From the NCBI GenBank assembly GCA_002722175.1, contig PBKU01000014.1, positions 97,187-161,186 on the forward strand: a stretch of 64,000 nt of DNA. The letters run 5' to 3'. Shown piece after piece: positions 1-64,000 of the stretch. The notes under the pieces were generated by a model. The model was given only the letters and a program-made list of their open reading frames with translations. It did not search any database and was not told the DNA's origin. How positions within the stretch are numbered: position 1 is the stretch's first letter; each line of letters starts with the position of its first letter. The position numbers were made by a program, and so were the translations under genes. Source of the DNA: Magnetovibrio sp. Lineage in GTDB: Bacteria; Pseudomonadota; Alphaproteobacteria; Rhodospirillales; Casp-alpha2.

Positions 1-648
1 TTCGGTGCTTCGGGGCAAAGCTGTGTTGCGGGTAGCCGGTTGTATATTCAGTCAGATATATATGAAACGGTAGTACAAGAGATCATTGACCGTGTAAAGA
101 GTATTCGAATAGGGCATCCTCTTGATCTTAGCACGGAAATGGGTCCTCTAGCGACTGAAGCCCAGTTAAAACGTTTCGAACAATATCTTGACCTTAATGA
201 AAGTAAGGGTGCGACGACGCTCTCGGGCGGGTCTCGACCGAAGGCCCTTGACAAGGGATGGTATGTTGAACCTACAGTCGTTGAGTGTAAGAAATCAGGC
301 GTACCCCTTCTGGAAGATGAGTTGTTTGCGCCAGTGCTTGCCGTTATGCCTTTTATTGATGAGGAAGACGCTGTCAAGAAAGCAAATGATAGTCGATTTG
401 GCCTTGCATCGGGTGTTTGGACCCAAGATATTGGTCGATCTCATCGCATGGCAAATCTACTAGATAGCGGGATAGTGTGGATAAATACGTATAGGGCTGC
501 TTCTCCCGTTGCCCCATTTGGAGGTTACTGGGATAGCGGTCAAGCTCGGGAAAGTGGTGCCGATTCCATTTTGGATTACAGCCAGACAAAAACGGTGTGG
601 GTTAAAACCTCGGATGCTCCAATGGAGGATCCATTTAAAGTTCAATAA
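1..648 (+). CDS. Aldehyde dehydrogenase, C-terminal part (cut by window start)
   Basis: NAD(P)-dependent oxidation of an aldehyde to a carboxylate. The frame is open from base 1, so the N-terminal cofactor domain lies outside. The visible part starts just before the catalytic cysteine in the family motif GQSCVAGSR. It continues through the ELFAPVLAV segment, which carries the conserved glutamate-Phe-Pro-type motif, and the C-terminal oligomerisation segment WINTYRAASPVAPFGG. The usual K-Q-S-G of the C-terminus is replaced by W-D-S-G (YWDSGQARESG). The substrate cannot be told from this end alone. The gene is followed after 3 bases by the stop of a convergent cupin gene, so it is the last gene of its transcript. 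Confidence 0.93.
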   Translation, partial: FGASGQSCVAGSRLYIQSDIYETVVQEIIDRVKSIRIGHPLDLSTEMGPLATEAQLKRFEQYLDLNESKGATTLSGGSRPKALDKGWYVEPTVVECKKSGVPLLEDELFAPVLAVMPFIDEEDAVKKANDSRFGLASGVWTQDIGRSHRMANLLDSGIVWINTYRAASPVAPFGGYWDSGQARESGADSILDYSQTKTVWVKTSDAPMEDPFKVQ

Positions 649-651
649 ATA

Positions 652-1404
652 TTATGGCTGTGCATTAAGAATAGCTAAATAAGTGAGCGGTGTTTTGGCG
701 GTAATAGTATACTGTTCCCCATCCGTTGTATGCCATAGAATGCCGGGCAGTAAAGTATACTCTTGTTTCGTGTGCGGTATTTTTAATATGCCTTCGCCGA
801 CTAAAATATAGATAGCAACATTTGGGGATTTATCGTTAACGACAATTTTTTCCCCAGCAGGGAGAAGCAGCTTTTTCAGTAATATGCTAAGATGATCCTC
901 TTTTCCCACAAGGGGAAAAATCAGCAATTGATTGGGCGGGCTAGTTGTTTCCTCAGAATTTCCATGTGTTTTTATGCGAGTTCTGACAAACATTTTTTTT
1001 GGGCCGATCGGGATATCACCTGTCTTTGGATACGAGCCATCTTCATCGTGAACTTCGTTACCATAGACAGCCGGACAGAAAATGCTGACTATTTTGAGAT
1101 TAGTATTAGCCTTTAACTGATGTCGGTCGCGAGGGCCAACGCAGTAGATAGTTCCATCGGTTAACCCCCAACATTGCCCGTTTTCTTTATCCGTAAGCTC
1201 CCCGGAGCCGGAAACTATATAGTTAGTTTCCCAGTGGTTTTTGTACCAAAGATCAAATGCTAAACTTTTATTTAATGTGACTATACTGAGAGAAAATCCT
1301 ATCCGATCAGCTTTTGTAAGCAAACGGACGGATGTAGCCTCTCCACTTGCTAGCATAACAGTCTTCCCATCATTTTTGTAGGATTGGTAGTTTCGGAGAG
1401 GCAT
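652..1404 (-). CDS. Ectoine-synthase-like protein fused to a second cupin domain
   Basis: Residues 1-130 or so match the EctC (ectoine synthase, cupin) pattern: WYKNHWETNYIVSGSGEL, then GTIYCVGPRDRHQL, then EVHDEDGSYP, all EctC hallmarks. EctC is normally about 130 residues; this protein is 250. The extra C-terminal half (about residues 150-250) reads as a second beta-rich cupin domain (LPAGEKIVVN, YILVGEGILKI, PGILWHTT). No ectA, ectB or ectD gene is seen nearby, so it need not make ectoine. It may act on a related amide or cyclisation substrate handled by the neighbouring aldehyde dehydrogenase. The ATG at 1404 is used. Fold assignment is firm; function is open. Confidence 0.8.
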   Translation of the reverse strand: MPLRNYQSYKNDGKTVMLASGEATSVRLLTKADRIGFSLSIVTLNKSLAFDLWYKNHWETNYIVSGSGELTDKENGQCWGLTDGTIYCVGPRDRHQLKANTNLKIVSIFCPAVYGNEVHDEDGSYPKTGDIPIGPKKMFVRTRIKTHGNSEETTSPPNQLLIFPLVGKEDHLSILLKKLLLPAGEKIVVNDKSPNVAIYILVGEGILKIPHTKQEYTLLPGILWHTTDGEQYTITAKTPLTYLAILNAQP

Positions 1405-1591
1405 TTACTAAAGCTTTCTATTTGTTACTATTATAAACCGGACTTTGTATTAGTATTTTGTGCATTTGTCAGGTTCCTATTTTAAAAAAGATCAAAGGAC
1501 TGCCTGCTGGGCTAAGTTATCATGACTAAAATCTAACTTTTCAGGTGTTATAGATGAGTAGTGTGTATCTAAAATCCCAAGCGCAACAAAC

Positions 1592-3328
1592 ATGCTTTCG
1601 GTCGGGATATTTTTTGCAATGAGCGACTTTATGTACCATGGTTTTGAACAAGCACCTCAGTATAGTGGGTTTAGAAGTTCAAGTGAAATTATGACTGCTG
1701 AGAATTTGAGCGCCACTAAAGCGTACCGGCTAAGTTTTGCTCGTTCACTCATCCGCAAGATGACAACAGAAAACTGGCAGATTAACCTGGAGGAGCTAGA
1801 GGTTGATGCTGATGGGGTTGGTCTCGCGTTATACAAAATAGATACAAAAAACAACTGCCTCAGATTTTTAATTTTTTCTAATCAGGTCTCAGAAGAAGAA
1901 AGGACAGGTCGACTGTCGGAGTCAAAATTTGACGGGATGGCTGTTATTTTAGATGGCGTGTTTTTGAAGGATAAGGTTCAATTGGAGTATGCGGAGATGC
2001 TTAGGCGGTCAGAGGGGCAGACTTCTATGGACGCTATCGCATGGACACTTTCTACTCGTAGTTCTCGTTTTTTTTCCCATACGGTTGGTGCCCTCGCTGA
2101 AGGCAAGCAACCTAGATTTCTAGGTGAAGATATAGGTGCTGCTTATCTGCTGAGGAATAATGGGTGTTACGGGAATGGGCGCCATGGAACCCGGATGTGG
2201 GGTTCTCTAGAAAAAGATCACCCTCTTGCAAACACTTATTACCCGGAAATGTTTGCTTTATATATGTGGCGCCAGTTTGGGTTCGACCTTGTTGAGGAAA
2301 TGGCACGGCAGATAAATCCAATGGCTTCGCGTCTTCGCCCAGAAATAAAACGTTATCTTGGCATTGGGAATTCTACGGGTCAGGGGATGTCGACTTTTGT
2401 TGTAAAGTGGCCACGGTGGATTAATGCTTGGAACGTCGTTAGAGAAAAGGCAATAGCAACCGCGTCTGAACAACAAACTACCCATGAAGCTAAATTAAAT
2501 GCAAAGCTCCTCATTAAGAAATATATATCGAACTTAGAAGCACAAGGGCGAATTTCCTCCCCCCAGTTTTTGCCAGCACATAAGCTGGCTCTGGATTTAA
2601 AGAAGATAGATGGAAATTTGAACCTTGACGATAACAATCTGGGGACCTGGGTAGATACTATCTGTTGGTGCAGAAAAAACACACATCGGGAGGCGGTGGA
2701 ACAGTTTCATTCAATACTTACAGAGGTCCATGGAGATAGGATAGACCCACTGGAAGAATTGTTTGTGACAGAAATGGGAAAAACGGGGCGATCTGATCCC
2801 CAAATGACAATAGCCCAACTTAGAGAGCTTATTCATACATATTACAGCTGGGCTTTCAGTGATAAGTTATGTGGTCCTGATATGACGCATTATTTTTTTT
2901 ATCGTTCCGAGGAGCATGGCGAACAGCGACGAGGGCAGCGTAGAATCGATGCCGGTTCAGCGAACGAGACTTTTACAGGGGTGCCAACAGCTGTGCGCCA
3001 ACTGGACGAAAAATTAAAACAACAAAGCGACTCAAAATACATCGCAGTTTTTCTAGCGGAGTATCCGGAATACCGTTTTATAGTAGAGAGAATACAAACG
3101 TTTTGGAACGAGCCTTATGCTGAAATTAGAACTAGCGTTCCGGGATACGCTTTCCATCCGGCACACGTGATTCGCTTTGTGCTGGCTACCTTCGGCATGG
3201 AAACTGTCCATTTTTCTACAAAAAAATGGGTTCAGGGAACATTTTTTCAAGGGGCACCGATATCTGAACAACTCAACTCAAAATTGGATCCAGACTGGTT
3301 TATTCCCGAGGTTCCGGGTGGAAGGTAA
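1592..3328 (+). CDS. Conserved-looking protein of unknown function, 578 aa
   Basis: I do not recognise the family. It has no signal peptide or clear membrane segment, so it is probably cytoplasmic. Stretches that look conserved are rich in Gly, Arg and aromatic residues: LGEDIGAAYLLRNNGCYGNG around residue 190, GNSTGQGMSTF around 260, and GPDMTHYFFYRSEEHGEQRR around 430. The ATG at 1592 or the ATG at 1619 (starting MSDFMYHGF) could be the start; neither has a strong Shine-Dalgarno site. Its end overlaps the next gene by 11 bases, so the two are probably translationally coupled and work together. The neighbours (aldehyde dehydrogenase, EctC-like cupin, aldo/keto reductase, enolase-superfamily enzyme) suggest small-molecule metabolism. 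Function is unknown. Confidence 0.72.
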   Translation: MLSVGIFFAMSDFMYHGFEQAPQYSGFRSSSEIMTAENLSATKAYRLSFARSLIRKMTTENWQINLEELEVDADGVGLALYKIDTKNNCLRFLIFSNQVSEEERTGRLSESKFDGMAVILDGVFLKDKVQLEYAEMLRRSEGQTSMDAIAWTLSTRSSRFFSHTVGALAEGKQPRFLGEDIGAAYLLRNNGCYGNGRHGTRMWGSLEKDHPLANTYYPEMFALYMWRQFGFDLVEEMARQINPMASRLRPEIKRYLGIGNSTGQGMSTFVVKWPRWINAWNVVREKAIATASEQQTTHEAKLNAKLLIKKYISNLEAQGRISSPQFLPAHKLALDLKKIDGNLNLDDNNLGTWVDTICWCRKNTHREAVEQFHSILTEVHGDRIDPLEELFVTEMGKTGRSDPQMTIAQLRELIHTYYSWAFSDKLCGPDMTHYFFYRSEEHGEQRRGQRRIDAGSANETFTGVPTAVRQLDEKLKQQSDSKYIAVFLAEYPEYRFIVERIQTFWNEPYAEIRTSVPGYAFHPAHVIRFVLATFGMETVHFSTKKWVQGTFFQGAPISEQLNSKLDPDWFIPEVPGGR

Positions 3329-4133
3329 GGGTAGTTCATTTAAGAAGCTTTCCGAATGGGAGTTAAGAATCCACTCTCATTCGGCGTTTCGTGTTCTTGG
3401 CGTCCCCTTTGGTATTGCAGAAAGTGCATCCCGAATTTTTTGCATGGCCGAAATGGTAAGAGGGGGTGCAGTAGAATATTTGGTGAGAAGTCAGGAAAAA
3501 ATTTTTTCCTCAGCGGAAGACAGAGTTGCCATCAACAAAATAAGTGAAGAAATTTTCAGCGTTGACGCACATGACCAAACAATATTTACGGTTGGGGAGA
3601 GTATTCTTGATCTTGCAACACTGGGTGCATTGAAAAACGGATTAGGTGCGGTAGTTGTTGAAAACATCAATGCTCCAAAATTTTCAACCTGGATTTCTTG
3701 TGCAGCGTCAAAGAAAGGATTTTTCTCAGTTGTCAATTACCGATCAGGAGACGAAGGTGGCATGTATTCGATTTCCAGCCCGGTTACTCCAGGGGAGATA
3801 TATGAAGGGCCGGCAAAATCAATGGTTAAATTAACTGATACATTACAGGGTATTTTTGATGAAAATATTTTTAATACAGGTAAGGTAAATATGTTAACTT
3901 TGTTTTGCCTTAGCTTAGATAAGGGAAAGTCGATTGTGCATGATATTGAACAAAAAAATGAAGAAGGAAAATTTGTAAAGTTAGATGTTGATAATCGTTA
4001 TTCAAAGGCATATCGATATGGGATATTCCTAGAAACAAAGACGGCTGATAGTTTTCTTAATCTTGGGCGCTCAATTTGGTTGCCTACTTCAGATCGTTCG
4101 CGTAATCAGGGTTCAATAGGAATACAGGAATGA
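3318..4133 (+). CDS. Unknown protein coupled to the preceding gene (possibly DUF3726-like)
   Basis: 271 residues from a GTG at 3318, chosen because GAGG lies at 3308-3311, six bases upstream, and because the conserved-looking sequence starts right after it. The start overlaps the previous stop by 11 bases. The N-terminal segment (KLSEWELRIHSHSAF, then GVPFGIAESASR) recalls the start of DUF3726 proteins, which combine an Asn/Glu-type helix with a G-x-x-x-G-x-A-E motif. This is recall rather than a search and is uncertain. The rest is mixed alpha/beta with no clear motif or membrane segment. Together with the upstream 578-aa protein it forms a two-gene unit of unknown function. Confidence 0.65.
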   Translation: MEGKGSSFKKLSEWELRIHSHSAFRVLGVPFGIAESASRIFCMAEMVRGGAVEYLVRSQEKIFSSAEDRVAINKISEEIFSVDAHDQTIFTVGESILDLATLGALKNGLGAVVVENINAPKFSTWISCAASKKGFFSVVNYRSGDEGGMYSISSPVTPGEIYEGPAKSMVKLTDTLQGIFDENIFNTGKVNMLTLFCLSLDKGKSIVHDIEQKNEEGKFVKLDVDNRYSKAYRYGIFLETKTADSFLNLGRSIWLPTSDRSRNQGSIGIQE

Positions 4134-4244
4134 AGTTTAAGCACAGGGAAAATGAATACGGGTACCGAAAACCATCTTGGTTGGCTTTAGAGCAATGATT
4201 ATTGCTGTGAAAAGTTTAGGTATTTTAGATCGCGGTTTTATGTA

Positions 4245-5210
4245 ATGGAATATGTCCGGTTTGGAAAATCTAACCTGAAAGTTTCAAAACTATCTTTTGG
4301 AGCGATGGGCTTCGGTTCAAAGAAATGGCGGGAATGGGTTCTCAATAGAAGCGAGAGTCGCCCTATCATAAAAAAAGCACTGGATAGTGGTATTAATTTT
4401 TTTGATACTTGCGACTTTTACTCTATTGGTGAGAGTGAAAAAATCCTTGGAAAGATTCTTCTTGATTGCGTGCCGCGAGACGAAGTCATTATTGCAACAA
4501 AGGTTGGCAACCCGATGGGTAGTTACCCAAATGCCGGGGGATTTTCGCGAAAGCATATCTTTGATGCTGTGGATGCGTCCTTAAAACGTTTGAATACAGA
4601 GTATATTGATCTTTATCAAACCCATATCTGGCAGCCAGATACGGAGTTGGAGGAGCTTGTCGATAGCTTCGGAGACTTAGTGAAGTCGGGAAAAGTACGA
4701 TATTTAGGGGTTACAACACTTCCTTCCTGGACTTTTTCAAAATTAATCCAGAATGCCGAAAGAAAATCTTCTTCTCCCTTTATTTCCATGCAATGTGAAT
4801 ATAACCTATGCCACCGTGAGGCTGAACGGGAGCTGATTCCTCTTTGCAGGGCCGAGGGGATAGCTTTAATACCTTTTAGCCCTTTGGCTCGTGGCTTCCT
4901 TTGTGCTGATAGGCGTTCCCACAAGAAAAAAACACTGAGAACAAAAAGTGATAGTTACACGCATCAATATTATTATAGGGATAGTGACTTCTTGGTTTTT
5001 GAAGCAGTTAAAGCAATTGCTGATAGGCGTAATCTTAATGCAGCACAGATTTCTTTGGCATGGGTTTTACAGCAATCGGGTGTTACATCGCCCATATTTG
5101 GTGCAACAAAGATAAAACATATTGAGGATGCAGTAAAAGCGCTCAGTGTACACTTTGATGATAGCGAAAGAGCTGCCTTGGAGGCTGCATATGAATCACG
5201 TTTCCCCTGA
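4245..5210 (+). CDS. Aldo/keto reductase
   Basis: NAD(P)H-dependent oxidoreductase of the (beta/alpha)8 aldo/keto reductase superfamily, 321 aa, the usual length. The catalytic tetrad is visible: D54 (NFFDTCDFYS), Y59, K86 (ATKVGNP) and H127 (YQTHIW). The cofactor-binding C-terminal region is present (IPFSPLARGFL and SPIFGATKIKHIED). Like the two unknown genes 110 bases upstream, it reads rightwards and may share their transcript. The physiological substrate, an aldehyde or ketose-type carbonyl, cannot be read from sequence. Confidence 0.9.
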   Translation: MEYVRFGKSNLKVSKLSFGAMGFGSKKWREWVLNRSESRPIIKKALDSGINFFDTCDFYSIGESEKILGKILLDCVPRDEVIIATKVGNPMGSYPNAGGFSRKHIFDAVDASLKRLNTEYIDLYQTHIWQPDTELEELVDSFGDLVKSGKVRYLGVTTLPSWTFSKLIQNAERKSSSPFISMQCEYNLCHREAERELIPLCRAEGIALIPFSPLARGFLCADRRSHKKKTLRTKSDSYTHQYYYRDSDFLVFEAVKAIADRRNLNAAQISLAWVLQQSGVTSPIFGATKIKHIEDAVKALSVHFDDSERAALEAAYESRFP

Positions 5211-5322
5211 GGCAATTAGCGTTAGAGTGCGATGGATTGCAATAAAAGGTTTGTTTTATGCTCAGCCAGGCAAATTTTTTTAAAGGTAGAAACAAATGGG
5301 GTGCAATATCTAGGCGACTAGT

Positions 5323-5532
5323 ATGAAATTTATCTTAATCATTACAATTATATTGGGAATACCTGGCGAACAGTCTAAAGAAATTGAACTACGAATTCCC
5401 CATCAAAACCGCACAGAATGTCAGAAGGCAGCTGAAAAATTTACTTTTTCATTACCAGTTCTTTCACTTGATACTAGATGTGAACCGAGCAAGGGAGACC
5501 AGGAACCAGAAGTTCGTGGCGTAAATCTGTAG
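5323..5532 (+). CDS. Small protein with N-terminal hydrophobic segment, 69 aa
   Basis: Starts MKFILIITIILGIPG, a short hydrophobic stretch resembling a signal or anchor, followed by a charged region with two cysteines (TECQKA and TRCEPS) that could form one disulfide outside the cytoplasm. The family is not recognised, but this layout (hydrophobic start, two cysteines, under 90 aa) is common for small exported proteins in marine alphaproteobacteria. It lies alone between the aldo/keto reductase and the dehydratase genes. Could be spurious. Confidence 0.5.
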   Translation: MKFILIITIILGIPGEQSKEIELRIPHQNRTECQKAAEKFTFSLPVLSLDTRCEPSKGDQEPEVRGVNL

Positions 5533-5704
5533 AATTAAAATATAGCGATTAGCTGCTATTTTCCCCTTACAGTGGATCTGTGTCCTACATAGGGTTTTCA
5601 AATTTTAATCTTCTGGCCTACTGTCAAAAAATAGATGACAAAGACATGCTGCAATTTGCTGTTGGCCCTACACACAATATTTAGATATAGAAGCAAGAAA
5701 AGTC

Positions 5705-6805
5705 ATGAAAATTATAAGCATTGAAACTTTTTCTAATCGCCATGTAGGATTCGTTCGGGTAACGAGTGAAGATGGGCACCAGGGGTGGGGACAGGTATCT
5801 ACCTATAACTCAGATATATCATCGCTTGTTTTGCATCGGCAAGTTGCCCCATATGCGTTGGGAGCAGATATTTTTCAACTAGATGATTTGGTGCAAATTA
5901 TAACCGAACGGGAACATAAGTTTCCTGGTTCTTATCTACGACGGGCAATCGGCGGTTTAGATACGGCTGTTTGGGATCTCCACGGAAAATTTTCTAGGAA
6001 AAGTGTCTGCGAATTATTAGGGGGAACGCCTCGACCTTTGCGTGTCTACGGATCAAGCATGCGAAGAGATATCAGACCAATAGATGAGGCTGCCCGTCTG
6101 GTCAAGCTTCGTGATCAATTTGGTTACGATGCGTTTAAAATAAGGGTTGGGAGCGAGTGCGGGCGGGATGTAGATGAATGGCCTGGCAGGACTGAAGAAA
6201 TTATTCCAACAATTCGAAAGACAATGGATGATAAAGTAACATTACTGGCCGATGCAAACAGCTGTTATTCGCCTAAACGTGCCATTGAAGTTGGTCTTTT
6301 GCTTCAAGATCATGGATTTTCCCACTTTGAAGAGCCCTGCCCTTATTGGGAACTGGAATGGACCAAGGAAGTGACCGATGCACTGGATATCGATGTAACA
6401 GGAGGAGAACAAGATTGTGATCTGGCAACGTGGTATCGGATAGCGCGAACAGGTATAGTCAATGTACTGCAGCCCGATATCTGCTATCTTGGGGGGCTTG
6501 GCCGGACACTAAAGGTTGCGGAATTAGCAAAAAAATATGGATTGCCTTGTACCCCGCATGCAGCCAATTTGTCACTCGTTACTATTTTTACCTTACATAT
6601 GATGGGGGCCATCGAATCTGCTGGTCCGTATGTTGAATTTTCAATTGAAGGGCTTGATTACTACCCTTGGCAGAATGATTTATATGAGCCCTTGCTAAAA
6701 GTCGTAGACGGTAAAGTCGAGGTTCCTGCGGAACCAGGTTGGGGGGTGCATATAAAACGAGATTGGTTGGAACGGGCACAATATCAAAAGAGCGAGCTTG
6801 ACTAG
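5705..6805 (+). CDS. Mandelate racemase/muconate lactonizing family dehydratase
   Basis: Enolase-superfamily enzyme of 366 aa, probably a sugar-acid (aldonate/galactonate-type) dehydratase. The N-terminal capping domain (about 1-115) is followed by a (beta/alpha)7-beta barrel. The second-strand base motif is K145-x-R147. Mg ligands are D183 (LLADANS), the glutamates of FEEP at 209-210, and E235 (GGEQD). D258 (QPDICYLGG) and H285 (TPHAAN) match the Asp-His dyad region of the MR subgroup. The aldehyde dehydrogenase and aldo/keto reductase upstream fit a sugar-acid or polyol catabolic locus, but that link is inference. Exact substrate unknown. Confidence 0.88.
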   Translation: MKIISIETFSNRHVGFVRVTSEDGHQGWGQVSTYNSDISSLVLHRQVAPYALGADIFQLDDLVQIITEREHKFPGSYLRRAIGGLDTAVWDLHGKFSRKSVCELLGGTPRPLRVYGSSMRRDIRPIDEAARLVKLRDQFGYDAFKIRVGSECGRDVDEWPGRTEEIIPTIRKTMDDKVTLLADANSCYSPKRAIEVGLLLQDHGFSHFEEPCPYWELEWTKEVTDALDIDVTGGEQDCDLATWYRIARTGIVNVLQPDICYLGGLGRTLKVAELAKKYGLPCTPHAANLSLVTIFTLHMMGAIESAGPYVEFSIEGLDYYPWQNDLYEPLLKVVDGKVEVPAEPGWGVHIKRDWLERAQYQKSELD

Positions 6806-6890
6806 ACAGATTGAGGCTTTAGCCGTGCTGATTGATACGTGTTATTTTGGTTAAAGGAGGCAGGAAATATAGACATGTGTCATATGTACA

Positions 6891-7637
6891 TCAGCACTCT
6901 TTATATTTTTTTATACTACATTCACGGGCAAGATACTTTGCCTTGGCTAGCGCCACAGGCTTTAACTCTTTTTCGAGCAAACGTTTATGCTTTCGGGCGT
7001 GATCGTATCCCAGTGTCCCAGAATTATGCCACCACATATAAGCACGGACCAAATCCTTATCGACCCCATGTCCCTTGCTATAAAGCCACCCTAGATTAAA
7101 TTGGGCGACTGGCCACCCTTGTTCCGATGATCGCTTATACCATTTGAATGCAGTTTGGTAATTCTGGGTCACACCATTCCCTTTATCGTATAACCATCCC
7201 AGATTGTTTTGGGAAACAGCATCTCCTTGCTCTGCTGCAAGTGAATACCAATGAACTGCAGTTTTATAATTTTTTTTAACCCCAAGCCCGTTGTCGTACA
7301 TCCATCCTATATTGTTTTGCGCGAGAGGATAATTTTGTTTCGCGGCGAGTGTATACCATTGCAGCGCAAGTTGATAATCTTGCTGGACTCCGCGCCCGAA
7401 GAAGAACATGGCCCCCAGACCATTTTGCGCTCTCATATTTCCATTGTTTGCGAGGGGTTGCCATATTTCGATGGCCTTCTTGTAATTTTTTTCGCGATAC
7501 GATTCTTGTCCGATGAAAAAATCTGAACCAAAACAGTTTTCTGTCCAAAGAAAAAGAAAGCATAGGATTCCTAGATAAGAAAAAAAGGAACCTGAAGATT
7601 TCAGTTTTTGAGTAGGGGATAAATGGGCAGGAAGCAT
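6891..7637 (-). CDS. Secreted Sel1-like repeat (TPR-type) protein
   Basis: At least four Sel1-like repeats of about 36 residues: AQNGLGAMFFFGRGV, AQNNIGWMYDNGLGV, SQNNLGWLYDKGNGV and AQFNLGWLYSKGHGV, each followed by the YxxAxxWYxxAAxQG helix. Sel1 repeats are protein-interaction solenoids. A hydrophobic stretch (SYLGILCFLFLW) near residue 20 suggests export. The protein ends in a two-cysteine tail (ECSIKKYKEC). The ATG at 7637 is preferred; an upstream in-frame GTG at 7682 would add 15 residues. A paralogue of the same architecture lies at 8968-9684 on the same strand, with a gap-type gene between them on the other strand. Partner unknown. Confidence 0.85.
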   Translation of the reverse strand: MLPAHLSPTQKLKSSGSFFSYLGILCFLFLWTENCFGSDFFIGQESYREKNYKKAIEIWQPLANNGNMRAQNGLGAMFFFGRGVQQDYQLALQWYTLAAKQNYPLAQNNIGWMYDNGLGVKKNYKTAVHWYSLAAEQGDAVSQNNLGWLYDKGNGVTQNYQTAFKWYKRSSEQGWPVAQFNLGWLYSKGHGVDKDLVRAYMWWHNSGTLGYDHARKHKRLLEKELKPVALAKAKYLARECSIKKYKEC

Positions 7638-7871
7638 TATTGTGTTCTCGTTTGTTGTAGGGTTAAGTTTTTTAAAAAACACATTAACTGGTAACCACCG
7701 TCTGTTTTAGGGTAATTCTTCATGTACGTATAGCGTAATTCTTTTAAATAGGTGGCCTGAAAGACATGTTATACTGAATCCAGTGATGCGCATGAACGTT
7801 ACCTAGTGTATATCTTTTTTTATTGGGTAGCTCTAGTTTTATATTTTGCATGTATCCTTAGGACTTGCGCG

Positions 7872-8942
7872 ATGGCAATACGAGTGGGAATTAACGGATT
7901 TGGGAGAATAGGTCGTACAGTAGTGCGGGCTGCCTGGGGACTTGACCCAAGATTACAAAGCCAATCATTAGAAGAACCAGGAGGTTTTTGGGGGAAAGGG
8001 AATTTTGAAATAGTACATATCAATGAATACAATGGAGGGGTTGAGTGTGCTTCCCATTTACTGAAATTTGATAGTTTGCATGGTATGTGGCCAGTTAGAA
8101 TTAAAACAGAAAGAGGTGGGCTTCGTATTGGCAGTAGAAAGGTGGGTTTTTCAGAGAAGAGGGAACCAAAAGAAGTTAACTGGGACTCGATTGGAGTCGA
8201 TATAGTTCTCGAGTGTTCAGGGAAGTTTAGGACCATGAAGACATTGGCTAAATATTTTGATTGTAACATAAAGAAAGTTATTGTCGCTGCTCCTGTTAAT
8301 GAGCCAGACGCATTAAATGTGGTTGTTGGAATAAATGATGATTTATATGATGTGCATCGACATAAAGTTATTACAGCAGCTAGCTGCACGACAAATTGTC
8401 TGGCGCCAGTTGTCAAGGTGATTCATGAAAATATAGGTATTTTACATGGGTCAGTAACAACAATACATGATGCAACGAATACCCAAGTAGTCCTTGATGC
8501 CCCGCAAAAAGACTTGCGAAGAGCACGTTCATCGCTGCTAAACTTAATCCCTACCTCAACTGGTTCAGCAACAGCCATAGGTTTTATTTTTAAAGACTTG
8601 AAGGGAAAACTTGATGGTATGGCTGTACGTGTTCCAGTCCTTAACGCATCATTGATTGACTGTGTTTTCGAAGTGTCCCGTGCAACCACTTCTGAAGAGG
8701 TTAATGGGTTGATAAAAGATGCTGCCGAAGGAACACTTTCAAAAATACTCGGTTACGAGGAATTACCTCTTGTTTCTACTGATTACTGTAATGATACCCG
8801 CTCTGCCATTGTTGATGGTCTCTCGACTATGGTTGTAGACAATACCCAGCTAAAAATATTAGCGTGGTACGATAATGAAGTGGGTTATGCGTGTCGTATG
8901 AGTGAACTTTTAGAGAAGGTGGCGGTAAGCATAAAGGACTAA
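7872..8942 (+). CDS. Glyceraldehyde-3-phosphate dehydrogenase, ArsJ-associated type
   Basis: 356 aa from the ATG at 7872 ([15 protein letters not shown]), which has AGGA at 7859-7862; a longer in-frame reading from 7806 lacks support. Catalytic C172 (ASCTTNC) and H199 ([10 protein letters not shown]) are present. Several stretches match the GAPDH subfamily found next to arsJ rather than glycolytic Gap: [36 protein letters not shown] and [16 protein letters not shown]. In that system the enzyme makes 1-arseno-3-phosphoglycerate from arsenate, which ArsJ exports. No arsJ or arsR is seen in this window, so a role in arsenate resistance is inference. A segment at about residues 27-43 looks longer than usual. 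Confidence 0.88.
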
Positions 8943-8967
8943 CCCCGCAATAATTGAGACAAAGCGT

Positions 8968-9684
8968 TTAGCATCGAATAAGATTCTTTCTTAAACATTC
9001 CTTAGTTAACTTTTTTGCTTCATTAACTTCATTGGGGGAAAGTTTTTTCTCAATTTCTTTCTTAAGTTTTTCTGCTTTTGAATCACCTCTAGAAGCAGCT
9101 ATGCTTGTCCACATATAGGCTCGTACCGTATCTCGGATAATACCTGCGCCCTTCATCTTCATGATAGAAAGATTAATCTGAGCGATAACATTTCCTTGTT
9201 CTGCGGCAAGTTTAAACCACTTATGCGCAAGCTTATAATCCTTTGGAACTCCATCGCCATTTTCATACATTAAGCCTAAATCATTTTGGGCATTTGGATC
9301 TCCCTTCTCAGCTGCTAATAGATACCACTTTAATGCAGTTTTATAATTCAGAGAAACTGGTCGACCTTGATAATACATGGAGCCGAGATTAAATTGAGCT
9401 TTAGTGTTACCTTTTTCGGCAGCTTTTTTATACCATTTGAAGGCTGTTTTATAATTTTGGGTAACACCTTTGCCATCTCTATACATCCAGCCAAGATTAT
9501 GTTGAGCCTTTACATTTCCTTTTTCAGCAAGCGGCTTCCATTCTCTAAACGCAGTAGCATAATCTTTATTTCTAAAGGCTGTTAACCCCTTTTTATAATC
9601 AGCAGAAAAGGCGCTATTTTGCGAGAAAATAAAAATGCTAATGCCAAGGAGTCCTAAATAAGATATCGTAAATATTTTATACAT
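8968..9684 (-). CDS. Secreted Sel1-like repeat (TPR-type) protein, paralogue
   Basis: 238 aa with a signal peptide (MYKIFTISYLGLLGISIFIF, cleavage probably after SAFSA), then a TPR-like helix pair (YKKGLTAFRNKDYATAFREW) and four to five Sel1 repeats (AQHNLGWMYRDGKGV, AQFNLGSMYYQGRPV, AQNDLGLMYENGDGV). It ends in a two-cysteine tail (ECLRKNLIRC), like the paralogue at 6891-7637. Both also share the VRAYMW motif before the last helix. Probably periplasmic scaffolding. Its 3' end faces the gap-type gene, 25 bases away. Confidence 0.88.
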   Translation of the reverse strand: MYKIFTISYLGLLGISIFIFSQNSAFSADYKKGLTAFRNKDYATAFREWKPLAEKGNVKAQHNLGWMYRDGKGVTQNYKTAFKWYKKAAEKGNTKAQFNLGSMYYQGRPVSLNYKTALKWYLLAAEKGDPNAQNDLGLMYENGDGVPKDYKLAHKWFKLAAEQGNVIAQINLSIMKMKGAGIIRDTVRAYMWTSIAASRGDSKAEKLKKEIEKKLSPNEVNEAKKLTKECLRKNLIRC

Positions 9685-10025
9685 TGAAGAAAATTCTTTT
9701 TGCCATCAGAATTATCGAGACCTTGATCCTACGAATTTTTTGCCGGCTAAGCTCCCATTATAAGGGTACAAGTAGTTTCTAGTCAGGGTTATCAAAACTA
9801 TCTTATCATATTTCTATGATTTGAAACAGGAGTTGAGATAAATTTTGGGGCAGTTTAGGGTGATTGTCCTGACTAAAGGCAATATACTTCCTCGCAAAGG
9901 GTTGCAACGCCAGCTAGAAAAATCAAAATTTATAGGAAAGACTCTATCTATTTTTCCAGCTTTATTTGCTCTATACTGCCATTTATCAATTTGCCTGTGT
10001 GCCAACCGATCGTATTGAAAGATTG
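9685..10025. other. Intergenic region between divergent genes
   Basis: 341 bases between the Sel1 protein gene (leftward) and a membrane-protein gene (rightward). It should hold both promoters. I see no clear RNA structure, repeat or conserved small gene in it. Confidence 0.5.
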
Positions 10026-10460
10026 ATGACTGTACTCAAATCAATATTTTCCCATATTGGGGGGTATTTCTGTTTTCTAGGGGTATACTTTTTAATAGTT
10101 TTTTGTGCCAACTGGTTGTCTGTTCAACCTGGGCAAGGGAGCCTGGTTAAACCAATCGTTCCTTATTTTAGCGCAGGGGCGGCCGGCATATTGGGTGCGG
10201 GATTTGGACTCTGGATTGTGAAAAGAGTTTTCGTGGGGGTGAAGCCGCGCTCTATATTTTGGATCCACTTGGCAGTAGTATTATTAGTGCAGGTAATTCC
10301 TTTGGTAGGAAGCCTTTATTATTTTGCTGGTGTTTTTAATATAGCATTTCTAGGCTTCTTGTATGCGTCAGAGTCGCCTACGGTTTTTATCCATACTTTA
10401 ATGGCATTTATAACCTCTTGGAGGCTAACAAGGGAACATGGTTTTCTTGGTTGCGACTAA
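10026..10460 (+). CDS. Small integral membrane protein, about four TM helices
   Basis: 144 aa from the ATG at 10026 (MTVLKSIFSHIGGYF); a TTG at 9966 would add 20 non-hydrophobic residues and is less likely. Hydrophobic segments: YFCFLGVYFLIVFCANW, GAAGILGAGFGLWIV, IFWIHLAVVLLVQVIPLVG and FNIAFLGFLYA, joined by short polar loops. Family not recognised. It converges with the macro-domain gene 25 bases downstream. Confidence 0.65.
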   Translation: MTVLKSIFSHIGGYFCFLGVYFLIVFCANWLSVQPGQGSLVKPIVPYFSAGAAGILGAGFGLWIVKRVFVGVKPRSIFWIHLAVVLLVQVIPLVGSLYYFAGVFNIAFLGFLYASESPTVFIHTLMAFITSWRLTREHGFLGCD

Positions 10461-10485
10461 AAATTTTATCAATAGATAAAAAAGC

Positions 10486-11022
10486 TCATCTAAAATACTC
10501 CTTTATGGCAGCTCGATGGGCGTTTAGTGAAGTGTGGTCGTAACAAGAAAAAAATACTCGTGAAATATGATTAGTGCTTTCTAAAAATACAGCGACCGTG
10601 TTGATAGCGATACGTGTTGCGGGTCTTAATGGAAATTTGAAAGCCCCAGTTGATATGGCAGGGAACGCTATTGTACAGATGTTATTTGTAACAGCAATCC
10701 TAAGGCTTGAGGTATAACATCTCGATAACAAGTCGTATTCATTGTTATCACCTCCACTCCAGACAGGGCCTACAGTATGAATAATTTTTCTTGCAGGTAA
10801 ATTGTACCCATCTGTAATCCTGGCTTCACCGGTTGGGCACCCGCCAATAGACCTGCATTCTTCTAGCAGCATCGGTCCTGCTGCACGATGAATTGCGCCA
10901 TCAACGCCACCTCCACCAAGCAGACTTGCATTAGCGGCATTAACTACAGCGTCAACCTGGAGTTGGGTGATATCGCATTCTATAATTGCGAGTCGTTCCT
11001 TTATTTTGTTCATGAAGCCCAT
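10486..11022 (-). CDS. Macro-domain protein (O-acetyl-ADP-ribose deacetylase type)
   Basis: 178 aa, the usual size of single MacroD/YmdB-type domains, which hydrolyse O-acetyl-ADP-ribose and remove mono-ADP-ribose from proteins. The ADP-ribose-binding motifs are complete: DAVVNAANASLLGGGGVDGAIH (the two Asn and the Gly-rich loop), CPTGEARIT, and FPAISTGAFKFP. The ATG at 11022 is used. It stands alone, facing away from the aldolase gene. No ADP-ribosyl-transferase or NAD-consuming toxin gene is adjacent, so a general housekeeping role is likely. Confidence 0.93.
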   Translation of the reverse strand: MGFMNKIKERLAIIECDITQLQVDAVVNAANASLLGGGGVDGAIHRAAGPMLLEECRSIGGCPTGEARITDGYNLPARKIIHTVGPVWSGGDNNEYDLLSRCYTSSLRIAVTNNICTIAFPAISTGAFKFPLRPATRIAINTVAVFLESTNHISRVFFSCYDHTSLNAHRAAIKEYFR

Positions 11023-11182
11023 ATATCTTGTTTTGGGTTTTATTGAGCACTAATAATTGCATGCAAGAAGCTATAACGCTAACAAGCAACCGAGTTTTTT
11101 GATCTCATTATATGATTGAGTATCTTTTTAGGTGAAAAGGGACCATTTGTTTCTAGCGCCCAGCCGGTGTCTCTTGTTATTT

Positions 11183-12013
11183 TCAAGAACGATAACCAGG
11201 GTCCATTTCATCAAGCATACGTTTGAGCGCAGAGAAATAACGAACAGCCATTTTTGGGCGATCTTTAGAAAATTGTTCTCTTGTGTTTTTTTGTATTTCT
11301 TTTGGTATCGTACGAAGAGTTTTTCCAGTTGAACTTGCTATGACCTGGAACATTGATGCTCGTTCAAGGTAATACAGGTCGGTGAATGCCTCAGCAGTAT
11401 TTTGACCAGTGACAGTAACACCGTGATTCGCCATAAACATAATACTATGGTTTCCAAGCTTTGATGCCATGCGACTGCCTTCAGCTTGATCAAATGCGAG
11501 CCCAAGATAAGTACCGTCATAAGCAATACGTTGATCGAACATTAGAGCACTCTGTCCACACATTTCCAATCTGGTATTTTCTAGCATGGATAAGGAAGTT
11601 GCATAAGGCATATGTGTGTGCATGATGACTTTTGCGTGCGGCGCTGCAAGATGAATTTGGCTGTGAATGATGAACGCTGATCTTTCAACTTCATTAGTTC
11701 CTTCAAGCACGTTTCCATTTTCGTCGCACAAAACCAATGAAGATGCTGTAATTTCTGACCAGTGCCAACCACAGGGGTTAACTAAAAATCGACTTCCTAA
11801 AACAGTCCCTTTTTCGTCTGGTACTGCAACGGAAAAGTGATTGCTCACTCCCTCGTTCAGGCCGAGCTTATCTGCCCATCGAAGAGAACAGGCTAAATCT
11901 ATTCGTAAATCCTTATGAGATAAGGTCACTGGCTTAACATCCCATATTAGACGTTTTATGATGCTATTGATTAATTTGATCTTAGAGCATTTTCTTCGTT
12001 TTTCCAAAATCAA
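11183..12013 (-). CDS. Class II aldolase/adducin family protein
   Basis: Zn-dependent class II aldolase fold (fuculose-phosphate aldolase / adducin head). The three-histidine metal site is seen as HTHMPYA and, further on, MANHGVTVTG; the conserved N-terminal motif GLNEGVSNHFSVAVP is present. Likely cytoplasmic, acting on a phosphorylated or hydroxy-aldehyde substrate that sequence does not reveal. The start is uncertain: there is no in-frame ATG. The TTG at 12013 is 12 bases after the rmuC stop without a good Shine-Dalgarno site, and the conserved part begins around the VTLSHKDLRIDLA segment (a GTG precedes it). It lies just downstream of rmuC on the same strand. Confidence 0.85.
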   Translation of the reverse strand: MILEKRRKCSKIKLINSIIKRLIWDVKPVTLSHKDLRIDLACSLRWADKLGLNEGVSNHFSVAVPDEKGTVLGSRFLVNPCGWHWSEITASSLVLCDENGNVLEGTNEVERSAFIIHSQIHLAAPHAKVIMHTHMPYATSLSMLENTRLEMCGQSALMFDQRIAYDGTYLGLAFDQAEGSRMASKLGNHSIMFMANHGVTVTGQNTAEAFTDLYYLERASMFQVIASSTGKTLRTIPKEIQKNTREQFSKDRPKMAVRYFSALKRMLDEMDPGYRS

Positions 12014-12025
12014 ACTGTTTTTAAG

Positions 12026-13363
12026 TCACAAAAATTCTTTTGGCTCTGTTGTTGTCTCTGCGTCTTCTATTAAAGGTTTGGGAAGAGATTTGTTCGTTTT
12101 TGCTCCAAGTTTTTTTAGTTCTGTCGCACGCTTAATTAGGTTTCCTCTACCTTCCGAAAGTTTGTTTAACGCACTCTCCTGTGCGGCTTTTGCTTTTTCA
12201 ATTTGTGTGCCAATCTCTTGTATATTTGTTAAAAAACCAACAAATTTGTCATAGAGCTGGCCAGCTTTTGTTGCTATTTCCTTTGCATTCTGGGATTGCG
12301 CTTCGTATCGCCAGATATTCTCAATGGTTCGAAGCGCTAACAACAATGTTGTTGGGGTAACTATGACAACGCCTTCACCCAATGCGAATGTGACTAGATC
12401 ATGATTTTCTTCAACGGCTAGGCTGAATGCCCCTTCGATTGGTAAAAACATTAGAACATATTCAAGAGCGTTAATATCTGTGAGACCACAGTAATTTTTA
12501 TTTGCGAGATCTTTTACATGGGTGCGGACCGATCTCACATGAGCGCTTTTGTGTTTATTGCCGTCTTCTTTATTTGCTGTATCGCAATATAGTCGGTAAG
12601 CGGTCAACGAAACTTTCGAATCGATAATGACGTCTTTACCTTCGGGCAGTCGGATGATTACATCTGGCCTAAGTCGTTGGCCTTCGTTCCCCTCTCCAGA
12701 ATGTTGAGTTTGATAATGGACCCCTTTTACGAGCCCGGACTGCTCCAAAAGTGTCTCGAGAATCATTTCGCCCCAGGCACCTTGAGTTTGACTTTGGCCG
12801 GCAAGTGCATTTGTAAGACTTTCAGCCTCGTCTCCTAAGCGCTGGTTTAACTGGGCAAGTCTGTTTAATTCTTCCTTTAAGACGACACGTTCTTTTGTTT
12901 CTGCAACATAAGTTTCCTCAACCTTTTTTTTGAAGCCGTTAATGTTTTCTTTCAGGGGGCTAAGAACAGTTTCTAAGCTCTCTTTATTTTTTTCTGTAAA
13001 AAGTTTTCCTTTTTCTTCAAATATTTCGGTTGCTAGAAGCTTAAATTGACTGGTTAACGTGTCTTTTGCCTGAACAAGTAACGTTAATTTTTCATCAGAT
13101 CTTATTTTCTCGTGCTTTAGCTGTTCTTCTAGACTCGATATTCTACTGATCTTATTTATCAAGTCGTCTGATTTTTTTTCAAGGTCTCGCTCTATTTTTT
13201 CAAGGCGCTCGGATTTTTCATTGTTTGACCGTTTTTCCTCATTAAGCTTAGCATTTTTCATATAATGTAAGCGTGATTCTGACCTTAACCTAATGGTTAA
13301 TAATAAACCGATAATCACTGCACCAATCAAAAACCCTGTCCCAAAGCTTATCGCATTTAGCAT
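12026..13363 (-). CDS. rmuC: DNA recombination protein RmuC
   Basis: 445 aa, in the usual size range. An N-terminal membrane anchor (GTGFLIGAVIIGLLLTIRL) is followed by a long coiled coil (about 30-200, rich in E/K/L) and the RmuC domain (about 200-400). That domain carries QGAWGEMILETLLEQSGLVKG, RPDVIIRLPEGKDVIIDSKVSLTAY and YVLMFLPIEGAF. The D-x-K-type segment VIIDSKVS resembles a restriction-nuclease-like core. RmuC limits inversions at short inverted repeats in E. coli. It is the first gene of a probable two-gene unit with the class II aldolase. Confidence 0.95.
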   Translation of the reverse strand: MLNAISFGTGFLIGAVIIGLLLTIRLRSESRLHYMKNAKLNEEKRSNNEKSERLEKIERDLEKKSDDLINKISRISSLEEQLKHEKIRSDEKLTLLVQAKDTLTSQFKLLATEIFEEKGKLFTEKNKESLETVLSPLKENINGFKKKVEETYVAETKERVVLKEELNRLAQLNQRLGDEAESLTNALAGQSQTQGAWGEMILETLLEQSGLVKGVHYQTQHSGEGNEGQRLRPDVIIRLPEGKDVIIDSKVSLTAYRLYCDTANKEDGNKHKSAHVRSVRTHVKDLANKNYCGLTDINALEYVLMFLPIEGAFSLAVEENHDLVTFALGEGVVIVTPTTLLLALRTIENIWRYEAQSQNAKEIATKAGQLYDKFVGFLTNIQEIGTQIEKAKAAQESALNKLSEGRGNLIKRATELKKLGAKTNKSLPKPLIEDAETTTEPKEFL

Positions 13364-13904
13364 TTTATTTTTCCATTAAACAAGTTAGGCAACTATATGT
13401 TTGTTTTTTTAAAGCTTAATCTCATTACCTCAGGCATTGAAATGCGTTAACAAAGAAAGATAAATGGTGATTTTCTAGCAAACCATGCTGGGTACGTTAG
13501 CTAACAATCGTTTAAACCCAGTATTAATCTTAGCGTTAAATGATAGTCTACCTGAAAGCAACGATTTTTGAAAGTTGGGTTGTTTGGCACAGTTATTAAA
13601 AATTACGTTTTCGGCAATTAAGAAATCTTTATGTTTTTTTAACTCTGGGAGATTATATTTAGCAGCGAAAACACGATTCATAAAAAGTTCTTTGATTAAT
13701 TTCCTCCCTATCAACTGACGCCGCCCTTTTGGGCGGCTCTTTTTTTGGAGCACAATTTAATATGCGACACACCTCCACACTAAGGTCTTTAGCGATGAAA
13801 AATATGAATTGGCCTAGAATGGCTTGAGGCTTTGAAGAAAAACACTTGGGTAGCCAACAAATTCTGAATTGAAACCCAGGTGGTTTGGCATTTTAATTTG
13901 TCTT
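13364..13904. other. 541-base region without a confident gene
   Basis: Lies between rmuC and the threonine aldolase gene, both leftward. A leftward reading frame at 13475-13753 (92 codons from a GTG, or 68 from an ATG) is open, but has no ribosome-binding site at a usable distance and crosses the plus-strand terminator stem. I do not call it. The one clear element is the rightward terminator at 13720-13746, which implies a plus-strand transcript from this region. Confidence 0.5.
13720..13746 (+). terminator. Strong Rho-independent terminator without an upstream gene
   Basis: Perfect 7-bp G/C stem GCCGCCC / GGGCGGC (13720-13726 and 13731-13737), TTTT loop, followed by a T run at 13740-13746. 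The T run is on the plus strand only, so it ends rightward transcripts. No rightward protein gene precedes it for more than 3 kb. Confidence 0.8.
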
Positions 13905-14930
13905 TCAAGAGTGGGTTTCGACTGTGGCGATAAGGCTATCGACTTCTTGTGGTTTTGTATTCCAGGCTGTAACGAACCGTGTAGCTAAACAGTCAAATTG
14001 AAATGTATTTATCGGGACCCCCCTGGCATTTAATTTTTCGATAACAGGATGAGGCAAATGAACAAATACTTCGTTTGATTCTGTTGGGTATACCAACCTG
14101 ACGCCCGAAAGCTCCGAAAGGCCCTTGCTAAGCCGGTCGGCCATTTCATTTGCGTTTCGGGCATTTCGAAGCCATATCCCATTTTTCAAATAACTTTTCA
14201 GCTGAGCTGAGACAAACTTCATCTTTGAAAGAAGCTGACCTGACCGTTTATGAAGGTAATGAAAGTCTTTAACTTCTTTGGGATTGAAAAAAATGATAGC
14301 CTCTGCTGCTAAGCAGCCGTTCTTGGTTCCTCCGAATGATAATATATCAACACCTGCCTTCCACGTAATTTCTGCGGGTCTTACATCTAGCCTTACCAGG
14401 GCATTAGCAAATCGTGCGCCATCCATATGGACACGCAGCCCGTGTGCATGTGCAGTTTCTGAAATGTCGGCAATTTCATCAACTCCATATATAGTCCCAG
14501 CTTCGCTAGCTTGCGTTATGCTAACCGTTGAAGGCTGCGTATGATGAACATCACCCCTTCCCGAAATAGCAGGCACAAGATCTTTGACTGTTATTTTCCC
14601 GTTCTTACCAGGTATGGGAATTAACTTTGCCCCTCCAGTAAATAATTCTGGTGCACCGCACTCTTCAGTATTGATATGAGAAAAACGGTGGCAGTAGATG
14701 CTTCCATAAGATGGAGTCAACGCGGCCAAAGCCAAGGCATTTGACGCGGTCCCAGTTATTGCCGGGAATACAGAAACCTCAGTTTCAAAAACATCAGAAA
14801 ACTCTTTACTGAGCTCAAGCGACAAGCTGTCTTCCCCATACGGCAGGGCAGGGGTATTATTGGCATCCACTACACCTGCAATCACCTCTGGGCATGCTAC
14901 CGTAACATTATCTGATAAGAAGTTGGTCAT
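13905..14930 (-). CDS. ltaE: Low-specificity threonine aldolase-type PLP enzyme
   Basis: 341 aa, fold-type I PLP enzyme that cleaves L-threonine/L-allo-threonine to glycine and acetaldehyde; beta-eliminating lyase family. Motifs: YGEDSLSLELSKEFSDVF, the glycine-rich GTASNALALAAL, HINTEECGAPELF (the PLP-stacking His region), RVHMDGARFANAL (Asp binding the pyridine N) and SFGGTKNG with the Schiff-base lysine. The ATG at 14930 is used. A palindrome 52 bases upstream could be its operator. It is a single-gene transcript facing away from psiE. Confidence 0.92.
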   Translation of the reverse strand: MTNFLSDNVTVACPEVIAGVVDANNTPALPYGEDSLSLELSKEFSDVFETEVSVFPAITGTASNALALAALTPSYGSIYCHRFSHINTEECGAPELFTGGAKLIPIPGKNGKITVKDLVPAISGRGDVHHTQPSTVSITQASEAGTIYGVDEIADISETAHAHGLRVHMDGARFANALVRLDVRPAEITWKAGVDILSFGGTKNGCLAAEAIIFFNPKEVKDFHYLHKRSGQLLSKMKFVSAQLKSYLKNGIWLRNARNANEMADRLSKGLSELSGVRLVYPTESNEVFVHLPHPVIEKLNARGVPINTFQFDCLATRFVTAWNTKPQEVDSLIATVETHS

Positions 14931-15262
14931 GAGAGTTTCTTTTGTTGCTTGTTGTTCTCGTACACTTGGACTGTGTATTCTATTCTATAATTAGAATATG
15001 AGCCTTCAACTTAAATGTTACGGATTTAATCATCAATGTTGTTAAGTCAAGATTTTAGCAAAAATATTAATGAACAGGGTCTAGCCTAGATTTAGGGCGA
15101 GTGTCTCGATCAATTTCGTATTTCTCTTGCTATAAATAACGTGGTGTCTTTATATTGTTAGTGGCTTCAAGTTTATATATTTTTTGTTCAAGTTGCTCTT
15201 AGTTTTATACTATCGAAGCGAAAGAATCTGGCTGTCTAGGCTATTAAGTAGTGGAGAAAATA
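14931..15262. other. Divergent intergenic region with a palindrome
   Basis: Holds the promoters of threonine aldolase (leftward) and the PsiE-like gene (rightward). Apart from the AT-rich palindrome at 14982-14997 nothing stands out. Confidence 0.5.
14982..14997. promoter_or_regulatory. 16-base palindrome upstream of threonine aldolase
   Basis: ATTCTA / TAGAAT arms separated by TAAT, a fully symmetric site in the 52-67 bases before the threonine aldolase start codon. It could be a repressor operator, or chance in AT-rich DNA. Confidence 0.3.
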
Positions 15263-15661
15263 ATGAACGATCAAAAAAATAGCGGTATAAATACATTAGC
15301 TGGTATAGTTAAATTTGCTGATGTAGTTCTTTTATGTATTGTCGGGATAGCCACTCTAATTGCAACAGGCCAGGAACTGTGGAGTATAACCCAGTCCGGA
15401 ACAGTCAAACTAGCAGATTTGATGTTATTGTTTATTTTTGCGGAAATATTAGGGATGGTTGGCGTAAGCATCAAAAGCAGCAGAATACCGATTACACTAA
15501 CACTATTTATTGCAATGACGGCATTAGCGCGATTCATAATTCTTCAAGATAAAGAGATGGAAACTGTCGCACTGCTATATGAATCAATCTCTATACTTTT
15601 AATTGCTGGGGCTGTCTTGGTTATTAGATTTGCGGACAAGAAATATTCTGACCATCATTAG
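15263..15661 (+). CDS. PsiE-like membrane protein (phosphate-starvation-inducible family)
   Basis: 132 aa from the ATG at 15263, chosen over the GTG at 15251 because GGAG sits seven bases upstream of the ATG. Four hydrophobic segments are seen: VVLLCIVGIATLIATG, LADLMLLFIFAEILGMVG, IPITLTLFIAMTALA and ISILLIAGAVLVI. The order and the F-A-E-I in helix 2 fit the PsiE family. Its function is unknown beyond induction under phosphate starvation in enterobacteria. No Pho box was identified by eye. Confidence 0.75.
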   Translation: MNDQKNSGINTLAGIVKFADVVLLCIVGIATLIATGQELWSITQSGTVKLADLMLLFIFAEILGMVGVSIKSSRIPITLTLFIAMTALARFIILQDKEMETVALLYESISILLIAGAVLVIRFADKKYSDHH

Positions 15662-15824
15662 GATAATGAATTTTTATTAATTGATGTAACTTCTTTATGT
15701 GCGGAGCGTTTTTTTAAGGTCTGCCAAAACTAAGGGATGGAAGAATAGTTGGATTTGGTCCATATATGCTTCTCTAATTAATAATATGACAGAAATGACA
15801 GCAACGGGAAGGAAGTGATATCCA

Positions 15825-16118
15825 TTAATCAGCACCTTCTATAATCCGTATGTCCCGAATTGCTCCATTATCTAATTTTTTTAATGCTCTTATATATTTT
15901 TCACTTGTGTAGGCGTTTACTGCTGTTTCTAGGTTTTTAAACTCTGTAACAACCGTCCGTTGATTTAAGCCGTTTTCAAAAGTTTCCGTTGGAAATCCCC
16001 GAACTAAAAACTTGCCGCCTGCCTCCATTATTGCAGGGGCAGCATCTTTTGCATAGGCCTCAAGCTTTTCTTGATCCAGAATTTCCCTATAAGTTACAAC
16101 CCAATACGCTTTTTTCAT
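15825..16118 (-). CDS. DUF1330 protein (dimeric alpha/beta-barrel fold)
   Basis: 97 aa. Small ferredoxin-like alpha+beta protein of the DUF1330 family: MKKAYWVVTYREILDQEKLEAY, then APAIMEAGGKFLVRG and a final strand (IRDIRIIEGA). These proteins dimerise; no enzymatic role is established. AAGGAT lies at a good distance before the ATG. It sits 120 bases downstream of the amidotransferase gene on the same strand and may share its transcript. Confidence 0.88.
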   Translation of the reverse strand: MKKAYWVVTYREILDQEKLEAYAKDAAPAIMEAGGKFLVRGFPTETFENGLNQRTVVTEFKNLETAVNAYTSEKYIRALKKLDNGAIRDIRIIEGAD

Positions 16119-16238
16119 CAGTTACATCCTTCGGTATTTTTCAAAAAAGAATTGCCTATCCGTAGTCTGCGGGAATGTCGCGAATTCACATTCGGTTTCT
16201 CTAGGTTTTCCATCAACTATTCTCGTGCAAACGCAGAA

Positions 16239-16958
16239 TCAAGATGTTTCAGCTACATAAATCCAGTTTTCATAAAATTGTTTTGCTAGGCTATTAAAGG
16301 TGTGAATATTTTTTGCGCAGTCAGTTTGTAATTTTTTTGCTCCATTTTCACCCAACGAAGATTGCAGGGCTTGAAGGTAAGTAGGTATTTTGGACCAGTT
16401 CTTTACTGTATCAATTTCAACCTCAATATGAAATTGAACTGAATATGCCTTTTCCCCCCACCGCATCGCCTGTATTCTACAGTCTTTTGACGTAGCTAGA
16501 TTCGCAGCACCTACAGGTATTTTTTGAACCTCAGCACCATGCCATTGGAGGCAGATTAGAGACTGGGGCATGCCCTTGAAGAGTGGGTCTTTTACACCTT
16601 CAACTGTTAGATCAATATGCTGGACACCAATTTCTGGCGTATGACCCTTACCGCACTTCCCTTCGAGGGCTTCGGCTAACAATTGGTGGCCTAAGCATAG
16701 GCCTAAAAAGGGCATTTCGTTGTTTTTAACGGCATTGTGTATAAAAATTTTTTCTTTCAAGAGCCATGGGTATTTGTCCTCCTCCCAGACGTCCATGGGA
16801 CCACCAAGGACCCAGAGTGCATCAAAGTTGTTAAGGTCGGGAAGTTTTTCTCCTTCATCAAGATGTACTGAAAAAAAGGCATGATTATCTGATTTTAAGA
16901 AATTTCGGAAGCTTCCTGAATGTTCACTGCGCGCGTGCTGAAGGATGAGAATTTTCAT
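16239..16958 (-). CDS. Class I glutamine amidotransferase-like protein
   Basis: 239 aa from the ATG at 16958 (MKILILQHARSEHSG). The catalytic triad is visible: C88 in the nucleophile elbow GLCLGHQLLAEAL, then H177 and E179 in QFHIEVE. Like the stand-alone GATase family related to the GuaA N-terminus (YfeJ-type), it has no synthetase domain attached. Substrates of such stand-alone proteins include gamma-glutamyl compounds and amide donors for partner enzymes; none is indicated here. A TTG at 16970 would add four residues. Confidence 0.9.
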   Translation of the reverse strand: MKILILQHARSEHSGSFRNFLKSDNHAFFSVHLDEGEKLPDLNNFDALWVLGGPMDVWEEDKYPWLLKEKIFIHNAVKNNEMPFLGLCLGHQLLAEALEGKCGKGHTPEIGVQHIDLTVEGVKDPLFKGMPQSLICLQWHGAEVQKIPVGAANLATSKDCRIQAMRWGEKAYSVQFHIEVEIDTVKNWSKIPTYLQALQSSLGENGAKKLQTDCAKNIHTFNSLAKQFYENWIYVAETS

Positions 16959-17167
16959 AGGCCAATACAAAACATTTCTACTTTGCTATTTCAACTCTGA
17001 CACTTAGTTTTCCAATGTACCAGCTTGTGACTACAAGTTTTATATAACCAAGATTAGCGCTTAGGACGCTCAAATTTTATCAAAGTATACAAAAAACTGT
17101 ATGCTGAATTATAAAATAAAAATCGAAAATAGGTTTCCCGGCAGGTTAGAACCGCTTTTTCTAAATC

Positions 17168-17827
17168 TTAAGTAACCCAGCCCATTAAGTTAAAGAAAAA
17201 TGCCTCAAGGTTTTCAATTGTCAGAAAGAGCCCTGCGCCAGCAACTACTGCTCCAACAAGGCGCGTATTCACAAAGCTTGGTTCAGTTGCCCGCAAAACG
17301 TGTAAATGCACCCAGCCTGCGGTAAGGGCAATTGCATATTGGATTACACCCAAGCCTAGCAGATAACCCGTCAATACCTGATTACTTACGCTAGCTTCCT
17401 GAGCAGCGATTGCATCACCAAATGCCGAACCATGGAAGAGACCGAAGACAAAAAAAGTAAGAAGGGCAGGAAAAAAACCTGGTGTTTGACCTGATAGAAC
17501 AAGAGCTCCCAGTCCAAGAAGAGATAATCCGACCATCGCTTCTTTGACAGGCAGTTCAATCCCGGTAGCCATCATCATACAACCAATTAGCATTGCTGTT
17601 ATATATGCCACTGGGGATAAATATCTTCGTCCTGTAAATAATGCCACAACGCCAACAAGGGCAACAAAAAATAGGTGATCAAAGCCAAGCAGTGGATGGC
17701 CAACCCCAGAGAGAATACCGTCTGAAAAACTCTCCATCGGCACCCCCGCAAGGGGATGATGAGCAAAAGCAATTGAGGGGAGAAGAATAAAAATACTTGA
17801 TATAGTACTAAATAAAGCCTGCTTCAT
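17168..17827 (-). CDS. hupE: HupE/UreJ-family metal (cobalt/nickel) transporter under B12 riboswitch
   Basis: 219 aa from the ATG at 17827, fixed by a perfect AGGAGGT five bases upstream. Signal-like N-terminus (MKQALFSTISSIFILLPSIAFA) followed by the histidine-rich family motif HHPLAG ... HPLLGFDHLFFVALVGV, with about six membrane helices in all and a second His motif (FGLFHGSAFGDAI). HupE/UreJ proteins import Ni2+ or Co2+. The cobalamin riboswitch in its leader marks this copy as a cobalt importer feeding B12 synthesis, as predicted for other B12-regulated hupE genes. It is a monocistronic unit. Confidence 0.92.
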   Translation of the reverse strand: MKQALFSTISSIFILLPSIAFAHHPLAGVPMESFSDGILSGVGHPLLGFDHLFFVALVGVVALFTGRRYLSPVAYITAMLIGCMMMATGIELPVKEAMVGLSLLGLGALVLSGQTPGFFPALLTFFVFGLFHGSAFGDAIAAQEASVSNQVLTGYLLGLGVIQYAIALTAGWVHLHVLRATEPSFVNTRLVGAVVAGAGLFLTIENLEAFFFNLMGWVT

Positions 17828-17877
17828 ACAATACCTCCTGTTTGTCACACCCGACAAACTCTTGAAGTTTTAATCCA

Positions 17878-18070
17878 AGTGGCAGGTCTCCTGGCTCGCG
17901 CTTATTGCCTAACCCCAACCTTCCCAGCAATGCCAGTGGTTTTTGGGGGGCACACGCTCACAGTTGCGGGGGCAGCTGCGGTTTTGGTCCCTGATGGGTA
18001 CACCTCACCGCATTCCCTTTTCATCTTCCCGTTCTATCGATTGGGAAGAACCACACGCAACAACTACTAC
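17878..18070 (-). ncRNA. Cobalamin (adenosylcobalamin-class) riboswitch
   Basis: On the minus strand the leader contains the B12 box GCCAGGAGACCTGCC (plus 17881-17895), the core segment CCGCAGCTGCCCCCGCAACTG (positions about 17956-17976) and the 5' AAAGGGAATGCGGTG element. These occur in the order and spacing of the cobalamin riboswitch. It ends about 50 bases before the hupE start and before its Shine-Dalgarno site. Bound cobalamin should shut off expression. The 5' boundary is approximate. Confidence 0.95.
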
Positions 18071-18187
18071 GAGCGGAGATGGCTTGCAATAAAAATATTT
18101 TTCCCGTAAGGCAGACAATACAGGTTAAAGTTTATACGGAAAAATTAGATGGATAATGTTTTCTACCTGTATATCGGCTTACAGTAA

Positions 18188-20212
18188 CTATCTCCGGTCT
18201 TGGTTGTCACCAAAAGGATCAATAGATATTTTTGCAGTGGAAGCGCTGCTAACAAAAATATTATTTTTCCATGCACCCTTTAGATACCCCGTTCGCAGAA
18301 TTGTCGCGTATTCATTCGCAAACGCCTTGCTGAAAACTTTTGTTCCTTCAGCCTCTAATCGCAATAAACCGTTTGTTATCTTCTTGGTTTTTGAAAAGAA
18401 GAAAGTCCCATTGCCATGTTTCTTGAAATTTTTGAATACCCCAATGTATTTGTTTCCATCAGGGTAGGTCAAACTCCCACTCCCTTGTGGTTTGTTGTTT
18501 CTGAACTCTCCAACGTATTTTGCTCTTCCAAACCCTATGTGTTCCTTTTCAGAGAATATTTTTTCCTTCTTTAAGAGTAAAATTCCAGAACCATCTAATT
18601 TGTGCTCTTTAAAATCTCCAATGGCAATCACCCCGTTTTTTGAAATCATTGCTCCTTTACCATGAGCTTTCATAATCGTTCCACCAGAGCCCCCGGTCAA
18701 TGGACCAAAATACTTTCCACCATCCGCCTCGCTTACAACAAATTGTCCAAAAGGTTTACCGTCCTTAAACTGTCCATCATACCTAGTCCCTTCAGCATGT
18801 ATATAGACTCCCGCTCCATGATGCTCAAAATCTTTAAATTCCCCGATATATTTGTCGCCATTCGCATAGAGCCATGATCCTTTAACGAGGTTATTTTTCT
18901 TATATTCGCCGATTATTCTCACTCCGTCTGGACAACTGGCATCGCCAATTCCATGGAAAGTACCGTCTTTAAATTTTCCCACAAACTTACATCCATTAGA
19001 AAAAGTTTGGGTGCCAACACAATTTGTCCAGGTGTCGTGGGCATTGTCATCAGCACATTTTGGTAGATCTTTAATGTTGATAGTTGGTTCATCAACAAAT
19101 TTGCGCTGGTCTAAATGAAATTGTTTTAACCAGAAGGAAATAGCACCTTGAGATTCCACTTTTTCTCGATCTTCGATATGGAGGGTAGCCGCAACAAATA
19201 TAGCATCTAAAAAGCTTGTTCCTTGGAGGTTAGATTCTATGAGATTGGCTTCCTGAAAATTAGCGTAGCGAAAATTTCCTTCTTCCAGATTGGAATGCAT
19301 AAGGTTAGTTTTTTGGAAACTAGCGTAACGAAAGTTACCTCTAGCAAGGCTTGCGCCTCTAAGGTTGGCATCACGCAAATTAGCTCCTTCGAAGTTCACC
19401 TTTTCAAGTTTTGCGCCTTGGAGATTGCAACCTCGGAGGTCGAGACTGCGTCCTTCACTTTTTTGTAAGTTCGCATTTGACAGGTTAGCTCCTTTCAACT
19501 TTGCATATTTTAAGAACGCCCCTGTAAGATTAGCACCTTGAAGGTCTGACCCTGATAAGTCAATTCTCTGGAGGTATGCCCCTTGTAGATTACATTTTGG
19601 GCACCGTTTTGTTTTTATTAGGGTTTGTACGTTCTTCTTCAGATTGGGAGAAAATTCTTTTTTTGGTGGGGTTGGCTGGGTTATCTCTCTAACTTGAAGG
19701 GTTACATTTTGAAAATATTTGAGCAAACCATTTTCAAAAATACCCTCCTGACCGACAGTACCGTTTGCGAAGTATCGAATAATTTTGCCATGCATCTTAT
19801 CATCTTTCCACTCACCTATATCTTTCCGTCCGTCAGCAAAGGTATAGGTGCCCTGTCCATTGAACTTATCACTCTTAAATTCACCCACGTAAGTATTTCC
19901 ATTGGCAAAATGAGCGGTTCCATATCCATGGAATTTTCCGTTTTTAAATTGGCCAAAGTATCTGTTTCCAATAGAATCAGTTAAAGTACCTATTCCGTTG
20001 TATTGATCATTTTTCCAGTCACCCTCATATTTATTTCCATTTTTATACGCATAAGTACCGTGACATTCTGACCAAGGGGAAGTAATCGGGTCGCGGTCAA
20101 ATGGACAGGAGGGTAATGCCAATCCGTTTTCTGGAATCACAATTGTTATGCTGAGAATAATAACAACGGGTATCACCCTTCGAATTTTTCTACTAGAAAC
20201 CACGATGTCCAT
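18188..20212 (-). CDS. Secreted MORN - pentapeptide - MORN repeat protein
   Basis: 674 aa from the ATG at 20212, preferred because it gives a good signal peptide (MDIVVSSRKIRRVIPVVIIL, cleavage near GLALP); a TTG at 20281 would add 23 residues. After cleavage come WSECHGTYAYKNGNKYEG and about five MORN repeats (YxGxFKxGKFHGxG). A TKRCPKC motif then leads into some 18 pentapeptide repeats (A(N/D)LxG type, e.g. LQGANLTGAFL), and a second block of MORN repeats closes the protein, introduced by WTNCVGTQTFSNG. MORN repeats are beta-hairpin lipid or protein binding units; pentapeptide repeats form a square beta-helix. Function unknown; likely periplasmic or surface scaffold. A related CPKC-pentapeptide protein lies at 42805-44274. 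Confidence 0.88.
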   Translation of the reverse strand: MDIVVSSRKIRRVIPVVIILSITIVIPENGLALPSCPFDRDPITSPWSECHGTYAYKNGNKYEGDWKNDQYNGIGTLTDSIGNRYFGQFKNGKFHGYGTAHFANGNTYVGEFKSDKFNGQGTYTFADGRKDIGEWKDDKMHGKIIRYFANGTVGQEGIFENGLLKYFQNVTLQVREITQPTPPKKEFSPNLKKNVQTLIKTKRCPKCNLQGAYLQRIDLSGSDLQGANLTGAFLKYAKLKGANLSNANLQKSEGRSLDLRGCNLQGAKLEKVNFEGANLRDANLRGASLARGNFRYASFQKTNLMHSNLEEGNFRYANFQEANLIESNLQGTSFLDAIFVAATLHIEDREKVESQGAISFWLKQFHLDQRKFVDEPTINIKDLPKCADDNAHDTWTNCVGTQTFSNGCKFVGKFKDGTFHGIGDASCPDGVRIIGEYKKNNLVKGSWLYANGDKYIGEFKDFEHHGAGVYIHAEGTRYDGQFKDGKPFGQFVVSEADGGKYFGPLTGGSGGTIMKAHGKGAMISKNGVIAIGDFKEHKLDGSGILLLKKEKIFSEKEHIGFGRAKYVGEFRNNKPQGSGSLTYPDGNKYIGVFKNFKKHGNGTFFFSKTKKITNGLLRLEAEGTKVFSKAFANEYATILRTGYLKGAWKNNIFVSSASTAKISIDPFGDNQDRR

Positions 20213-20716
20213 GCCTAACTGGATGCCGGCTAAAAAGGGGATCACAAATTTTTGAATAGCGTAATACAGTAGGGTTTTCAATCAATTCAGTTTTGCGCTC
20301 TAATTTTTGTAGATATACTATCTTGGTAAGATTTTAATTGAATAAAATTTTAAATTGCTCGTTACGAGCCATTATTGAGAGTGTAAGAAATCTGATGAAG
20401 AACTAATATTGCTGCTCTTGGTATTTTAACGTACTTGAAAAAAATCACAATTGGGTAGTTAGGATTTTATCGAGTCAACAGCCCGCCGTGCACCTTAAAG
20501 CTTATCCTGTATCGAAACAGCACATTATATCTTCTTTGGCGACAATACTGACGGCAAATTACTCTATTAAATACTAAGTAGCAGGACATAGAATGCTAGG
20601 ATGCTTTATACTGTACAAAAAATACTAGACTTAATAACTACAAAGCTCATCATATGCTTGGCAGATTGAAACAGCTTAGTTACGGCATGCACTAAAACCT
20701 TAACCAGGGGAATTTC
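20213..20716. other. Divergent intergenic region
   Basis: About 500 AT-rich bases between the MORN protein and the FAH-family hydrolase, which diverge. It presumably holds both promoters. I see no repeat, RNA fold or conserved small gene. Confidence 0.45.
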
Positions 20717-21571
20717 ATGAAAATTGTGTCGTTTGAAAAAAATGGAATAAAGGGCTTTGGCGCCATTAATGATGAAGGAATCATAGATCTAACAAATCAA
20801 ATCGATGAAGCAAAAACACTCAAGGAGTTAATTGAAAGAAATTTGCTTAAGGATGCAGGTGAGTTCTCAGGTTGCCACCCTCCTGGCATTAAAAGTGAAG
20901 AAATATCATTCCTTCCGGTTATACCAAATCCGGGAAAGATTATTTGTGTTGGTTTAAACTATTTTGATCATGTTAATGAAACAGGACGAACTGTTGGAGA
21001 ATATCCTTGTATATTTCATCGATATCAAGCGAGCCAAGTAGGCCATCGTCAACCAATGATTCGTCCGATTGTTTCGGAACATTTTGATTTTGAGGCGGAA
21101 ATGGCGGTTATTTTGGGGGGTGGCGGGCGTCATATTGATCCGGAAAACGCACTAAGCCATATTGCCGGTTATGCGTGCTATAATGAGGGTACTATTCGGG
21201 ACTGGCAAGGTCACACGAGCCAGTTTGCCATGGGTAAAAATTTTCTGCATACAGGCGCTTTTGGACCTTGGATGGTCACTGCTGACGAAATTCCTGATTA
21301 TAAAAAAATGAATATAGTTATGCGACTAAATGGTAAAGAGATGCAAAGAGCCAGTCTAAAACAGCTAATTTTCGATATTCCTACCCTTATATCCTACGTT
21401 TCGCGTGCGCTGCCTTGGGAAGCTGGAGATGTTCTTGTAACGGGAACGCCTGGTGGTGTTGGATTTAAGAGAAATCCTCCGGTATTTCTTAAACCAGGGG
21501 ATGTGGCTGAAGTTGAAATTTCGATGATTGGTACGTTGATAAACCCAGTTGCTGATGAAGAAAAGAAATAG
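20717..21571 (+). CDS. Fumarylacetoacetate hydrolase (FAH) family protein
   Basis: 284 aa; 2-hydroxyhepta-2,4-diene-1,7-dioate isomerase/acylpyruvase-type branch of the FAH superfamily. The C-terminal catalytic domain (about 75-280) shows PGKIICVGLNYFDHVNETG, the metal-ligand segment FDFEAEMAVILG, GYACYNEGTIRDWQ, KNFLHTGAFGPWMV and the terminal PWEAGDVLVTGTPGGVG. GGGG lies six bases before the ATG. Such enzymes cleave or isomerise C-C bonds in catabolism of aromatic or keto acids. The gene stands alone, so the substrate is open. Confidence 0.92.
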   Translation: MKIVSFEKNGIKGFGAINDEGIIDLTNQIDEAKTLKELIERNLLKDAGEFSGCHPPGIKSEEISFLPVIPNPGKIICVGLNYFDHVNETGRTVGEYPCIFHRYQASQVGHRQPMIRPIVSEHFDFEAEMAVILGGGGRHIDPENALSHIAGYACYNEGTIRDWQGHTSQFAMGKNFLHTGAFGPWMVTADEIPDYKKMNIVMRLNGKEMQRASLKQLIFDIPTLISYVSRALPWEAGDVLVTGTPGGVGFKRNPPVFLKPGDVAEVEISMIGTLINPVADEEKK

Positions 21572-22078
21572 AAGACGACAAGATTATTCGATTGCATAAC
21601 AATCCGTTCCTTAGTACGGAGAAACCCAGAATCCAGTTAATTGAGCGTAGAAAAAGAATTGTCATTTACTTTCAGTTTCGAACAATACGGAATGGGGTGG
21701 TAATCAAACCGGTCCGGTCTGTGATTTTTGCGCAGTGAAACCCGTATAAAGAAACCTTATAAGAGAACCCGATCTTATGTATTTTCATTCGACAATAGGT
21801 TAGAAAATATAAAATAATTAAAAATTCCTAATTATTAATAGGAGTTCCAGAATACTGGGCGTGAAATACAACAATGTTCTTTGATAGTTTGCGGCATTCC
21901 GGCTTAAGACGGTACATTGTTCGGGCTAATACAGGAAGTTGTTTCCTGGGACGCAAACTACCTATAGGTGAATTTATGAAAAGAAAAATTTATCAAGCCG
22001 GATCAGATGTTTTCATCGGTAAAATAAATCGGCCAGTATAATCCATGGTGGGCTGCTAATAGGTAAATCACGAGTGAT
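21572..22078. other. 507-base region with a candidate structured element
   Basis: No convincing protein gene. A 21-codon reading frame at 21976-22041 (with GGTG upstream) is too short to support. The notable content is the inverted-repeat structure at 21885-21960. Confidence 0.5.
21885..21960 (+). ncRNA. Candidate structured RNA leader (unassigned)
   Basis: A perfect 9-bp closing stem (TAGTTTGCG at 21885-21893 with CGCAAACTA at 21952-21960) encloses 58 bases. That interval contains a perfect 6-bp hairpin CAGGAA-GTTGT-TTCCTG (21932-21948). It lies 118 bases upstream of a SAM-methyltransferase gene. It matches no riboswitch consensus I know and is not a tRNA. The strand is assumed from the downstream gene. 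It could be a DNA-level inverted repeat instead. Confidence 0.35.
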
Positions 22079-22708
22079 ATGATAGGTCAAATAAACAGAA
22101 AGATAAAAGTATATAATCGTGTAGCCATATTTTACGATATACTAGATCTACCGTTTGAGCATAGTCGCTACAAATCTTTGCGTAAAATTGTGTTTGATGG
22201 CTTATCTGGAAGCCTGCTTGACGCCGGCGTAGGGACAGGAAGAAATTTTCCGTTTTACCCAAAAGACAGCAAAGTTACCGGTATTGATCTCAGTCCCGCA
22301 ATGTTACATCGTGCCAGAATTCGTCAAAGAAAGCTTCGCATATCAGTTACGTTGAAAGAAATGAATGTAACAGCGCTGAATTTTCCTGATAATACTTTCG
22401 ATAATGTAGTTGCAACCTTCCTGTTTTGCGTGCTTGAAGAGTCGCAGCAGGTTTTTGCTCTTAATGAATTGCGACGAGTTTGCCAGGCTAGAGGGATTAT
22501 CCGCATATTAGAATATTCAATTTCACAAAACCCGATTCGGCGCTTTATCATGAAGCTCTGGGAACCGTGGGTGAAGCATATTTATGGTGCAGCGTTTGAT
22601 CAAAGGACAGAGCAATATGCAGAAACGGCCGGGTTAGAACTAATTGAAGAAAGGTGGCTTTACAAAGATATCATAAAAATGATCTCTCTATCTCCCAAAT
22701 CATTATAA
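22079..22708 (+). CDS. Class I SAM-dependent methyltransferase (PmtA/UbiE-like)
   Basis: 209 aa. Rossmann-fold methyltransferase: motif I LLDAGVGTGRNFPFY, the acidic residue after strand 2 (KVTGIDLSPAMLHRAR), motif II-III region (LNFPDNTFDNVVATFLFCVLEE) and post-motif ELRRVCQARGIIRILEYS. The small size and N-terminal YNRVAIFYDILDLPFE resemble the UbiE / phosphatidylethanolamine N-methyltransferase PmtA group. A lipid or quinone substrate is likely but unproven. No partner genes are adjacent. The ATG at 22079 has a weak ribosome-binding site. Confidence 0.85.
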   Translation: MIGQINRKIKVYNRVAIFYDILDLPFEHSRYKSLRKIVFDGLSGSLLDAGVGTGRNFPFYPKDSKVTGIDLSPAMLHRARIRQRKLRISVTLKEMNVTALNFPDNTFDNVVATFLFCVLEESQQVFALNELRRVCQARGIIRILEYSISQNPIRRFIMKLWEPWVKHIYGAAFDQRTEQYAETAGLELIEERWLYKDIIKMISLSPKSL

Positions 22709-22884
22709 AATCAATTAAATCAAGACTTAATACAGGAAATTCTGTAGAAGAGTTGTGACTGTATTAGGGGTGAACTGTCAGTTAGGGTTGCCAATCGGAG
22801 AGACGAATTATATTTATTGGAAAAAAAATTAATACGGGATGTCATTTATGTGCAGGTGCAAATCCACAAAATTATCAAAGTCAC

Positions 22885-22918
22885 AAAAAAGGTGACTGCA
22901 ATTAGTTTGCAGCCACCT
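22885..22918 (-). terminator. Rho-independent terminator of the CUT1 transporter operon
   Basis: On the minus strand AGGTGGCTGCAA pairs with TTGCAGTCACCT (12 bp with one G-T wobble, 5-base loop) and is followed by six T residues. It starts 36 bases after the binding-protein stop codon and closes the operon. Confidence 0.88.
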
Positions 22919-22953
22919 GGTTAATCTTAAACAGAGAATGGTCCTATATTTCT

Positions 22954-24201
22954 TTACTTTGGAAGCATTGCACTGACTTCAGCGACCATCTCTGCTTGAA
23001 GTTCCTTCATGTCATCTGATTCCCCCGTCACAATCGATTCAAGCATATCATAGATCACTTGAGTGATCGCCAACCCTTTGTCGCCAGGATATGCAATCCA
23101 GTCTCGAAGAAGGCCCGCCTGCTTAACCGCAGTAAGTTTATTTGGATTCTTTTTATAAAATTCATCAAGCATTTCATTTGCTGCTTTGTTTGGAGGCATG
23201 TATCCGGTGGTTTCCGCCACTTGAGCTGCTCCGACACCCGATGTAATAAATTTCAGAAATTTCCATGCTGCTTCAATCCTTGCCGGATCCTTTGAAGTGG
23301 AGACAAACATGGCCGAATTTCCGCCAGCGGGTAGACCTTTTGGCGGACTTCCCATGCCTGGGTACAACCCTGTTTCCATTACAAAGTCACCTTTTGCCCG
23401 CTCAATTGCTCCAACTGCTGAAGTGGACCAGAAAAACATGGCTACTTTGCCAGCATTAAATGGCTTGCCGGCATCACCAGCTTTTAGGTTTTTCATTTTG
23501 CAGCCGCGGAACAGTTTCTTCATAGTTTCAAGCGCCTTTAACCCTTCTGGGCCATCAAAATTAACTTTTCCGTTCTTGATTATTGGAGTGCCTTGGCTCC
23601 AGAGCAGTGCTTGAAAAAACCAGTTTCCGGTGACGTTCCATCCCCAAAATAGCGGGTTATCATAGCCAACCTTTCTAAGTTTATCGCAATACGCTACAAC
23701 ATCATCCCAGGTTTTTGGGTGGGACGTGATCCCGGCTTTCTTGAAAGCATCCATGTTATAGTAACCAACGGGGAGCGAAACTGAAAAGGGCAGCCCATAG
23801 ACTTTTCCATTAAACGTCCCTAAATCAAGCATCGCTTTATGATACCCGTCTTTGGAAAAATTCTTCTCTTTTGCTATAAATGGCTCGAGGGATTTTGCAA
23901 TGCCTTTCTCTACAAATAGGGCTTGGCGATTTAGCCCCTGCAAAGTGACATCAGGCAGCTTGTTTGCCACGGCTTCCCGGAGGATAGTGTTTGCAGCGTC
24001 CTCATAATTATCATAGGTAGCTCGGAACTTAACTTCAATATCGGGATGAGCTTTTTTGAATAGAGGCATCATCCGCTGGAAGGTTGTATCAAATAGTGCA
24101 GAGTACGGATAGGCCACCTCGATTGTTACGGCTTTTGCCTGGAAGCTAAATACTGCTGCGACCCCAACGGTTAGAGCAAGTAGAGTCCGTTTCAATTGCA
24201 T
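22954..24201 (-). CDS. CUT1 ABC transporter, periplasmic solute-binding protein (UgpB-like)
   Basis: 415 aa from the ATG at 24201, fixed by GGAGG eight bases upstream (an in-frame ATG at 24258 is too long). Signal peptide MQLKRTLLALTVGVAAVFSF with cleavage after QAKA. Mature protein of the family-1 extracellular binding type: TIEVAYPYSALFDTTFQ, then FMPPNK-like TTGYMPPNKAANE near the end and FLKFITSG. Captures a sugar, polyol or glycerol-3-phosphate-type ligand in the periplasm. Last gene of the operon, 190 bases after the second permease gene. That gap may allow separate or boosted expression of the binding protein. Confidence 0.9.
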   Translation of the reverse strand: MQLKRTLLALTVGVAAVFSFQAKAVTIEVAYPYSALFDTTFQRMMPLFKKAHPDIEVKFRATYDNYEDAANTILREAVANKLPDVTLQGLNRQALFVEKGIAKSLEPFIAKEKNFSKDGYHKAMLDLGTFNGKVYGLPFSVSLPVGYYNMDAFKKAGITSHPKTWDDVVAYCDKLRKVGYDNPLFWGWNVTGNWFFQALLWSQGTPIIKNGKVNFDGPEGLKALETMKKLFRGCKMKNLKAGDAGKPFNAGKVAMFFWSTSAVGAIERAKGDFVMETGLYPGMGSPPKGLPAGGNSAMFVSTSKDPARIEAAWKFLKFITSGVGAAQVAETTGYMPPNKAANEMLDEFYKKNPNKLTAVKQAGLLRDWIAYPGDKGLAITQVIYDMLESIVTGESDDMKELQAEMVAEVSAMLPK

Positions 24202-24391
24202 AATCTTTCCTCCTTGGAGTTGACTTGATTGACCAACCAGAAATGTTAGCTGGTCCATTTTGCTGTCTTGAATCAGTAATTTATTTTTAAAAGAATAATT
24301 AATTACTACATACTGAAGAGACAGATAAACTTAATTTGATTGCGTTTTAAATACAATAGCATAACAAAGATATTTCAATTATAAGAAAAGT

Positions 24392-25288
24392 CTATTTCAT
24401 TCCAGTGAGTGTGATTCCCTCAATAAATCGCCGCTGTGCCAATAAGAAAGCGACCACGAGAGGGGCAACTATTACTGTTGCTGCAGCCATCATTGGCCCG
24501 TATTCATTTCCATCCATGTCAGATTTGAACATTCGAAGGCCAAGTGGTGGGGTCATTAAGTCGCGATCCCCCGTGATAACTACTCGAGGCCAAAAATAAT
24601 CATTCCAATGGGCGACTACTGAAAAAATACCAAAAGCTAAAAGAGCGGGGATAGCAGTGGGTAGCATTACTGTCCATACAATACTAAACTCACTCATCCC
24701 ATCCATTCGCGCAGCATCAATCAGATCATCTGGAACAGTTTTAAAAAATTGTCGCATCAGAAATATACCGAATACTGATATTGTCCAGGGTATCACGAGT
24801 GAAGCATAAGTATTGGTCAAGCCAACTTTTGCTAACATCAGATAAAGAGGAAGCGCTATGGCGTGGACTGGAATTAAAAGGCAAAAAATCACTAGACCAA
24901 AAACGACATCACGGCCCCAGAACTTTAATTTGGCCAAAGCATATGCGCAAGGGAGCGCAACGATTACTTGAATAAAGAAAATTGACAGGGTTACAATTAC
25001 ACCGTTGAGCAGATAGCGTAAAAGGGGTGCTTCACTAAATGCTGCGCTATAATTGTATATAACTGGGCGCATTGTACAAGCTTCCTTTGATTTACCGGCT
25101 TTTAGACAGCGATTATCTGTCATCAGGGCTTGGTTGCCAAAGAATCCGCCGGAAATACTTTGAATTTCTGCTGGAGATTTAAAAGAAAAGGAGAGCATTA
25201 GATAGAATGGTAAAATGACAATTATGGTGCCAAAAAGCAAAATCATGTGTTTTGAGAATTCACTATACCAATTTTCTGATTTGTTCAT
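24392..25288 (-). CDS. CUT1 ABC transporter permease 2 (UgpE/MalG-like)
   Basis: 298 aa with six membrane helices. The EAA loop that docks to the ATPase is clear: DLIDAARMDGMSEFSIVWTVMLP. The start overlaps the stop of the upstream permease gene by 4 bases (ATGA). The first periplasmic loop carries an extra segment with two cysteines (NRCLKAGKSKEACTM) not usual in this family. Works with the permease encoded upstream to form the channel. Confidence 0.92.
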   Translation of the reverse strand: MNKSENWYSEFSKHMILLFGTIIVILPFYLMLSFSFKSPAEIQSISGGFFGNQALMTDNRCLKAGKSKEACTMRPVIYNYSAAFSEAPLLRYLLNGVIVTLSIFFIQVIVALPCAYALAKLKFWGRDVVFGLVIFCLLIPVHAIALPLYLMLAKVGLTNTYASLVIPWTISVFGIFLMRQFFKTVPDDLIDAARMDGMSEFSIVWTVMLPTAIPALLAFGIFSVVAHWNDYFWPRVVITGDRDLMTPPLGLRMFKSDMDGNEYGPMMAAATVIVAPLVVAFLLAQRRFIEGITLTGMK

Positions 25289-26238
25289 GAGTAGTGTACT
25301 CTCCGATTTACGAAATAAACCTGGGTGAGGGTAAGTATTAAAACAAACGCGAGAAAGACAATGGTAATAGCGGACCCAATACCCACCAGGTTTTGCTTTA
25401 TTCCCTTTTCAAACATTGCGTAAACCATTACATACGTTGCTTTGCTAGGCCCTCCCTGCGTGAGTGCTTCTACCGTGTCAAATACCTGAAAAGAACGAAT
25501 TGAAGTAATGGTGACAACAAATACATGGCTTGGGCCAAGCATTGGCCACGTCACAAGCCTAAAGCGTTTCCAGGCAGTATCTGCACCATCCATCTGAGCT
25601 GCATTATACAGTTCTCTCGGCACAGCGGTCAGCCCCGCTAAATAAAGGACCATATTAAACCCAAATGCCTGCCAGACACCAATAAATGAAATTGTACCTA
25701 AGGCTAGTTTTCTATCACCAAGCCAATTTGGCATTCCTTCGACACAGCCTAACCCATACCAGCTATCAAGAGGCTCACCTCCTCTCCAGGAACCTGTCAT
25801 CAAAGAATAAAACCATTTGACTTCACAGCCGCTTTTGAGTGTTGCGTTTGCAACCCCGATAATTGGGTCGACGGTAAACTCCCATGCAATAGCCATTGCG
25901 AGAAGGGTTGCCATCACGGGCAAAAAGAAAATAGTCTTGTAGATTTCACTGCCAAAGCGCAATGAGGATAACAGCAAGGCCGAGCCGAGCCCTAGAACTA
26001 CAGAAAAGGGGACAACAATGAAAACGTAAGTAAGGGAGGCCGAGAACATTTTTTTGTAACTTGAGCGCTTTAAAAGGGCTTCATAGTTTTCCCAGCTAAC
26101 CCAGTTGAAAGTCTTATTGCCTAGGCTATAGTCTGTGAAGGAAAGTGTGGCGGCAACAAACACTGGAAAAATCAAGATTACTAACATTAAAATTATTGCG
26201 GGTGCTACAAATGCAATGTGGGTACGAGAGTTGGTCAT
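25285..26238 (-). CDS. CUT1 ABC transporter permease 1 (UgpA/MalF-like)
   Basis: 317 aa, six membrane helices, EAA loop AVPRELYNAAQMDGADTAWKRF. The first large periplasmic loop is enlarged and has a cysteine pair (SGCEVKWFYS ... GLGCVEGMPNW) plus several Trp, mirroring the cysteine pair of the partner permease. Starts 20 bases after the ATPase gene and overlaps the next gene by 4 bases. Confidence 0.92.
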   Translation of the reverse strand: MTNSRTHIAFVAPAIILMLVILIFPVFVAATLSFTDYSLGNKTFNWVSWENYEALLKRSSYKKMFSASLTYVFIVVPFSVVLGLGSALLLSSLRFGSEIYKTIFFLPVMATLLAMAIAWEFTVDPIIGVANATLKSGCEVKWFYSLMTGSWRGGEPLDSWYGLGCVEGMPNWLGDRKLALGTISFIGVWQAFGFNMVLYLAGLTAVPRELYNAAQMDGADTAWKRFRLVTWPMLGPSHVFVVTITSIRSFQVFDTVEALTQGGPSKATYVMVYAMFEKGIKQNLVGIGSAITIVFLAFVLILTLTQVYFVNRRVHYS

Positions 26239-26258
26239 AAGTTATGCAGTTCCACCAT

Positions 26259-27389
26259 TTAAACGAGCTGAAGCCGATTGCCGTCAGCGCTGAACACAAT
26301 AATTTTATCGGGCACCAGGTAAAGCCGTACGTCATCACCAATGGCTACATCGTGGCCTTCAAAAGGTGTCGCCCGTGCAATAACTTGGTGGGCCTCGTCA
26401 TTTATAGTAACGTAGAGAAAGACGTCAGAACCAAGGTTTTCTTTATATGTAAGGCGCCCCAAAAAACAATTCTCGGCATTTTTCTTCTGTAAAGAGAGGT
26501 GCTCGGGACGGAGGCCTATAGATACGTCGCCTGCAACCGATTCTCTGAGGCGTCGAGAAAGGTTGACATTAAGACACGATAAAACGCCCGAAGGATCAGT
26601 CCTGCCCGGCAAAATGTTGATCTTTGGGCTGCCAACGAACTCTGCCACACGAATGTTTTTTGGATCATTGTAAACGTCATTAGGGGCACCAACTTGAAGA
26701 ATGTCACCATCTATCATCACCGCCATCCGGTCAGACATGGTCAATGCTTCAGCCTGATCATGTGTAACATATATGAAGGTTGTTTTCAGACTTCGATGCA
26801 AACCAGCTAGTTCGGCTCGCATATGCACACGGAGTCCTGCATCAAGGTTCGAGAGTGGTTCATCCATTAAAAAAGCAGCAGGCTTTCGGACCATTGCGCG
26901 ACCAAGGGCAACTCTCTGTCGTTGTCCTCCGGACAGTTGACCGGGTTTCCGATCAAGTAAATGCTCAATTTTTAGTGTCGCAGCTATTTCATTAACTACT
27001 TTACCAATCTTATCTACTTTTTCACGAGCCCCAGGGACGCAGGACCAAATAAGGGGGATTCTTTCAGCGAAGGATAAATCTCTTAGCTTAAGTGGAATTT
27101 CTAGGTTTTGGCGTACTGTCAAGTGAGGATAAAGTGCATAGGATTGAAAGACCATTGCCAGGTTACGGCGACTTGGTCTCAGATCGTTCACCTTCTTTCC
27201 AGCGATCATTACATTGACGGTAGTTTGGTTCTCAAGTCCTGCAATAATCCTTAATGTGGTTGACTTCCCGCATCCTGAAGGTCCCACGAGCGTTAGAAAT
27301 TCCCCATCGGCAACCTCGAGGTTAGTCGTATTGAGAACTCTGGAATTTCCAAAAACTTTTGTAACGCCGCTTAATGTAATGCTTGCCAA
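26259..27389 (-). CDS. CUT1 ABC transporter ATPase (UgpC/MalK/MsmK-like)
   Basis: 376 aa starting at a TTG (27389), with a perfect AGGAGG seven bases upstream; the nearby ATG at 27396 is in another frame and closes quickly. Walker A GPSGCGKST, Q-loop VFQSYALYPHLT, signature LSGGQRQRVALGRA, Walker B AAFLMDEPLSNLD, switch His THDQAEAL. A C-terminal OB-type regulatory domain (about 240-376) contains GLRPEHL. About 20 residues are inserted after the Q-loop helix (LSFAERIPLIWSCVPGAREK). First gene of the operon; energises uptake for the two permeases. Confidence 0.95.
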   Translation of the reverse strand: MASITLSGVTKVFGNSRVLNTTNLEVADGEFLTLVGPSGCGKSTTLRIIAGLENQTTVNVMIAGKKVNDLRPSRRNLAMVFQSYALYPHLTVRQNLEIPLKLRDLSFAERIPLIWSCVPGAREKVDKIGKVVNEIAATLKIEHLLDRKPGQLSGGQRQRVALGRAMVRKPAAFLMDEPLSNLDAGLRVHMRAELAGLHRSLKTTFIYVTHDQAEALTMSDRMAVMIDGDILQVGAPNDVYNDPKNIRVAEFVGSPKINILPGRTDPSGVLSCLNVNLSRRLRESVAGDVSIGLRPEHLSLQKKNAENCFLGRLTYKENLGSDVFLYVTINDEAHQVIARATPFEGHDVAIGDDVRLYLVPDKIIVFSADGNRLQLV

Positions 27390-27724
27390 AACTCATACCT
27401 CCTAAAGCAGCAAGATAGTATCAGGCAGAAAACAAGAAGTCTTAACATAGGCTGTCCCGTTATTGCCTAATGTTATACTACCATGAATTCTTTGTTTCAG
27501 CCAATAACAGACAAAATGAAAAAAGGGTTCACAGTTAATGTTAAAAAAGGCTACTGAAACGTCCCTAAGTAAAGCCTAAGAATGCGTCGTTAAAATAACC
27601 ATTTGGTGGACGGGTCTTTCATAACATCAACCCTGTCGAATAAGGGTAAGGTGATTCATCATAATTAAAAGCATGCAGGAAACCAGAAATTTCCAAAGCG
27701 GAATTTAGAAAACCCATAAATGCT
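27390..27724. other. Region upstream of the ABC operon
   Basis: 335 bases holding the ribosome-binding site and presumably the promoter of the leftward ABC operon, and the 3' flank of the leftward methyltransferase gene. No fold or gene is evident. Confidence 0.4.
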
Positions 27725-28564
27725 TTAAGTCGGCCTGTTTTTTATTAACCAAAGTTTCAACCATGCTCGCTCAAACAGCGACAGACGCAATTTGTCTGAC
27801 CGGGCAATAGAATTAACTTCAATATTTTGTCCTTCTCTTGGTCCCTTTTCAATCAAAATACTTGTTTCTGCGGTCCCAGCTTCCGAAAAATAAAGTTCTT
27901 TTGGGACAAATCGTTTATTATCACCCCCTAAAATCCCATAGCTCTTTAGAATATTTATTTTTTTAACTTCACTAAATTTACCGACATGTTCGCAGAGTTC
28001 ATCGGTGTTAATGACAATGTACGGCATCCAGTGCTTCCCATAATGGGCTTGACAGGACAATTCAGGGTCGAGGCAGGTTGCTCCCGCGTCTCGTGTCCTT
28101 ATCCGCATAATCAATGAATGTCTTGTCAATTCAATCAATGAATCCAAAAATCCCCATACATCTGTTTGATGCTGAATAACGTCGCGACTAAAGACAACAT
28201 CTGCCTGACCAAAACGTTCAAAGATCTGCCTTGTATTTTCTTTTATCCGAGAAAAATTTCCCTTTGGATATTTTTCCTTTGCAGCACGGAGGGCATTTTC
28301 GGAAACATCAAAGCCATGATATTTGCAGCGATATTTCTTTGTATTCAAATACCGGAAAAGTTCACCTGTTGCGCAGCCAACCTCGTAGATTTTTTGTTCT
28401 TTCATGTTATGTTTTTGGAAATATTCTTTGAGCAACCGGAGTTCATTAAAATATTCAAACTGTTTCAAAAATAGTGGTGTTGGGAAATAGGAAAACCAGT
28501 CGTACATTTTTACATGTCCGTCATCTTGCCAACCCTGAAAAAACAAATTTCGCTCTTCGGCCAT
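27725..28564 (-). CDS. Class I SAM-dependent methyltransferase
   Basis: 279 aa. Motif I IYEVGCATGELFRYL, acidic residue in YHGFDVSENALRAAKEKYP, motif III region QADVVFSRDVIQHQ. The N-terminal WQDDGHVKMYDWFSYFPTP is a helical cap. GGGAG precedes the ATG by nine bases. The neighbour across the divergent gap is a B12-binding radical SAM enzyme, then a GT-C-like membrane protein. The three may modify a lipid or glycan, but this is inference; the substrate is unknown. Confidence 0.85.
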   Translation of the reverse strand: MAEERNLFFQGWQDDGHVKMYDWFSYFPTPLFLKQFEYFNELRLLKEYFQKHNMKEQKIYEVGCATGELFRYLNTKKYRCKYHGFDVSENALRAAKEKYPKGNFSRIKENTRQIFERFGQADVVFSRDVIQHQTDVWGFLDSLIELTRHSLIMRIRTRDAGATCLDPELSCQAHYGKHWMPYIVINTDELCEHVGKFSEVKKINILKSYGILGGDNKRFVPKELYFSEAGTAETSILIEKGPREGQNIEVNSIARSDKLRLSLFERAWLKLWLIKNRPT

Positions 28565-29003
28565 ATTTAAGATCTCCCTTAATCAGGTTTGCTTCACGAT
28601 TATCATGTGACCATTTATCGTGTAGCGGCTTGCACGAACTTTTCGTGTTATTAAAGTTGAGGGTTCATCAAAAAAACATCCGGAAATTTGAACACTATTT
28701 ATTTGTTATACTTGAAACATAGAATAAAATCATACGCTCTACCAGTTAAACAAATTACTCTTGCCCCGGCACATGAGAATTTTATATTAATTACTTTTTA
28801 ATTATAAGCAGGGTGACGTGGCGAGTGCATGGAACCAAAGGGCCAAAGTAGGATTTAGTTTGTCTGAAGTAGAAAAATAATTTAATTAAATAATAATCCC
28901 CTTAATAGAAAAAGGCCTGAATCGATTTAATTGTAAATTTAGAGGTGAATCTTTATTAGGAAATGATAGAAAAAAAGAAGCTTTGTGCACAGGGGGGGTT
29001 GCC
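28565..29003. other. Divergent intergenic region with small hairpin
   Basis: 439 AT-rich bases between the methyltransferase and the radical SAM gene. It contains a perfect inverted repeat CACGAA-CTT-TTCGTG (28633-28647) that could be an operator or a weak hairpin. No gene is seen. Confidence 0.45.
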
Positions 29004-30542
29004 TTGAAAAATAAATCCTGGAAAATCTGCCTTATTAGGCCATCTATTCTGGTCCCTGCAAATAATCAGACTACAATGTTTACGCCCCCATTGGGGCTTG
29101 CCTACATTGCGGGTACGCTTCGTAATGAGGGGTATGATGTTAGTTTTATTGACGGTGTTGGTGAAGCTCTGGACACCCGGCATAAAGCGGAAAATGAATG
29201 CTATTTGTACGGTCTATCACTGAACGAGATTGTGGAAAAGGTGCCTCCAGATGCAAAGGTGATTGGTGTAGCATGTGGGTTTTCCTTTGAATGGCCTACC
29301 TGTAGGGACCTTGTCAGCCGTCTTCGTATTAAGTTCCCGAACGTACTTTTGATGGGTGGGGGAGAGCATATTACAGCCGTGCCAGTAGAAAGCATCGAAG
29401 GGAGTGACTTTGATTTGGGAGTCCTAGGAGAGGGTGAGGAGACAACCCTAGAAGTTGTTAATTCGTTCGTTAGCAGGAATTTTGACAAAAATGCAATCCA
29501 GGGTATAGTTTTTAAAGACCAAAATGGCAAGGCGGTTTGCAATCCCCGGCGCGCACGGAAAAGGAATATTGACGATATTCCGCTTCCAGCATGGGATCTT
29601 ACCCCAATTGAAAATTATCTGGAACGTGGTTATGGCTTTGGTGTAAATCGTGGGCGTTCCATGCCTTTAATGGCAAGTCGTGGTTGCCCCTATCAATGCA
29701 CCTTTTGTTCCAATCCATTGATGTGGACAACACGTTGGATAGCTCGGGATCCAGAGTTACTTCTGGACGAAATTGAAATATACCAAAAAAAATATGGTGC
29801 AGTTAATTTTGATTTTTATGATCTCACCGCAATCGTCAAGAAAGACTGGATCGTTAAGTTTTGTCAAAAGATTGCTGAGAGGGGGTTAACATTTACTTGG
29901 CAGCTGCCGAGTGGTACGCGCTCGGAAGCCATAGATGATGAAGTTGCAGGGTATCTCTTTCGATCAGGATGCCGAAACCTTTCTTATTCACCCGAAAGTG
30001 GTTCCAAGGGCGTGTTGGCACGCATCAAGAAAAAAATTAAAACGGAAGCTGTTATTTCCTCGATTATGAGCAGTTTTTCTCAGGGCATGAATGTCAAGTG
30101 CAATATAATTTTTGGATTTCCTGGGGAGACGTTAAAGGAAGTTCTTGAAAGTTACATTTTTATTGTTCGGATGGGTATTGCCGGAGCATATGATATTAGT
30201 GTTTGGGCGTTTTCTCCTTATCCAGGATCTGAGTTGTTTGAAAAAATTAGACGGGAAAAGAAGCTTGTACTAGACGACCGATATTATGATAGCCTCCGGT
30301 CTTACGCGGATGCTTCCAGGACCATATCATACAGTGAGCACTTCAGTGATAGAAAGCTAAAGGCTCTTCGTTGGATCGGGGTTGCTTTATTTTACTTTTC
30401 AGCCTGGCTGCGACGGCCAGTGCGCCCATTTAAAATGATACAAAACATTTTAAATGGAATACAAGAATCGCGATCTGAAATGGCTCTTGCCAATATGCTA
30501 AGACGTTCTAGACTTAAACAGGCTTTGCCTAAGGAAGACTAG
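29004..30542 (+). CDS. B12-binding-domain radical SAM enzyme
   Basis: 512 aa from a TTG at 29004 with a G-rich AGGGGGG six to seven bases upstream. The N-terminal cobalamin-binding domain (about 1-150) has PPLGLAYIAGTLRNEGYDV and LLMGGGEHITAVPVE. It is followed by the radical SAM core with the CxxxCxxC cluster motif CPYQCTFCSNP and downstream SAM-binding strands (LSYSPESGSKGVL, IIFGFPGET). Layout matches the BchE/HpnJ/HpnR-like class that methylates or rearranges unactivated carbons. The usual His of D-x-H-x-x-G in the B12 domain is not obvious; DGVGEALDT occupies that place, so cobalamin may bind base-off without a His ligand. Substrate unknown. Confidence 0.9.
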   Translation: MKNKSWKICLIRPSILVPANNQTTMFTPPLGLAYIAGTLRNEGYDVSFIDGVGEALDTRHKAENECYLYGLSLNEIVEKVPPDAKVIGVACGFSFEWPTCRDLVSRLRIKFPNVLLMGGGEHITAVPVESIEGSDFDLGVLGEGEETTLEVVNSFVSRNFDKNAIQGIVFKDQNGKAVCNPRRARKRNIDDIPLPAWDLTPIENYLERGYGFGVNRGRSMPLMASRGCPYQCTFCSNPLMWTTRWIARDPELLLDEIEIYQKKYGAVNFDFYDLTAIVKKDWIVKFCQKIAERGLTFTWQLPSGTRSEAIDDEVAGYLFRSGCRNLSYSPESGSKGVLARIKKKIKTEAVISSIMSSFSQGMNVKCNIIFGFPGETLKEVLESYIFIVRMGIAGAYDISVWAFSPYPGSELFEKIRREKKLVLDDRYYDSLRSYADASRTISYSEHFSDRKLKALRWIGVALFYFSAWLRRPVRPFKMIQNILNGIQESRSEMALANMLRRSRLKQALPKED

Positions 30543-30559
30543 GCCAAGTTGATAGCCTT

Positions 30560-32407
30560 CTATTTTTCCGGGTATGGCCACTTTTGTAAGATTTTCCAGC
30601 TGTCTTCCTGTTTTCTTATGAGATACGAAACCCTGTCCTGCAGAGGAGTCTTAAAATATTCTATGACATCTGGAGTAACGGAATGAACGAGAACCCAAGT
30701 TGGTCGCCCGTCGCTTGTTGTCAGCTGTTTGATTGATTCGTATGTTTGGCCGTGAAAGGCGGATAGGTAGGGAATAGTCCATCGGTTTGTAATGTAGCGC
30801 GCGATTACAGCGGATTCACCTGAGCCCTTGGGGTCAATATATACGAGTTGATCATTTTTCGGTACCATTTCAGCTAATTCTCTAGCTACATTTGTAAAGT
30901 GCGGCTTGAAGGGCTCCAGGTCAAAGCGTAGTTTTTTTACAAATATAAACGGAGCAATAAAGACAAGAACAGCGGGGAGCCAGGCAAATAACTTTAATTT
31001 TTTCTTTTCAAGGTCTAGCTGCCGCCACAAAAGGCCGCAGGAAGCTGCGATAAACAAAACGGCAAGCATCCCTAAATGGGTGTTATACCGCCAGAAAGAC
31101 ACCACGGTCAGGGCTTGATTTTCGCTAAACGAAGCAAGATAAGTAAAAAACAAAAATCCGTTATAGGCGAGGAATATTCCACCTGTTAGGATGGTTAATC
31201 GGTTAAAGGGAGTTGTTATCCTCAGAAAGGCACGTGCTCCTAAATAAGTAGCCACTGCCATTACACCAAAGAAACCAATTTTTTTTCCAGCAACTATAAG
31301 CATCTGAAGAAAGATCAGATGCATCTTGCTAACGTGCCACCTCTCAAATGGCATTATCTGTGCTTCAGTGCCATCAATCGAACCAAAATTAATGGTAACG
31401 TGGTAACGCCAGAGTGCATAAAAAATAAAGACTGGGACAAGAGTAGAAACTGCTAACTGAACTGCTTGACTAGACCGTATACTTTTATCTTGCCATGCGA
31501 CTAAAAGATACATCAGAGTAGCACTTCCGAGTAAAACGATATTAACCTGCTTGATATTTATTAAGGCAATGCTTGCTAACGTGACCTGCCAGGAAATCTG
31601 CCAGGCTTCTTTGTCTTTTCCTGATGCCTGGGCATTGAGGAGTGACCAGTACAAGTAGGTTGTAAAGCCAAGCACCACAGAAGTGCTTGTTTCTGCATAG
31701 GAAGTGAAAATTATTTTTTGGATAAAGGTAGGGTTTGTTATTGTCACGAATGCGACAGAAAAACCTGCTAGTTTCCATCCAATGGATTTTTTACCCTTAT
31801 ATCCAGCATTTTTTGCAGCAATTCGCATGACTAACATTCCGAAGGACAGCAAAAAGAGAAGATTTAGGACTCTGCCGCTACCATCTAAAAAAACTCCAGT
31901 GATTCGGCTGGAAAAATATGTCAGGTAAGGCCAACCATAGGGATAGGCAGGCAACATTTGAGTCCCGATAATTGGATTATCTAGCGAAGGAATATCATCA
32001 GTTAGCATCAAAAATCGGGGCGCTGGCAACCAGTGGGAAAATTCATCCCACTGGGATGGAGCCATTGCAGAGGCTATAAGGAGCAGAGGTGCGGCTAACA
32101 ATAGAATGCGAAATCCATGGAAAGCACTGATTTGGCCATCCCGATTATAAAGGAACCACGCAGCAAATGGCACCATAGCAACAATCCCCCAGGTTACTGC
32201 TTCAAGTGGTGACGCAAGGAAAATAGTTGTGATGGTGAATATGAGGGTGAGTGCACCCCACCCAAATACAAAATCTGCTTCGACGGGTCTGTTGCGTCCC
32301 ACCAAAACGCCTCCGATAGAAGAAAGGGTAAGCATAACGATAACTGCGCCGCCCAGGGTTAATAATTGATTGTATCCGTTAAAGAATAAGTTGAAGTAAT
32401 CGGGCAT
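30560..32407 (-). CDS. Polytopic membrane protein, GT-C glycosyltransferase-like
   Basis: 615 aa with about 12-13 hydrophobic helices and a soluble C-terminal domain (about 500-615). The first large periplasmic loop has an acidic motif SQWDEFSHWLPAPRF, in the position of the D-x-D/D-E motif of GT-C lipid-linked sugar transferases. The C-terminus is alpha/beta (LVYIDPKGSGESAVI, PTWVLVHSV). Converges with the radical SAM gene, with 17 bases between stops. Likely transfers a sugar from a polyprenyl-phosphate donor; evidence is architectural only. Confidence 0.68.
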   Translation of the reverse strand: MPDYFNLFFNGYNQLLTLGGAVIVMLTLSSIGGVLVGRNRPVEADFVFGWGALTLIFTITTIFLASPLEAVTWGIVAMVPFAAWFLYNRDGQISAFHGFRILLLAAPLLLIASAMAPSQWDEFSHWLPAPRFLMLTDDIPSLDNPIIGTQMLPAYPYGWPYLTYFSSRITGVFLDGSGRVLNLLFLLSFGMLVMRIAAKNAGYKGKKSIGWKLAGFSVAFVTITNPTFIQKIIFTSYAETSTSVVLGFTTYLYWSLLNAQASGKDKEAWQISWQVTLASIALINIKQVNIVLLGSATLMYLLVAWQDKSIRSSQAVQLAVSTLVPVFIFYALWRYHVTINFGSIDGTEAQIMPFERWHVSKMHLIFLQMLIVAGKKIGFFGVMAVATYLGARAFLRITTPFNRLTILTGGIFLAYNGFLFFTYLASFSENQALTVVSFWRYNTHLGMLAVLFIAASCGLLWRQLDLEKKKLKLFAWLPAVLVFIAPFIFVKKLRFDLEPFKPHFTNVARELAEMVPKNDQLVYIDPKGSGESAVIARYITNRWTIPYLSAFHGQTYESIKQLTTSDGRPTWVLVHSVTPDVIEYFKTPLQDRVSYLIRKQEDSWKILQKWPYPEK

Positions 32408-32740
32408 GCTGTTTTGATTCCCATCCTTAAACTATTATTATATTAGGAAAATATTGGTATAGGCCATAAGGGATTAAAGGTACAACGTCTTTTAATGCCA
32501 AGGGCTATTTCTAGAGATCAATTGAGGGTCAGGGAGCGTGGCCAAACGTCCAGTTAAAACTAATAAAGATAAAACTTGCAGGTATCAAAAAAAAAAATAA
32601 AGTAGAAAAAGCTCCGAGCAAACTATCACAGATAGCATGACTTGATTTTGAGTGTTGAAAAACATTATTCTCGATAGAATTGCATAGATGTCAATAAGCA
32701 GGCAACACTCTGACCCCTATGTATCAAATAGAGTTTTGTT
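32408..32740. other. Divergent intergenic region with poly-A run
   Basis: 333 bases between two diverging genes. Contains an A run of about 11-12 near 32590. An ATG at 32688 opens a frame that would join the downstream dioxygenase if one A were added to the A run at 32751; see the dioxygenase entry. Confidence 0.4.
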
Positions 32741-33865
32741 TTGTCCTCCCAAAAAAAGTGGAGTGCCGTCATTTCTGTTCTTGATCATATTCCTTCCAAA
32801 ATTGTGGGCTCTGCGGCTTGGCTTGGCAGAAACTTGGAACAGAGGACAGACGAATGGCTTGTTCATCTGTCAAGCGGGCAAATTGCCGAGTTAGAAGAAG
32901 CAGCGACGTACTTTCTTTCGCTCGGCTATGATCTTGGAAAGATCACTAAGGAGAACTTTCCGCTGCCTGAATTTTCAAACCATCTGGCCCGGCTTTCGGA
33001 CAAGCTGTTGAACGGGATCGGGTTCGAGGTGCTGCGGGGTCTGCCTGTCGCAAGGTATTCTCTCGAGATGACGGCTGCTATTTTCTGCGGCATTGGGGCT
33101 TACCTAGGGTCGGCTCGATCCCAAAATGCTGCAGGTCACATTTTGGGACATGTCCGGGATGTTGGATCAGATTCGAACGATCCAAACATCCGCATTTATC
33201 AAACCAATCGGCGACAAAACTTCCATACTGATAGCGCAGATGTGGTTGGGCTTCTATGTATAAGGGATGCGAAAGAGGGGGGCGAAAGCCTTCTGGTCAG
33301 TGCTGAGAGCATTTATAATCAAATGCGGGCAAGCCGACCCGACCTTTTAGAACATCTTTTCGATCCTATTGCAACGGATCGTCGAGGTGAGGTACCGTTT
33401 GGGAAGGAGCCGTTCATGACAATCCCTCCCTTGAGCTGGCATCACGGTAAGTTGACGATTTTTTATCAGCGTGAATACATTGACAGTGCTCAGCGGTTTT
33501 CCACAGCGATGCGCCTGACCCGGGAACACATCCAGGCACTGGACTATTTTGACCAATTGGCGAATGATCCTGTATTACATATTCGGATGCGGCTAATCCC
33601 GGGTGATATTCAGTTCGTTTATAATCATTCACAATTGCATGATCGCACAGCCTATATTGACTGGCCTGAGCAGGAAAACCGCCGTCACCTTTTACGGTTG
33701 TGGCTAGCCATGCCGGGAGATCGGGAGCTACCTGAATGCTTTAGACAAAGGTATGGTGACATCGAGGTCGGAAACCGTGGTGGAATCATAACTTCGGTAA
33801 CTGGGACATTGCGTGTGCCCGTCGACTTTCCTGACATAGCGGAAAAGAATAATATGCATAGCTAA
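32741..33865 (+). CDS. TauD/TfdA-family Fe(II)/2-oxoglutarate dioxygenase
   Basis: About 374 aa. Non-heme iron motif: H162 and D164 (NFHTDSADVVGLL) and the distal His in YNHSQLHDRTAY; the 2-oxoglutarate Arg is probably in RRHLLRLWLA near residue 335. Family members hydroxylate taurine, carnitine precursors and many small acids. The start is uncertain. The frame opens with TTG at 32741 without a ribosome-binding site. An ATG at 32688 in another frame could be the original start if the AAAAAAA at 32751-32757 has lost one A. Base composition here and in the next genes appears somewhat more GC-rich than in the flanks. Confidence 0.85.
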   Translation: MSSQKKWSAVISVLDHIPSKIVGSAAWLGRNLEQRTDEWLVHLSSGQIAELEEAATYFLSLGYDLGKITKENFPLPEFSNHLARLSDKLLNGIGFEVLRGLPVARYSLEMTAAIFCGIGAYLGSARSQNAAGHILGHVRDVGSDSNDPNIRIYQTNRRQNFHTDSADVVGLLCIRDAKEGGESLLVSAESIYNQMRASRPDLLEHLFDPIATDRRGEVPFGKEPFMTIPPLSWHHGKLTIFYQREYIDSAQRFSTAMRLTREHIQALDYFDQLANDPVLHIRMRLIPGDIQFVYNHSQLHDRTAYIDWPEQENRRHLLRLWLAMPGDRELPECFRQRYGDIEVGNRGGIITSVTGTLRVPVDFPDIAEKNNMHS

Positions 33866-34047
33866 GAGGTGAAAAAGGGATTTGTCAGCAATGCGACAAT
33901 TGAACGACAATAAAACCAGTTTGCAAGCTAAGTGTATTTCTCGGTTGCCTCTTAAACATACTCCACGTCGGTTTACTTTAACGGTTCTCTTGGATGATCA
34001 GGTAGAAGGTCCGTTTGCATAGTTTCAGAAAAATCCGGGTAAAGACG

Positions 34048-34401
34048 ATGAAACAATTACTTCCTTATCAGTTCTCTTCTAATTATATGGCATTCGCAAT
34101 CGATGGCTGATAGTATCAAAAAAGACCGGCTCCTTGCCGAAAAAGTATGTGCCGGGTGTCATGTGGTTCCGTCGGGGAGCAAATTTGGAGGGATTGGCTC
34201 ATCGATATCGTTTTTGGGCCTTCGCGGCCCACCTGATTGGCGTGAACGTTTTAAAACATTCTTTGCTCGACGGCCTAATGCTGCTTTCGTTGAGATAAAG
34301 GGGGTAACTCCAAAAAAAATCCAATAACCTATGCAAGAAAGATCACTTTACGTAAATCTGACATACAAGATTTGTTATAGTACGCTGAGACATTAGTATG
34401 A
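34048..34401 (+). pseudogene. Frameshifted small exported cytochrome c
   Basis: The central frame (34103-34327) encodes LLAEKVCAGCHVVPSG with the CxxCH heme motif. Both ends have shifted. At the 5' end ATG AAA at 34048 leads out of frame, but adding one A gives MKNNYFLISSLLIIWHSQS, a good signal peptide, in frame with the heme motif. At the 3' end the frame stops just after a run of eight A (34312-34319). With one more A it continues as NPITYARKITLRKSDIQDLL, then a TAG at 34378, then YAETLV, the usual C-terminus of small electron-transfer cytochromes. So two one-base losses in A runs and one nonsense codon. Base-calling error could explain the shifts but not the TAG. Confidence 0.75.
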
Positions 34402-34585
34402 CGATAGCCTTGTCTGCTGTCGTGACGGAGAGGCAAAAGAGATATAAGAGTTCTTCGACTTGTGCCGTGTTGCTCTTTTAGATTGCTCTAAGATAAGGGG
34501 CAAACTAGAGACCGACCTGTTGTAGCCGCTAACGTCGGCTGGTTGGAAAAGGGTTGCTGCTTTACATGCCTGGTTCAAGGGATAG

Positions 34586-34796
34586 TCAAGCTGATTTGGT
34601 CCGCATGAAACCTCGTATGCCTTCCCACCCATTCTCCCGGCCATAGCCTGATTGTTTCCAACCACCAACAGGGCTTTGGGCGGAAGCATTGAACTAGTTA
34701 TTTATATAAACAGTGCCGGCCGCTATCCGGTCTGCAATGCGTATGGCACGTGGCACGCCACGCGACTAGATCCCGCTGGCTATGACATAGTCGAAT
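34586..34796 (-). pseudogene. 3' remnant of an aldehyde dehydrogenase gene
   Basis: Read leftward from 34796, one frame gives IASGI(stop)SRGVPRAIRIAD, RIAAGTVYINN(stop)FNASAQ, SPVGGWKQSGYGRENGWEGI and RGFMRTKSA. This is the C-terminal 65-70 residues of an NAD-dependent aldehyde dehydrogenase, with two TAG codons where Trp and Tyr normally stand. The rest of the gene, including the catalytic Cys region, is missing. The remnant begins directly after the stop of the LeuB-like gene, which suggests a deletion joined them. It is distinct from the ALDH at the window start. Confidence 0.8.
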
Positions 34797-34797
34797 T

Positions 34798-35886
34798 TTA
34801 AGTATCCACTCTTTTTAAGATAGCATCCGTCATTTCCGTGGATGAAGCATCGCCACCGATATCCGGTGTCCCTATGCCATCGGCTAGCGTTTTTTCAATC
34901 GCATCCTCTACCGCCAGTCGAAGATCCGGCAGGGCAAATGTATATTCAAACATCATCGCCGCTGATAGGATCATCCCTACTGGATTAGCAATGCCTTTTC
35001 TAGCTATATCAATGGCGGATCCTGATGTGCTTTCATAAATACCAAAGGCCGGCCCTTCTGCAGGGTTTGAGGCAAGACAGGCAGATGGCAGCATGCCAAG
35101 TGAGCCGGCGAGAGTTCCTGTTAGGTCACTAAAGATATCGCCAAGCTGATTGCAAGCAATAACGACATCAAATTCACTTGGGCGCATCATCATCTGATAG
35201 GCACAGTTATCGGCAAGAAGATGTTGAAGAGAAATATCGGGATAGTCCTTTGCTACTTCATCAACTATGCATCGCCAAAGCTTGTAGCTTTCCATGACAT
35301 TAGACTTATCACAGCTGGTGAGCCTCTTGCGCCGTCGTCGAGCTAGTTCAAACCCGCCTCGAGCAAAGCGCGCAACTTCATCTTCATCATAGGCCGTCAT
35401 ATCAAAACCTTGCCTCTTTCCGGCGGAAAACGTTTGCCCTCGTTGAGTCGCGAACATGGCGCCGCCGCACATCTCACGTAGTACCAAGATGTCAGCTCCG
35501 GCAACTACTTCAGGTCGAAATGGTATTATGGGGAGCAGTTCTTTCCATGCTTTTGCCGGCCGCAAACCAAGATAGGTCTTTAGATGGTAGCGTAGATGCA
35601 TTAGGCCATCCTGACATTCAGCTCCACCGGGCATGCGGATATCATCCCACTTCGGTCCGCCAACGGCACCAACAAGAACAGCATGCGCGGCACGTGCCTT
35701 TTTTAGAACGTCAGAGGTGCAAAAGGTTCGATGCACATCATAACTCGCTCCATGTAGAAGATCATGATCCACATTTATGGGTAGCCGCGTCTTTTTAGCC
35801 AAATGGTTAACTAAACGTAGGGCCTGCTTAAGTATTTCAGGTCCGATACCGTCACCGCCTAGCGCCAGGATTTTTAGGTTGGGCAA
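34798..35886 (-). CDS. LeuB-like isopropylmalate dehydrogenase paralogue, divergent
   Basis: 362 aa from a TTG at 35886 (MPNLKILALGGDGIGPE) with GGAGG six bases upstream. Beta-decarboxylating dehydrogenase family: GGDGIGPE, AVLVGAVGGPKWDD, the catalytic Lys K194 in DKSNVMES, and metal-binding Asp residues in LGDIFSDLTG. The catalytic Tyr of LeuB (RELTGGIYFG) is Met here (REMCGGAMFA, residue 144), and the cofactor loop EPVHGSAPDIAG is altered to ESTSGSAIDIA. So it is unlikely to be the housekeeping leucine enzyme; either another 2-hydroxy-acid substrate or early decay. leuA lies 15 kb away with the ilv genes, without leuB, leuC or leuD in view. Confidence 0.85.
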   Translation of the reverse strand: MPNLKILALGGDGIGPEILKQALRLVNHLAKKTRLPINVDHDLLHGASYDVHRTFCTSDVLKKARAAHAVLVGAVGGPKWDDIRMPGGAECQDGLMHLRYHLKTYLGLRPAKAWKELLPIIPFRPEVVAGADILVLREMCGGAMFATQRGQTFSAGKRQGFDMTAYDEDEVARFARGGFELARRRRKRLTSCDKSNVMESYKLWRCIVDEVAKDYPDISLQHLLADNCAYQMMMRPSEFDVVIACNQLGDIFSDLTGTLAGSLGMLPSACLASNPAEGPAFGIYESTSGSAIDIARKGIANPVGMILSAAMMFEYTFALPDLRLAVEDAIEKTLADGIGTPDIGGDASSTEMTDAILKRVDT

Positions 35887-36253
35887 ATAAGGCCTCCACC
35901 CTTTGCAATAGTAATATAATGACACAGATCTATTATTTGCAACTAGCTATTTATCCTTATCGAGCCGATCATTGATTAAGCTTGTTATAGGTAGCGAGTA
36001 GAAAGGTTGCTGGCTTGATCAGACATCGGAACACGCCACGTGATCTTTTCTTGCACTAAGATAAAATTTATAGCTTTTACAGCAGGGAACTTTCAACAGG
36101 GTATTTTTAAGTTGCAAAGTTTTCCAAGCGATGATTGAGATAATTTTATTTTGTCCCGTTACTCCTGCTGGTTCCCGCGTGGCAGAGCAGGGCCTCGGAA
36201 AAAACTCCGAACGCAGTAATGTATTTTCACTTTAGCAGATCTGAGGAAGATGT
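35887..36253. other. Intergenic, no feature recognised
   Basis: 367 bases between two leftward genes. Read on both strands for remnants of the neighbouring families; nothing convincing. Confidence 0.4.
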
Positions 36254-36709
36254 TTAAGCATTCCCGTCTCGGGTCAGCATGATGACTACCCATTTCATGG
36301 TCAAAGTCATCGTTTTATAAGCTTCTGCTTCCAATTTGAAATCCAGATAGCCTCGGTCGTCCCGCTTCGATGACAGGCGCTTCCCAATAAGAACAATATT
36401 TACATCAAGTTGTTCGCCAGGATGCCATGGCCGTAGCCATTTAAGACTATCTATACCTGGGGCCCCAACAGCCTTTGTGCCAGCTAGAATTTGGCGGCAG
36501 AAGGGTTCAAAGCACTTTAACTGGGTTTGAAAACCGGATGCCACAAGTCCCCCAAAATGAGTTTTCTTTGCTTCGTCTTCATTCAAATGAAAACGCTGAG
36601 GGTCATACCGGGTAGCAAATTCTTTTATTTCATGGACTGTTAGGCCGGGCACCTGGTACTGGTGACGAAATCCCTTTTCAAAATCCTCAAAATATTTCTT
36701 TTGTGTCAA
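36254..36709 (-). CDS. MaoC-family acyl dehydratase (hot-dog fold)
   Basis: 151 aa starting at TTG 36709 with GGAG seven bases upstream. Hydratase motif: ATRYDPQRFHLNEDEAKKTHFGGLVASGFQT, containing the catalytic Asp and His of (R)-specific enoyl-CoA hydratases, then PGIDSLKWLRPWHPGEQLDV. Hydrates enoyl-CoA or a related thioester. Neighbours (dioxygenase, ALDH remnant, LeuB-like enzyme) suggest the remains of an organic-acid catabolic cluster. Confidence 0.9.
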   Translation of the reverse strand: MTQKKYFEDFEKGFRHQYQVPGLTVHEIKEFATRYDPQRFHLNEDEAKKTHFGGLVASGFQTQLKCFEPFCRQILAGTKAVGAPGIDSLKWLRPWHPGEQLDVNIVLIGKRLSSKRDDRGYLDFKLEAEAYKTMTLTMKWVVIMLTRDGNA

Positions 36710-37056
36710 TATAAACTCCGAGTTTTATGGCGCATTCAACATTTTGGAGAGAGCAGATCGCAATAGTATTATGATTAAAAAGCTCATTAAGGGGATGGTA
36801 AAGCTAATATTATCCACGATGTACCGGACTACCCACCTATTTGCTTAAATTATCGGTCATTACAAAATCTATTACAACAGAGTTTACCTTAAATAATCTT
36901 AGTTTTGTCGCCTGAGGCGCTAATTTATAGATCATGAGTGTCGTACCGTTCAGAGGTTTGTATAGCTTAAAAACCGTTTTATCGCTTTATCAAGGTTAGG
37001 ATATTATTGTACGATACAACAGATCAAATCACTAGGCGACTGTTGCAGGCTAATCC
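36710..37056. other. Divergent intergenic, no feature recognised
   Basis: 347 AT-rich bases. A short GC hairpin (GTCGCCTGAGGCGC around 36908) is visible but has no T run. No gene is seen. Confidence 0.4.
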
Positions 37057-37280
37057 ATGATCAATTCAAATATACACGTTAGACCTACACTCGCTGTTCT
37101 TAGCCTTTCACTTGCAGCTTTTTTTCTGGTTGTGCTACAACCGACCCAGTTGCTAAGAAAACGGATATTGCTACCAAGAAAGCAGGATTTTCTTCTAACA
37201 ATCGGACCTATACCCGTGTGCATTCCACCTGTTTGTGTGGCTCTCCCAACCACCTTTTTGATGATTTTTGTGGTAGGTAA
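37057..37280 (+). pseudogene. Frameshifted small lipoprotein
   Basis: From the ATG at 37057 the frame encodes a hydrophobic signal (RPTLAVLSLSLAAFF). If one T is added to the T7 run at 37119-37125 the reading becomes AFFSGCATTDPVAKKTD, a lipobox-like cysteine followed by a polar mature part with four further Cys-rich positions (STCLCGSPNHLFDDFCGR), ending at TAA 37278-37280. In the unshifted frame the rest is hydrophobic low-quality coding to 37317. Either a recent frameshift or a homopolymer base-calling error. Confidence 0.5.
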
Positions 37281-37438
37281 ACTGTATTTCGAAAATCAGT
37301 CGCGTCTAATAGTGTGAGCTGGCAGGTTCAATGAGCGGTTGCAAAAGTGTTTGATGCTAAAACCTGTAAGAATATTTGCAAAAGTCTATGTTTGAAAAAT
37401 AAGAAAAATTACCTAACCTAAACAAGGTTCAAGCTACA

Positions 37439-38023
37439 ATGTCAATATTTAGAAAATGGTGCGTCGTGCGCAACGCTGGGGCGAATAAATTTTTTGTTAT
37501 GGTCTTTGCGATACTTGCTTTATCCCCTATCAATTGGGCGTCTTTTGCAGCTGGGAGCGGCGACCACAAGCATCATAAGGCCACGGATATAGGTGAGCCT
37601 GGAAAAAAGTCTGAAGTTTCCCGAAAAATCGAGATCACGATGTTTGACAACTACTTTCAGCCCCCGTTTCTACGCATAAAAGAAGGGGAGACAGTACATT
37701 TTGTTATCACAAATTCTGGGGAGCTTGTCCATGAATTTAACATTGCAACGAGAGAGATGCATAAAGCCCACATCCCGGAAATGCAGGCTATGATTGAGCA
37801 TGGGGTGATTTTAGTAGACAAAATTGACTGGGATGCAGCTAAGTCTATGCAGAAAAAGATAGGGCATGGTATGCATGATGAACCTAATAGCGTTCTTCTA
37901 GAGCCTGGTGAAAAGGCAGAACTGTTATGGAAATTTCCAAGGAACACAAAACTCGAATTCGCTTGTAATGTTCCTGGTCATTACGATGCAGGAATGGTAG
38001 GCAAAATCAAGCTGGGCTATTAG
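37439..38023 (+). CDS. Exported cupredoxin (blue-copper-like) protein
   Basis: 194 aa. An N-terminal signal (FFVMVFAILALSPINWASFA) is followed by a His-rich linker (GDHKHHKA) and a plastocyanin/azurin-type beta-sandwich. Copper ligands are visible as His in LVHEFNI and Cys-His-Met in ACNVPGHYDAGM. A long helical insertion (MHKAHIPEMQAMIEHGV to IGHGMHDEP) lies between strands, as in the cupredoxins often found near copper or cytochrome genes. Periplasmic electron carrier or copper chaperone. The cytochrome c pseudogene 3 kb upstream may once have been a partner. Confidence 0.9.
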   Translation: MSIFRKWCVVRNAGANKFFVMVFAILALSPINWASFAAGSGDHKHHKATDIGEPGKKSEVSRKIEITMFDNYFQPPFLRIKEGETVHFVITNSGELVHEFNIATREMHKAHIPEMQAMIEHGVILVDKIDWDAAKSMQKKIGHGMHDEPNSVLLEPGEKAELLWKFPRNTKLEFACNVPGHYDAGMVGKIKLGY

Positions 38024-38391
38024 CGATATATGAATTTTTGCCCATGCTTATTTTGCAGCGGGTTAATTTGTTCTGTCCTAAAAACTAATCTGTGCTGAAA
38101 TTATTTTAATTGTCGTACTGCCTGTTTCGTGTAACTTTACCCTCCACCAGGCTAAAATAAGTAACCATAATGCTGAATCATCAAAAATTTTTGTAATACG
38201 CTTCTAGTTGACCTGGTTTGCTGCTTTTGCCGAAATCGGTAAGAGCTGAGATAAGGTTATCCCAATATAAGTTGACTGCTGAACCAGTTTCTTATCAGTT
38301 TAAATCTAACGTGGAACACCGATCCCTTTGACTTTGCGGTTGCCAGATGCCACTGTAGATCAATGGTATTTTTCAGAATTATCTTGAGGTG
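38024..38391. other. Intergenic, no feature recognised
   Basis: 368 bases between the cupredoxin gene and the broken MFS gene. No fold, repeat or coding remnant recognised. Confidence 0.4.
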
Positions 38392-39600
38392 ATGCCTAGT
38401 TTTTTAAAGCTAAAGACAGAGTGGCGTTCGCCTGAGACACTCTTGATGCTCATGGCCATCGGCATGCCATTAAGCTTCGCCACATGGACTGGGCTTCTGA
38501 ACAATTTTGCAATTGAGACGATAAATTTCGACGGCAGAGAGATAGGTATTCTCCAAAGTCTTCGGGAAGTCCCAGGTTTTCTTAGCTTCGCCGTAGTTTT
38601 TGCTATCTTGTTCTTGCGTCAGCAACCGTTAGCTTTACTAGCTCTACTATTACTTGGAACCGGAACAGCACTTACCGGATTTTTCCCTCATTCTGGGAAT
38701 TGCTAATTACGACTTTTATCATGTCTATCGGCTTTCACTAGTTTGAAACCTTGCACCAGTCGTTAACCCTGCAGTGGATTGATAGGAGCCGGGCACCGGT
38801 GGTCTTTGGACGTATTATATCGTTACGCTCTATTACCTCAGCTATTATATTTGGGCTAGTCTACCTTGCCGTAGAATTTGGTGGGTTTTCATTTTTTGAT
38901 CTATTTTTAGGTGGGTGTTTCACAATAGCTATAGCCTGCTTCTGTTGGTCAGCCTATCCGGGGTTCACATCAACGGTTGAGCAGCGTAAGAACACAGTGT
39001 AGCACTCTCGTTACTGGCGTTGGTATGCGCTTGTATTTATGTCAGGGGCGAGACGGCAAATTTTTATCGTGCTTGCTGTTTTCCTTATGGTTCAGAAGTT
39101 CGGTTTTTCCGCTTCTGATATGAGCGTCTTGTTTCTGGTCAACATGGGGATGACCTTCTATATGGCGCCAAAAATCGGACGATTTATCCAGCGTTTCGGG
39201 GAGCGTTGCTCGTTGATTATTGAGTATATTGGTCTGATTTTGATTTTTGTTGGCTAATGCTTTTGTTTCTCAGGCTTGGATAGGTATCGCACTTTATCTC
39301 TTGGATCACGTCTTTTTTGCGATGGCTATCGCCCTTAAGACCTATTTTCAAAAAATAGCTGACCCGGAAGATATTGCGTCTTCGTCAGGCGTTAGTTTTA
39401 CCATAAGTCACGTTGCCGCTGTTTTCATTCCAGCAGCTTTCAGTCTTTTGTGGCTATATTCGCCGGCTTATGTTTTTATAGCTGGTGCCGGTATGGTCGG
39501 GATGTCGCTGGTGTTGGCGATGTTGGTGCCACGGAATCCGACATCAGAAAACGCAGCCCTAGTGAATTTTCGAAAGCATGTAGCTTCTGGCGTTGAATAA
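38392..39600 (+). pseudogene. MFS transporter broken by two frameshifts and two stops
   Basis: Four consecutive open segments together encode one major-facilitator protein of about 400 aa. Segment 1 (from 38392) gives SFATWTGLLNNFAIE and GREIGILQSLREVPGF. After a one-base shift near 38697 it continues as ELLITTFIMSIGFH, TAG at 38739, FETLHQSLTLQWIDR and FGRIISLRSITSAI. A TAG at 39000 follows, then SDMSVLFLVNMGMTFYMAPK. After a second shift near 39245 it reads AWIGIALYLLDHVFFAMAIA to the end. Twelve or so membrane segments can be counted across the pieces. The shifts are not in long homopolymers, and two in-frame TAG codons are present, so this is a real pseudogene. Confidence 0.85.
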
Positions 39601-39679
39601 AGAGGACGGGCGCTTGTCTTTTGCAAGTGCCATGAGCTCCAAGTCTTGAATCTAAGCTTATTGATAAAAAGAGTATTAT

Positions 39680-39918
39680 TTATTCGCCCAAACGAACTGC
39701 AATAGCCACAATGCGATACATGTTACGCGAAACAGGCCTTTCAATTAACTTGCCATCAATCACTGAAAGGTCTGTATCTGCAGCCTCAAACTCACTTATT
39801 GTTCTGAGTGCAAGTGCGATTTGGTTGTCGCAAAGAGAAAAACCGTGTTCAATTCAGCAATCTGTTATTGAGTCTCCTGATAAAGACGTTTTGCTTCTTC
39901 GAAATCAATACAATACCT
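39680..39918 (-). pseudogene. Remnant of an unknown protein gene
   Basis: Leftward reading gives DFEEAKRLYQETQ, a TAA at 39865-39867, then QIAELNT. After a shift at the T run near 39840 it continues SLCDNQIALALRTISEFEAA, DTDLSVIDGKLIERPVSRNM and YRIVAIAVRLGE, ending at TAA 39680-39682. The charged helical character looks like real coding sequence. The opposite-strand frame at 39711-39944 is Ser-rich and hydrophobic, typical of an antisense shadow. Family not recognised. No start codon or intact N-terminus found. Confidence 0.5.
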
Positions 39919-39952
39919 TTATGAAAAAGCATCCAAATAATTGAGCAAAATA

Positions 39953-40765
39953 ATGCCATCTAAAAATGAACTATTCCGTACAAAAAATGATACCCCAGTA
40001 TGGGTGAGTGGAATTGGACGCACAGTTATATTTGTTCATGGTGTATTAGTTGATCACCGCATGTGGGATCAACAGGTCAATGCACTTTCTTCTTTATATC
40101 GTATTTGTTGTATGGAGATGTTTGGGCATGGCAAAGCTCCGGATCCACCTGGAAATCGGAATCTTAGTGATTTTGTATCTCAAATAAGTGAAGTTGTTGA
40201 TCAATTTTCGGACAAGGGCCCACCCATATTATGCGGTTATTCAATGGGCGGCCTCGTTTCCCAAGCATACGCCATAGAACACCATATAGAGCTTAGCGGT
40301 CTAATCCTTATGAGTACGGTTCACGATCGTTCGGTTGAAGAGTCCAAGACAGTAATAGAGAGATATGAGACTAATATTTCCTATGGGGTAGATAATGCAA
40401 TCATGTCAGCCTCTAAACGTTGGCTCAAAAAAAAAGACTATAGAACACACGCCGCCGATATTGAAAAGACCCTAGGCTTGATGCGCGACGGTAATTTTGT
40501 ATCTAAGTGCAAGGCACATCGGGTATTTGCAACCTCAGATGGAGAGGTTACCGGCAAACTTGGGAACATTTCTTGCCCGACATTAATTTTAACCGGCCAA
40601 GAAGATACGGGATCAACCCCAGAAATGGCAAAAAAAATGGCCAAGGCGATCCAAAATTCTGAACTGCACATCTTTGACGGGCAACATCATCTATTGCCTG
40701 TGCTAGATGCTGCTCGCATCAATGGTGCCTTGCTAAGATTCCTGAAAAAATGTTGGAATAGTTGA
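39953..40765 (+). CDS. Alpha/beta hydrolase
   Basis: 270 aa from ATG 39953 (a TTG at 39941 would add four). The oxyanion-hole motif is VIFVHGVLVDHRMW. Nucleophile Ser is in CGYSMGGLVSQ, the acid Asp probably in LTGQEDTGSTPEMA, and the His in DGQHHLLPVLD. Resembles the 3-oxoadipate enol-lactonase / esterase group. A cytoplasmic hydrolase; substrate unknown. It is followed by the convergent ThDP enzyme gene 91 bases away. Confidence 0.9.
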   Translation: MPSKNELFRTKNDTPVWVSGIGRTVIFVHGVLVDHRMWDQQVNALSSLYRICCMEMFGHGKAPDPPGNRNLSDFVSQISEVVDQFSDKGPPILCGYSMGGLVSQAYAIEHHIELSGLILMSTVHDRSVEESKTVIERYETNISYGVDNAIMSASKRWLKKKDYRTHAADIEKTLGLMRDGNFVSKCKAHRVFATSDGEVTGKLGNISCPTLILTGQEDTGSTPEMAKKMAKAIQNSELHIFDGQHHLLPVLDAARINGALLRFLKKCWNS

Positions 40766-40856
40766 TCTGTTAAACTTTAGTATATAATACTCAGTTCAGG
40801 TTTTTAACTTCCATTTTGCTAACAACTAATTAGCAAAGATCCTTTGCCAGGGTCTA

Positions 40857-42545
40857 CTATAGTGTTTGTGAAACTCGGTGTTGGAAAGAATCCCGGCGAA
40901 AGCTCACCATAGAATTCGGATCAACCTTGACATGAATAATACTTGTTTTGTCAGTTGATAAAGCCAGTGATAATGCATCCGAAAGCTGACCGGCCTCAGA
41001 AACTGCGTACCCTGCAGCACCACAAAGCTCTGCTACTTTATCAAATGGTGGATTTGTAATGTCACATCCAATGAACCGACCATTATAATAATCTCTTTGA
41101 TATGCCTTTTCGGCCCCCCAACAGCCATTATCCAAAACAATCGAAACAGTATTCAACCCATGCCTAACCGAAGTTGTGATTTCAGCCATTGTCATGGCAA
41201 AACCTCCATCCCCCATTAATGTTATTACTGGGCGCTCAGGTGCGGCAGCTTTGGCGCCTAGTCCTGCAGCAAAAGAGAACCCAACCAAACCAAAGTCAAG
41301 TGGTGTCAACAAAGCTGGAGTTTGAAAATACTTTAACTGGTCGGTAGCTTGTAAGCATAAAGTACCGGCGTCCAAAGTAACTATACTATTTCTAGGAAGC
41401 ACATCACGAATTTCTTTGAAAACACGCTCCGGCGATAGTGGCAGGCTTTCTGAAACCCCTTTTAATTCGCGAGTTTTCCAGAGCAATTCGCGCTGATTGC
41501 AAGCTGAACCGATTTTTTCTTTCCATAGGACGGGAACCTCATTAAAATTTTTTAATCCCTGATCAATGGCCTTTATTACCAAACCTACGTCACCAACAAC
41601 ACCGATGCTAATTGGAAAATAGCGACCAACCGCTTCTTCCGAAATGTCAACCTGAACAATTTTTGCGTTGGGTGAAATATCATTATAGGTATAAAAGGTT
41701 GTGTTAAATCCTAATCTTGTTCCTAGAGCAATGATGAGATCTGCATCCCTAGTTAACTTGGAAGCAACGTCATTGCCCCGTGGTCCAACTTGGCCAAAAA
41801 ACATTGGATGATCTGTTGGTAATACGTCTGCATGGCCTGCTGAGGCTGTAACGGGTATAACTAAACGTTTGGCTAATTGTCCAAGAATTTCCGAACTTTT
41901 TCCATGCTTAACCCCGCCACCGGCAATAATAACAGGTGCCTTTGCCTTCCGTATCAAAGAACAAACCGAAGCAATTCCTTCGCTACTGGCCGTGCCAAGT
42001 GATTCGATTGGACAATCAACCGGATTTTTGATCTCGCCAGTTATTTCTGACGCGAACAGATCCCGCGGAATTTGAATTACGACAGGTCCTTTTCGCCCTG
42101 CCATGGCAATTCGGAAAGCTTCTTTGAGAAATTCAGGAATTCTTTCAGCACTTGGCACTGACATTGTTCGTTTTGTAATAGGTGAGAATAGCGCTTGTTG
42201 ATTGATTTCTTGGAAAGTGTCCCGCCCAAGATGATTTGTAGCAGCTAACCCCGTAATAGCCACAACCGGGGAATAAGCAAGCATTGCCTGGGCAAGCCCT
42301 GTTACCATATTAGCAGAGCCGGGACCCGCCTGACCTGCCAAAACTATACCAGGTTGCCCAGAAATTCGCCCCATTGCATCTGCCATATGAGTTCCCGCCC
42401 GTTCGTCACGGACCCCCACGTAATTTATACTCTGATGTTCATATAGCGCGTCATACAATTCTAGCGTTGTCGAACCAAGCAATCCAAAAACATGGGTAAC
42501 ATTTGCAAGCGCTAGGCCCTCGACAATTGCCTCACCACCGTTCAT
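40857..42545 (-). CDS. ThDP-dependent enzyme, acetolactate synthase / Xsc-like
   Basis: 562 aa from ATG 42545 (MNGGEAIVEGLALANV) with GGGGGAG seven bases upstream; a longer reading to 42692 is not needed. Three ThDP-enzyme domains: the N-terminal PYR domain has the catalytic Glu in GVRDERAGTHMADAMGR. A central nucleotide-fold domain follows (GGGVKHGKSSE). The C-terminal PP domain has LMGDGGFAMTMAEI and VLDNGCWGAEKAYQRDYYNGRFIG. The last motif (WGAEK ... NPPFDKVAELCGAAG) resembles sulfoacetaldehyde acetyltransferase more than IlvB. Housekeeping acetolactate synthase is encoded separately at 53.6 kb. Reaction not certain. Confidence 0.87.
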   Translation of the reverse strand: MNGGEAIVEGLALANVTHVFGLLGSTTLELYDALYEHQSINYVGVRDERAGTHMADAMGRISGQPGIVLAGQAGPGSANMVTGLAQAMLAYSPVVAITGLAATNHLGRDTFQEINQQALFSPITKRTMSVPSAERIPEFLKEAFRIAMAGRKGPVVIQIPRDLFASEITGEIKNPVDCPIESLGTASSEGIASVCSLIRKAKAPVIIAGGGVKHGKSSEILGQLAKRLVIPVTASAGHADVLPTDHPMFFGQVGPRGNDVASKLTRDADLIIALGTRLGFNTTFYTYNDISPNAKIVQVDISEEAVGRYFPISIGVVGDVGLVIKAIDQGLKNFNEVPVLWKEKIGSACNQRELLWKTRELKGVSESLPLSPERVFKEIRDVLPRNSIVTLDAGTLCLQATDQLKYFQTPALLTPLDFGLVGFSFAAGLGAKAAAPERPVITLMGDGGFAMTMAEITTSVRHGLNTVSIVLDNGCWGAEKAYQRDYYNGRFIGCDITNPPFDKVAELCGAAGYAVSEAGQLSDALSLALSTDKTSIIHVKVDPNSMVSFRRDSFQHRVSQTL

Positions 42546-42626
42546 TGCTATCTCCCCCTTATCGCAATTTCTATAAATACTATGACATAATTGCTCATAG
42601 GAAAATATTTCTGCTAAAATCGCAGG

Positions 42627-42788
42627 ATGGACAAAATAGATCAGCGTAAGATCGAACTTCTCAAAATCCTCGCAGAAGGATGTCGCAAACATCCTGCATA
42701 TCGTGCGCGTAGACCTGCTACCGGACGATGTCAGGAGTGCATTGTCGTATGGGATGCACGACTTGAGTTAAGGGATATGTCTAATTGA
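42627..42788 (+). CDS. Small Cys/Arg-rich protein with HPAYRA motif, 53 aa
   Basis: Reads MDKIDQRKIELL, then GCRKHPAYRARRPATGRC, QECIVVWDARLELRDMSN. Spaced cysteines (C19, C35, C38), the HPAYRA and TGRCxxC pattern and the clear helix ends look like a compact, conserved small protein, possibly metal-binding. I recall similar short alphaproteobacterial proteins but cannot name a family. It is divergent from the ThDP gene with 81 bases between starts. No good ribosome-binding site is seen, since GCAGG directly abuts the ATG at 42627. Confidence 0.6.
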   Translation: MDKIDQRKIELLKILAEGCRKHPAYRARRPATGRCQECIVVWDARLELRDMSN

Positions 42789-42804
42789 TAGCTTCTTTTA
42801 GGTT

Positions 42805-44274
42805 TTAGTCAATCAGCTTCATGACACAGTCGCCATACTTCTCCGTGCCTTTTTTGAAGCCTAGATCACTGCATTCGGCCTTTGCTTTTTTCAAATTCAT
42901 TTTACCTTCATCCGAAGTAACTTTTGGGAGAGGGGCGGCCTTTGCTTTAGTGGTATCGGTAGTCGTCGGTTCAACAAGTCCTATGGCGCCGTGCGCTATG
43001 GCCATCTTACGACCATTATTATCGAGAGTAGCCCCTTCGAGGTTAGCACCGTTTAGATTAGCACCCTTAAACTTGGCATTATAAAGGTTAGCGCCCTTCA
43101 GCACGGCGTTCGAAAGATTGGCTTGTTCAAGATTAGCTAAGTTAAGGTCAGCGCCTTCAAGGTTTGAATTTTTTAGATTAGCCCCTTCTAGAACAGCTAA
43201 CATAAGGTCAGAACCGATAAGATTGATATTACTCAGATTGGCTCCTTTAAGATAACACTTAGGACATTTCTTCGTCCTCTTCAGGGTTTTTATATTGACT
43301 TCTAGCTTAGAAGAATCAGAAACTTGAACAGGACGCTTTGGAAGGGTTTTCATGGCCTGCTCTTCTGTTAAGCCAGCTTTTAGTGTTCCATTTAGATCAT
43401 AAAGTCGACATTTGGTTTGACCGCTGATTTTCCTGCAATTTCTAAATGCTGCTTTGACAGCCCACTCTAGTGAACTTCCTCCCGAGATACCATAACCACC
43501 ATTTTCTGCAATCACGAAAGCTTTTTTAGGACCAAAAACATATCCCAGAGTATCTTTTTTGTACTTTTCCAGATAGGCTAATTTTGTCTCGGGTGTTGCA
43601 TGTGATGGTAGTCCACTTATTTCAACTTGAGAAGAGCCTGTTGTTTTCAATGAACTTGAAGAAGATGATGAGGCTACTGCAGGAGCATTTTCCATCGCAG
43701 TCTTCGCTTTTTCAAATTCGTCTTTCGTGCCGAGACTTAGGCCCATTATAAATGACTTGATATCTTCATCCGGCACCGAAGGAGACGCATTTAAATCGCA
43801 ATAGTAACCAGTAATAATTTTGTCGACTCTAGTGTACATATCGGTGGCATGCGCTACGCGACCAAGATAGGTAAAATAGAAGCAATTTTTATTATCTACC
43901 CTGAATTTTTGGTAGGGAAAAAAACCAAGAGTGTTCTTAACCGATCCCCTGGAATTCTTATCAGAGCCATACTGGATTGTTTTTCCCTTCATTTTGTACC
44001 AGTCTTCCAGATCTCTCTTTTTCAGCTTCTTTGTTCGAGGCCAAATCTTGCCATCAGGCGTTCTGTGGACAGCAACTTGAGCATAGCGCCCTATGTTATC
44101 AATCGTTATCCATTCAATTGAAGAACCGCTCGAATAAGTCTTTTTGTTCTTACTCAGAGTTCCACCATCAAATAAAGACGTTTTGAGGATCAGGACTTTT
44201 TATTCCGCGAATGCATTATCTGCCCAAAGCATGGGCAGGGCAAAGATGATCAGAATGAACAGCAGTCGTTTCAT
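42805..44274 (-). pseudogene. Secreted CPKC-pentapeptide repeat protein interrupted by in-frame TAA
   Basis: From ATG 44274 comes a signal peptide (MKRLLFILIIFALPMLW, cleavage near AFA), then GAA TAA AAA. The TAA at 44200-44202 is the only stop. The same frame then runs open for about 465 codons (VLILKTSLFDGGTLSKNKK, WITIDNIGRYAQVAVH, a Ser-rich linker, a FGPKKAFVIAENGGYG segment, TKKCPKC and about 12 pentapeptide repeats such as LKGANLYNAKF). It ends with KAECSDLGFKKGTEKYGDC. Without the TAA it would be a 489-residue exported protein. Restarting at the internal ATG 43992 would give 395 residues lacking export. A point nonsense mutation or a single-base error explains it. Confidence 0.8.
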
Positions 44275-44423
44275 CTTATGAGTATGGCATGGGATGGGGT
44301 GCTTGTGAAGATAGGGTGGAGGAGGGGGCGGGTAATTGCCGATTGCAGAAACGTTGCCCTGACGATAGGTAGTGGTTGTCAAACTTTATCCCTTTATTAT
44401 CCCTTTACAAGAATATAAAAGAT

Positions 44424-44457
44424 TCAAGGGCCTAGAGATTTCTCCCTAAGCCCTTGA
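44424..44457 (-). terminator. Probable terminator after tRNA-Lys
   Basis: Perfect 8-bp arms TCAAGGGC / GCCCTTGA (44424-44431 and 44450-44457) with an 18-base loop, seven bases beyond the tRNA 3' end. On the minus strand it is followed by ATCTTTTAT; on the plus strand by TTTTATT, so it may act in both directions. Confidence 0.6.
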
Positions 44458-44463
44458 TTTTAT

Positions 44464-44539
<76 letters not shown>

Positions 44540-44627
44540 GAAAACAAACCATCAATTTTCACAATAGAATTCTCTTTGCGGCAGCTGAATTTATGAACTG
44601 ACCGGAGAATTACTAGTGCGGTACCAG

Positions 44628-45776
44628 CTAGGTATCACCTAATCTAGGAATCACTACATCTCGGTGAACGTTAACTCCTAATAGTAAACCAAACCCAAAC
44701 AGTAAAGTCATCATTGCTGTCCCTCCATATGATATCAGGGGCAAAGGGACGCCAACGACAGGGACCAGGCCCATAACCATTGCAATATTGATAAATACAT
44801 AGAGAAAAAAAGTAATAGTTACTCCTCCGGCTAAAAGGCGGGCAAATTGACTTCGTGCTCGCAAGGAAATTATTACGCCAATCACTAAAAGAAGGCAGTA
44901 TAGGGCAATCAACCCAATGCCGCCAATGAAGCCGAATTCCTCAGCCAACAAGGTAAAGATAAAGTCTGTCTGCATTTCCGGCAGGAAATGAAGGTGACTC
45001 TGGGGACCTTGCATAAACCCTTTTCCTGAGAAACCTCCTGAACCCAGTGCGATTTTTGACTGGATAATGTGGTAACCAGCTCCAAGCGGGTCTGTCTCTG
45101 GTTTTAGAAAGGTGAGAATACGGGTTTTTTGGTACTCATGAAGAAACTGCCACCCGACTGGTGCAGCAAGTAAAACACAAACGCCTATAAGATTAAATAT
45201 CCAGATCCGTACTCCTGCCAGGAATAAAATAAGGACTCCAGCCACACCAATCATCAAGGTCGTTCCAAGATCCGGCTGTCGTAAAATTAATATGGATGGA
45301 ATCGCTATAATTAGCAGTGGTACAAATGTAAGGTGGAGTTTGCCGAGATCATCAATACTTGTTGCGTGAAAATAGCGGGCAAGTGCAATGACTAGGGCAA
45401 TTTTCATTATTTCTGACGGCTGAAAGCTGATGTAGCCAAGGTCAATCCAGCGTTGGGCACCCATACCAACAAAACCAGCAAATTCAACAGCAAGCAAAAG
45501 TACTAATGTGATGAAATAAATCAGATAGGCATTTCGGAGCCATAAACGAATATCAACCATGGCAATTGTCAGCATTCCAATCAGCCCAACTGAAAAGCGG
45601 ACCATTTGTGGTCGCGCCCATGGTTCAAGATCTCCGTTAGATGCCGAAAACAACAGTGCAAACCCAATAGACGCAATTGCACACACTATAAAAACGAAAG
45701 CCCAGTTAATTCCGAAAAATTTTGTTCGGAAATTCAAATCAGGCTGATTTAGAGCGTTATCACTTGACTGGATCAT
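44628..45776 (-). CDS. rodA: Rod-shape peptidoglycan glycosyltransferase RodA
   Basis: 382 aa, SEDS family with ten membrane helices; polymerises lipid II glycan strands in the elongasome with PBP2. Motifs: GAQRWIDLGYISFQPSEIMKI, LRQPDLGTTLMI (with the catalytic-loop Asp region), KIALGSGGFSGKGFMQGPQSHLHFLPEMQTDFIFTLLAEEFGFIGG and VPLPLISYGGTAM. Last gene of mreB-mreC-mreD-mrdA-rodA; its ATG overlaps the mrdA stop by 4 bases. Confidence 0.97.
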   Translation of the reverse strand: MIQSSDNALNQPDLNFRTKFFGINWAFVFIVCAIASIGFALLFSASNGDLEPWARPQMVRFSVGLIGMLTIAMVDIRLWLRNAYLIYFITLVLLLAVEFAGFVGMGAQRWIDLGYISFQPSEIMKIALVIALARYFHATSIDDLGKLHLTFVPLLIIAIPSILILRQPDLGTTLMIGVAGVLILFLAGVRIWIFNLIGVCVLLAAPVGWQFLHEYQKTRILTFLKPETDPLGAGYHIIQSKIALGSGGFSGKGFMQGPQSHLHFLPEMQTDFIFTLLAEEFGFIGGIGLIALYCLLLVIGVIISLRARSQFARLLAGGVTITFFLYVFINIAMVMGLVPVVGVPLPLISYGGTAMMTLLFGFGLLLGVNVHRDVVIPRLGDT

Positions 45777-47653
45777 GAAACAACCTCTTGGGAGCAGGGC
45801 ATGTTATGCGCTGTCGCGATGGCTGAGCTGCTGGAATTTCTGGAATGGGCTTCCATCAGTATGTCGCGTGCTACTGGAGCGGCCTTTGAGGAGCCGCTAC
45901 CCCCGTGTTCTATTACAACAGAAATGGCATAGCGTGGCTTGTCAACCGGTGCAAAGCCTACAAACAGGGCATGGTCCCGTTCTTTCCATGGTAAATCTTT
46001 ATTTTTTTTCTTGCCGAGCTCGCGTTCCTGTGCCGAGATGCGGCGAACTTGGACTGTTCCAGTTTTACCCCCCATTAAAAAATCAGGAATTAAAATTCGC
46101 GATTTGTATGCTGTCCCACTTGGATCATTGACAACCCTTGACATGCTATTCCGGATTAATGCCAAATCTACTGGATTGACGTTTATATCAGCAGACATTT
46201 CTTGGGGTGAACTTGGGGAACCTGCGACTGCTTTGGTGAGCTTAGGAAGAAGTTGTTTACCTCCATTGGCCATTTGAGCCACCATTACTGCAAGCTGGAG
46301 AGGCGTGGATAAGACAAAGCCTTGACCGATTCCAGCGATCAGGGTTTCTCCTTGGTGCCACGGCTGTCCTTTTACTCGTCGTTTCCATTCTCTCGTCGGA
46401 ATTAATCCGGGTTTTTCACCATCTAAATCTACACCGAGGCGAGCACCCAATCCGAAACGTCTAGCCATATTGGCAATTCGTCGAATTCCAGTTCGCTTGG
46501 CAATTTCATAAAAATAAACATCACAGCTTTGGCACACTGCATCTCCAGCGGCAACCCAACCATGTCCATCTTTGTGCCAGCAGTGGAATTTTGTGTCACC
46601 CAATTCAGCAAAACCGCGGCAAAGTACTGTTGAGTGGGAAGAAATTACCCCTTTTTCCAGAGCAGCTAATAGAACAACCATCTTAAAGGTTGACCCAGGC
46701 GAATAAACTCCACTAATTGCTTTATTAATCAAAGGTGAGCGATCGTTGGATATCAATTTATCCCACTCTCTTTGACTGAGTCCTTTGTTAAATAAATTAG
46801 GATCAAATGAGGGCGATGAAGTCATCGCAAGTATATCACCGGTGCTGATGTCGAGAACGACTACAGATGCACTTTCGCCCTCTAGTCGATTATCTATGGC
46901 CTTTTGCAGCCCCATATCGATACTGATTGTTATTTCTGCTCCGGGCTGGCCTTCTTGACGACTAAGTTCACGGATCACACGCCCGTATGCATTAACTTCG
47001 ACTTCAGAGCGTCCTCCTGTTCCCCGAAGACTAAGGTCATGGATGCGCTCGATACCTGCGCGGCCGACGCGAAACCCAGGAAGTTTTAAAAGGGGATCTT
47101 TTTGATCATACTGTTCAGGTACGGGGGCAACGTAGCCTAGAATATGCGCAGCATGAGAACCATGCAAATATCGGCGGCTCCGGCCAACATCGATCATTAT
47201 GCCTGGAAGGTCGGGTGTGTTGACTTCAATTGCGGTCATATCCTCCCATGAAAGATTTTCCTTCAGTGTTATTGGGACAAAATTCCGTTTTCGGCTAATC
47301 TCGCGTGATGCCTTCCGGCGTTCGCTTTTCGATAGAGGGATAATTCTTGATACTAGGCTAAGTATTGTATTTACATCGCGGCCCTTGACATCTTCTGGTA
47401 CTATTAGGATACGATAATTTCGTTGATTGTCTGCCATGGGAATTCCAAACCGGTCAATTATGCGACCGCGAGGTGGAGCCAAAAGCCGCAGGTTTATTCG
47501 GTTTTCATCGGCAAGTGTTTGGTACCGCTCGCCCTCAATAATCTGCAAATAGTACATTCTGCCCGCAACCGCTGAAAGCAAAAGAAATTTTCCGCTAGCG
47601 GCAATCATTGCCCGGCGACTAAACAGTTTGTAGCGTTCTGAATCGCGGTTCAT
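45773..47653 (-). CDS. mrdA: Penicillin-binding protein 2 (MrdA)
   Basis: 626 aa from ATG 47653, one base after the mreD stop. Single N-terminal membrane anchor (about 14-33), pedestal domain with RGRIIDRFGIPMADN, transpeptidase domain with S321-x-x-K324 (PGSTFKMV), the SxD motif in SCDVYFYEIA and KTG in GGKTGTVQVRR. Cross-links peptidoglycan during side-wall growth as the partner of RodA. Normal length. Confidence 0.97.
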   Translation of the reverse strand: MNRDSERYKLFSRRAMIAASGKFLLLSAVAGRMYYLQIIEGERYQTLADENRINLRLLAPPRGRIIDRFGIPMADNQRNYRILIVPEDVKGRDVNTILSLVSRIIPLSKSERRKASREISRKRNFVPITLKENLSWEDMTAIEVNTPDLPGIMIDVGRSRRYLHGSHAAHILGYVAPVPEQYDQKDPLLKLPGFRVGRAGIERIHDLSLRGTGGRSEVEVNAYGRVIRELSRQEGQPGAEITISIDMGLQKAIDNRLEGESASVVVLDISTGDILAMTSSPSFDPNLFNKGLSQREWDKLISNDRSPLINKAISGVYSPGSTFKMVVLLAALEKGVISSHSTVLCRGFAELGDTKFHCWHKDGHGWVAAGDAVCQSCDVYFYEIAKRTGIRRIANMARRFGLGARLGVDLDGEKPGLIPTREWKRRVKGQPWHQGETLIAGIGQGFVLSTPLQLAVMVAQMANGGKQLLPKLTKAVAGSPSSPQEMSADINVNPVDLALIRNSMSRVVNDPSGTAYKSRILIPDFLMGGKTGTVQVRRISAQERELGKKKNKDLPWKERDHALFVGFAPVDKPRYAISVVIEHGGSGSSKAAPVARDILMEAHSRNSSSSAIATAHNMPCSQEVVS

Positions 47654-47654
47654 T

Positions 47655-48170
47655 TTAATCCCATACCAAGAGAACTTTCTGGCAGTAAAAAAATACAAAA
47701 GCAATTGGCCCATAAAAACCGACAGTCGTAAGAAATTGGAATGCAGGGGCCTCAAGGTGAATTAATTGACCGGTCAGTAGCGAGTTAATCGACCAGGCGA
47801 TTCCTATTGCAAAGGCTGCAAGAATACTGAATCCGAGCCAAACCCATACAAATGTTTTCCCAAAAAAGAATCGCCGTTGCAATTCTGCCACCTTGTAAAC
47901 TAGCAGGTATATTAGTGTCCAGACGCCAATACCTGCCCCACCAAGTATATCGTGGAAAAGTCCGAGCAGGAAAACGGAATAGGCTGGCAGTAAGTCGGGT
48001 CGATATACTCCCCAGTGAAACAATGAGATTAGTGCTAACAAAGGGGTGATCCGAGACATTCCAGGCGCATTCATTGGTACATGGCTTATTAATAAAAGAA
48101 CGACAGTTAAAAGGAACGGGGTGACGTACCGTGCAGCGCGATCTAATTTTGCAAAAAACACTTCTTTCAT
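47655..48170 (-). CDS. mreD: Rod shape-determining protein MreD
   Basis: 171 aa membrane protein with five to six helices (FLLTVVLLLISHVPM, PDLLPAYSVFLLGLFHDILGG). The family motif GLxxDxxxGxxxG is seen in LFHDILGGAGIG. Scaffold linking MreB/MreC to RodA/PBP2. Its ATG overlaps the mreC stop by 4 bases. Confidence 0.93.
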   Translation of the reverse strand: MKEVFFAKLDRAARYVTPFLLTVVLLLISHVPMNAPGMSRITPLLALISLFHWGVYRPDLLPAYSVFLLGLFHDILGGAGIGVWTLIYLLVYKVAELQRRFFFGKTFVWVWLGFSILAAFAIGIAWSINSLLTGQLIHLEAPAFQFLTTVGFYGPIAFVFFYCQKVLLVWD

Positions 48171-49063
48171 TGAGTGTTACTTGTCACAGAGCTATTGGTG
48201 TCCTGCAAAAATTCAGGGGCTGGCAGTATGCCTGTCATTCCAAAATCAAACACCCTAACGTATTCGGTCCTTGAAGGATCAACGAATGCTTTTACCTGGA
48301 TACCGAGGTCGCCAGTAGATGATATCTCGCCAACGGGCAGGCCTGGTGGAAAGGCGCCGGCATGACCTGAAGTTACAACTTTATCTCCAGGCGATACAAT
48401 GGAACCGGGAGATAAATGAATTAAACGCGGCTTAAGTCGATTGTTTCCAGCCAAAACTGCTCTAACTCGGGTAGACTCTATTATTACCGGAATACGTGAA
48501 TTCAGATCCGTAATTAAAAGAATCCGCGCAGATAGGCTTCCTACTTCTTGAATGCGCCCGACCAATCCGTTCCCGGTTGTAACAGCCTGCCCTTTTCGAA
48601 CGCCATTTTTTTTTCCGGCATTGACCAAAAGAGTGTGGGCAAAGGCGCCTCCAGCATCACCAATTACTCTTGCGCTAATAAATTTCGGCGAGTTGTCGGG
48701 ATTAAATTTTAGTAAATTACGCAATTCTTTGTTCTGCGCTTCCAGTTGCTGCGCCACATGTCGCCAGTGAAGCAACGTGTCCCGCTCGATCTGCAGGCGT
48801 TCATTTTGAAGCCGCGCGTCCATGATGTTTGAAATTGTTGCAAAGAGCTCGGCTAAGCCATCCAGAGGTCTGGACATTACATCGATTATAGGCGATACGG
48901 CGTCTGTTACATGGACCCGTATCCCTTCAACAAATCTTGGGTCAATTCGGCCTGTCAACATTAATGCAAACGCAAGTACAACAAGAAATCCATATGCAAA
49001 ACGCTGAGTTAACGCTTTGACAGGAGCAAAAATTCTTTCTTTGTTGTGTTGATTTTTTTTCAC
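48167..49063 (-). CDS. mreC: Rod shape-determining protein MreC
   Basis: 298 aa from a GTG at 49063, supported by GGAGGGG eight bases upstream. Single membrane helix (FAYGFLVVLAFALMLTG), a coiled coil (about 65-110) and the beta-rich periplasmic domain (ARVIGDAGGAFAHTLLVNAGKKNGVRKGQAV, GNGLVGRIQEVG). Periplasmic activator of PBP2. Confidence 0.94.
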   Translation of the reverse strand: MKKNQHNKERIFAPVKALTQRFAYGFLVVLAFALMLTGRIDPRFVEGIRVHVTDAVSPIIDVMSRPLDGLAELFATISNIMDARLQNERLQIERDTLLHWRHVAQQLEAQNKELRNLLKFNPDNSPKFISARVIGDAGGAFAHTLLVNAGKKNGVRKGQAVTTGNGLVGRIQEVGSLSARILLITDLNSRIPVIIESTRVRAVLAGNNRLKPRLIHLSPGSIVSPGDKVVTSGHAGAFPPGLPVGEISSTGDLGIQVKAFVDPSRTEYVRVFDFGMTGILPAPEFLQDTNSSVTSNTQ

Positions 49064-49169
49064 CGAGAGCACCCCTCCGATAGATACAGTTAGCACTGCA
49101 GCAGGTCAATACAGATAAAAACCTGCTAAAAGGCGGCAATTCAAAACCATTTAGACTTCGCTGGAAAGC

Positions 49170-50213
<1,044 letters not shown>

Positions 50214-50316
50214 TTATATACTCAAATCCAAAAAAATTATTGGCAAAGCTAATGCATGATTGGTAACACCTTTATAGGCGTTATCGCAACTATGCCAAGA
50301 AGATTTTATCGTCATG

Positions 50317-51870
50317 TCACGCGCTAAGCGCTTCAGGGGTTTTTTTCCCTCGCTTAAGTAATAATTTATTCAATGCATTCACATATGCCCGAACAGAAGC
50401 AACCATTGTATCTGTGTCTGCGCCTGCCCCATTGACCATGCGTCCTTTTTCTTCAAGGCGAACGGTGACCTCGGCCTGAGCATCTGTCCCTTCTGTTACA
50501 GCATGCACTTGATACAACTGTAAACGAGCGTCGTGAGGGAAAAGCTCTTGAATGCACTTAAAGGCAGCGTCGACAGGACCATCACCAGTGCCATTGACAG
50601 ATTTTTCTTCTCCATTGATTTCTAGGGTTAAGGATGCACTTGGCGGACGGTGCTCGGTTCCACATTTTATCTCCAGCGACATTAGCTTTATAGTGTCGTT
50701 AGCCCGAACCTCGTCATCAACGAGAGCAATAATATCTTCGTCAAAGACCTCTTTTTTCAGGTCTGCAAGCGTCTTAAATCGCTTGAAGGCTTCCTGCAGG
50801 GAGTTATCACCGAGTTCGTATCCGAGGTCTTTAAGCTTATTGCGAAAAGCATGGCGACCCGAATGCTTACCTAAAACCAAGGTGGAGGTCGTTAGACCAA
50901 CAGATTCTGGTGTCATAATTTCATAGGTTTCCGCATTTTTTAGTACCCCATCCTGGTGAATTCCAGCTTCATGTGCAAAAGCATTGGCCCCGACAACAGC
51001 CTTGTTAGGCTGCACGGCAAAGCCTGTTACCGCGGATACCAGTCTTGATGCCTTGATTATTTCCTTTGTATTTATTTTAGTATAATAGGGCATAGTGTCT
51101 GAGCGGGTTTTCAAGGCCATTACAATCTCTTCAAGGGCAGCATTGCCCGCTCGTTCACCAAGCCCATTGATTGTACACTCGACTTGACGGGCTCCGGCAG
51201 TAATAGCAGAGAGGGAGTTGGCGACAGCAAGTCCGAGATCATTGTGGCAATGAACCGAAATAATGGCTTTATCAATATTTGGAACCCGGTTGCGTAGCTG
51301 TTCGATAAGTGAAGCAAATTCTTCGGGAATTGCATAACCAACGGTGTCCGGAATATTTATAGTGGAAGCACCTGATTTGATTGCACTTTCTACGCATTGG
51401 CATAGGAAGTCATGTTCGGTCCGAGACCCGTCTTCAGGTGACCATTCTACATCGTCTGTAAAGTTTCTAGCAAACTTTACGCTATCAATAACTGCTTCAT
51501 GCACATCACTTGCTTCCATTTGTAGCTTATATTTCATATGCAATGGGCTAGTTGAAATAAATGTATGTATTCGTTTTTTTCTCGCCGGTTTAAGCGCTTC
51601 CGCTGCTCTTTCAATATCAACATGGGTCGCTCTTGCAAGGGCGCATACCTTTGCTGTTTTTATCAGACTTGCTACTTCATGAACTGCTTCAAAATCACCG
51701 TCTGAAGCAATTGGGAAACCGGCCTCTATGACATCAACACCTAAATTCTCCAGAATTTCCGAGATACGGAGCTTTTCATCTAAATTCATGCTAGCTCCAG
51801 GTGATTGCTCACCGTCACGTAAAGTGGTATCGAATATTGTAACGCGGTTAGCATCGTGCTTATTAGTCAT
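50317..51870 (-). CDS. leuA: 2-isopropylmalate synthase
   Basis: 517 aa from ATG 51870 (AGGTG six bases upstream; GTG at 51879 is also possible). First step of leucine synthesis: acetyl-CoA plus 2-oxoisovalerate. HMGL-like TIM barrel with FDTTLRDGEQSPGASMN, SVHCHNDLGLAVANSL (metal His pair) and INGLGERAGNAALEE, then the C-terminal allosteric domain (about 390-510) that senses leucine. Stands 142 bases downstream of ilvC on the same strand. Confidence 0.97.
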   Translation of the reverse strand: MTNKHDANRVTIFDTTLRDGEQSPGASMNLDEKLRISEILENLGVDVIEAGFPIASDGDFEAVHEVASLIKTAKVCALARATHVDIERAAEALKPARKKRIHTFISTSPLHMKYKLQMEASDVHEAVIDSVKFARNFTDDVEWSPEDGSRTEHDFLCQCVESAIKSGASTINIPDTVGYAIPEEFASLIEQLRNRVPNIDKAIISVHCHNDLGLAVANSLSAITAGARQVECTINGLGERAGNAALEEIVMALKTRSDTMPYYTKINTKEIIKASRLVSAVTGFAVQPNKAVVGANAFAHEAGIHQDGVLKNAETYEIMTPESVGLTTSTLVLGKHSGRHAFRNKLKDLGYELGDNSLQEAFKRFKTLADLKKEVFDEDIIALVDDEVRANDTIKLMSLEIKCGTEHRPPSASLTLEINGEEKSVNGTGDGPVDAAFKCIQELFPHDARLQLYQVHAVTEGTDAQAEVTVRLEEKGRMVNGAGADTDTMVASVRAYVNALNKLLLKRGKKTPEALSA

Positions 51871-52021
51871 GTCCTTCACCTAAATCCCAACAGGGTAACA
51901 AAAAAACAAGCTAACTTATTAAATGTTTCTACATTATTAACAGAAAACACCAAAATAACTAAGTCTTTCTGATAACTTAGCAAGGGCAATCAAAGATGTT
52001 TTCTTATATCTCGGAGTTTCT

Positions 52022-53589
<1,568 letters not shown>

Positions 53590-53616
53590 TATCTTTAATC
53601 TTTTTGAGCTATACTC

Positions 53617-55377
53617 TTAAACAAGAACCATACCTTCTTCCGACGTATTGCTGACTGCTTGATCAGCTGGACTCAAAAGCATCTCGTTATGTGCCGCACC
53701 CGAAGGGATCATCGGAAAGCAGTTCTCCGCAGGGTCGACGTGAATGTCACAAATAACCGGTGCTTCTGTTTCTATCATCTCTTTTAGTACTTTCTCAATC
53801 TCTGTAGGTTTTGTCGCTCGAAGCCCAACCATATTAAATGTTTCTGCTAACTTAACAAAATCTGGTAGGCTATCCATGTAGCTTTCCGCATATCGCCCAC
53901 CGTGCATTAGCTCTTGCCATTGACGGACCATCCCCATATAGAAATTATTAAGAATAAGGATCTTGATTGGCAGTCGGTATTGCCCAATTGTCGACAGTTC
54001 TTGCATGTTCATAAGGAAAGAAGCCTCGCCTGAAATATCAACTACCAGAGCTTCGGGATGCGCAATCTGCACGCCTACAGCAGCTGGCAACCCGTAGCCC
54101 ATTGTACCGAGACCACCGGATGTCATCCAACGGTTTGGTTTGTCAAACGCCAAGTACTGAGCAGCCCACATTTGATGCTGGCCAACTTCAGTGGTAATGA
54201 ATAGTTCACGTCCTGCAGTTATTGTTCTTAAAAGTTTAATGGGATATTGCGGTTTTATTTTATCTTTACCCTGCTCGAATTTGAGACAATTCTGGCTTCG
54301 CCAAACATCAATTTTTTTCCACCACTGCTTCAATGATTTTTGGTCAGATTTACATTTTTCGCGTTTCCATAAATCAATCATGACCTTTAACGTTTCTTCA
54401 ACATCACCAACAACGGGAACATCTACATTGACATTCTTGTTAATACTGGACGGGTCTATATCAATATGAATCTTGCGGGAATTGGGGGAAAAGGAGTCTA
54501 GCCGTCCGGTAATTCTATCATCAAAGCGAGCACCTATTGCTATCATTACATCGCATTCGTGCATGGCCAAATTGGCTTCGTAAGTGCCGTGCATCCCAAG
54601 CATCCCAAGGAACTGGGTGTCTGATGCTGGAAACGCGCCTAGTCCCATTAGCGTCAGTGTGCACGGATATCCTGTCAGGCGGATGAACTGGGTTAAAAGT
54701 CTTGAAGCACCTGGACCGGAGTTTATAACTCCGCCACCGCAATAAAAAATTGGGCGTTTGGCGGAAGCAATCATTTTAACAGCATCGTTAGCCAGATCGG
54801 CATCTGGTATTCTTTTGGGATTGTACTTGAAGGCTTCTTTTCTTAGTGGCGGAAGATATTCTGCTCTAGCCATCATAACATCTTTGGGTAAATCAATGAC
54901 AACAGGGCCTGGGCGTCCTGAGCGTGCAACGTGAAATGCTTCATGAACTGTTTTTGCAAGATCATTGACGTTTTTTACTAAATAATTGTGTTTTGTGCAT
55001 GGTCTTGTAATTCCAGTAGTATCACATTCTTGAAACGCATCATTGCCAATTAAATGGGTTGGAACTTGGCCTGTGAGACACACGAGCGGTATACTGTCCA
55101 TCAAGGCATCTGTTAGCCCGGTAACGGCATTTGTTGCTCCTGGGCCTGAGGTAACCAGCACCACGCCTACCTTGCCAGTCGATCTGGCATATCCCTCCGC
55201 TGCATGAACGGCTCCTGCTTCTTGGCGGACTAGTATATGCCGGACTTTGTTTTGGGAAAAAATTTCGTCATATAGTGGGAGAACCGCGCCGCCAGGATAC
55301 CCAAATATAACGTCTACGCCCTGATCATTAAGGCTTTTCAGTACAATTTTTGCACCCGTAATTTGTTCCGTTGACAT
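53617..55377 (-). CDS. ilvB: Acetolactate synthase large subunit
   Basis: 586 aa from ATG 55377 (MSTEQITGAKIVLKSL); a TTG at 55428 would add 17 residues. ThDP enzyme making acetolactate from pyruvate: catalytic Glu in RQEAGAVHAAEGYAR, SGPGATNAVTGL, the FAD segment (FYCGGGVINSGPGAS) and YMGMVRQWQEL. The metal-binding motif reads SGEASF rather than GDASF; a GE variant is common in alphaproteobacterial enzymes as I recall them. First gene of ilvB-ilvN-ilvC. Confidence 0.97.
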   Translation of the reverse strand: MSTEQITGAKIVLKSLNDQGVDVIFGYPGGAVLPLYDEIFSQNKVRHILVRQEAGAVHAAEGYARSTGKVGVVLVTSGPGATNAVTGLTDALMDSIPLVCLTGQVPTHLIGNDAFQECDTTGITRPCTKHNYLVKNVNDLAKTVHEAFHVARSGRPGPVVIDLPKDVMMARAEYLPPLRKEAFKYNPKRIPDADLANDAVKMIASAKRPIFYCGGGVINSGPGASRLLTQFIRLTGYPCTLTLMGLGAFPASDTQFLGMLGMHGTYEANLAMHECDVMIAIGARFDDRITGRLDSFSPNSRKIHIDIDPSSINKNVNVDVPVVGDVEETLKVMIDLWKREKCKSDQKSLKQWWKKIDVWRSQNCLKFEQGKDKIKPQYPIKLLRTITAGRELFITTEVGQHQMWAAQYLAFDKPNRWMTSGGLGTMGYGLPAAVGVQIAHPEALVVDISGEASFLMNMQELSTIGQYRLPIKILILNNFYMGMVRQWQELMHGGRYAESYMDSLPDFVKLAETFNMVGLRATKPTEIEKVLKEMIETEAPVICDIHVDPAENCFPMIPSGAAHNEMLLSPADQAVSNTSEEGMVLV

Positions 55378-55531
55378 CACGCTATCCCAAGTATCTAAAA
55401 TCAAACTATATAAAATGCTCTTTTTCAAAAATATTTATAACTCAGATCCGAAGATACTAGCGGAAATACAATATTTGTTCCACCAATTAAGCTATTACAA
55501 TTTATTAAGAAGTCGGAACGCTAGTAACTCA

Positions 55532-56479
55532 TCACAGGTCGGTCAATACAAATTTCTGAATTCTCTGAACAATCGAATTGACCAAAGGTTCTGAATAGTA
55601 ATCGGAAACCAGTATATTCTTGTCGATACTGTTTTTAAACCAGGTCATCTGTCTTTTGGCTAGATTTCGGGTTTTTTGTTTTGTTAGCTGTGTCGCACTG
55701 GCTAAATCGATTTTGTTTTCTATATATTGGATGAATTCGACCAGGCCTATCGCTTTAGCTGCTGGCAGCCTCCGGTCAACCCCTAATTCAGCAAAGTTTC
55801 TTGCCTCATCTAAAGCACCTTGAGCGATCATCCTATCAACGCGGTTATTTATGGACAAATATAGATCTTGTCGTGGGGGGAAAAGGAGTATCGTATAGAA
55901 TCGGGTATTTGCAATTAGCTCCCTGCTTTTTTCAGATTGCCACGAATCCATGGTTCGCCCAGTAGCGGCTAGTACTGAAGCTGCACGCACAAGTCTCTGA
56001 CTATCGCTGGCGAGGAGACGAATTGCACTGTGTGGATCGCTTTTTGCAAGTTCTTCCTTGAAATTCTTTCCCCCAATACGCTTTAGATGTTCCTCGTACT
56101 TCTTAACGATTCTTGGAGGAATATCGGGGATTTGCGCTATTCCTTCTATCAGGACCTTTAAATACAGCCCAGTGCCGCCAGTCATTATAGGCAGATGGTC
56201 GTTTGCCCACGCTTCAGTGATCGCAATTCGAGCCATATCTAGCCATCGACCAGCTGAGCATCTTTCGTGTGCAGACAAAGCTCCAAACAAACGGTGTGGG
56301 GCGAGTGATACTTGTTTTAATGTGGGCCGGGATGAAATAATTTCCAGCTCCCGGTAGACTTGGATACTGTCGGCATTTATTATACTGCTTGGGATTCGTT
56401 TTGATATGTCCAGCGCCAACTTTGTCTTCCCGCTAGCAGTTGGCCCCCCAATTATAATAACCGGTTTTAATGGTGACAA
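55532..56479 (-). CDS. miaA: tRNA dimethylallyltransferase
   Basis: 315 aa. Transfers the isopentenyl group to A37 of tRNAs that read UNN codons. P-loop GGPTASGKTKLALDIS, DSIQVYRELEI, PHRLFGALSAHERCSAGRW, TGGTGLYLKVLIEG and the C-terminal RQMTWFKN. Upstream of ilvB on the same strand, a common alphaproteobacterial order. Confidence 0.97.
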   Translation of the reverse strand: MSPLKPVIIIGGPTASGKTKLALDISKRIPSSIINADSIQVYRELEIISSRPTLKQVSLAPHRLFGALSAHERCSAGRWLDMARIAITEAWANDHLPIMTGGTGLYLKVLIEGIAQIPDIPPRIVKKYEEHLKRIGGKNFKEELAKSDPHSAIRLLASDSQRLVRAASVLAATGRTMDSWQSEKSRELIANTRFYTILLFPPRQDLYLSINNRVDRMIAQGALDEARNFAELGVDRRLPAAKAIGLVEFIQYIENKIDLASATQLTKQKTRNLAKRQMTWFKNSIDKNILVSDYYSEPLVNSIVQRIQKFVLTDL

Positions 56480-57038
56480 ATTCTTGCTCTTTTGAAGAAA
56501 AAACTATTATTTATATCTAATTAACCATCAATAGATGTGAATCTGAGAACACTCCGATCAAGGTTAAAAGGCCAAACCATAAGGTTAATCTATGTCTACC
56601 CTCTAATGAACAGAAGCACCTTATCATCATGGCGAAGCAAACTCTAATTTTATTAATTCTGTTTCCTTTGTTTATCCGCAATAAATTGGCATAAAGCTTT
56701 TAAGAAGCATCGGTCTCTTTAGCCCACCTCCTGATTAAATCAGCAACCTGGTGAAAGCTGACAGAATGAACTGGAGCAGCGTCTATTTAATTTGCGGATT
56801 TTTGCGAGCGACTGCCAGTTAAGGGTTTGCAAACCATGTGATAGGTAGAGGGTAACGTTAGAATCAAGATGATTTTGTTTGATGAGAGAATTTTTCTCCA
56901 TCTGGATAAAAACAATTCTTGACGGTTGATGCCCATTAAAGTAGGCACTAAATTACGCGTACCCTAGATATTAATTTATCTAACCTTGATATATTCTTCT
57001 TGGTTGGCCTTGCAAGTTAGGAAATAAAGTCCGCGCCA
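56480..57038. other. 559-base divergent intergenic region
   Basis: Between miaA (leftward) and thyA (rightward). Read on both strands for remnants of genes often found here (such as serB); none recognised. Presumably holds both promoters. Confidence 0.45.
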
Positions 57039-57833
57039 ATGCAACAATACCTAGCACTTCTTGAGCACATCTACGAGAATGGTTTGCCGCGTGAAGACCG
57101 GACAGGCATTGGAACCAGAGCTGTTTTTGGCTACCAGATGCGTTTTGATCTCAGTGTAGGATTCCCTTGTCTCACAACCAAGAAATTACATCTAAAGTCA
57201 ATAATCTATGAGCTACTATGGTTTTTAGCCGGGGACACAAATATCAAGTCCCTGAATGAGCAAGGTGTTACCATCTGGGATGAATGGGCCGATGAGAATG
57301 GTGATTTAGGACCAGTTTATGGCAAACAATGGCGGTCCTGGTCTGCACCGGACAATAAAAAGATAGATCAAATTGCTAATTTAATTCAACAGATAAAAAC
57401 TGACCCATATTCGCGGCGTTTAATCTTTACAGCCTGGAACCCAGCAGAAATAGACCAAATGGCTCTTCCACCATGTCATTGTTTATGCCAGTTTTTTGTC
57501 TCCCATGGTAAGCTTTCATGCCAGTTATATCAGCGCAGCGCAGACGTCTTTATCGGCGTTCCGTTCAATATTGCTTCATATGCACTATTGACGATGATGG
57601 TCGCCCAGGTTACGGGCTTGAAGGTTGGTGAATTTGTTCATACTTTAGGTGATGCCCACATTTACAATAATCATTTGGACCTGGCAAAAATTCAATTGTC
57701 TCGAAAACCGCGCCCACTGCCGATGATGTTAATAAATCAAGACGCAAAAGATTTGTTTGCTTTTTGTTTTTCAGACTTCAGGTTAATAGACTATAATCCG
57801 CATTCACACATTTCAGCAGAAATCGCTGTATAG
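57039..57833 (+). CDS. thyA: Thymidylate synthase
   Basis: 264 aa, the same length as the E. coli enzyme. Methylates dUMP to dTMP with methylene-tetrahydrofolate. Catalytic C146 in [13 protein letters not shown], dUMP-binding [21 protein letters not shown] and C-terminal HISAEIAV. The product dihydrofolate is recycled by the folA product encoded 103 bases downstream. Confidence 0.98.
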
Positions 57834-57936
57834 TTTAAAATACTTAATCCAAAACCTAATTAGAACAATTTATTATTGACGACTTTGAAGATTTATCTTT
57901 CGTTAGCTAAGTCAGCTGGGACACGGCTGTGATTTA

Positions 57937-58485
57937 ATGCCGCAGGGAAAGAGTGTTTTGGTAATAACAATAATAGTTGCAATGACAAAAAACAGAGCCA
58001 TTGGGCATTCTGGGTCAATCCCATGGAACTTACCCGGTGATCTGAGGCACTTTAAGTCTATAACAATAGGTAACTCCATTATTATGGGGAGGAAAACATT
58101 TGATTCCATTAGTTTCCCATTACCTCAACGGAGAAATATTGTCATTACGCGAAACCCTGCTTTTGTGGCAGAAGGGGTTGAAGTTGCAACAAGTTTAAAA
58201 GACGCGTTGCTCCTTTGCAAAAAGACAGGGGACAAAGAAGTAATGATAATAGGGGGTGGTGAAATATATCGCCAGGTACTTCCCTTGGCGCAGAAAATTC
58301 ACTTAACGCAAATTCATGCTTCTATTTCTGGGGATACATTTTTCCCAAAGCTGCATCTTGAGGATTGGGTTGAGATATCAAGCGAGTTGCAAAAGAATTT
58401 GGATGGACCTAACTATAGCTTTATTGTTTTGGAGCGGCAAAAACTGGAGAACGAGCTTGCAGTTGAGGACTTAAAAAAGCAATGA
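57937..58485 (+). CDS. folA: Dihydrofolate reductase
   Basis: 182 aa from ATG 57937, or about 175 from a TTG at 57958 that follows the AGGGA and is closer to the family start. Motifs: IIVAMTKNRAIGHSGSIPWNLPGDL with the M20-type loop and catalytic-site Asp, IIMGRKTFDSI, and EVMIIGGGEIYRQVLP. Regenerates tetrahydrofolate for thyA. It has about 20 extra C-terminal residues compared with short DHFRs. Confidence 0.95.
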   Translation: MPQGKSVLVITIIVAMTKNRAIGHSGSIPWNLPGDLRHFKSITIGNSIIMGRKTFDSISFPLPQRRNIVITRNPAFVAEGVEVATSLKDALLLCKKTGDKEVMIIGGGEIYRQVLPLAQKIHLTQIHASISGDTFFPKLHLEDWVEISSELQKNLDGPNYSFIVLERQKLENELAVEDLKKQ

Positions 58486-58528
58486 ACTGTAGCCCTTACA
58501 TTCCACAATTCAAGAATTTTTCCCCGTA

Positions 58529-58550
58529 GATCTTTTCTAGAAGATCGACT
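58529..58550. terminator. Weak hairpin between convergent folA and mrp
   Basis: GATCTT / AAGATC arms (58529-58534 and 58541-58546) with a 6-base loop, followed by GACTTTTAG. In the right place for the end of folA, but the stem is weak. Confidence 0.35.
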
Positions 58551-58626
58551 TTTAGCACGCTCTTCGAATCTAAAATTTGGTGCGGTGCTTATCAAATGCC
58601 AGTAACAGGTAAACCTATTAAGAGGC

Positions 58627-59745
58627 CTATTGAATAACTATTTTTGGCGGTGTCACGCTTGAGGATGACTGAACCGTTTCGGTCGCCTCCTTTACGCGAA
58701 TTGCAATTTCGTTGTAAGCCTGTGCCGATACGGTGTCCGGCATTGATATAACTATTGGATGGCCTTCATCTGAAGTTTTCCTAACATCTATTTCTATTGG
58801 CACCTCCCCTAGAAACTTCACACCAAGACGCTCCGCTTCTCTTTTTGCACCACCATGTCCAAAAATGTCATATTTTTTTCCATTATCTGGGCATAGGAAA
58901 TAACTCATGTTTTCTATGATTCCGAGAACCGGTATATCAACTTTGCGAAACATGTTTAAGCCTTTTCTTGCATCTAAAAGGGCTATATCCTGTGGCGTAG
59001 ATACTATTACCGCACCAGTTACAGGCACTCTTTGTGCCATCGTCAATTGGACATCACCAGTGCCAGGGGGCATATCAACGACTAAAACATCAAGTTCGCC
59101 CCAGTTAACATCACGCATCATTTGCTCTAAGGCGGATTGTACCATTGGACCACGCCAGATCATGGGCGTATCATCTTCCACTAAAAAACCCATCGACATA
59201 ACCTTGATCCCAAAATTTTCCATCGGGTCTAGTGTTTTACCGTCTGTTGATGATGGTTTCCCTGTAATGCCAAGCATGCGGGGCATTGAGGGGCCATAAA
59301 TATCGGCATCTAATAATCCTGTTTTTAGACCAAGTGTTGATAGGCTTACTGCAAGGTTAACGGCCGTCGTTGATTTTCCCACACCACCTTTGCCACTAGC
59401 CACTGCTACAATTGATGAAACGCCGGGTAAAGAGCCTTTGTTTTCGTTGGGCTCTCCTCTTGAAGGTTGGGCGGAATTTTGCGGATTCTCAGCTTGTTTT
59501 TCCGCCGTAAGAACCACAGTCGTTGAAATAACACCCGGTAGATTCTGGATAAGTGTTTCTGCTTCTTTGCGCAAGGGCTCCATTTTTGCACCATCCTTGG
59601 GGTTAACCTCAATGGCAAATGCAACATGGCCATCTTTTATTTGCAGGCCAGTTACCATGCCGGCTGATATGATGTCCTTTCCAGTAGTCGGGTCCAATAT
59701 TTTTGCCAGATTTTGTTCAATTATTTCTTTGTTCGGCATAGTCAT
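58627..59745 (-). CDS. mrp: Mrp/ApbC iron-sulfur cluster carrier ATPase
   Basis: 372 aa. N-terminal MIP18/DUF59 domain (about 1-85), a Pro/Asn-rich linker and the P-loop NTPase domain with the deviant Walker A SGKGGVGKST at 117-126, DADIYGPSMPRMLG, VDMPPGTGDVQLT and KFLGEVPIEIDVR. The cluster-binding CxxC of E. coli Mrp is reduced to one Cys (YFLCPDNGKKYD). AGGGG precedes the ATG at 59745 by eight bases. Delivers Fe-S clusters to apo-proteins. Confidence 0.96.
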   Translation of the reverse strand: MTMPNKEIIEQNLAKILDPTTGKDIISAGMVTGLQIKDGHVAFAIEVNPKDGAKMEPLRKEAETLIQNLPGVISTTVVLTAEKQAENPQNSAQPSRGEPNENKGSLPGVSSIVAVASGKGGVGKSTTAVNLAVSLSTLGLKTGLLDADIYGPSMPRMLGITGKPSSTDGKTLDPMENFGIKVMSMGFLVEDDTPMIWRGPMVQSALEQMMRDVNWGELDVLVVDMPPGTGDVQLTMAQRVPVTGAVIVSTPQDIALLDARKGLNMFRKVDIPVLGIIENMSYFLCPDNGKKYDIFGHGGAKREAERLGVKFLGEVPIEIDVRKTSDEGHPIVISMPDTVSAQAYNEIAIRVKEATETVQSSSSVTPPKIVIQ

Positions 59746-60016
59746 GCTGAAAAACCCCTAAATATTCATTAAATATAATGGACAACAAAGGCCTATTAGC
59801 GTTAAAAGCACTCTAAATTGCTTTATTAAATTTGTCTTCAAGCATTATAATGCTCTATTGGAGGTAGGTTTCAATTCAAGAATTGCAAGAGCATAAGGAC
59901 TAGTTCGTTAGGAATTATGTAAAAACTTTTTAAACAGAATAACTGAAAATACCAAATTTTGAACAAATTAGACTAAAAAACTTCTTAGCGAACTAAAATG
60001 TAAGGAAAGGGTAATC

Positions 60017-61138
60017 ATGGCAGATAACAATCCAGGTGGTGGTCCTTGGGGTGGAGGAAACGGTAACAGTAAAGGCCCTTGGGGAGGTGGCGGATCAGGA
60101 GGACCTCCTGGTGGCATGCAGCCACCGGATATTGAAGATATAATAAGACGTGGCCGGGAGCGCTTTAAAAAGCTATTTCCAGGCAATGGCAGTTTCCGCG
60201 GAATTGCAGTATTTATTTTGTTAGCTATTGTCTTGTGGCTAGGAAGTGGTTTCTACCGTGTTCAACCGGGGCAGGTGGGGGTCGAGCTTCTTTTTGGGAA
60301 ATTTGTTAAACTGACATCTCCTGGATTGAATTTTTGGTTGCCAAGTCCCATTGGAACAGCTTTGACACCTGATGTTGAACGGACAAATACAATTAATGTT
60401 GGGTTTCGCAGTGGTTCCGATGTTGGGCGGTCAAATGCTGCGAGCCTGGATGTGCCCGAAGAAAGCCTTATGTTGACAGGGGATCAAAATATTATTGATA
60501 TTGATTTTCAAATTCAGTGGCGCATAAAAAACGCTTCGGATTATTTGTTTAATATCAGAGATCCAATGAGCACGGTCAAACTTGCAGCTGAAAGTGCCAT
60601 GCGAGAGGTCATCGGTCGCACGCCATTGGAGGAAGCGCTAACTGTTAAACGTCAGCAGGTCCAATCAGAAACCAAGCGTTTGTTACAATTAATCCTAGAT
60701 GAATATGGTGCAGGAGTTGCGATTGCAGAAATCCAGCTGCAAAACGTGGATCCGCCTCAGCCGGTTATCGATGCGTTTAACGATGTTCAGCGGGCAAAGC
60801 AAGATCAGGAGCGCGCTGTGAATGAGGCAAACCAATATGCAAATGAAATAATTCCTAATGCAAAAGGGCAGGCCCAAAAGATGATTCAAGAAGCGACCGC
60901 ATATAAAGAAAAAGTCGTCAAGGAAGCAGACGGTGAAGCAAAAAGATTTCTGTCAGTTTATGAAACGTATATTGCAGCAAAGGAGGTTACAACAAGAAGG
61001 CTTTATTTGGAGCGGATGCAGGATGTTCTGAAAAATTCAGAAAAAGTTATTATAGATACGGGTAAAAATGGTCCAGGTGTCTTGCCCTACCTACCTTTAC
61101 CTGAACTCCAAAAGCGTACTAAGGGAGAGCAGCAATGA
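60017..61138 (+). CDS. hflK: FtsH protease modulator HflK
   Basis: 373 aa. Gly/Pro-rich cytoplasmic N-terminus (GGGPWGGGNGNSKGPWGGGG), one membrane helix (about 58-77), then the periplasmic SPFH/band-7 domain (YRVQPGQVGVELLFGKFV ... GDQNIIDIDFQIQWRI) and a long helix (ERAVNEANQYANEI). Forms the HflKC cage around FtsH. Overlaps hflC by 4 bases. Confidence 0.97.
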   Translation: MADNNPGGGPWGGGNGNSKGPWGGGGSGGPPGGMQPPDIEDIIRRGRERFKKLFPGNGSFRGIAVFILLAIVLWLGSGFYRVQPGQVGVELLFGKFVKLTSPGLNFWLPSPIGTALTPDVERTNTINVGFRSGSDVGRSNAASLDVPEESLMLTGDQNIIDIDFQIQWRIKNASDYLFNIRDPMSTVKLAAESAMREVIGRTPLEEALTVKRQQVQSETKRLLQLILDEYGAGVAIAEIQLQNVDPPQPVIDAFNDVQRAKQDQERAVNEANQYANEIIPNAKGQAQKMIQEATAYKEKVVKEADGEAKRFLSVYETYIAAKEVTTRRLYLERMQDVLKNSEKVIIDTGKNGPGVLPYLPLPELQKRTKGEQQ

Positions 61139-62007
61139 AACAGATAGGGTTAGGCATATCGTTAGTAATAATTATCGCCGCAGGTATCACAATTTTTAGT
61201 GCGCTATTTACAGTTCATCAGACTAAGCAAGCGCTAATTCTTCAATTCGGTAACCCTATACGAGTGGTAAAGGAACCAGGTCTAAAAATAAAACTTCCAT
61301 TTATTCAGGATATAACATTCTACGACCAAAGAATTTTGGATCTCGACCCTCCAGCGCAAGAAGTAATATTATCTGACCAGAAACGCGTTAACGTTGATGC
61401 TTTTGCCCGATATAGAATTAAGGATCCATTAGAATATCGTAAACGTGCACAGACAGATGCTAATTTTCGTGATGTTTTCGGGCGTCGCTTGAATGCAGCA
61501 ATCCGAGCAGAGATTGGTAAAATACTGCTCGGCGATATGTTAACTGAAAAGCGTGCAAATGTTATGGAATTTATCAGCAAGCAAATGAAGGCTCAGGCCG
61601 ACGAATTTGGCGTCGAAGTAATTGATGTCCGAATTGGGCGTACTGATTTACCAGAGTCTACTGCGCGTGCCGTTTATAATCGTATGCAATCAGACCGGGT
61701 CGCAGAAGCCGCTAGAATTAGAGCTCGGGGCACCGAGCTCAAGTTAAAGATAAAAGCTGATGCGGACCGAAAGCGAACGATATTAATAGCTGAGGCACAG
61801 CGTGAATCAGAAATTTTGCGTGGTCAAGGAGAAGGGGAACGCAACCGGATTCTAGGTGAGGCTTTTGGTCGTGATCCGGAGTTTTTTGATTTTTATCGGT
61901 CCATGGAAGCTTATGGAGCAGCTCTCGATGAGGGTACAACCATGGTACTTACCCCAGATTCAGAGTTTTTCCGTTTTTTCGGCTCTAATAAATCGATCTC
62001 TGAATAA
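61135..62007 (+). CDS. hflC: FtsH protease modulator HflC
   Basis: 290 aa with an N-terminal membrane helix (LGISLVIIIAAGITIFSALF) and an SPFH domain (VHQTKQALILQFGNPIRVV, VNVDAFARYRIKDPLEY). The helical region contains RGEGE-type repeats (LRGQGEGERNRILGEAFGRD). Second subunit of the HflKC complex. Confidence 0.97.
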   Translation: MKQIGLGISLVIIIAAGITIFSALFTVHQTKQALILQFGNPIRVVKEPGLKIKLPFIQDITFYDQRILDLDPPAQEVILSDQKRVNVDAFARYRIKDPLEYRKRAQTDANFRDVFGRRLNAAIRAEIGKILLGDMLTEKRANVMEFISKQMKAQADEFGVEVIDVRIGRTDLPESTARAVYNRMQSDRVAEAARIRARGTELKLKIKADADRKRTILIAEAQRESEILRGQGEGERNRILGEAFGRDPEFFDFYRSMEAYGAALDEGTTMVLTPDSEFFRFFGSNKSISE

Positions 62008-62027
62008 GTAAACCAAAGGAACTAGTA

Positions 62028-62213
62028 ATGAGCGACTTAATTGCAGCGTTAGGTCTTGCTATTGTGATTGAAGGTTTTATATATGCTCTATTCCCTAATA
62101 GGATGAAAAAATTAATGGAGCAGATTCTTGAACAACCGCAAGACAGAATCCGAAGCGCGGGGCTAGTAGCTGCTGCTTTTGGGGTGGTTGTAATTTGGTT
62201 GGTCCGTGGCTAA
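62028..62213 (+). CDS. DUF2065 small membrane protein
   Basis: 61 aa, the normal size, with two membrane helices (LIAALGLAIVIEGFIYALFP and IRSAGLVAAAFGVVVIWLV). AAGGA lies 8 bases before the ATG. DUF2065 (YjeT-like) proteins commonly follow hflC; role unknown, probably in the same membrane quality-control setting. Confidence 0.92.
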   Translation: MSDLIAALGLAIVIEGFIYALFPNRMKKLMEQILEQPQDRIRSAGLVAAAFGVVVIWLVRG

Positions 62214-62303
62214 GGTAGCTATACTTTCAGTATCATAAAGCACCTTGTTGCGGTTATTTTATTCTGAATGTTAAGCTGAAAATCAGAGCTCTTTGGAGGA
62301 AAC

Positions 62304-63752
62304 ATGGTTAATAAACCTCGGCTTTTATATATACCAGTTATCTATATTCTATTGCTTTCAGTTTTTAGCTCGCTTGCTAAAGCCAAGGCAGCACCTGAAA
62401 GCTTTTCTGGTCTTGCCAAAGAACTTCTGCCGACTGTAGTAAATATATCGACAACCCAAACAGTTGAACGACAAGGGGGGTTTGATAGACCGCAACTTCC
62501 CCCGGGCTCCCCTTTCGAAGAATTTTTCAAAGAATTTTTTGACCGTAATCAGCAAAACAACAAACAACGAAAGGCGACGTCGCTTGGATCCGGTTTTATA
62601 ATTAATCAAACAGGCCATATAGTGACAAACAATCATGTCATTGAAGGTGCGGATGAAATAACTGTCACGTTACATGACGATTCCCGACTTGAGGCAAAAG
62701 TCGTTGGACGCGATCCGAAAACAGATTTAGCTGTATTGAAAGTTGAGCCTAAGTCTAAAATAGCAAGAACTCGTTTTGGTGATTCTGATGAAGCAGAGGT
62801 AGGTGACTGGGTTTTGGCGATCGGTAATCCTTTTGGCTTAGGGGGGTCGGTTACAGCTGGAATTATTTCTGCTCGAGGAAGAGATATCAACGCGGGGCCA
62901 TATGACGACTTTTTGCAAACTGATGCCTCTATTAATAAAGGAAATTCCGGGGGGCCGCTTTTTAATCTTCGTGGTCAAGTTATTGGGGTAAATACCGCAA
63001 TTTTTTCTCCGTCTGGAGGGTCTATAGGCCTTGGCTTTGCAATACCTGCAAACGTAGTGGCCCCGGTTATAGAACAGTTAATTAAATTCGGGCAAGTTCG
63101 TCGAGGTTGGCTCGGGGTTCACATTCAAACGGTCACAAAGGAAATGGCGGAAGCCCTGGATCTTGATGAAGCTCGAGGTGCTCTGGTTGCAAGTGTTGCT
63201 GAAAATGGTCCGGCTATGAAGGGGGGTATTAAAGCTGGAGACCTTATTCTTACATTTGACCAAAAAAGACTAAATGAAATGCGCGAACTCCCCCGTATTG
63301 TAGCGAAAACTGAGCCGGGCCGTACTGTTAAAGTTAGAGTATGGCGCAAAGGGAAAAAGCTTAATTTGAATATAAAAGTTGGTGAGCTAAAAGAAGAGAG
63401 AGGGCAGATTGCGGATAAAGGGAGTGGTAAAGAGGAAGATGTTGCAAAAGTAATTAAAGCTTTAGGCCTGACAGTATCTACCATTAATGATGCGCTTCGG
63501 AAGCGTTACAAGCTTGATGGTAAAGCAAGCGGTGTCCTCGTAACAGAAATTGATCCAGATGGTCCCGCTGCGGAAAAAGGCATTAATGCAGGAGATCGTA
63601 TTATTCAGGTTAGCCAGGAAGATGTTACGACTCCAGGCGATGTCGCTAAACTAGTGAAAGAGGCAGAGGGGAAAAGTCAAAAATCTGTTTTATTTCGAAT
63701 TGAAACACGTTCAGGACTTCGTTTTGTGGCGATTCGTATGCGCCAAAAATAG
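62304..63752 (+). CDS. degP: Periplasmic serine endoprotease Do (DegP/HtrA family)
   Basis: 482 aa with GGAGGA before the ATG. Signal peptide (PVIYILLLSVFSSLAKAKA), trypsin-like domain with H111 (VTNNHVIEG), D141 (DPKTDLAVL) and S215 (GNSGGPLF). Two PDZ domains follow (about 265-360 and 385-480; GWLGVHIQTVT and GVLVTEIDPDGPA). Degrades and chaperones misfolded envelope proteins; placement after hflKC is typical of alphaproteobacteria. Confidence 0.97.
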   Translation: MVNKPRLLYIPVIYILLLSVFSSLAKAKAAPESFSGLAKELLPTVVNISTTQTVERQGGFDRPQLPPGSPFEEFFKEFFDRNQQNNKQRKATSLGSGFIINQTGHIVTNNHVIEGADEITVTLHDDSRLEAKVVGRDPKTDLAVLKVEPKSKIARTRFGDSDEAEVGDWVLAIGNPFGLGGSVTAGIISARGRDINAGPYDDFLQTDASINKGNSGGPLFNLRGQVIGVNTAIFSPSGGSIGLGFAIPANVVAPVIEQLIKFGQVRRGWLGVHIQTVTKEMAEALDLDEARGALVASVAENGPAMKGGIKAGDLILTFDQKRLNEMRELPRIVAKTEPGRTVKVRVWRKGKKLNLNIKVGELKEERGQIADKGSGKEEDVAKVIKALGLTVSTINDALRKRYKLDGKASGVLVTEIDPDGPAAEKGINAGDRIIQVSQEDVTTPGDVAKLVKEAEGKSQKSVLFRIETRSGLRFVAIRMRQK

Positions 63753-64000
63753 ATAAAATATTTGCATATCTGTTATTTTATAATCACTTGATTTCATTTT
63801 GCACTCTGTCATACTTTGTGGGGGGCTCGAAATGTCTTCAAATATATTTGAAGGACAGGAAAGATACGGTATCCAAATATTCCTGAAGCAACGCAAACTA
63901 TATTTTTGGTGATTGGTAGCAAATTTTAGTTTTAAAGCACGTTCATAGCAAAGTTGGTTAATAATAAAGCATAGCCGAAATGAACGCAGCTTAGCTAAAT

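Follow-up and report, generated by a model that had tools for sequence, protein, structure and literature searches.

The TgnA/TgnB pathway proceeds by ring opening, oxidation by an aldehyde dehydrogenase (ALDH) and action of a hydrolase on the N-formyl product. A six-gene homarine operon, homABCDER, ascribed to work by Ferrer-Gonzalez et al. of 2026 in Nat Microbiol, reportedly occurs in Rhodobacterales, SAR11 and SAR116, and its pathway is said to lead to N-methylglutamate. Measured in particles of the surface ocean, homarine ranks with the small metabolites of highest abundance (PMC8269262), its concentrations being subject to a published correction (PMC10134881). The same paper states that TgnA/TgnB opens the ring of trigonelline and deems its action on homarine unlikely (PMC8269262). 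The trigonelline enzyme does not explain how bacteria open the ring of homarine. A part played by Mgd in homarine catabolism is stated in PMC13390433. For R. pomeroyi, quick drawdown of homarine is described in one study (PMC12817926) and growth poorer than on trigonelline in another (PMC8269262).

The locus discussed here lies in a window (the whole stretch of DNA that was analysed, 64,000 nucleotides from Magnetovibrio sp.) and consists of two overlapping genes, A and B. Relatives of the pair occur in three types of gene cluster, mostly in the company of genes for the breakdown of nutrients; type I resembles the homarine operon, as judged from what is reported of that operon and from chemical logic. 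The pair of the window is a divergent member of the family, of type III. With a probability of roughly 0.4, A and B would form an obligate two-subunit enzyme that opens the ring of N-heterocycles, its product being finished by an ALDH and a hydrolase. The features of the window are the following.

1..648, + strand: ALDH, C-terminal part; the gene begins ahead of the window, at G000:C14:96356; type III partner
652..1404, - strand: double cupin of the ectoine synthase family, transcribed divergently from A
1592..3328, + strand: A, candidate large subunit; 578 aa, shortened to 569 aa if the in-frame ATG at 1619 is used
2360..2377, + strand: motif GIGNST of A, residues 257-262, at a strand-to-helix turn
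2897..2935, + strand: motif FYRSEEHGEQRRG of A, residues 436-448, pattern [WF]YxSxxxxExRxG
3308..3311, + strand: GAGG, putative ribosome-binding site of B, six bases ahead of the GTG
3318..3328, + strand: overlap of A and B, 11 bases common to both reading frames
3318..4133, + strand: B, candidate small subunit; 271 aa, GTG start; predicted DUF3726-related shortened Ldh_2 fold
4245..5210, + strand: aldo/keto reductase, with counterparts 51-60% identical in the four loci of type III
5705..6805, + strand: MR/MLE enolase-superfamily protein; linkage to A and B not conserved elsewhere

An earlier note on this DNA had described frames of 578 and 271 aa overlapping by 11 bases, the second starting at a GTG under its own GAGG; both frames, their common bases and the GAGG are indeed present. 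The overlap suggests translational coupling. For A, the ATG at 1619 is plausible as the true start, since relatives align only from about residue 20-27 onwards and the model stays below a pLDDT of 50 over residues 1-19. A mechanical listing of reading frames extended B to a TTG at 3177 (318 aa), whereas the alignment of relatives agrees with the later GTG.

The association of the two genes is constant. In 100 of 101 loci the next gene downstream of A is B, matched at E<=1e-3, and the sole exception (L061) is a sequence that ends 41 bases after A. The genome collection supplied 80 of these loci, plasmids 13 and further genomes, the window included, 8; the B profile was built from 54 of them, which makes similarity there partly circular but not position. 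The commonest junction, among the 94 loci counted, is a 4-base overlap (52), followed by a 1-base overlap (12). On a plasmid of Mesorhizobium 131-2-1 (L023), A and B are fused in one reading frame and annotated as one protein. In a set of 297 genomes from the order, 12 carry A, 11 carry DUF3726 and 10 carry both, with the two genes adjacent in all ten (Fisher p 6e-16, a value that ignores kinship between genomes that are not independent). Only two genomes score A without DUF3726: the window's own, whose divergent B escapes the Pfam model, and G002, where A runs off the contig. The reverse is seen in G038 alone, with a match of 23.6 bits in a frame of 409 aa.

Relatives of A are widespread. Used as a query, A of the window finds matches in 9 of the 48 genomes of its own taxonomic family and in 168 plasmid records, every one of the latter below 60% identity. 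The plasmids come mainly from Sinorhizobium and Phaeobacter and also from the archaeon Natrinema, and the match spans at least 80% of the query in 165 of the 168. Scanning the genome collection with A of the window alone confirmed nothing, and its B alone matched, among the 297 genomes, in its own genome only. Single-sequence searches are thus too weak, and profiles of relatives were needed; scanned with a profile, the genome collection yielded at least 570 relatives of A among 590 candidate stretches, of which the best 80 were kept. Numbers of this size, together with the near-constant adjacency of B, exceed what chance would give.

Collectively, it is well supported that A and B are a conserved two-gene unit, and likely that they form a two-subunit enzyme. 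The earlier note had proposed an undescribed two-subunit enzyme and had counted rare co-occurrence against it. The unit proves constant, the joint finds and the fusion included; the enzyme is something we infer, and 'undescribed' has become uncertain because type I loci resemble the homarine operon of 2026.

Protein B is predicted to adopt the Ldh_2 fold. Its model (mean pLDDT 83.8, pTM 0.83) superposes on YiaK (1nxu) with a Z score of 20.2 and an rmsd of 4.0 over 228 aligned residues, and the fold search is headed by 15 entries that are all Ldh_2 proteins (Z 16.3 to 20.2), before a drop to 4.8. At the sequence level, the B profile matches YiaK in the PDB at E 5e-6 and aligns with the true Ldh_2 profile over the first 130 columns at E 1e-6. 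At E<=0.01, DUF3726 (PF12525) is matched by 41 of 55 aligned B proteins and Ldh_2 (PF02615) by 23 of them. B of the window reaches 18 bits with Ldh_2, under the curated cut-off of 38.8, and does not match DUF3726 at E<=1, nor did its genome give a DUF3726 match; a profile of 54 relatives, with the window row excluded, finds it at E 2e-16. The label 'DUF3726-like', given to B earlier, therefore suits the family and not the window's own protein. Among the papers searched, none names DUF3726, and SMb20381, a guessed locus tag, gave nothing.

The SHG, GTNP and GxKG motifs of Ldh_2 proteins have roles in catalysis and cofactor binding. They are found in 1, 0 and 0 of the 55 B proteins, compared with 7/7 each in the Ldh_2 proteins of these clusters. 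Because these motifs are missing, an NADH-binding two-subunit dehydrogenase was dropped as the leading idea. B proteins instead carry SR..GAG at the C-terminal end in 37 of 55 cases and, with 161-271 aa in alignment A3, are shorter than Ldh_2. A match of either protein to a well-studied family had been named as an argument against the earlier proposal; B is such a relative at the level of the fold, yet without the motifs of that family. Identity between the window and its relatives is 12-21% for B (alignment A3) and 27-33% for A (alignment A2).

Protein A, earlier called unassignable, keeps that status. It has no match to Pfam and NCBIfam models at E<=1, and a single one to PDB sequences (E 0.58), judged to be due to chance; four of its relatives likewise have no NCBIfam match at E<=0.01. 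Scattered Pfam matches of relatives, no single family being hit by more than 3 of 61 members, were put down to chance, as were matches of profile A2 to V-ATPase subunit C (E 0.013-0.053, helices only). The model of A (mean pLDDT 88.1, pTM 0.90) has its best Foldseek match at E 1.2, and a second fold comparison gave at best Z 5.9 with an rmsd of 12.9 over 76 aligned residues, mostly in helices 265-384. The predicted structure is thus without a convincing fold match, which does not in itself prove a new fold.

Alignment A2 includes the window row, and the profile made from it scores A of the window at 627 bits. GxGNS/GT is present in 61 of 61 A2 rows by construction, as the 80 genome-collection loci were fetched using a pattern on the GIGNST motif; GIGNST is also invariant in a separate 14-row alignment, 13 rows of which were obtained from plasmids by tblastn. 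This motif is possibly a cofactor or carboxylate site. The pattern [WF]YxSxxxxExRxG, which played no part in fetching rows, is likewise found in 61 of 61, and the invariant residues of A2 include Y81, R107, D114, Y185, E370, W420, Y437, E444 and R446. No alignment column reaches 80% Cys, and the columns with at least 80% His have Glu and Trp in A of the window; therefore, A has no familiar metal site.

Three main lines of A are seen in the trees, one of 97 rows and a careful one of 21 rows. Partners were counted where a locus had flanks of 6 kb or more on either side (51 of 79 in type I, 14 of 16 in type II, 3 of 4 in type III), by tblastn seeds at E<=1e-10 within 8 kb. Type I usually consists of LysR, ALDH, an M19 hydrolase, A, B and a betaine-type transporter, with M19 near 49 of the 51 loci, ALDH and LysR near 43 each and BCCT/ProX/PotD near 42. 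SoxA-like (10) and SoxB-like (9) genes occur near about a fifth of these loci, Ldh_2 near 8, Rieske-like genes near 4 and MR/MLE near 2. The best NCBIfam model of the type I ALDH is alpha-ketoglutaric semialdehyde dehydrogenase (489 bits, below the cut-off of 770) and that of the type I Ldh_2 is L-sulfolactate dehydrogenase, also below cut-off; the SoxA/SoxB-like copies of L086 stay under the sarcosine oxidase cut-offs. Type II contains IclR, A, B, M19 and a polyamine-type ABC transporter (n=14: M19 and IclR 14 each, PotD 13, class III aminotransferase 9, ALDH 5, MR/MLE 0). Type III, the clade of the window, has ALDH and aldo/keto reductase near the pair (n=3: ALDH 3, M19 0, MR/MLE 0). The M19 hydrolase is thus the recurring partner of types I and II (63/65 loci).

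A of the window lies outside the type I clade in both trees and groups, as sister, with L016, L026, L027 and L029, all of type III, with support of 99/98 (21 rows) and 98 (97 rows); branches are long. The Natrinema sequence (L011) falls outside types I-III in the 97-row tree. Types II and III occur in rhizobia, Paraburkholderia, Azospirillum and the window's genome. Some loci with A and B from single-cell Alphaproteobacteria, such as L073 and L079, look like SAR11. Another locus with the pair, L033, is from Pelagibacterales.

In the window, the ALDH, double cupin, aldo/keto reductase and enolase-superfamily protein around the pair are all as described earlier. The aldo/keto reductase has counterparts in L026 (60%), L027 (57%), L016 (56%) and L029 (51%), and one at 30% in one other locus. 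The ALDH of the window is 48, 46 and 40% identical to those of L027, L026 and L016, the best counterpart (50%) being in L040, a type I locus; the best PDB match is gamma-hydroxymuconic semialdehyde dehydrogenase, nearly tied with others that include betaine-aldehyde dehydrogenases. The double cupin has no relative in the compared loci. Upstream on contig G000:C14, read towards A, come the substrate-binding protein, two permeases and ATPase of a peptide-type transporter, a PhyH protein and an unassigned protein. They are followed by an alpha/beta hydrolase, one M24 and one HD protein, a second alpha/beta hydrolase and the ALDH start. This second hydrolase ends two bases before the ALDH start and carries HGGYW, which we take to be a formamidase-type motif. 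Its matches are led by Lipase 1 (2e-33) and an esterase, with kynurenine formamidase third (2e-14), and its best NCBIfam model is hormone-sensitive lipase, below cut-off. The substrate-binding protein, permeases and ATPase, at least 8 kb upstream of A, are 26-42% identical to counterparts in L016. The peptide-type transporter was not retained as a candidate operon partner of the type III pair, as other genes intervene.

Neither LysR nor M19 is present beside the pair of the window. M19 gave no match in its genome in a search run without a positive control, and PF06684, an amino-acid-synthesis family neighbouring the pair in type III, gave none in a search whose control likewise found no match. 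Elsewhere in this genome, Ldh_2 has 4 matches and SoxA-like proteins have 11. PcaD- and PcaC-like proteins, under curated cut-offs, occur in L016 and L027. Together with the ALDH and the hydrolase, these hints fit ring fission without fixing a type III substrate.

In the pathway favoured here, A and B would be obligate subunits of one cytosolic enzyme, with the active site on A and B as a cut-down Ldh_2 protein serving, without dehydrogenase motifs, as a structural partner. The enzyme would open a pyridinium-like, betaine-like N-heteroaromatic ring, probably with O2, to give an N-acyl (N-formyl) semialdehyde. In type I, the ALDH would oxidize the aldehyde, the M19 hydrolase would then take off the acyl group and, where present, a DpkA-like imine reductase would yield an N-methyl amino acid. 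Were homarine the substrate, this product would be N-methylglutamate, which N-methylglutamate dehydrogenase would convert to glutamate. By our own arithmetic, the addition of O2 and two reducing equivalents to homarine (C7H7NO2) would give C7H9NO4, and oxidation, loss of formate and reduction would lead from there to C6H11NO4, i.e. N-methylglutamate. In the window, of type III, the ALDH would oxidize the ring-opened semialdehyde, ALDH and the formamidase-like alpha/beta hydrolase would stand in for ALDH and M19, and the aldo/keto reductase may contribute an extra step. Ring opening is the step left without an enzyme, and A and B are the proteins left without a function; their assignment as ring opener is thus a tentative best guess by elimination. 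Counted against it are the presence of Ldh_2 in only 8 of the 51 type I loci and, in the window, the lack of M19 and LysR beside the pair, the third rank of the formamidase match and an ALDH with near-tied PDB matches and its best counterpart in a type I locus. The want of a familiar metal site in A also speaks against it. The Rieske-like gene near four type I loci means, moreover, that the first step could be encoded elsewhere.

Several observations on partners would suit an enzyme that cleaves the C-N bond of aliphatic betaines or amines, as a demethylase, lyase or hydrolase, and opens no ring. BCCT/ProX/PotD transport genes near 42/51 type I and 13/14 type II loci, the class III aminotransferase near 9/14 of type II and a sarcosine oxidase cluster adjoining L018 and L022 all point that way. 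Such cleavage is unlikely, however, as no Rieske, flavin or metal-site family is recognized in A and as it leaves the ring-fission-type partners of L016 and L027 unexplained. A different role for B is conceivable too: with A as the whole enzyme, B could be a chaperone or assembly factor, in line with its lost Ldh_2 motifs and its fast evolution, its identity to relatives being lower than that of A. The constant 1:1 neighbourhood and the fusion argue instead for a stoichiometric partner, and we hold the chaperone role to be improbable.

The neighbours in the window had suggested a pathway for sugar acids or compatible solutes, in which A and B would act as dehydratase, lyase or isomerase alongside the MR/MLE protein, cupin, ALDH and aldo/keto reductase. 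Apart from these neighbours, a DHDPS-family gene upstream (G000:C14:78993-79910) and another near the pair in Natrinema would fit. The reading does not generalize: MR/MLE dehydratases are near the pair in 2/51, 0/14 and 0/3 loci of types I, II and III, the cupin is matched in no locus, and just ALDH and aldo/keto reductase recur in type III. We regard it as improbable. Ring opening by A and B remains the preferred reading, and a bolder version of it, which we hold to be rather unlikely, would make the pair a new class of ring-opening oxygenase, composed of a catalytic subunit whose fold is absent so far from solved structures and a dead-dehydrogenase partner; it would have split into three or more lines with different N-heterocycles as substrates, and the window would hold the third.

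Should A and B prove to be the ring opener, a family whose large subunit is missing from Pfam and NCBIfam would come within reach of tests, and the other two types, II and III, would point to further substrates. Compared with the malate/lactate, YiaK and DpkA-type dehydrogenases of the Ldh_2 family, B has the predicted fold and a distant sequence similarity in common, but is shorter and has lost the three motifs. With the TgnA/TgnB pathway, the proposal shares the logic of ring opening, ALDH and hydrolase, whereas A and B match no oxygenase or flavin-reductase family of Pfam. The locus of the window, in another clade, differs from the homarine operon in having an aldo/keto reductase and neither LysR nor M19 at the pair. 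Type I loci come closer, with up to six kinds of gene (regulator, ALDH, M19, A, B and Ldh_2) that would match those reported for the operon.

In a relative of the A-B pair (A, 578 aa; B, 271 aa) on a Mesorhizobium plasmid, A and B are naturally fused (L023:7956-10400). In Phaeobacter inhibens (L021:10864-16304), the type I genes have neighbours that bear the annotations DMSP demethylase and DmdD; type I is the A-B cluster class that usually comprises LysR, ALDH, an M19 hydrolase, A, B and a betaine-type transporter. Sarcosine-oxidase-like (SoxA- and SoxB-like) genes adjoin A-B in the single-cell or MAG loci L073, L079, L082, L085, L088, L095 and L098; in L073 and L079, a 391-aa protein and one protein of <200 aa lie in between.

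The window itself encodes, besides A and B, the following features.

652-1404, minus strand: double-cupin protein, 250 aa
6891-7682, minus strand: putative Sel1-type repeat protein
7806-8942: GAPDH-like gene
8968-9684, minus strand: putative Sel1-type repeat protein

The double cupin exceeds the cut-off of the NCBIfam ectoine synthase subfamily (138.7 versus 128 bits). Judged by eye from their translations, the two mutually similar proteins look like Sel1-type repeat proteins, and the gene between them reads like GAPDH in translation.

Three minus-strand genes lie outside the window, in the upstream DNA of the same contig (G000:C14, of which L106 is a stretch).

L106:2343-3170, minus strand: PhyH oxygenase
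L106:5463-6683 (G000:C14:93462-94682), minus strand: M24 protein
L106:6717-7295, minus strand: HD protein

Against the model of the DMSP lyase DddP, the M24 protein scores 369 bits, below the cut-off of 600. The PhyH oxygenase and the HD protein, which resembles HD oxygenases of phosphonate degradation, are spaced four genes apart, and both score below the cut-offs of those models.
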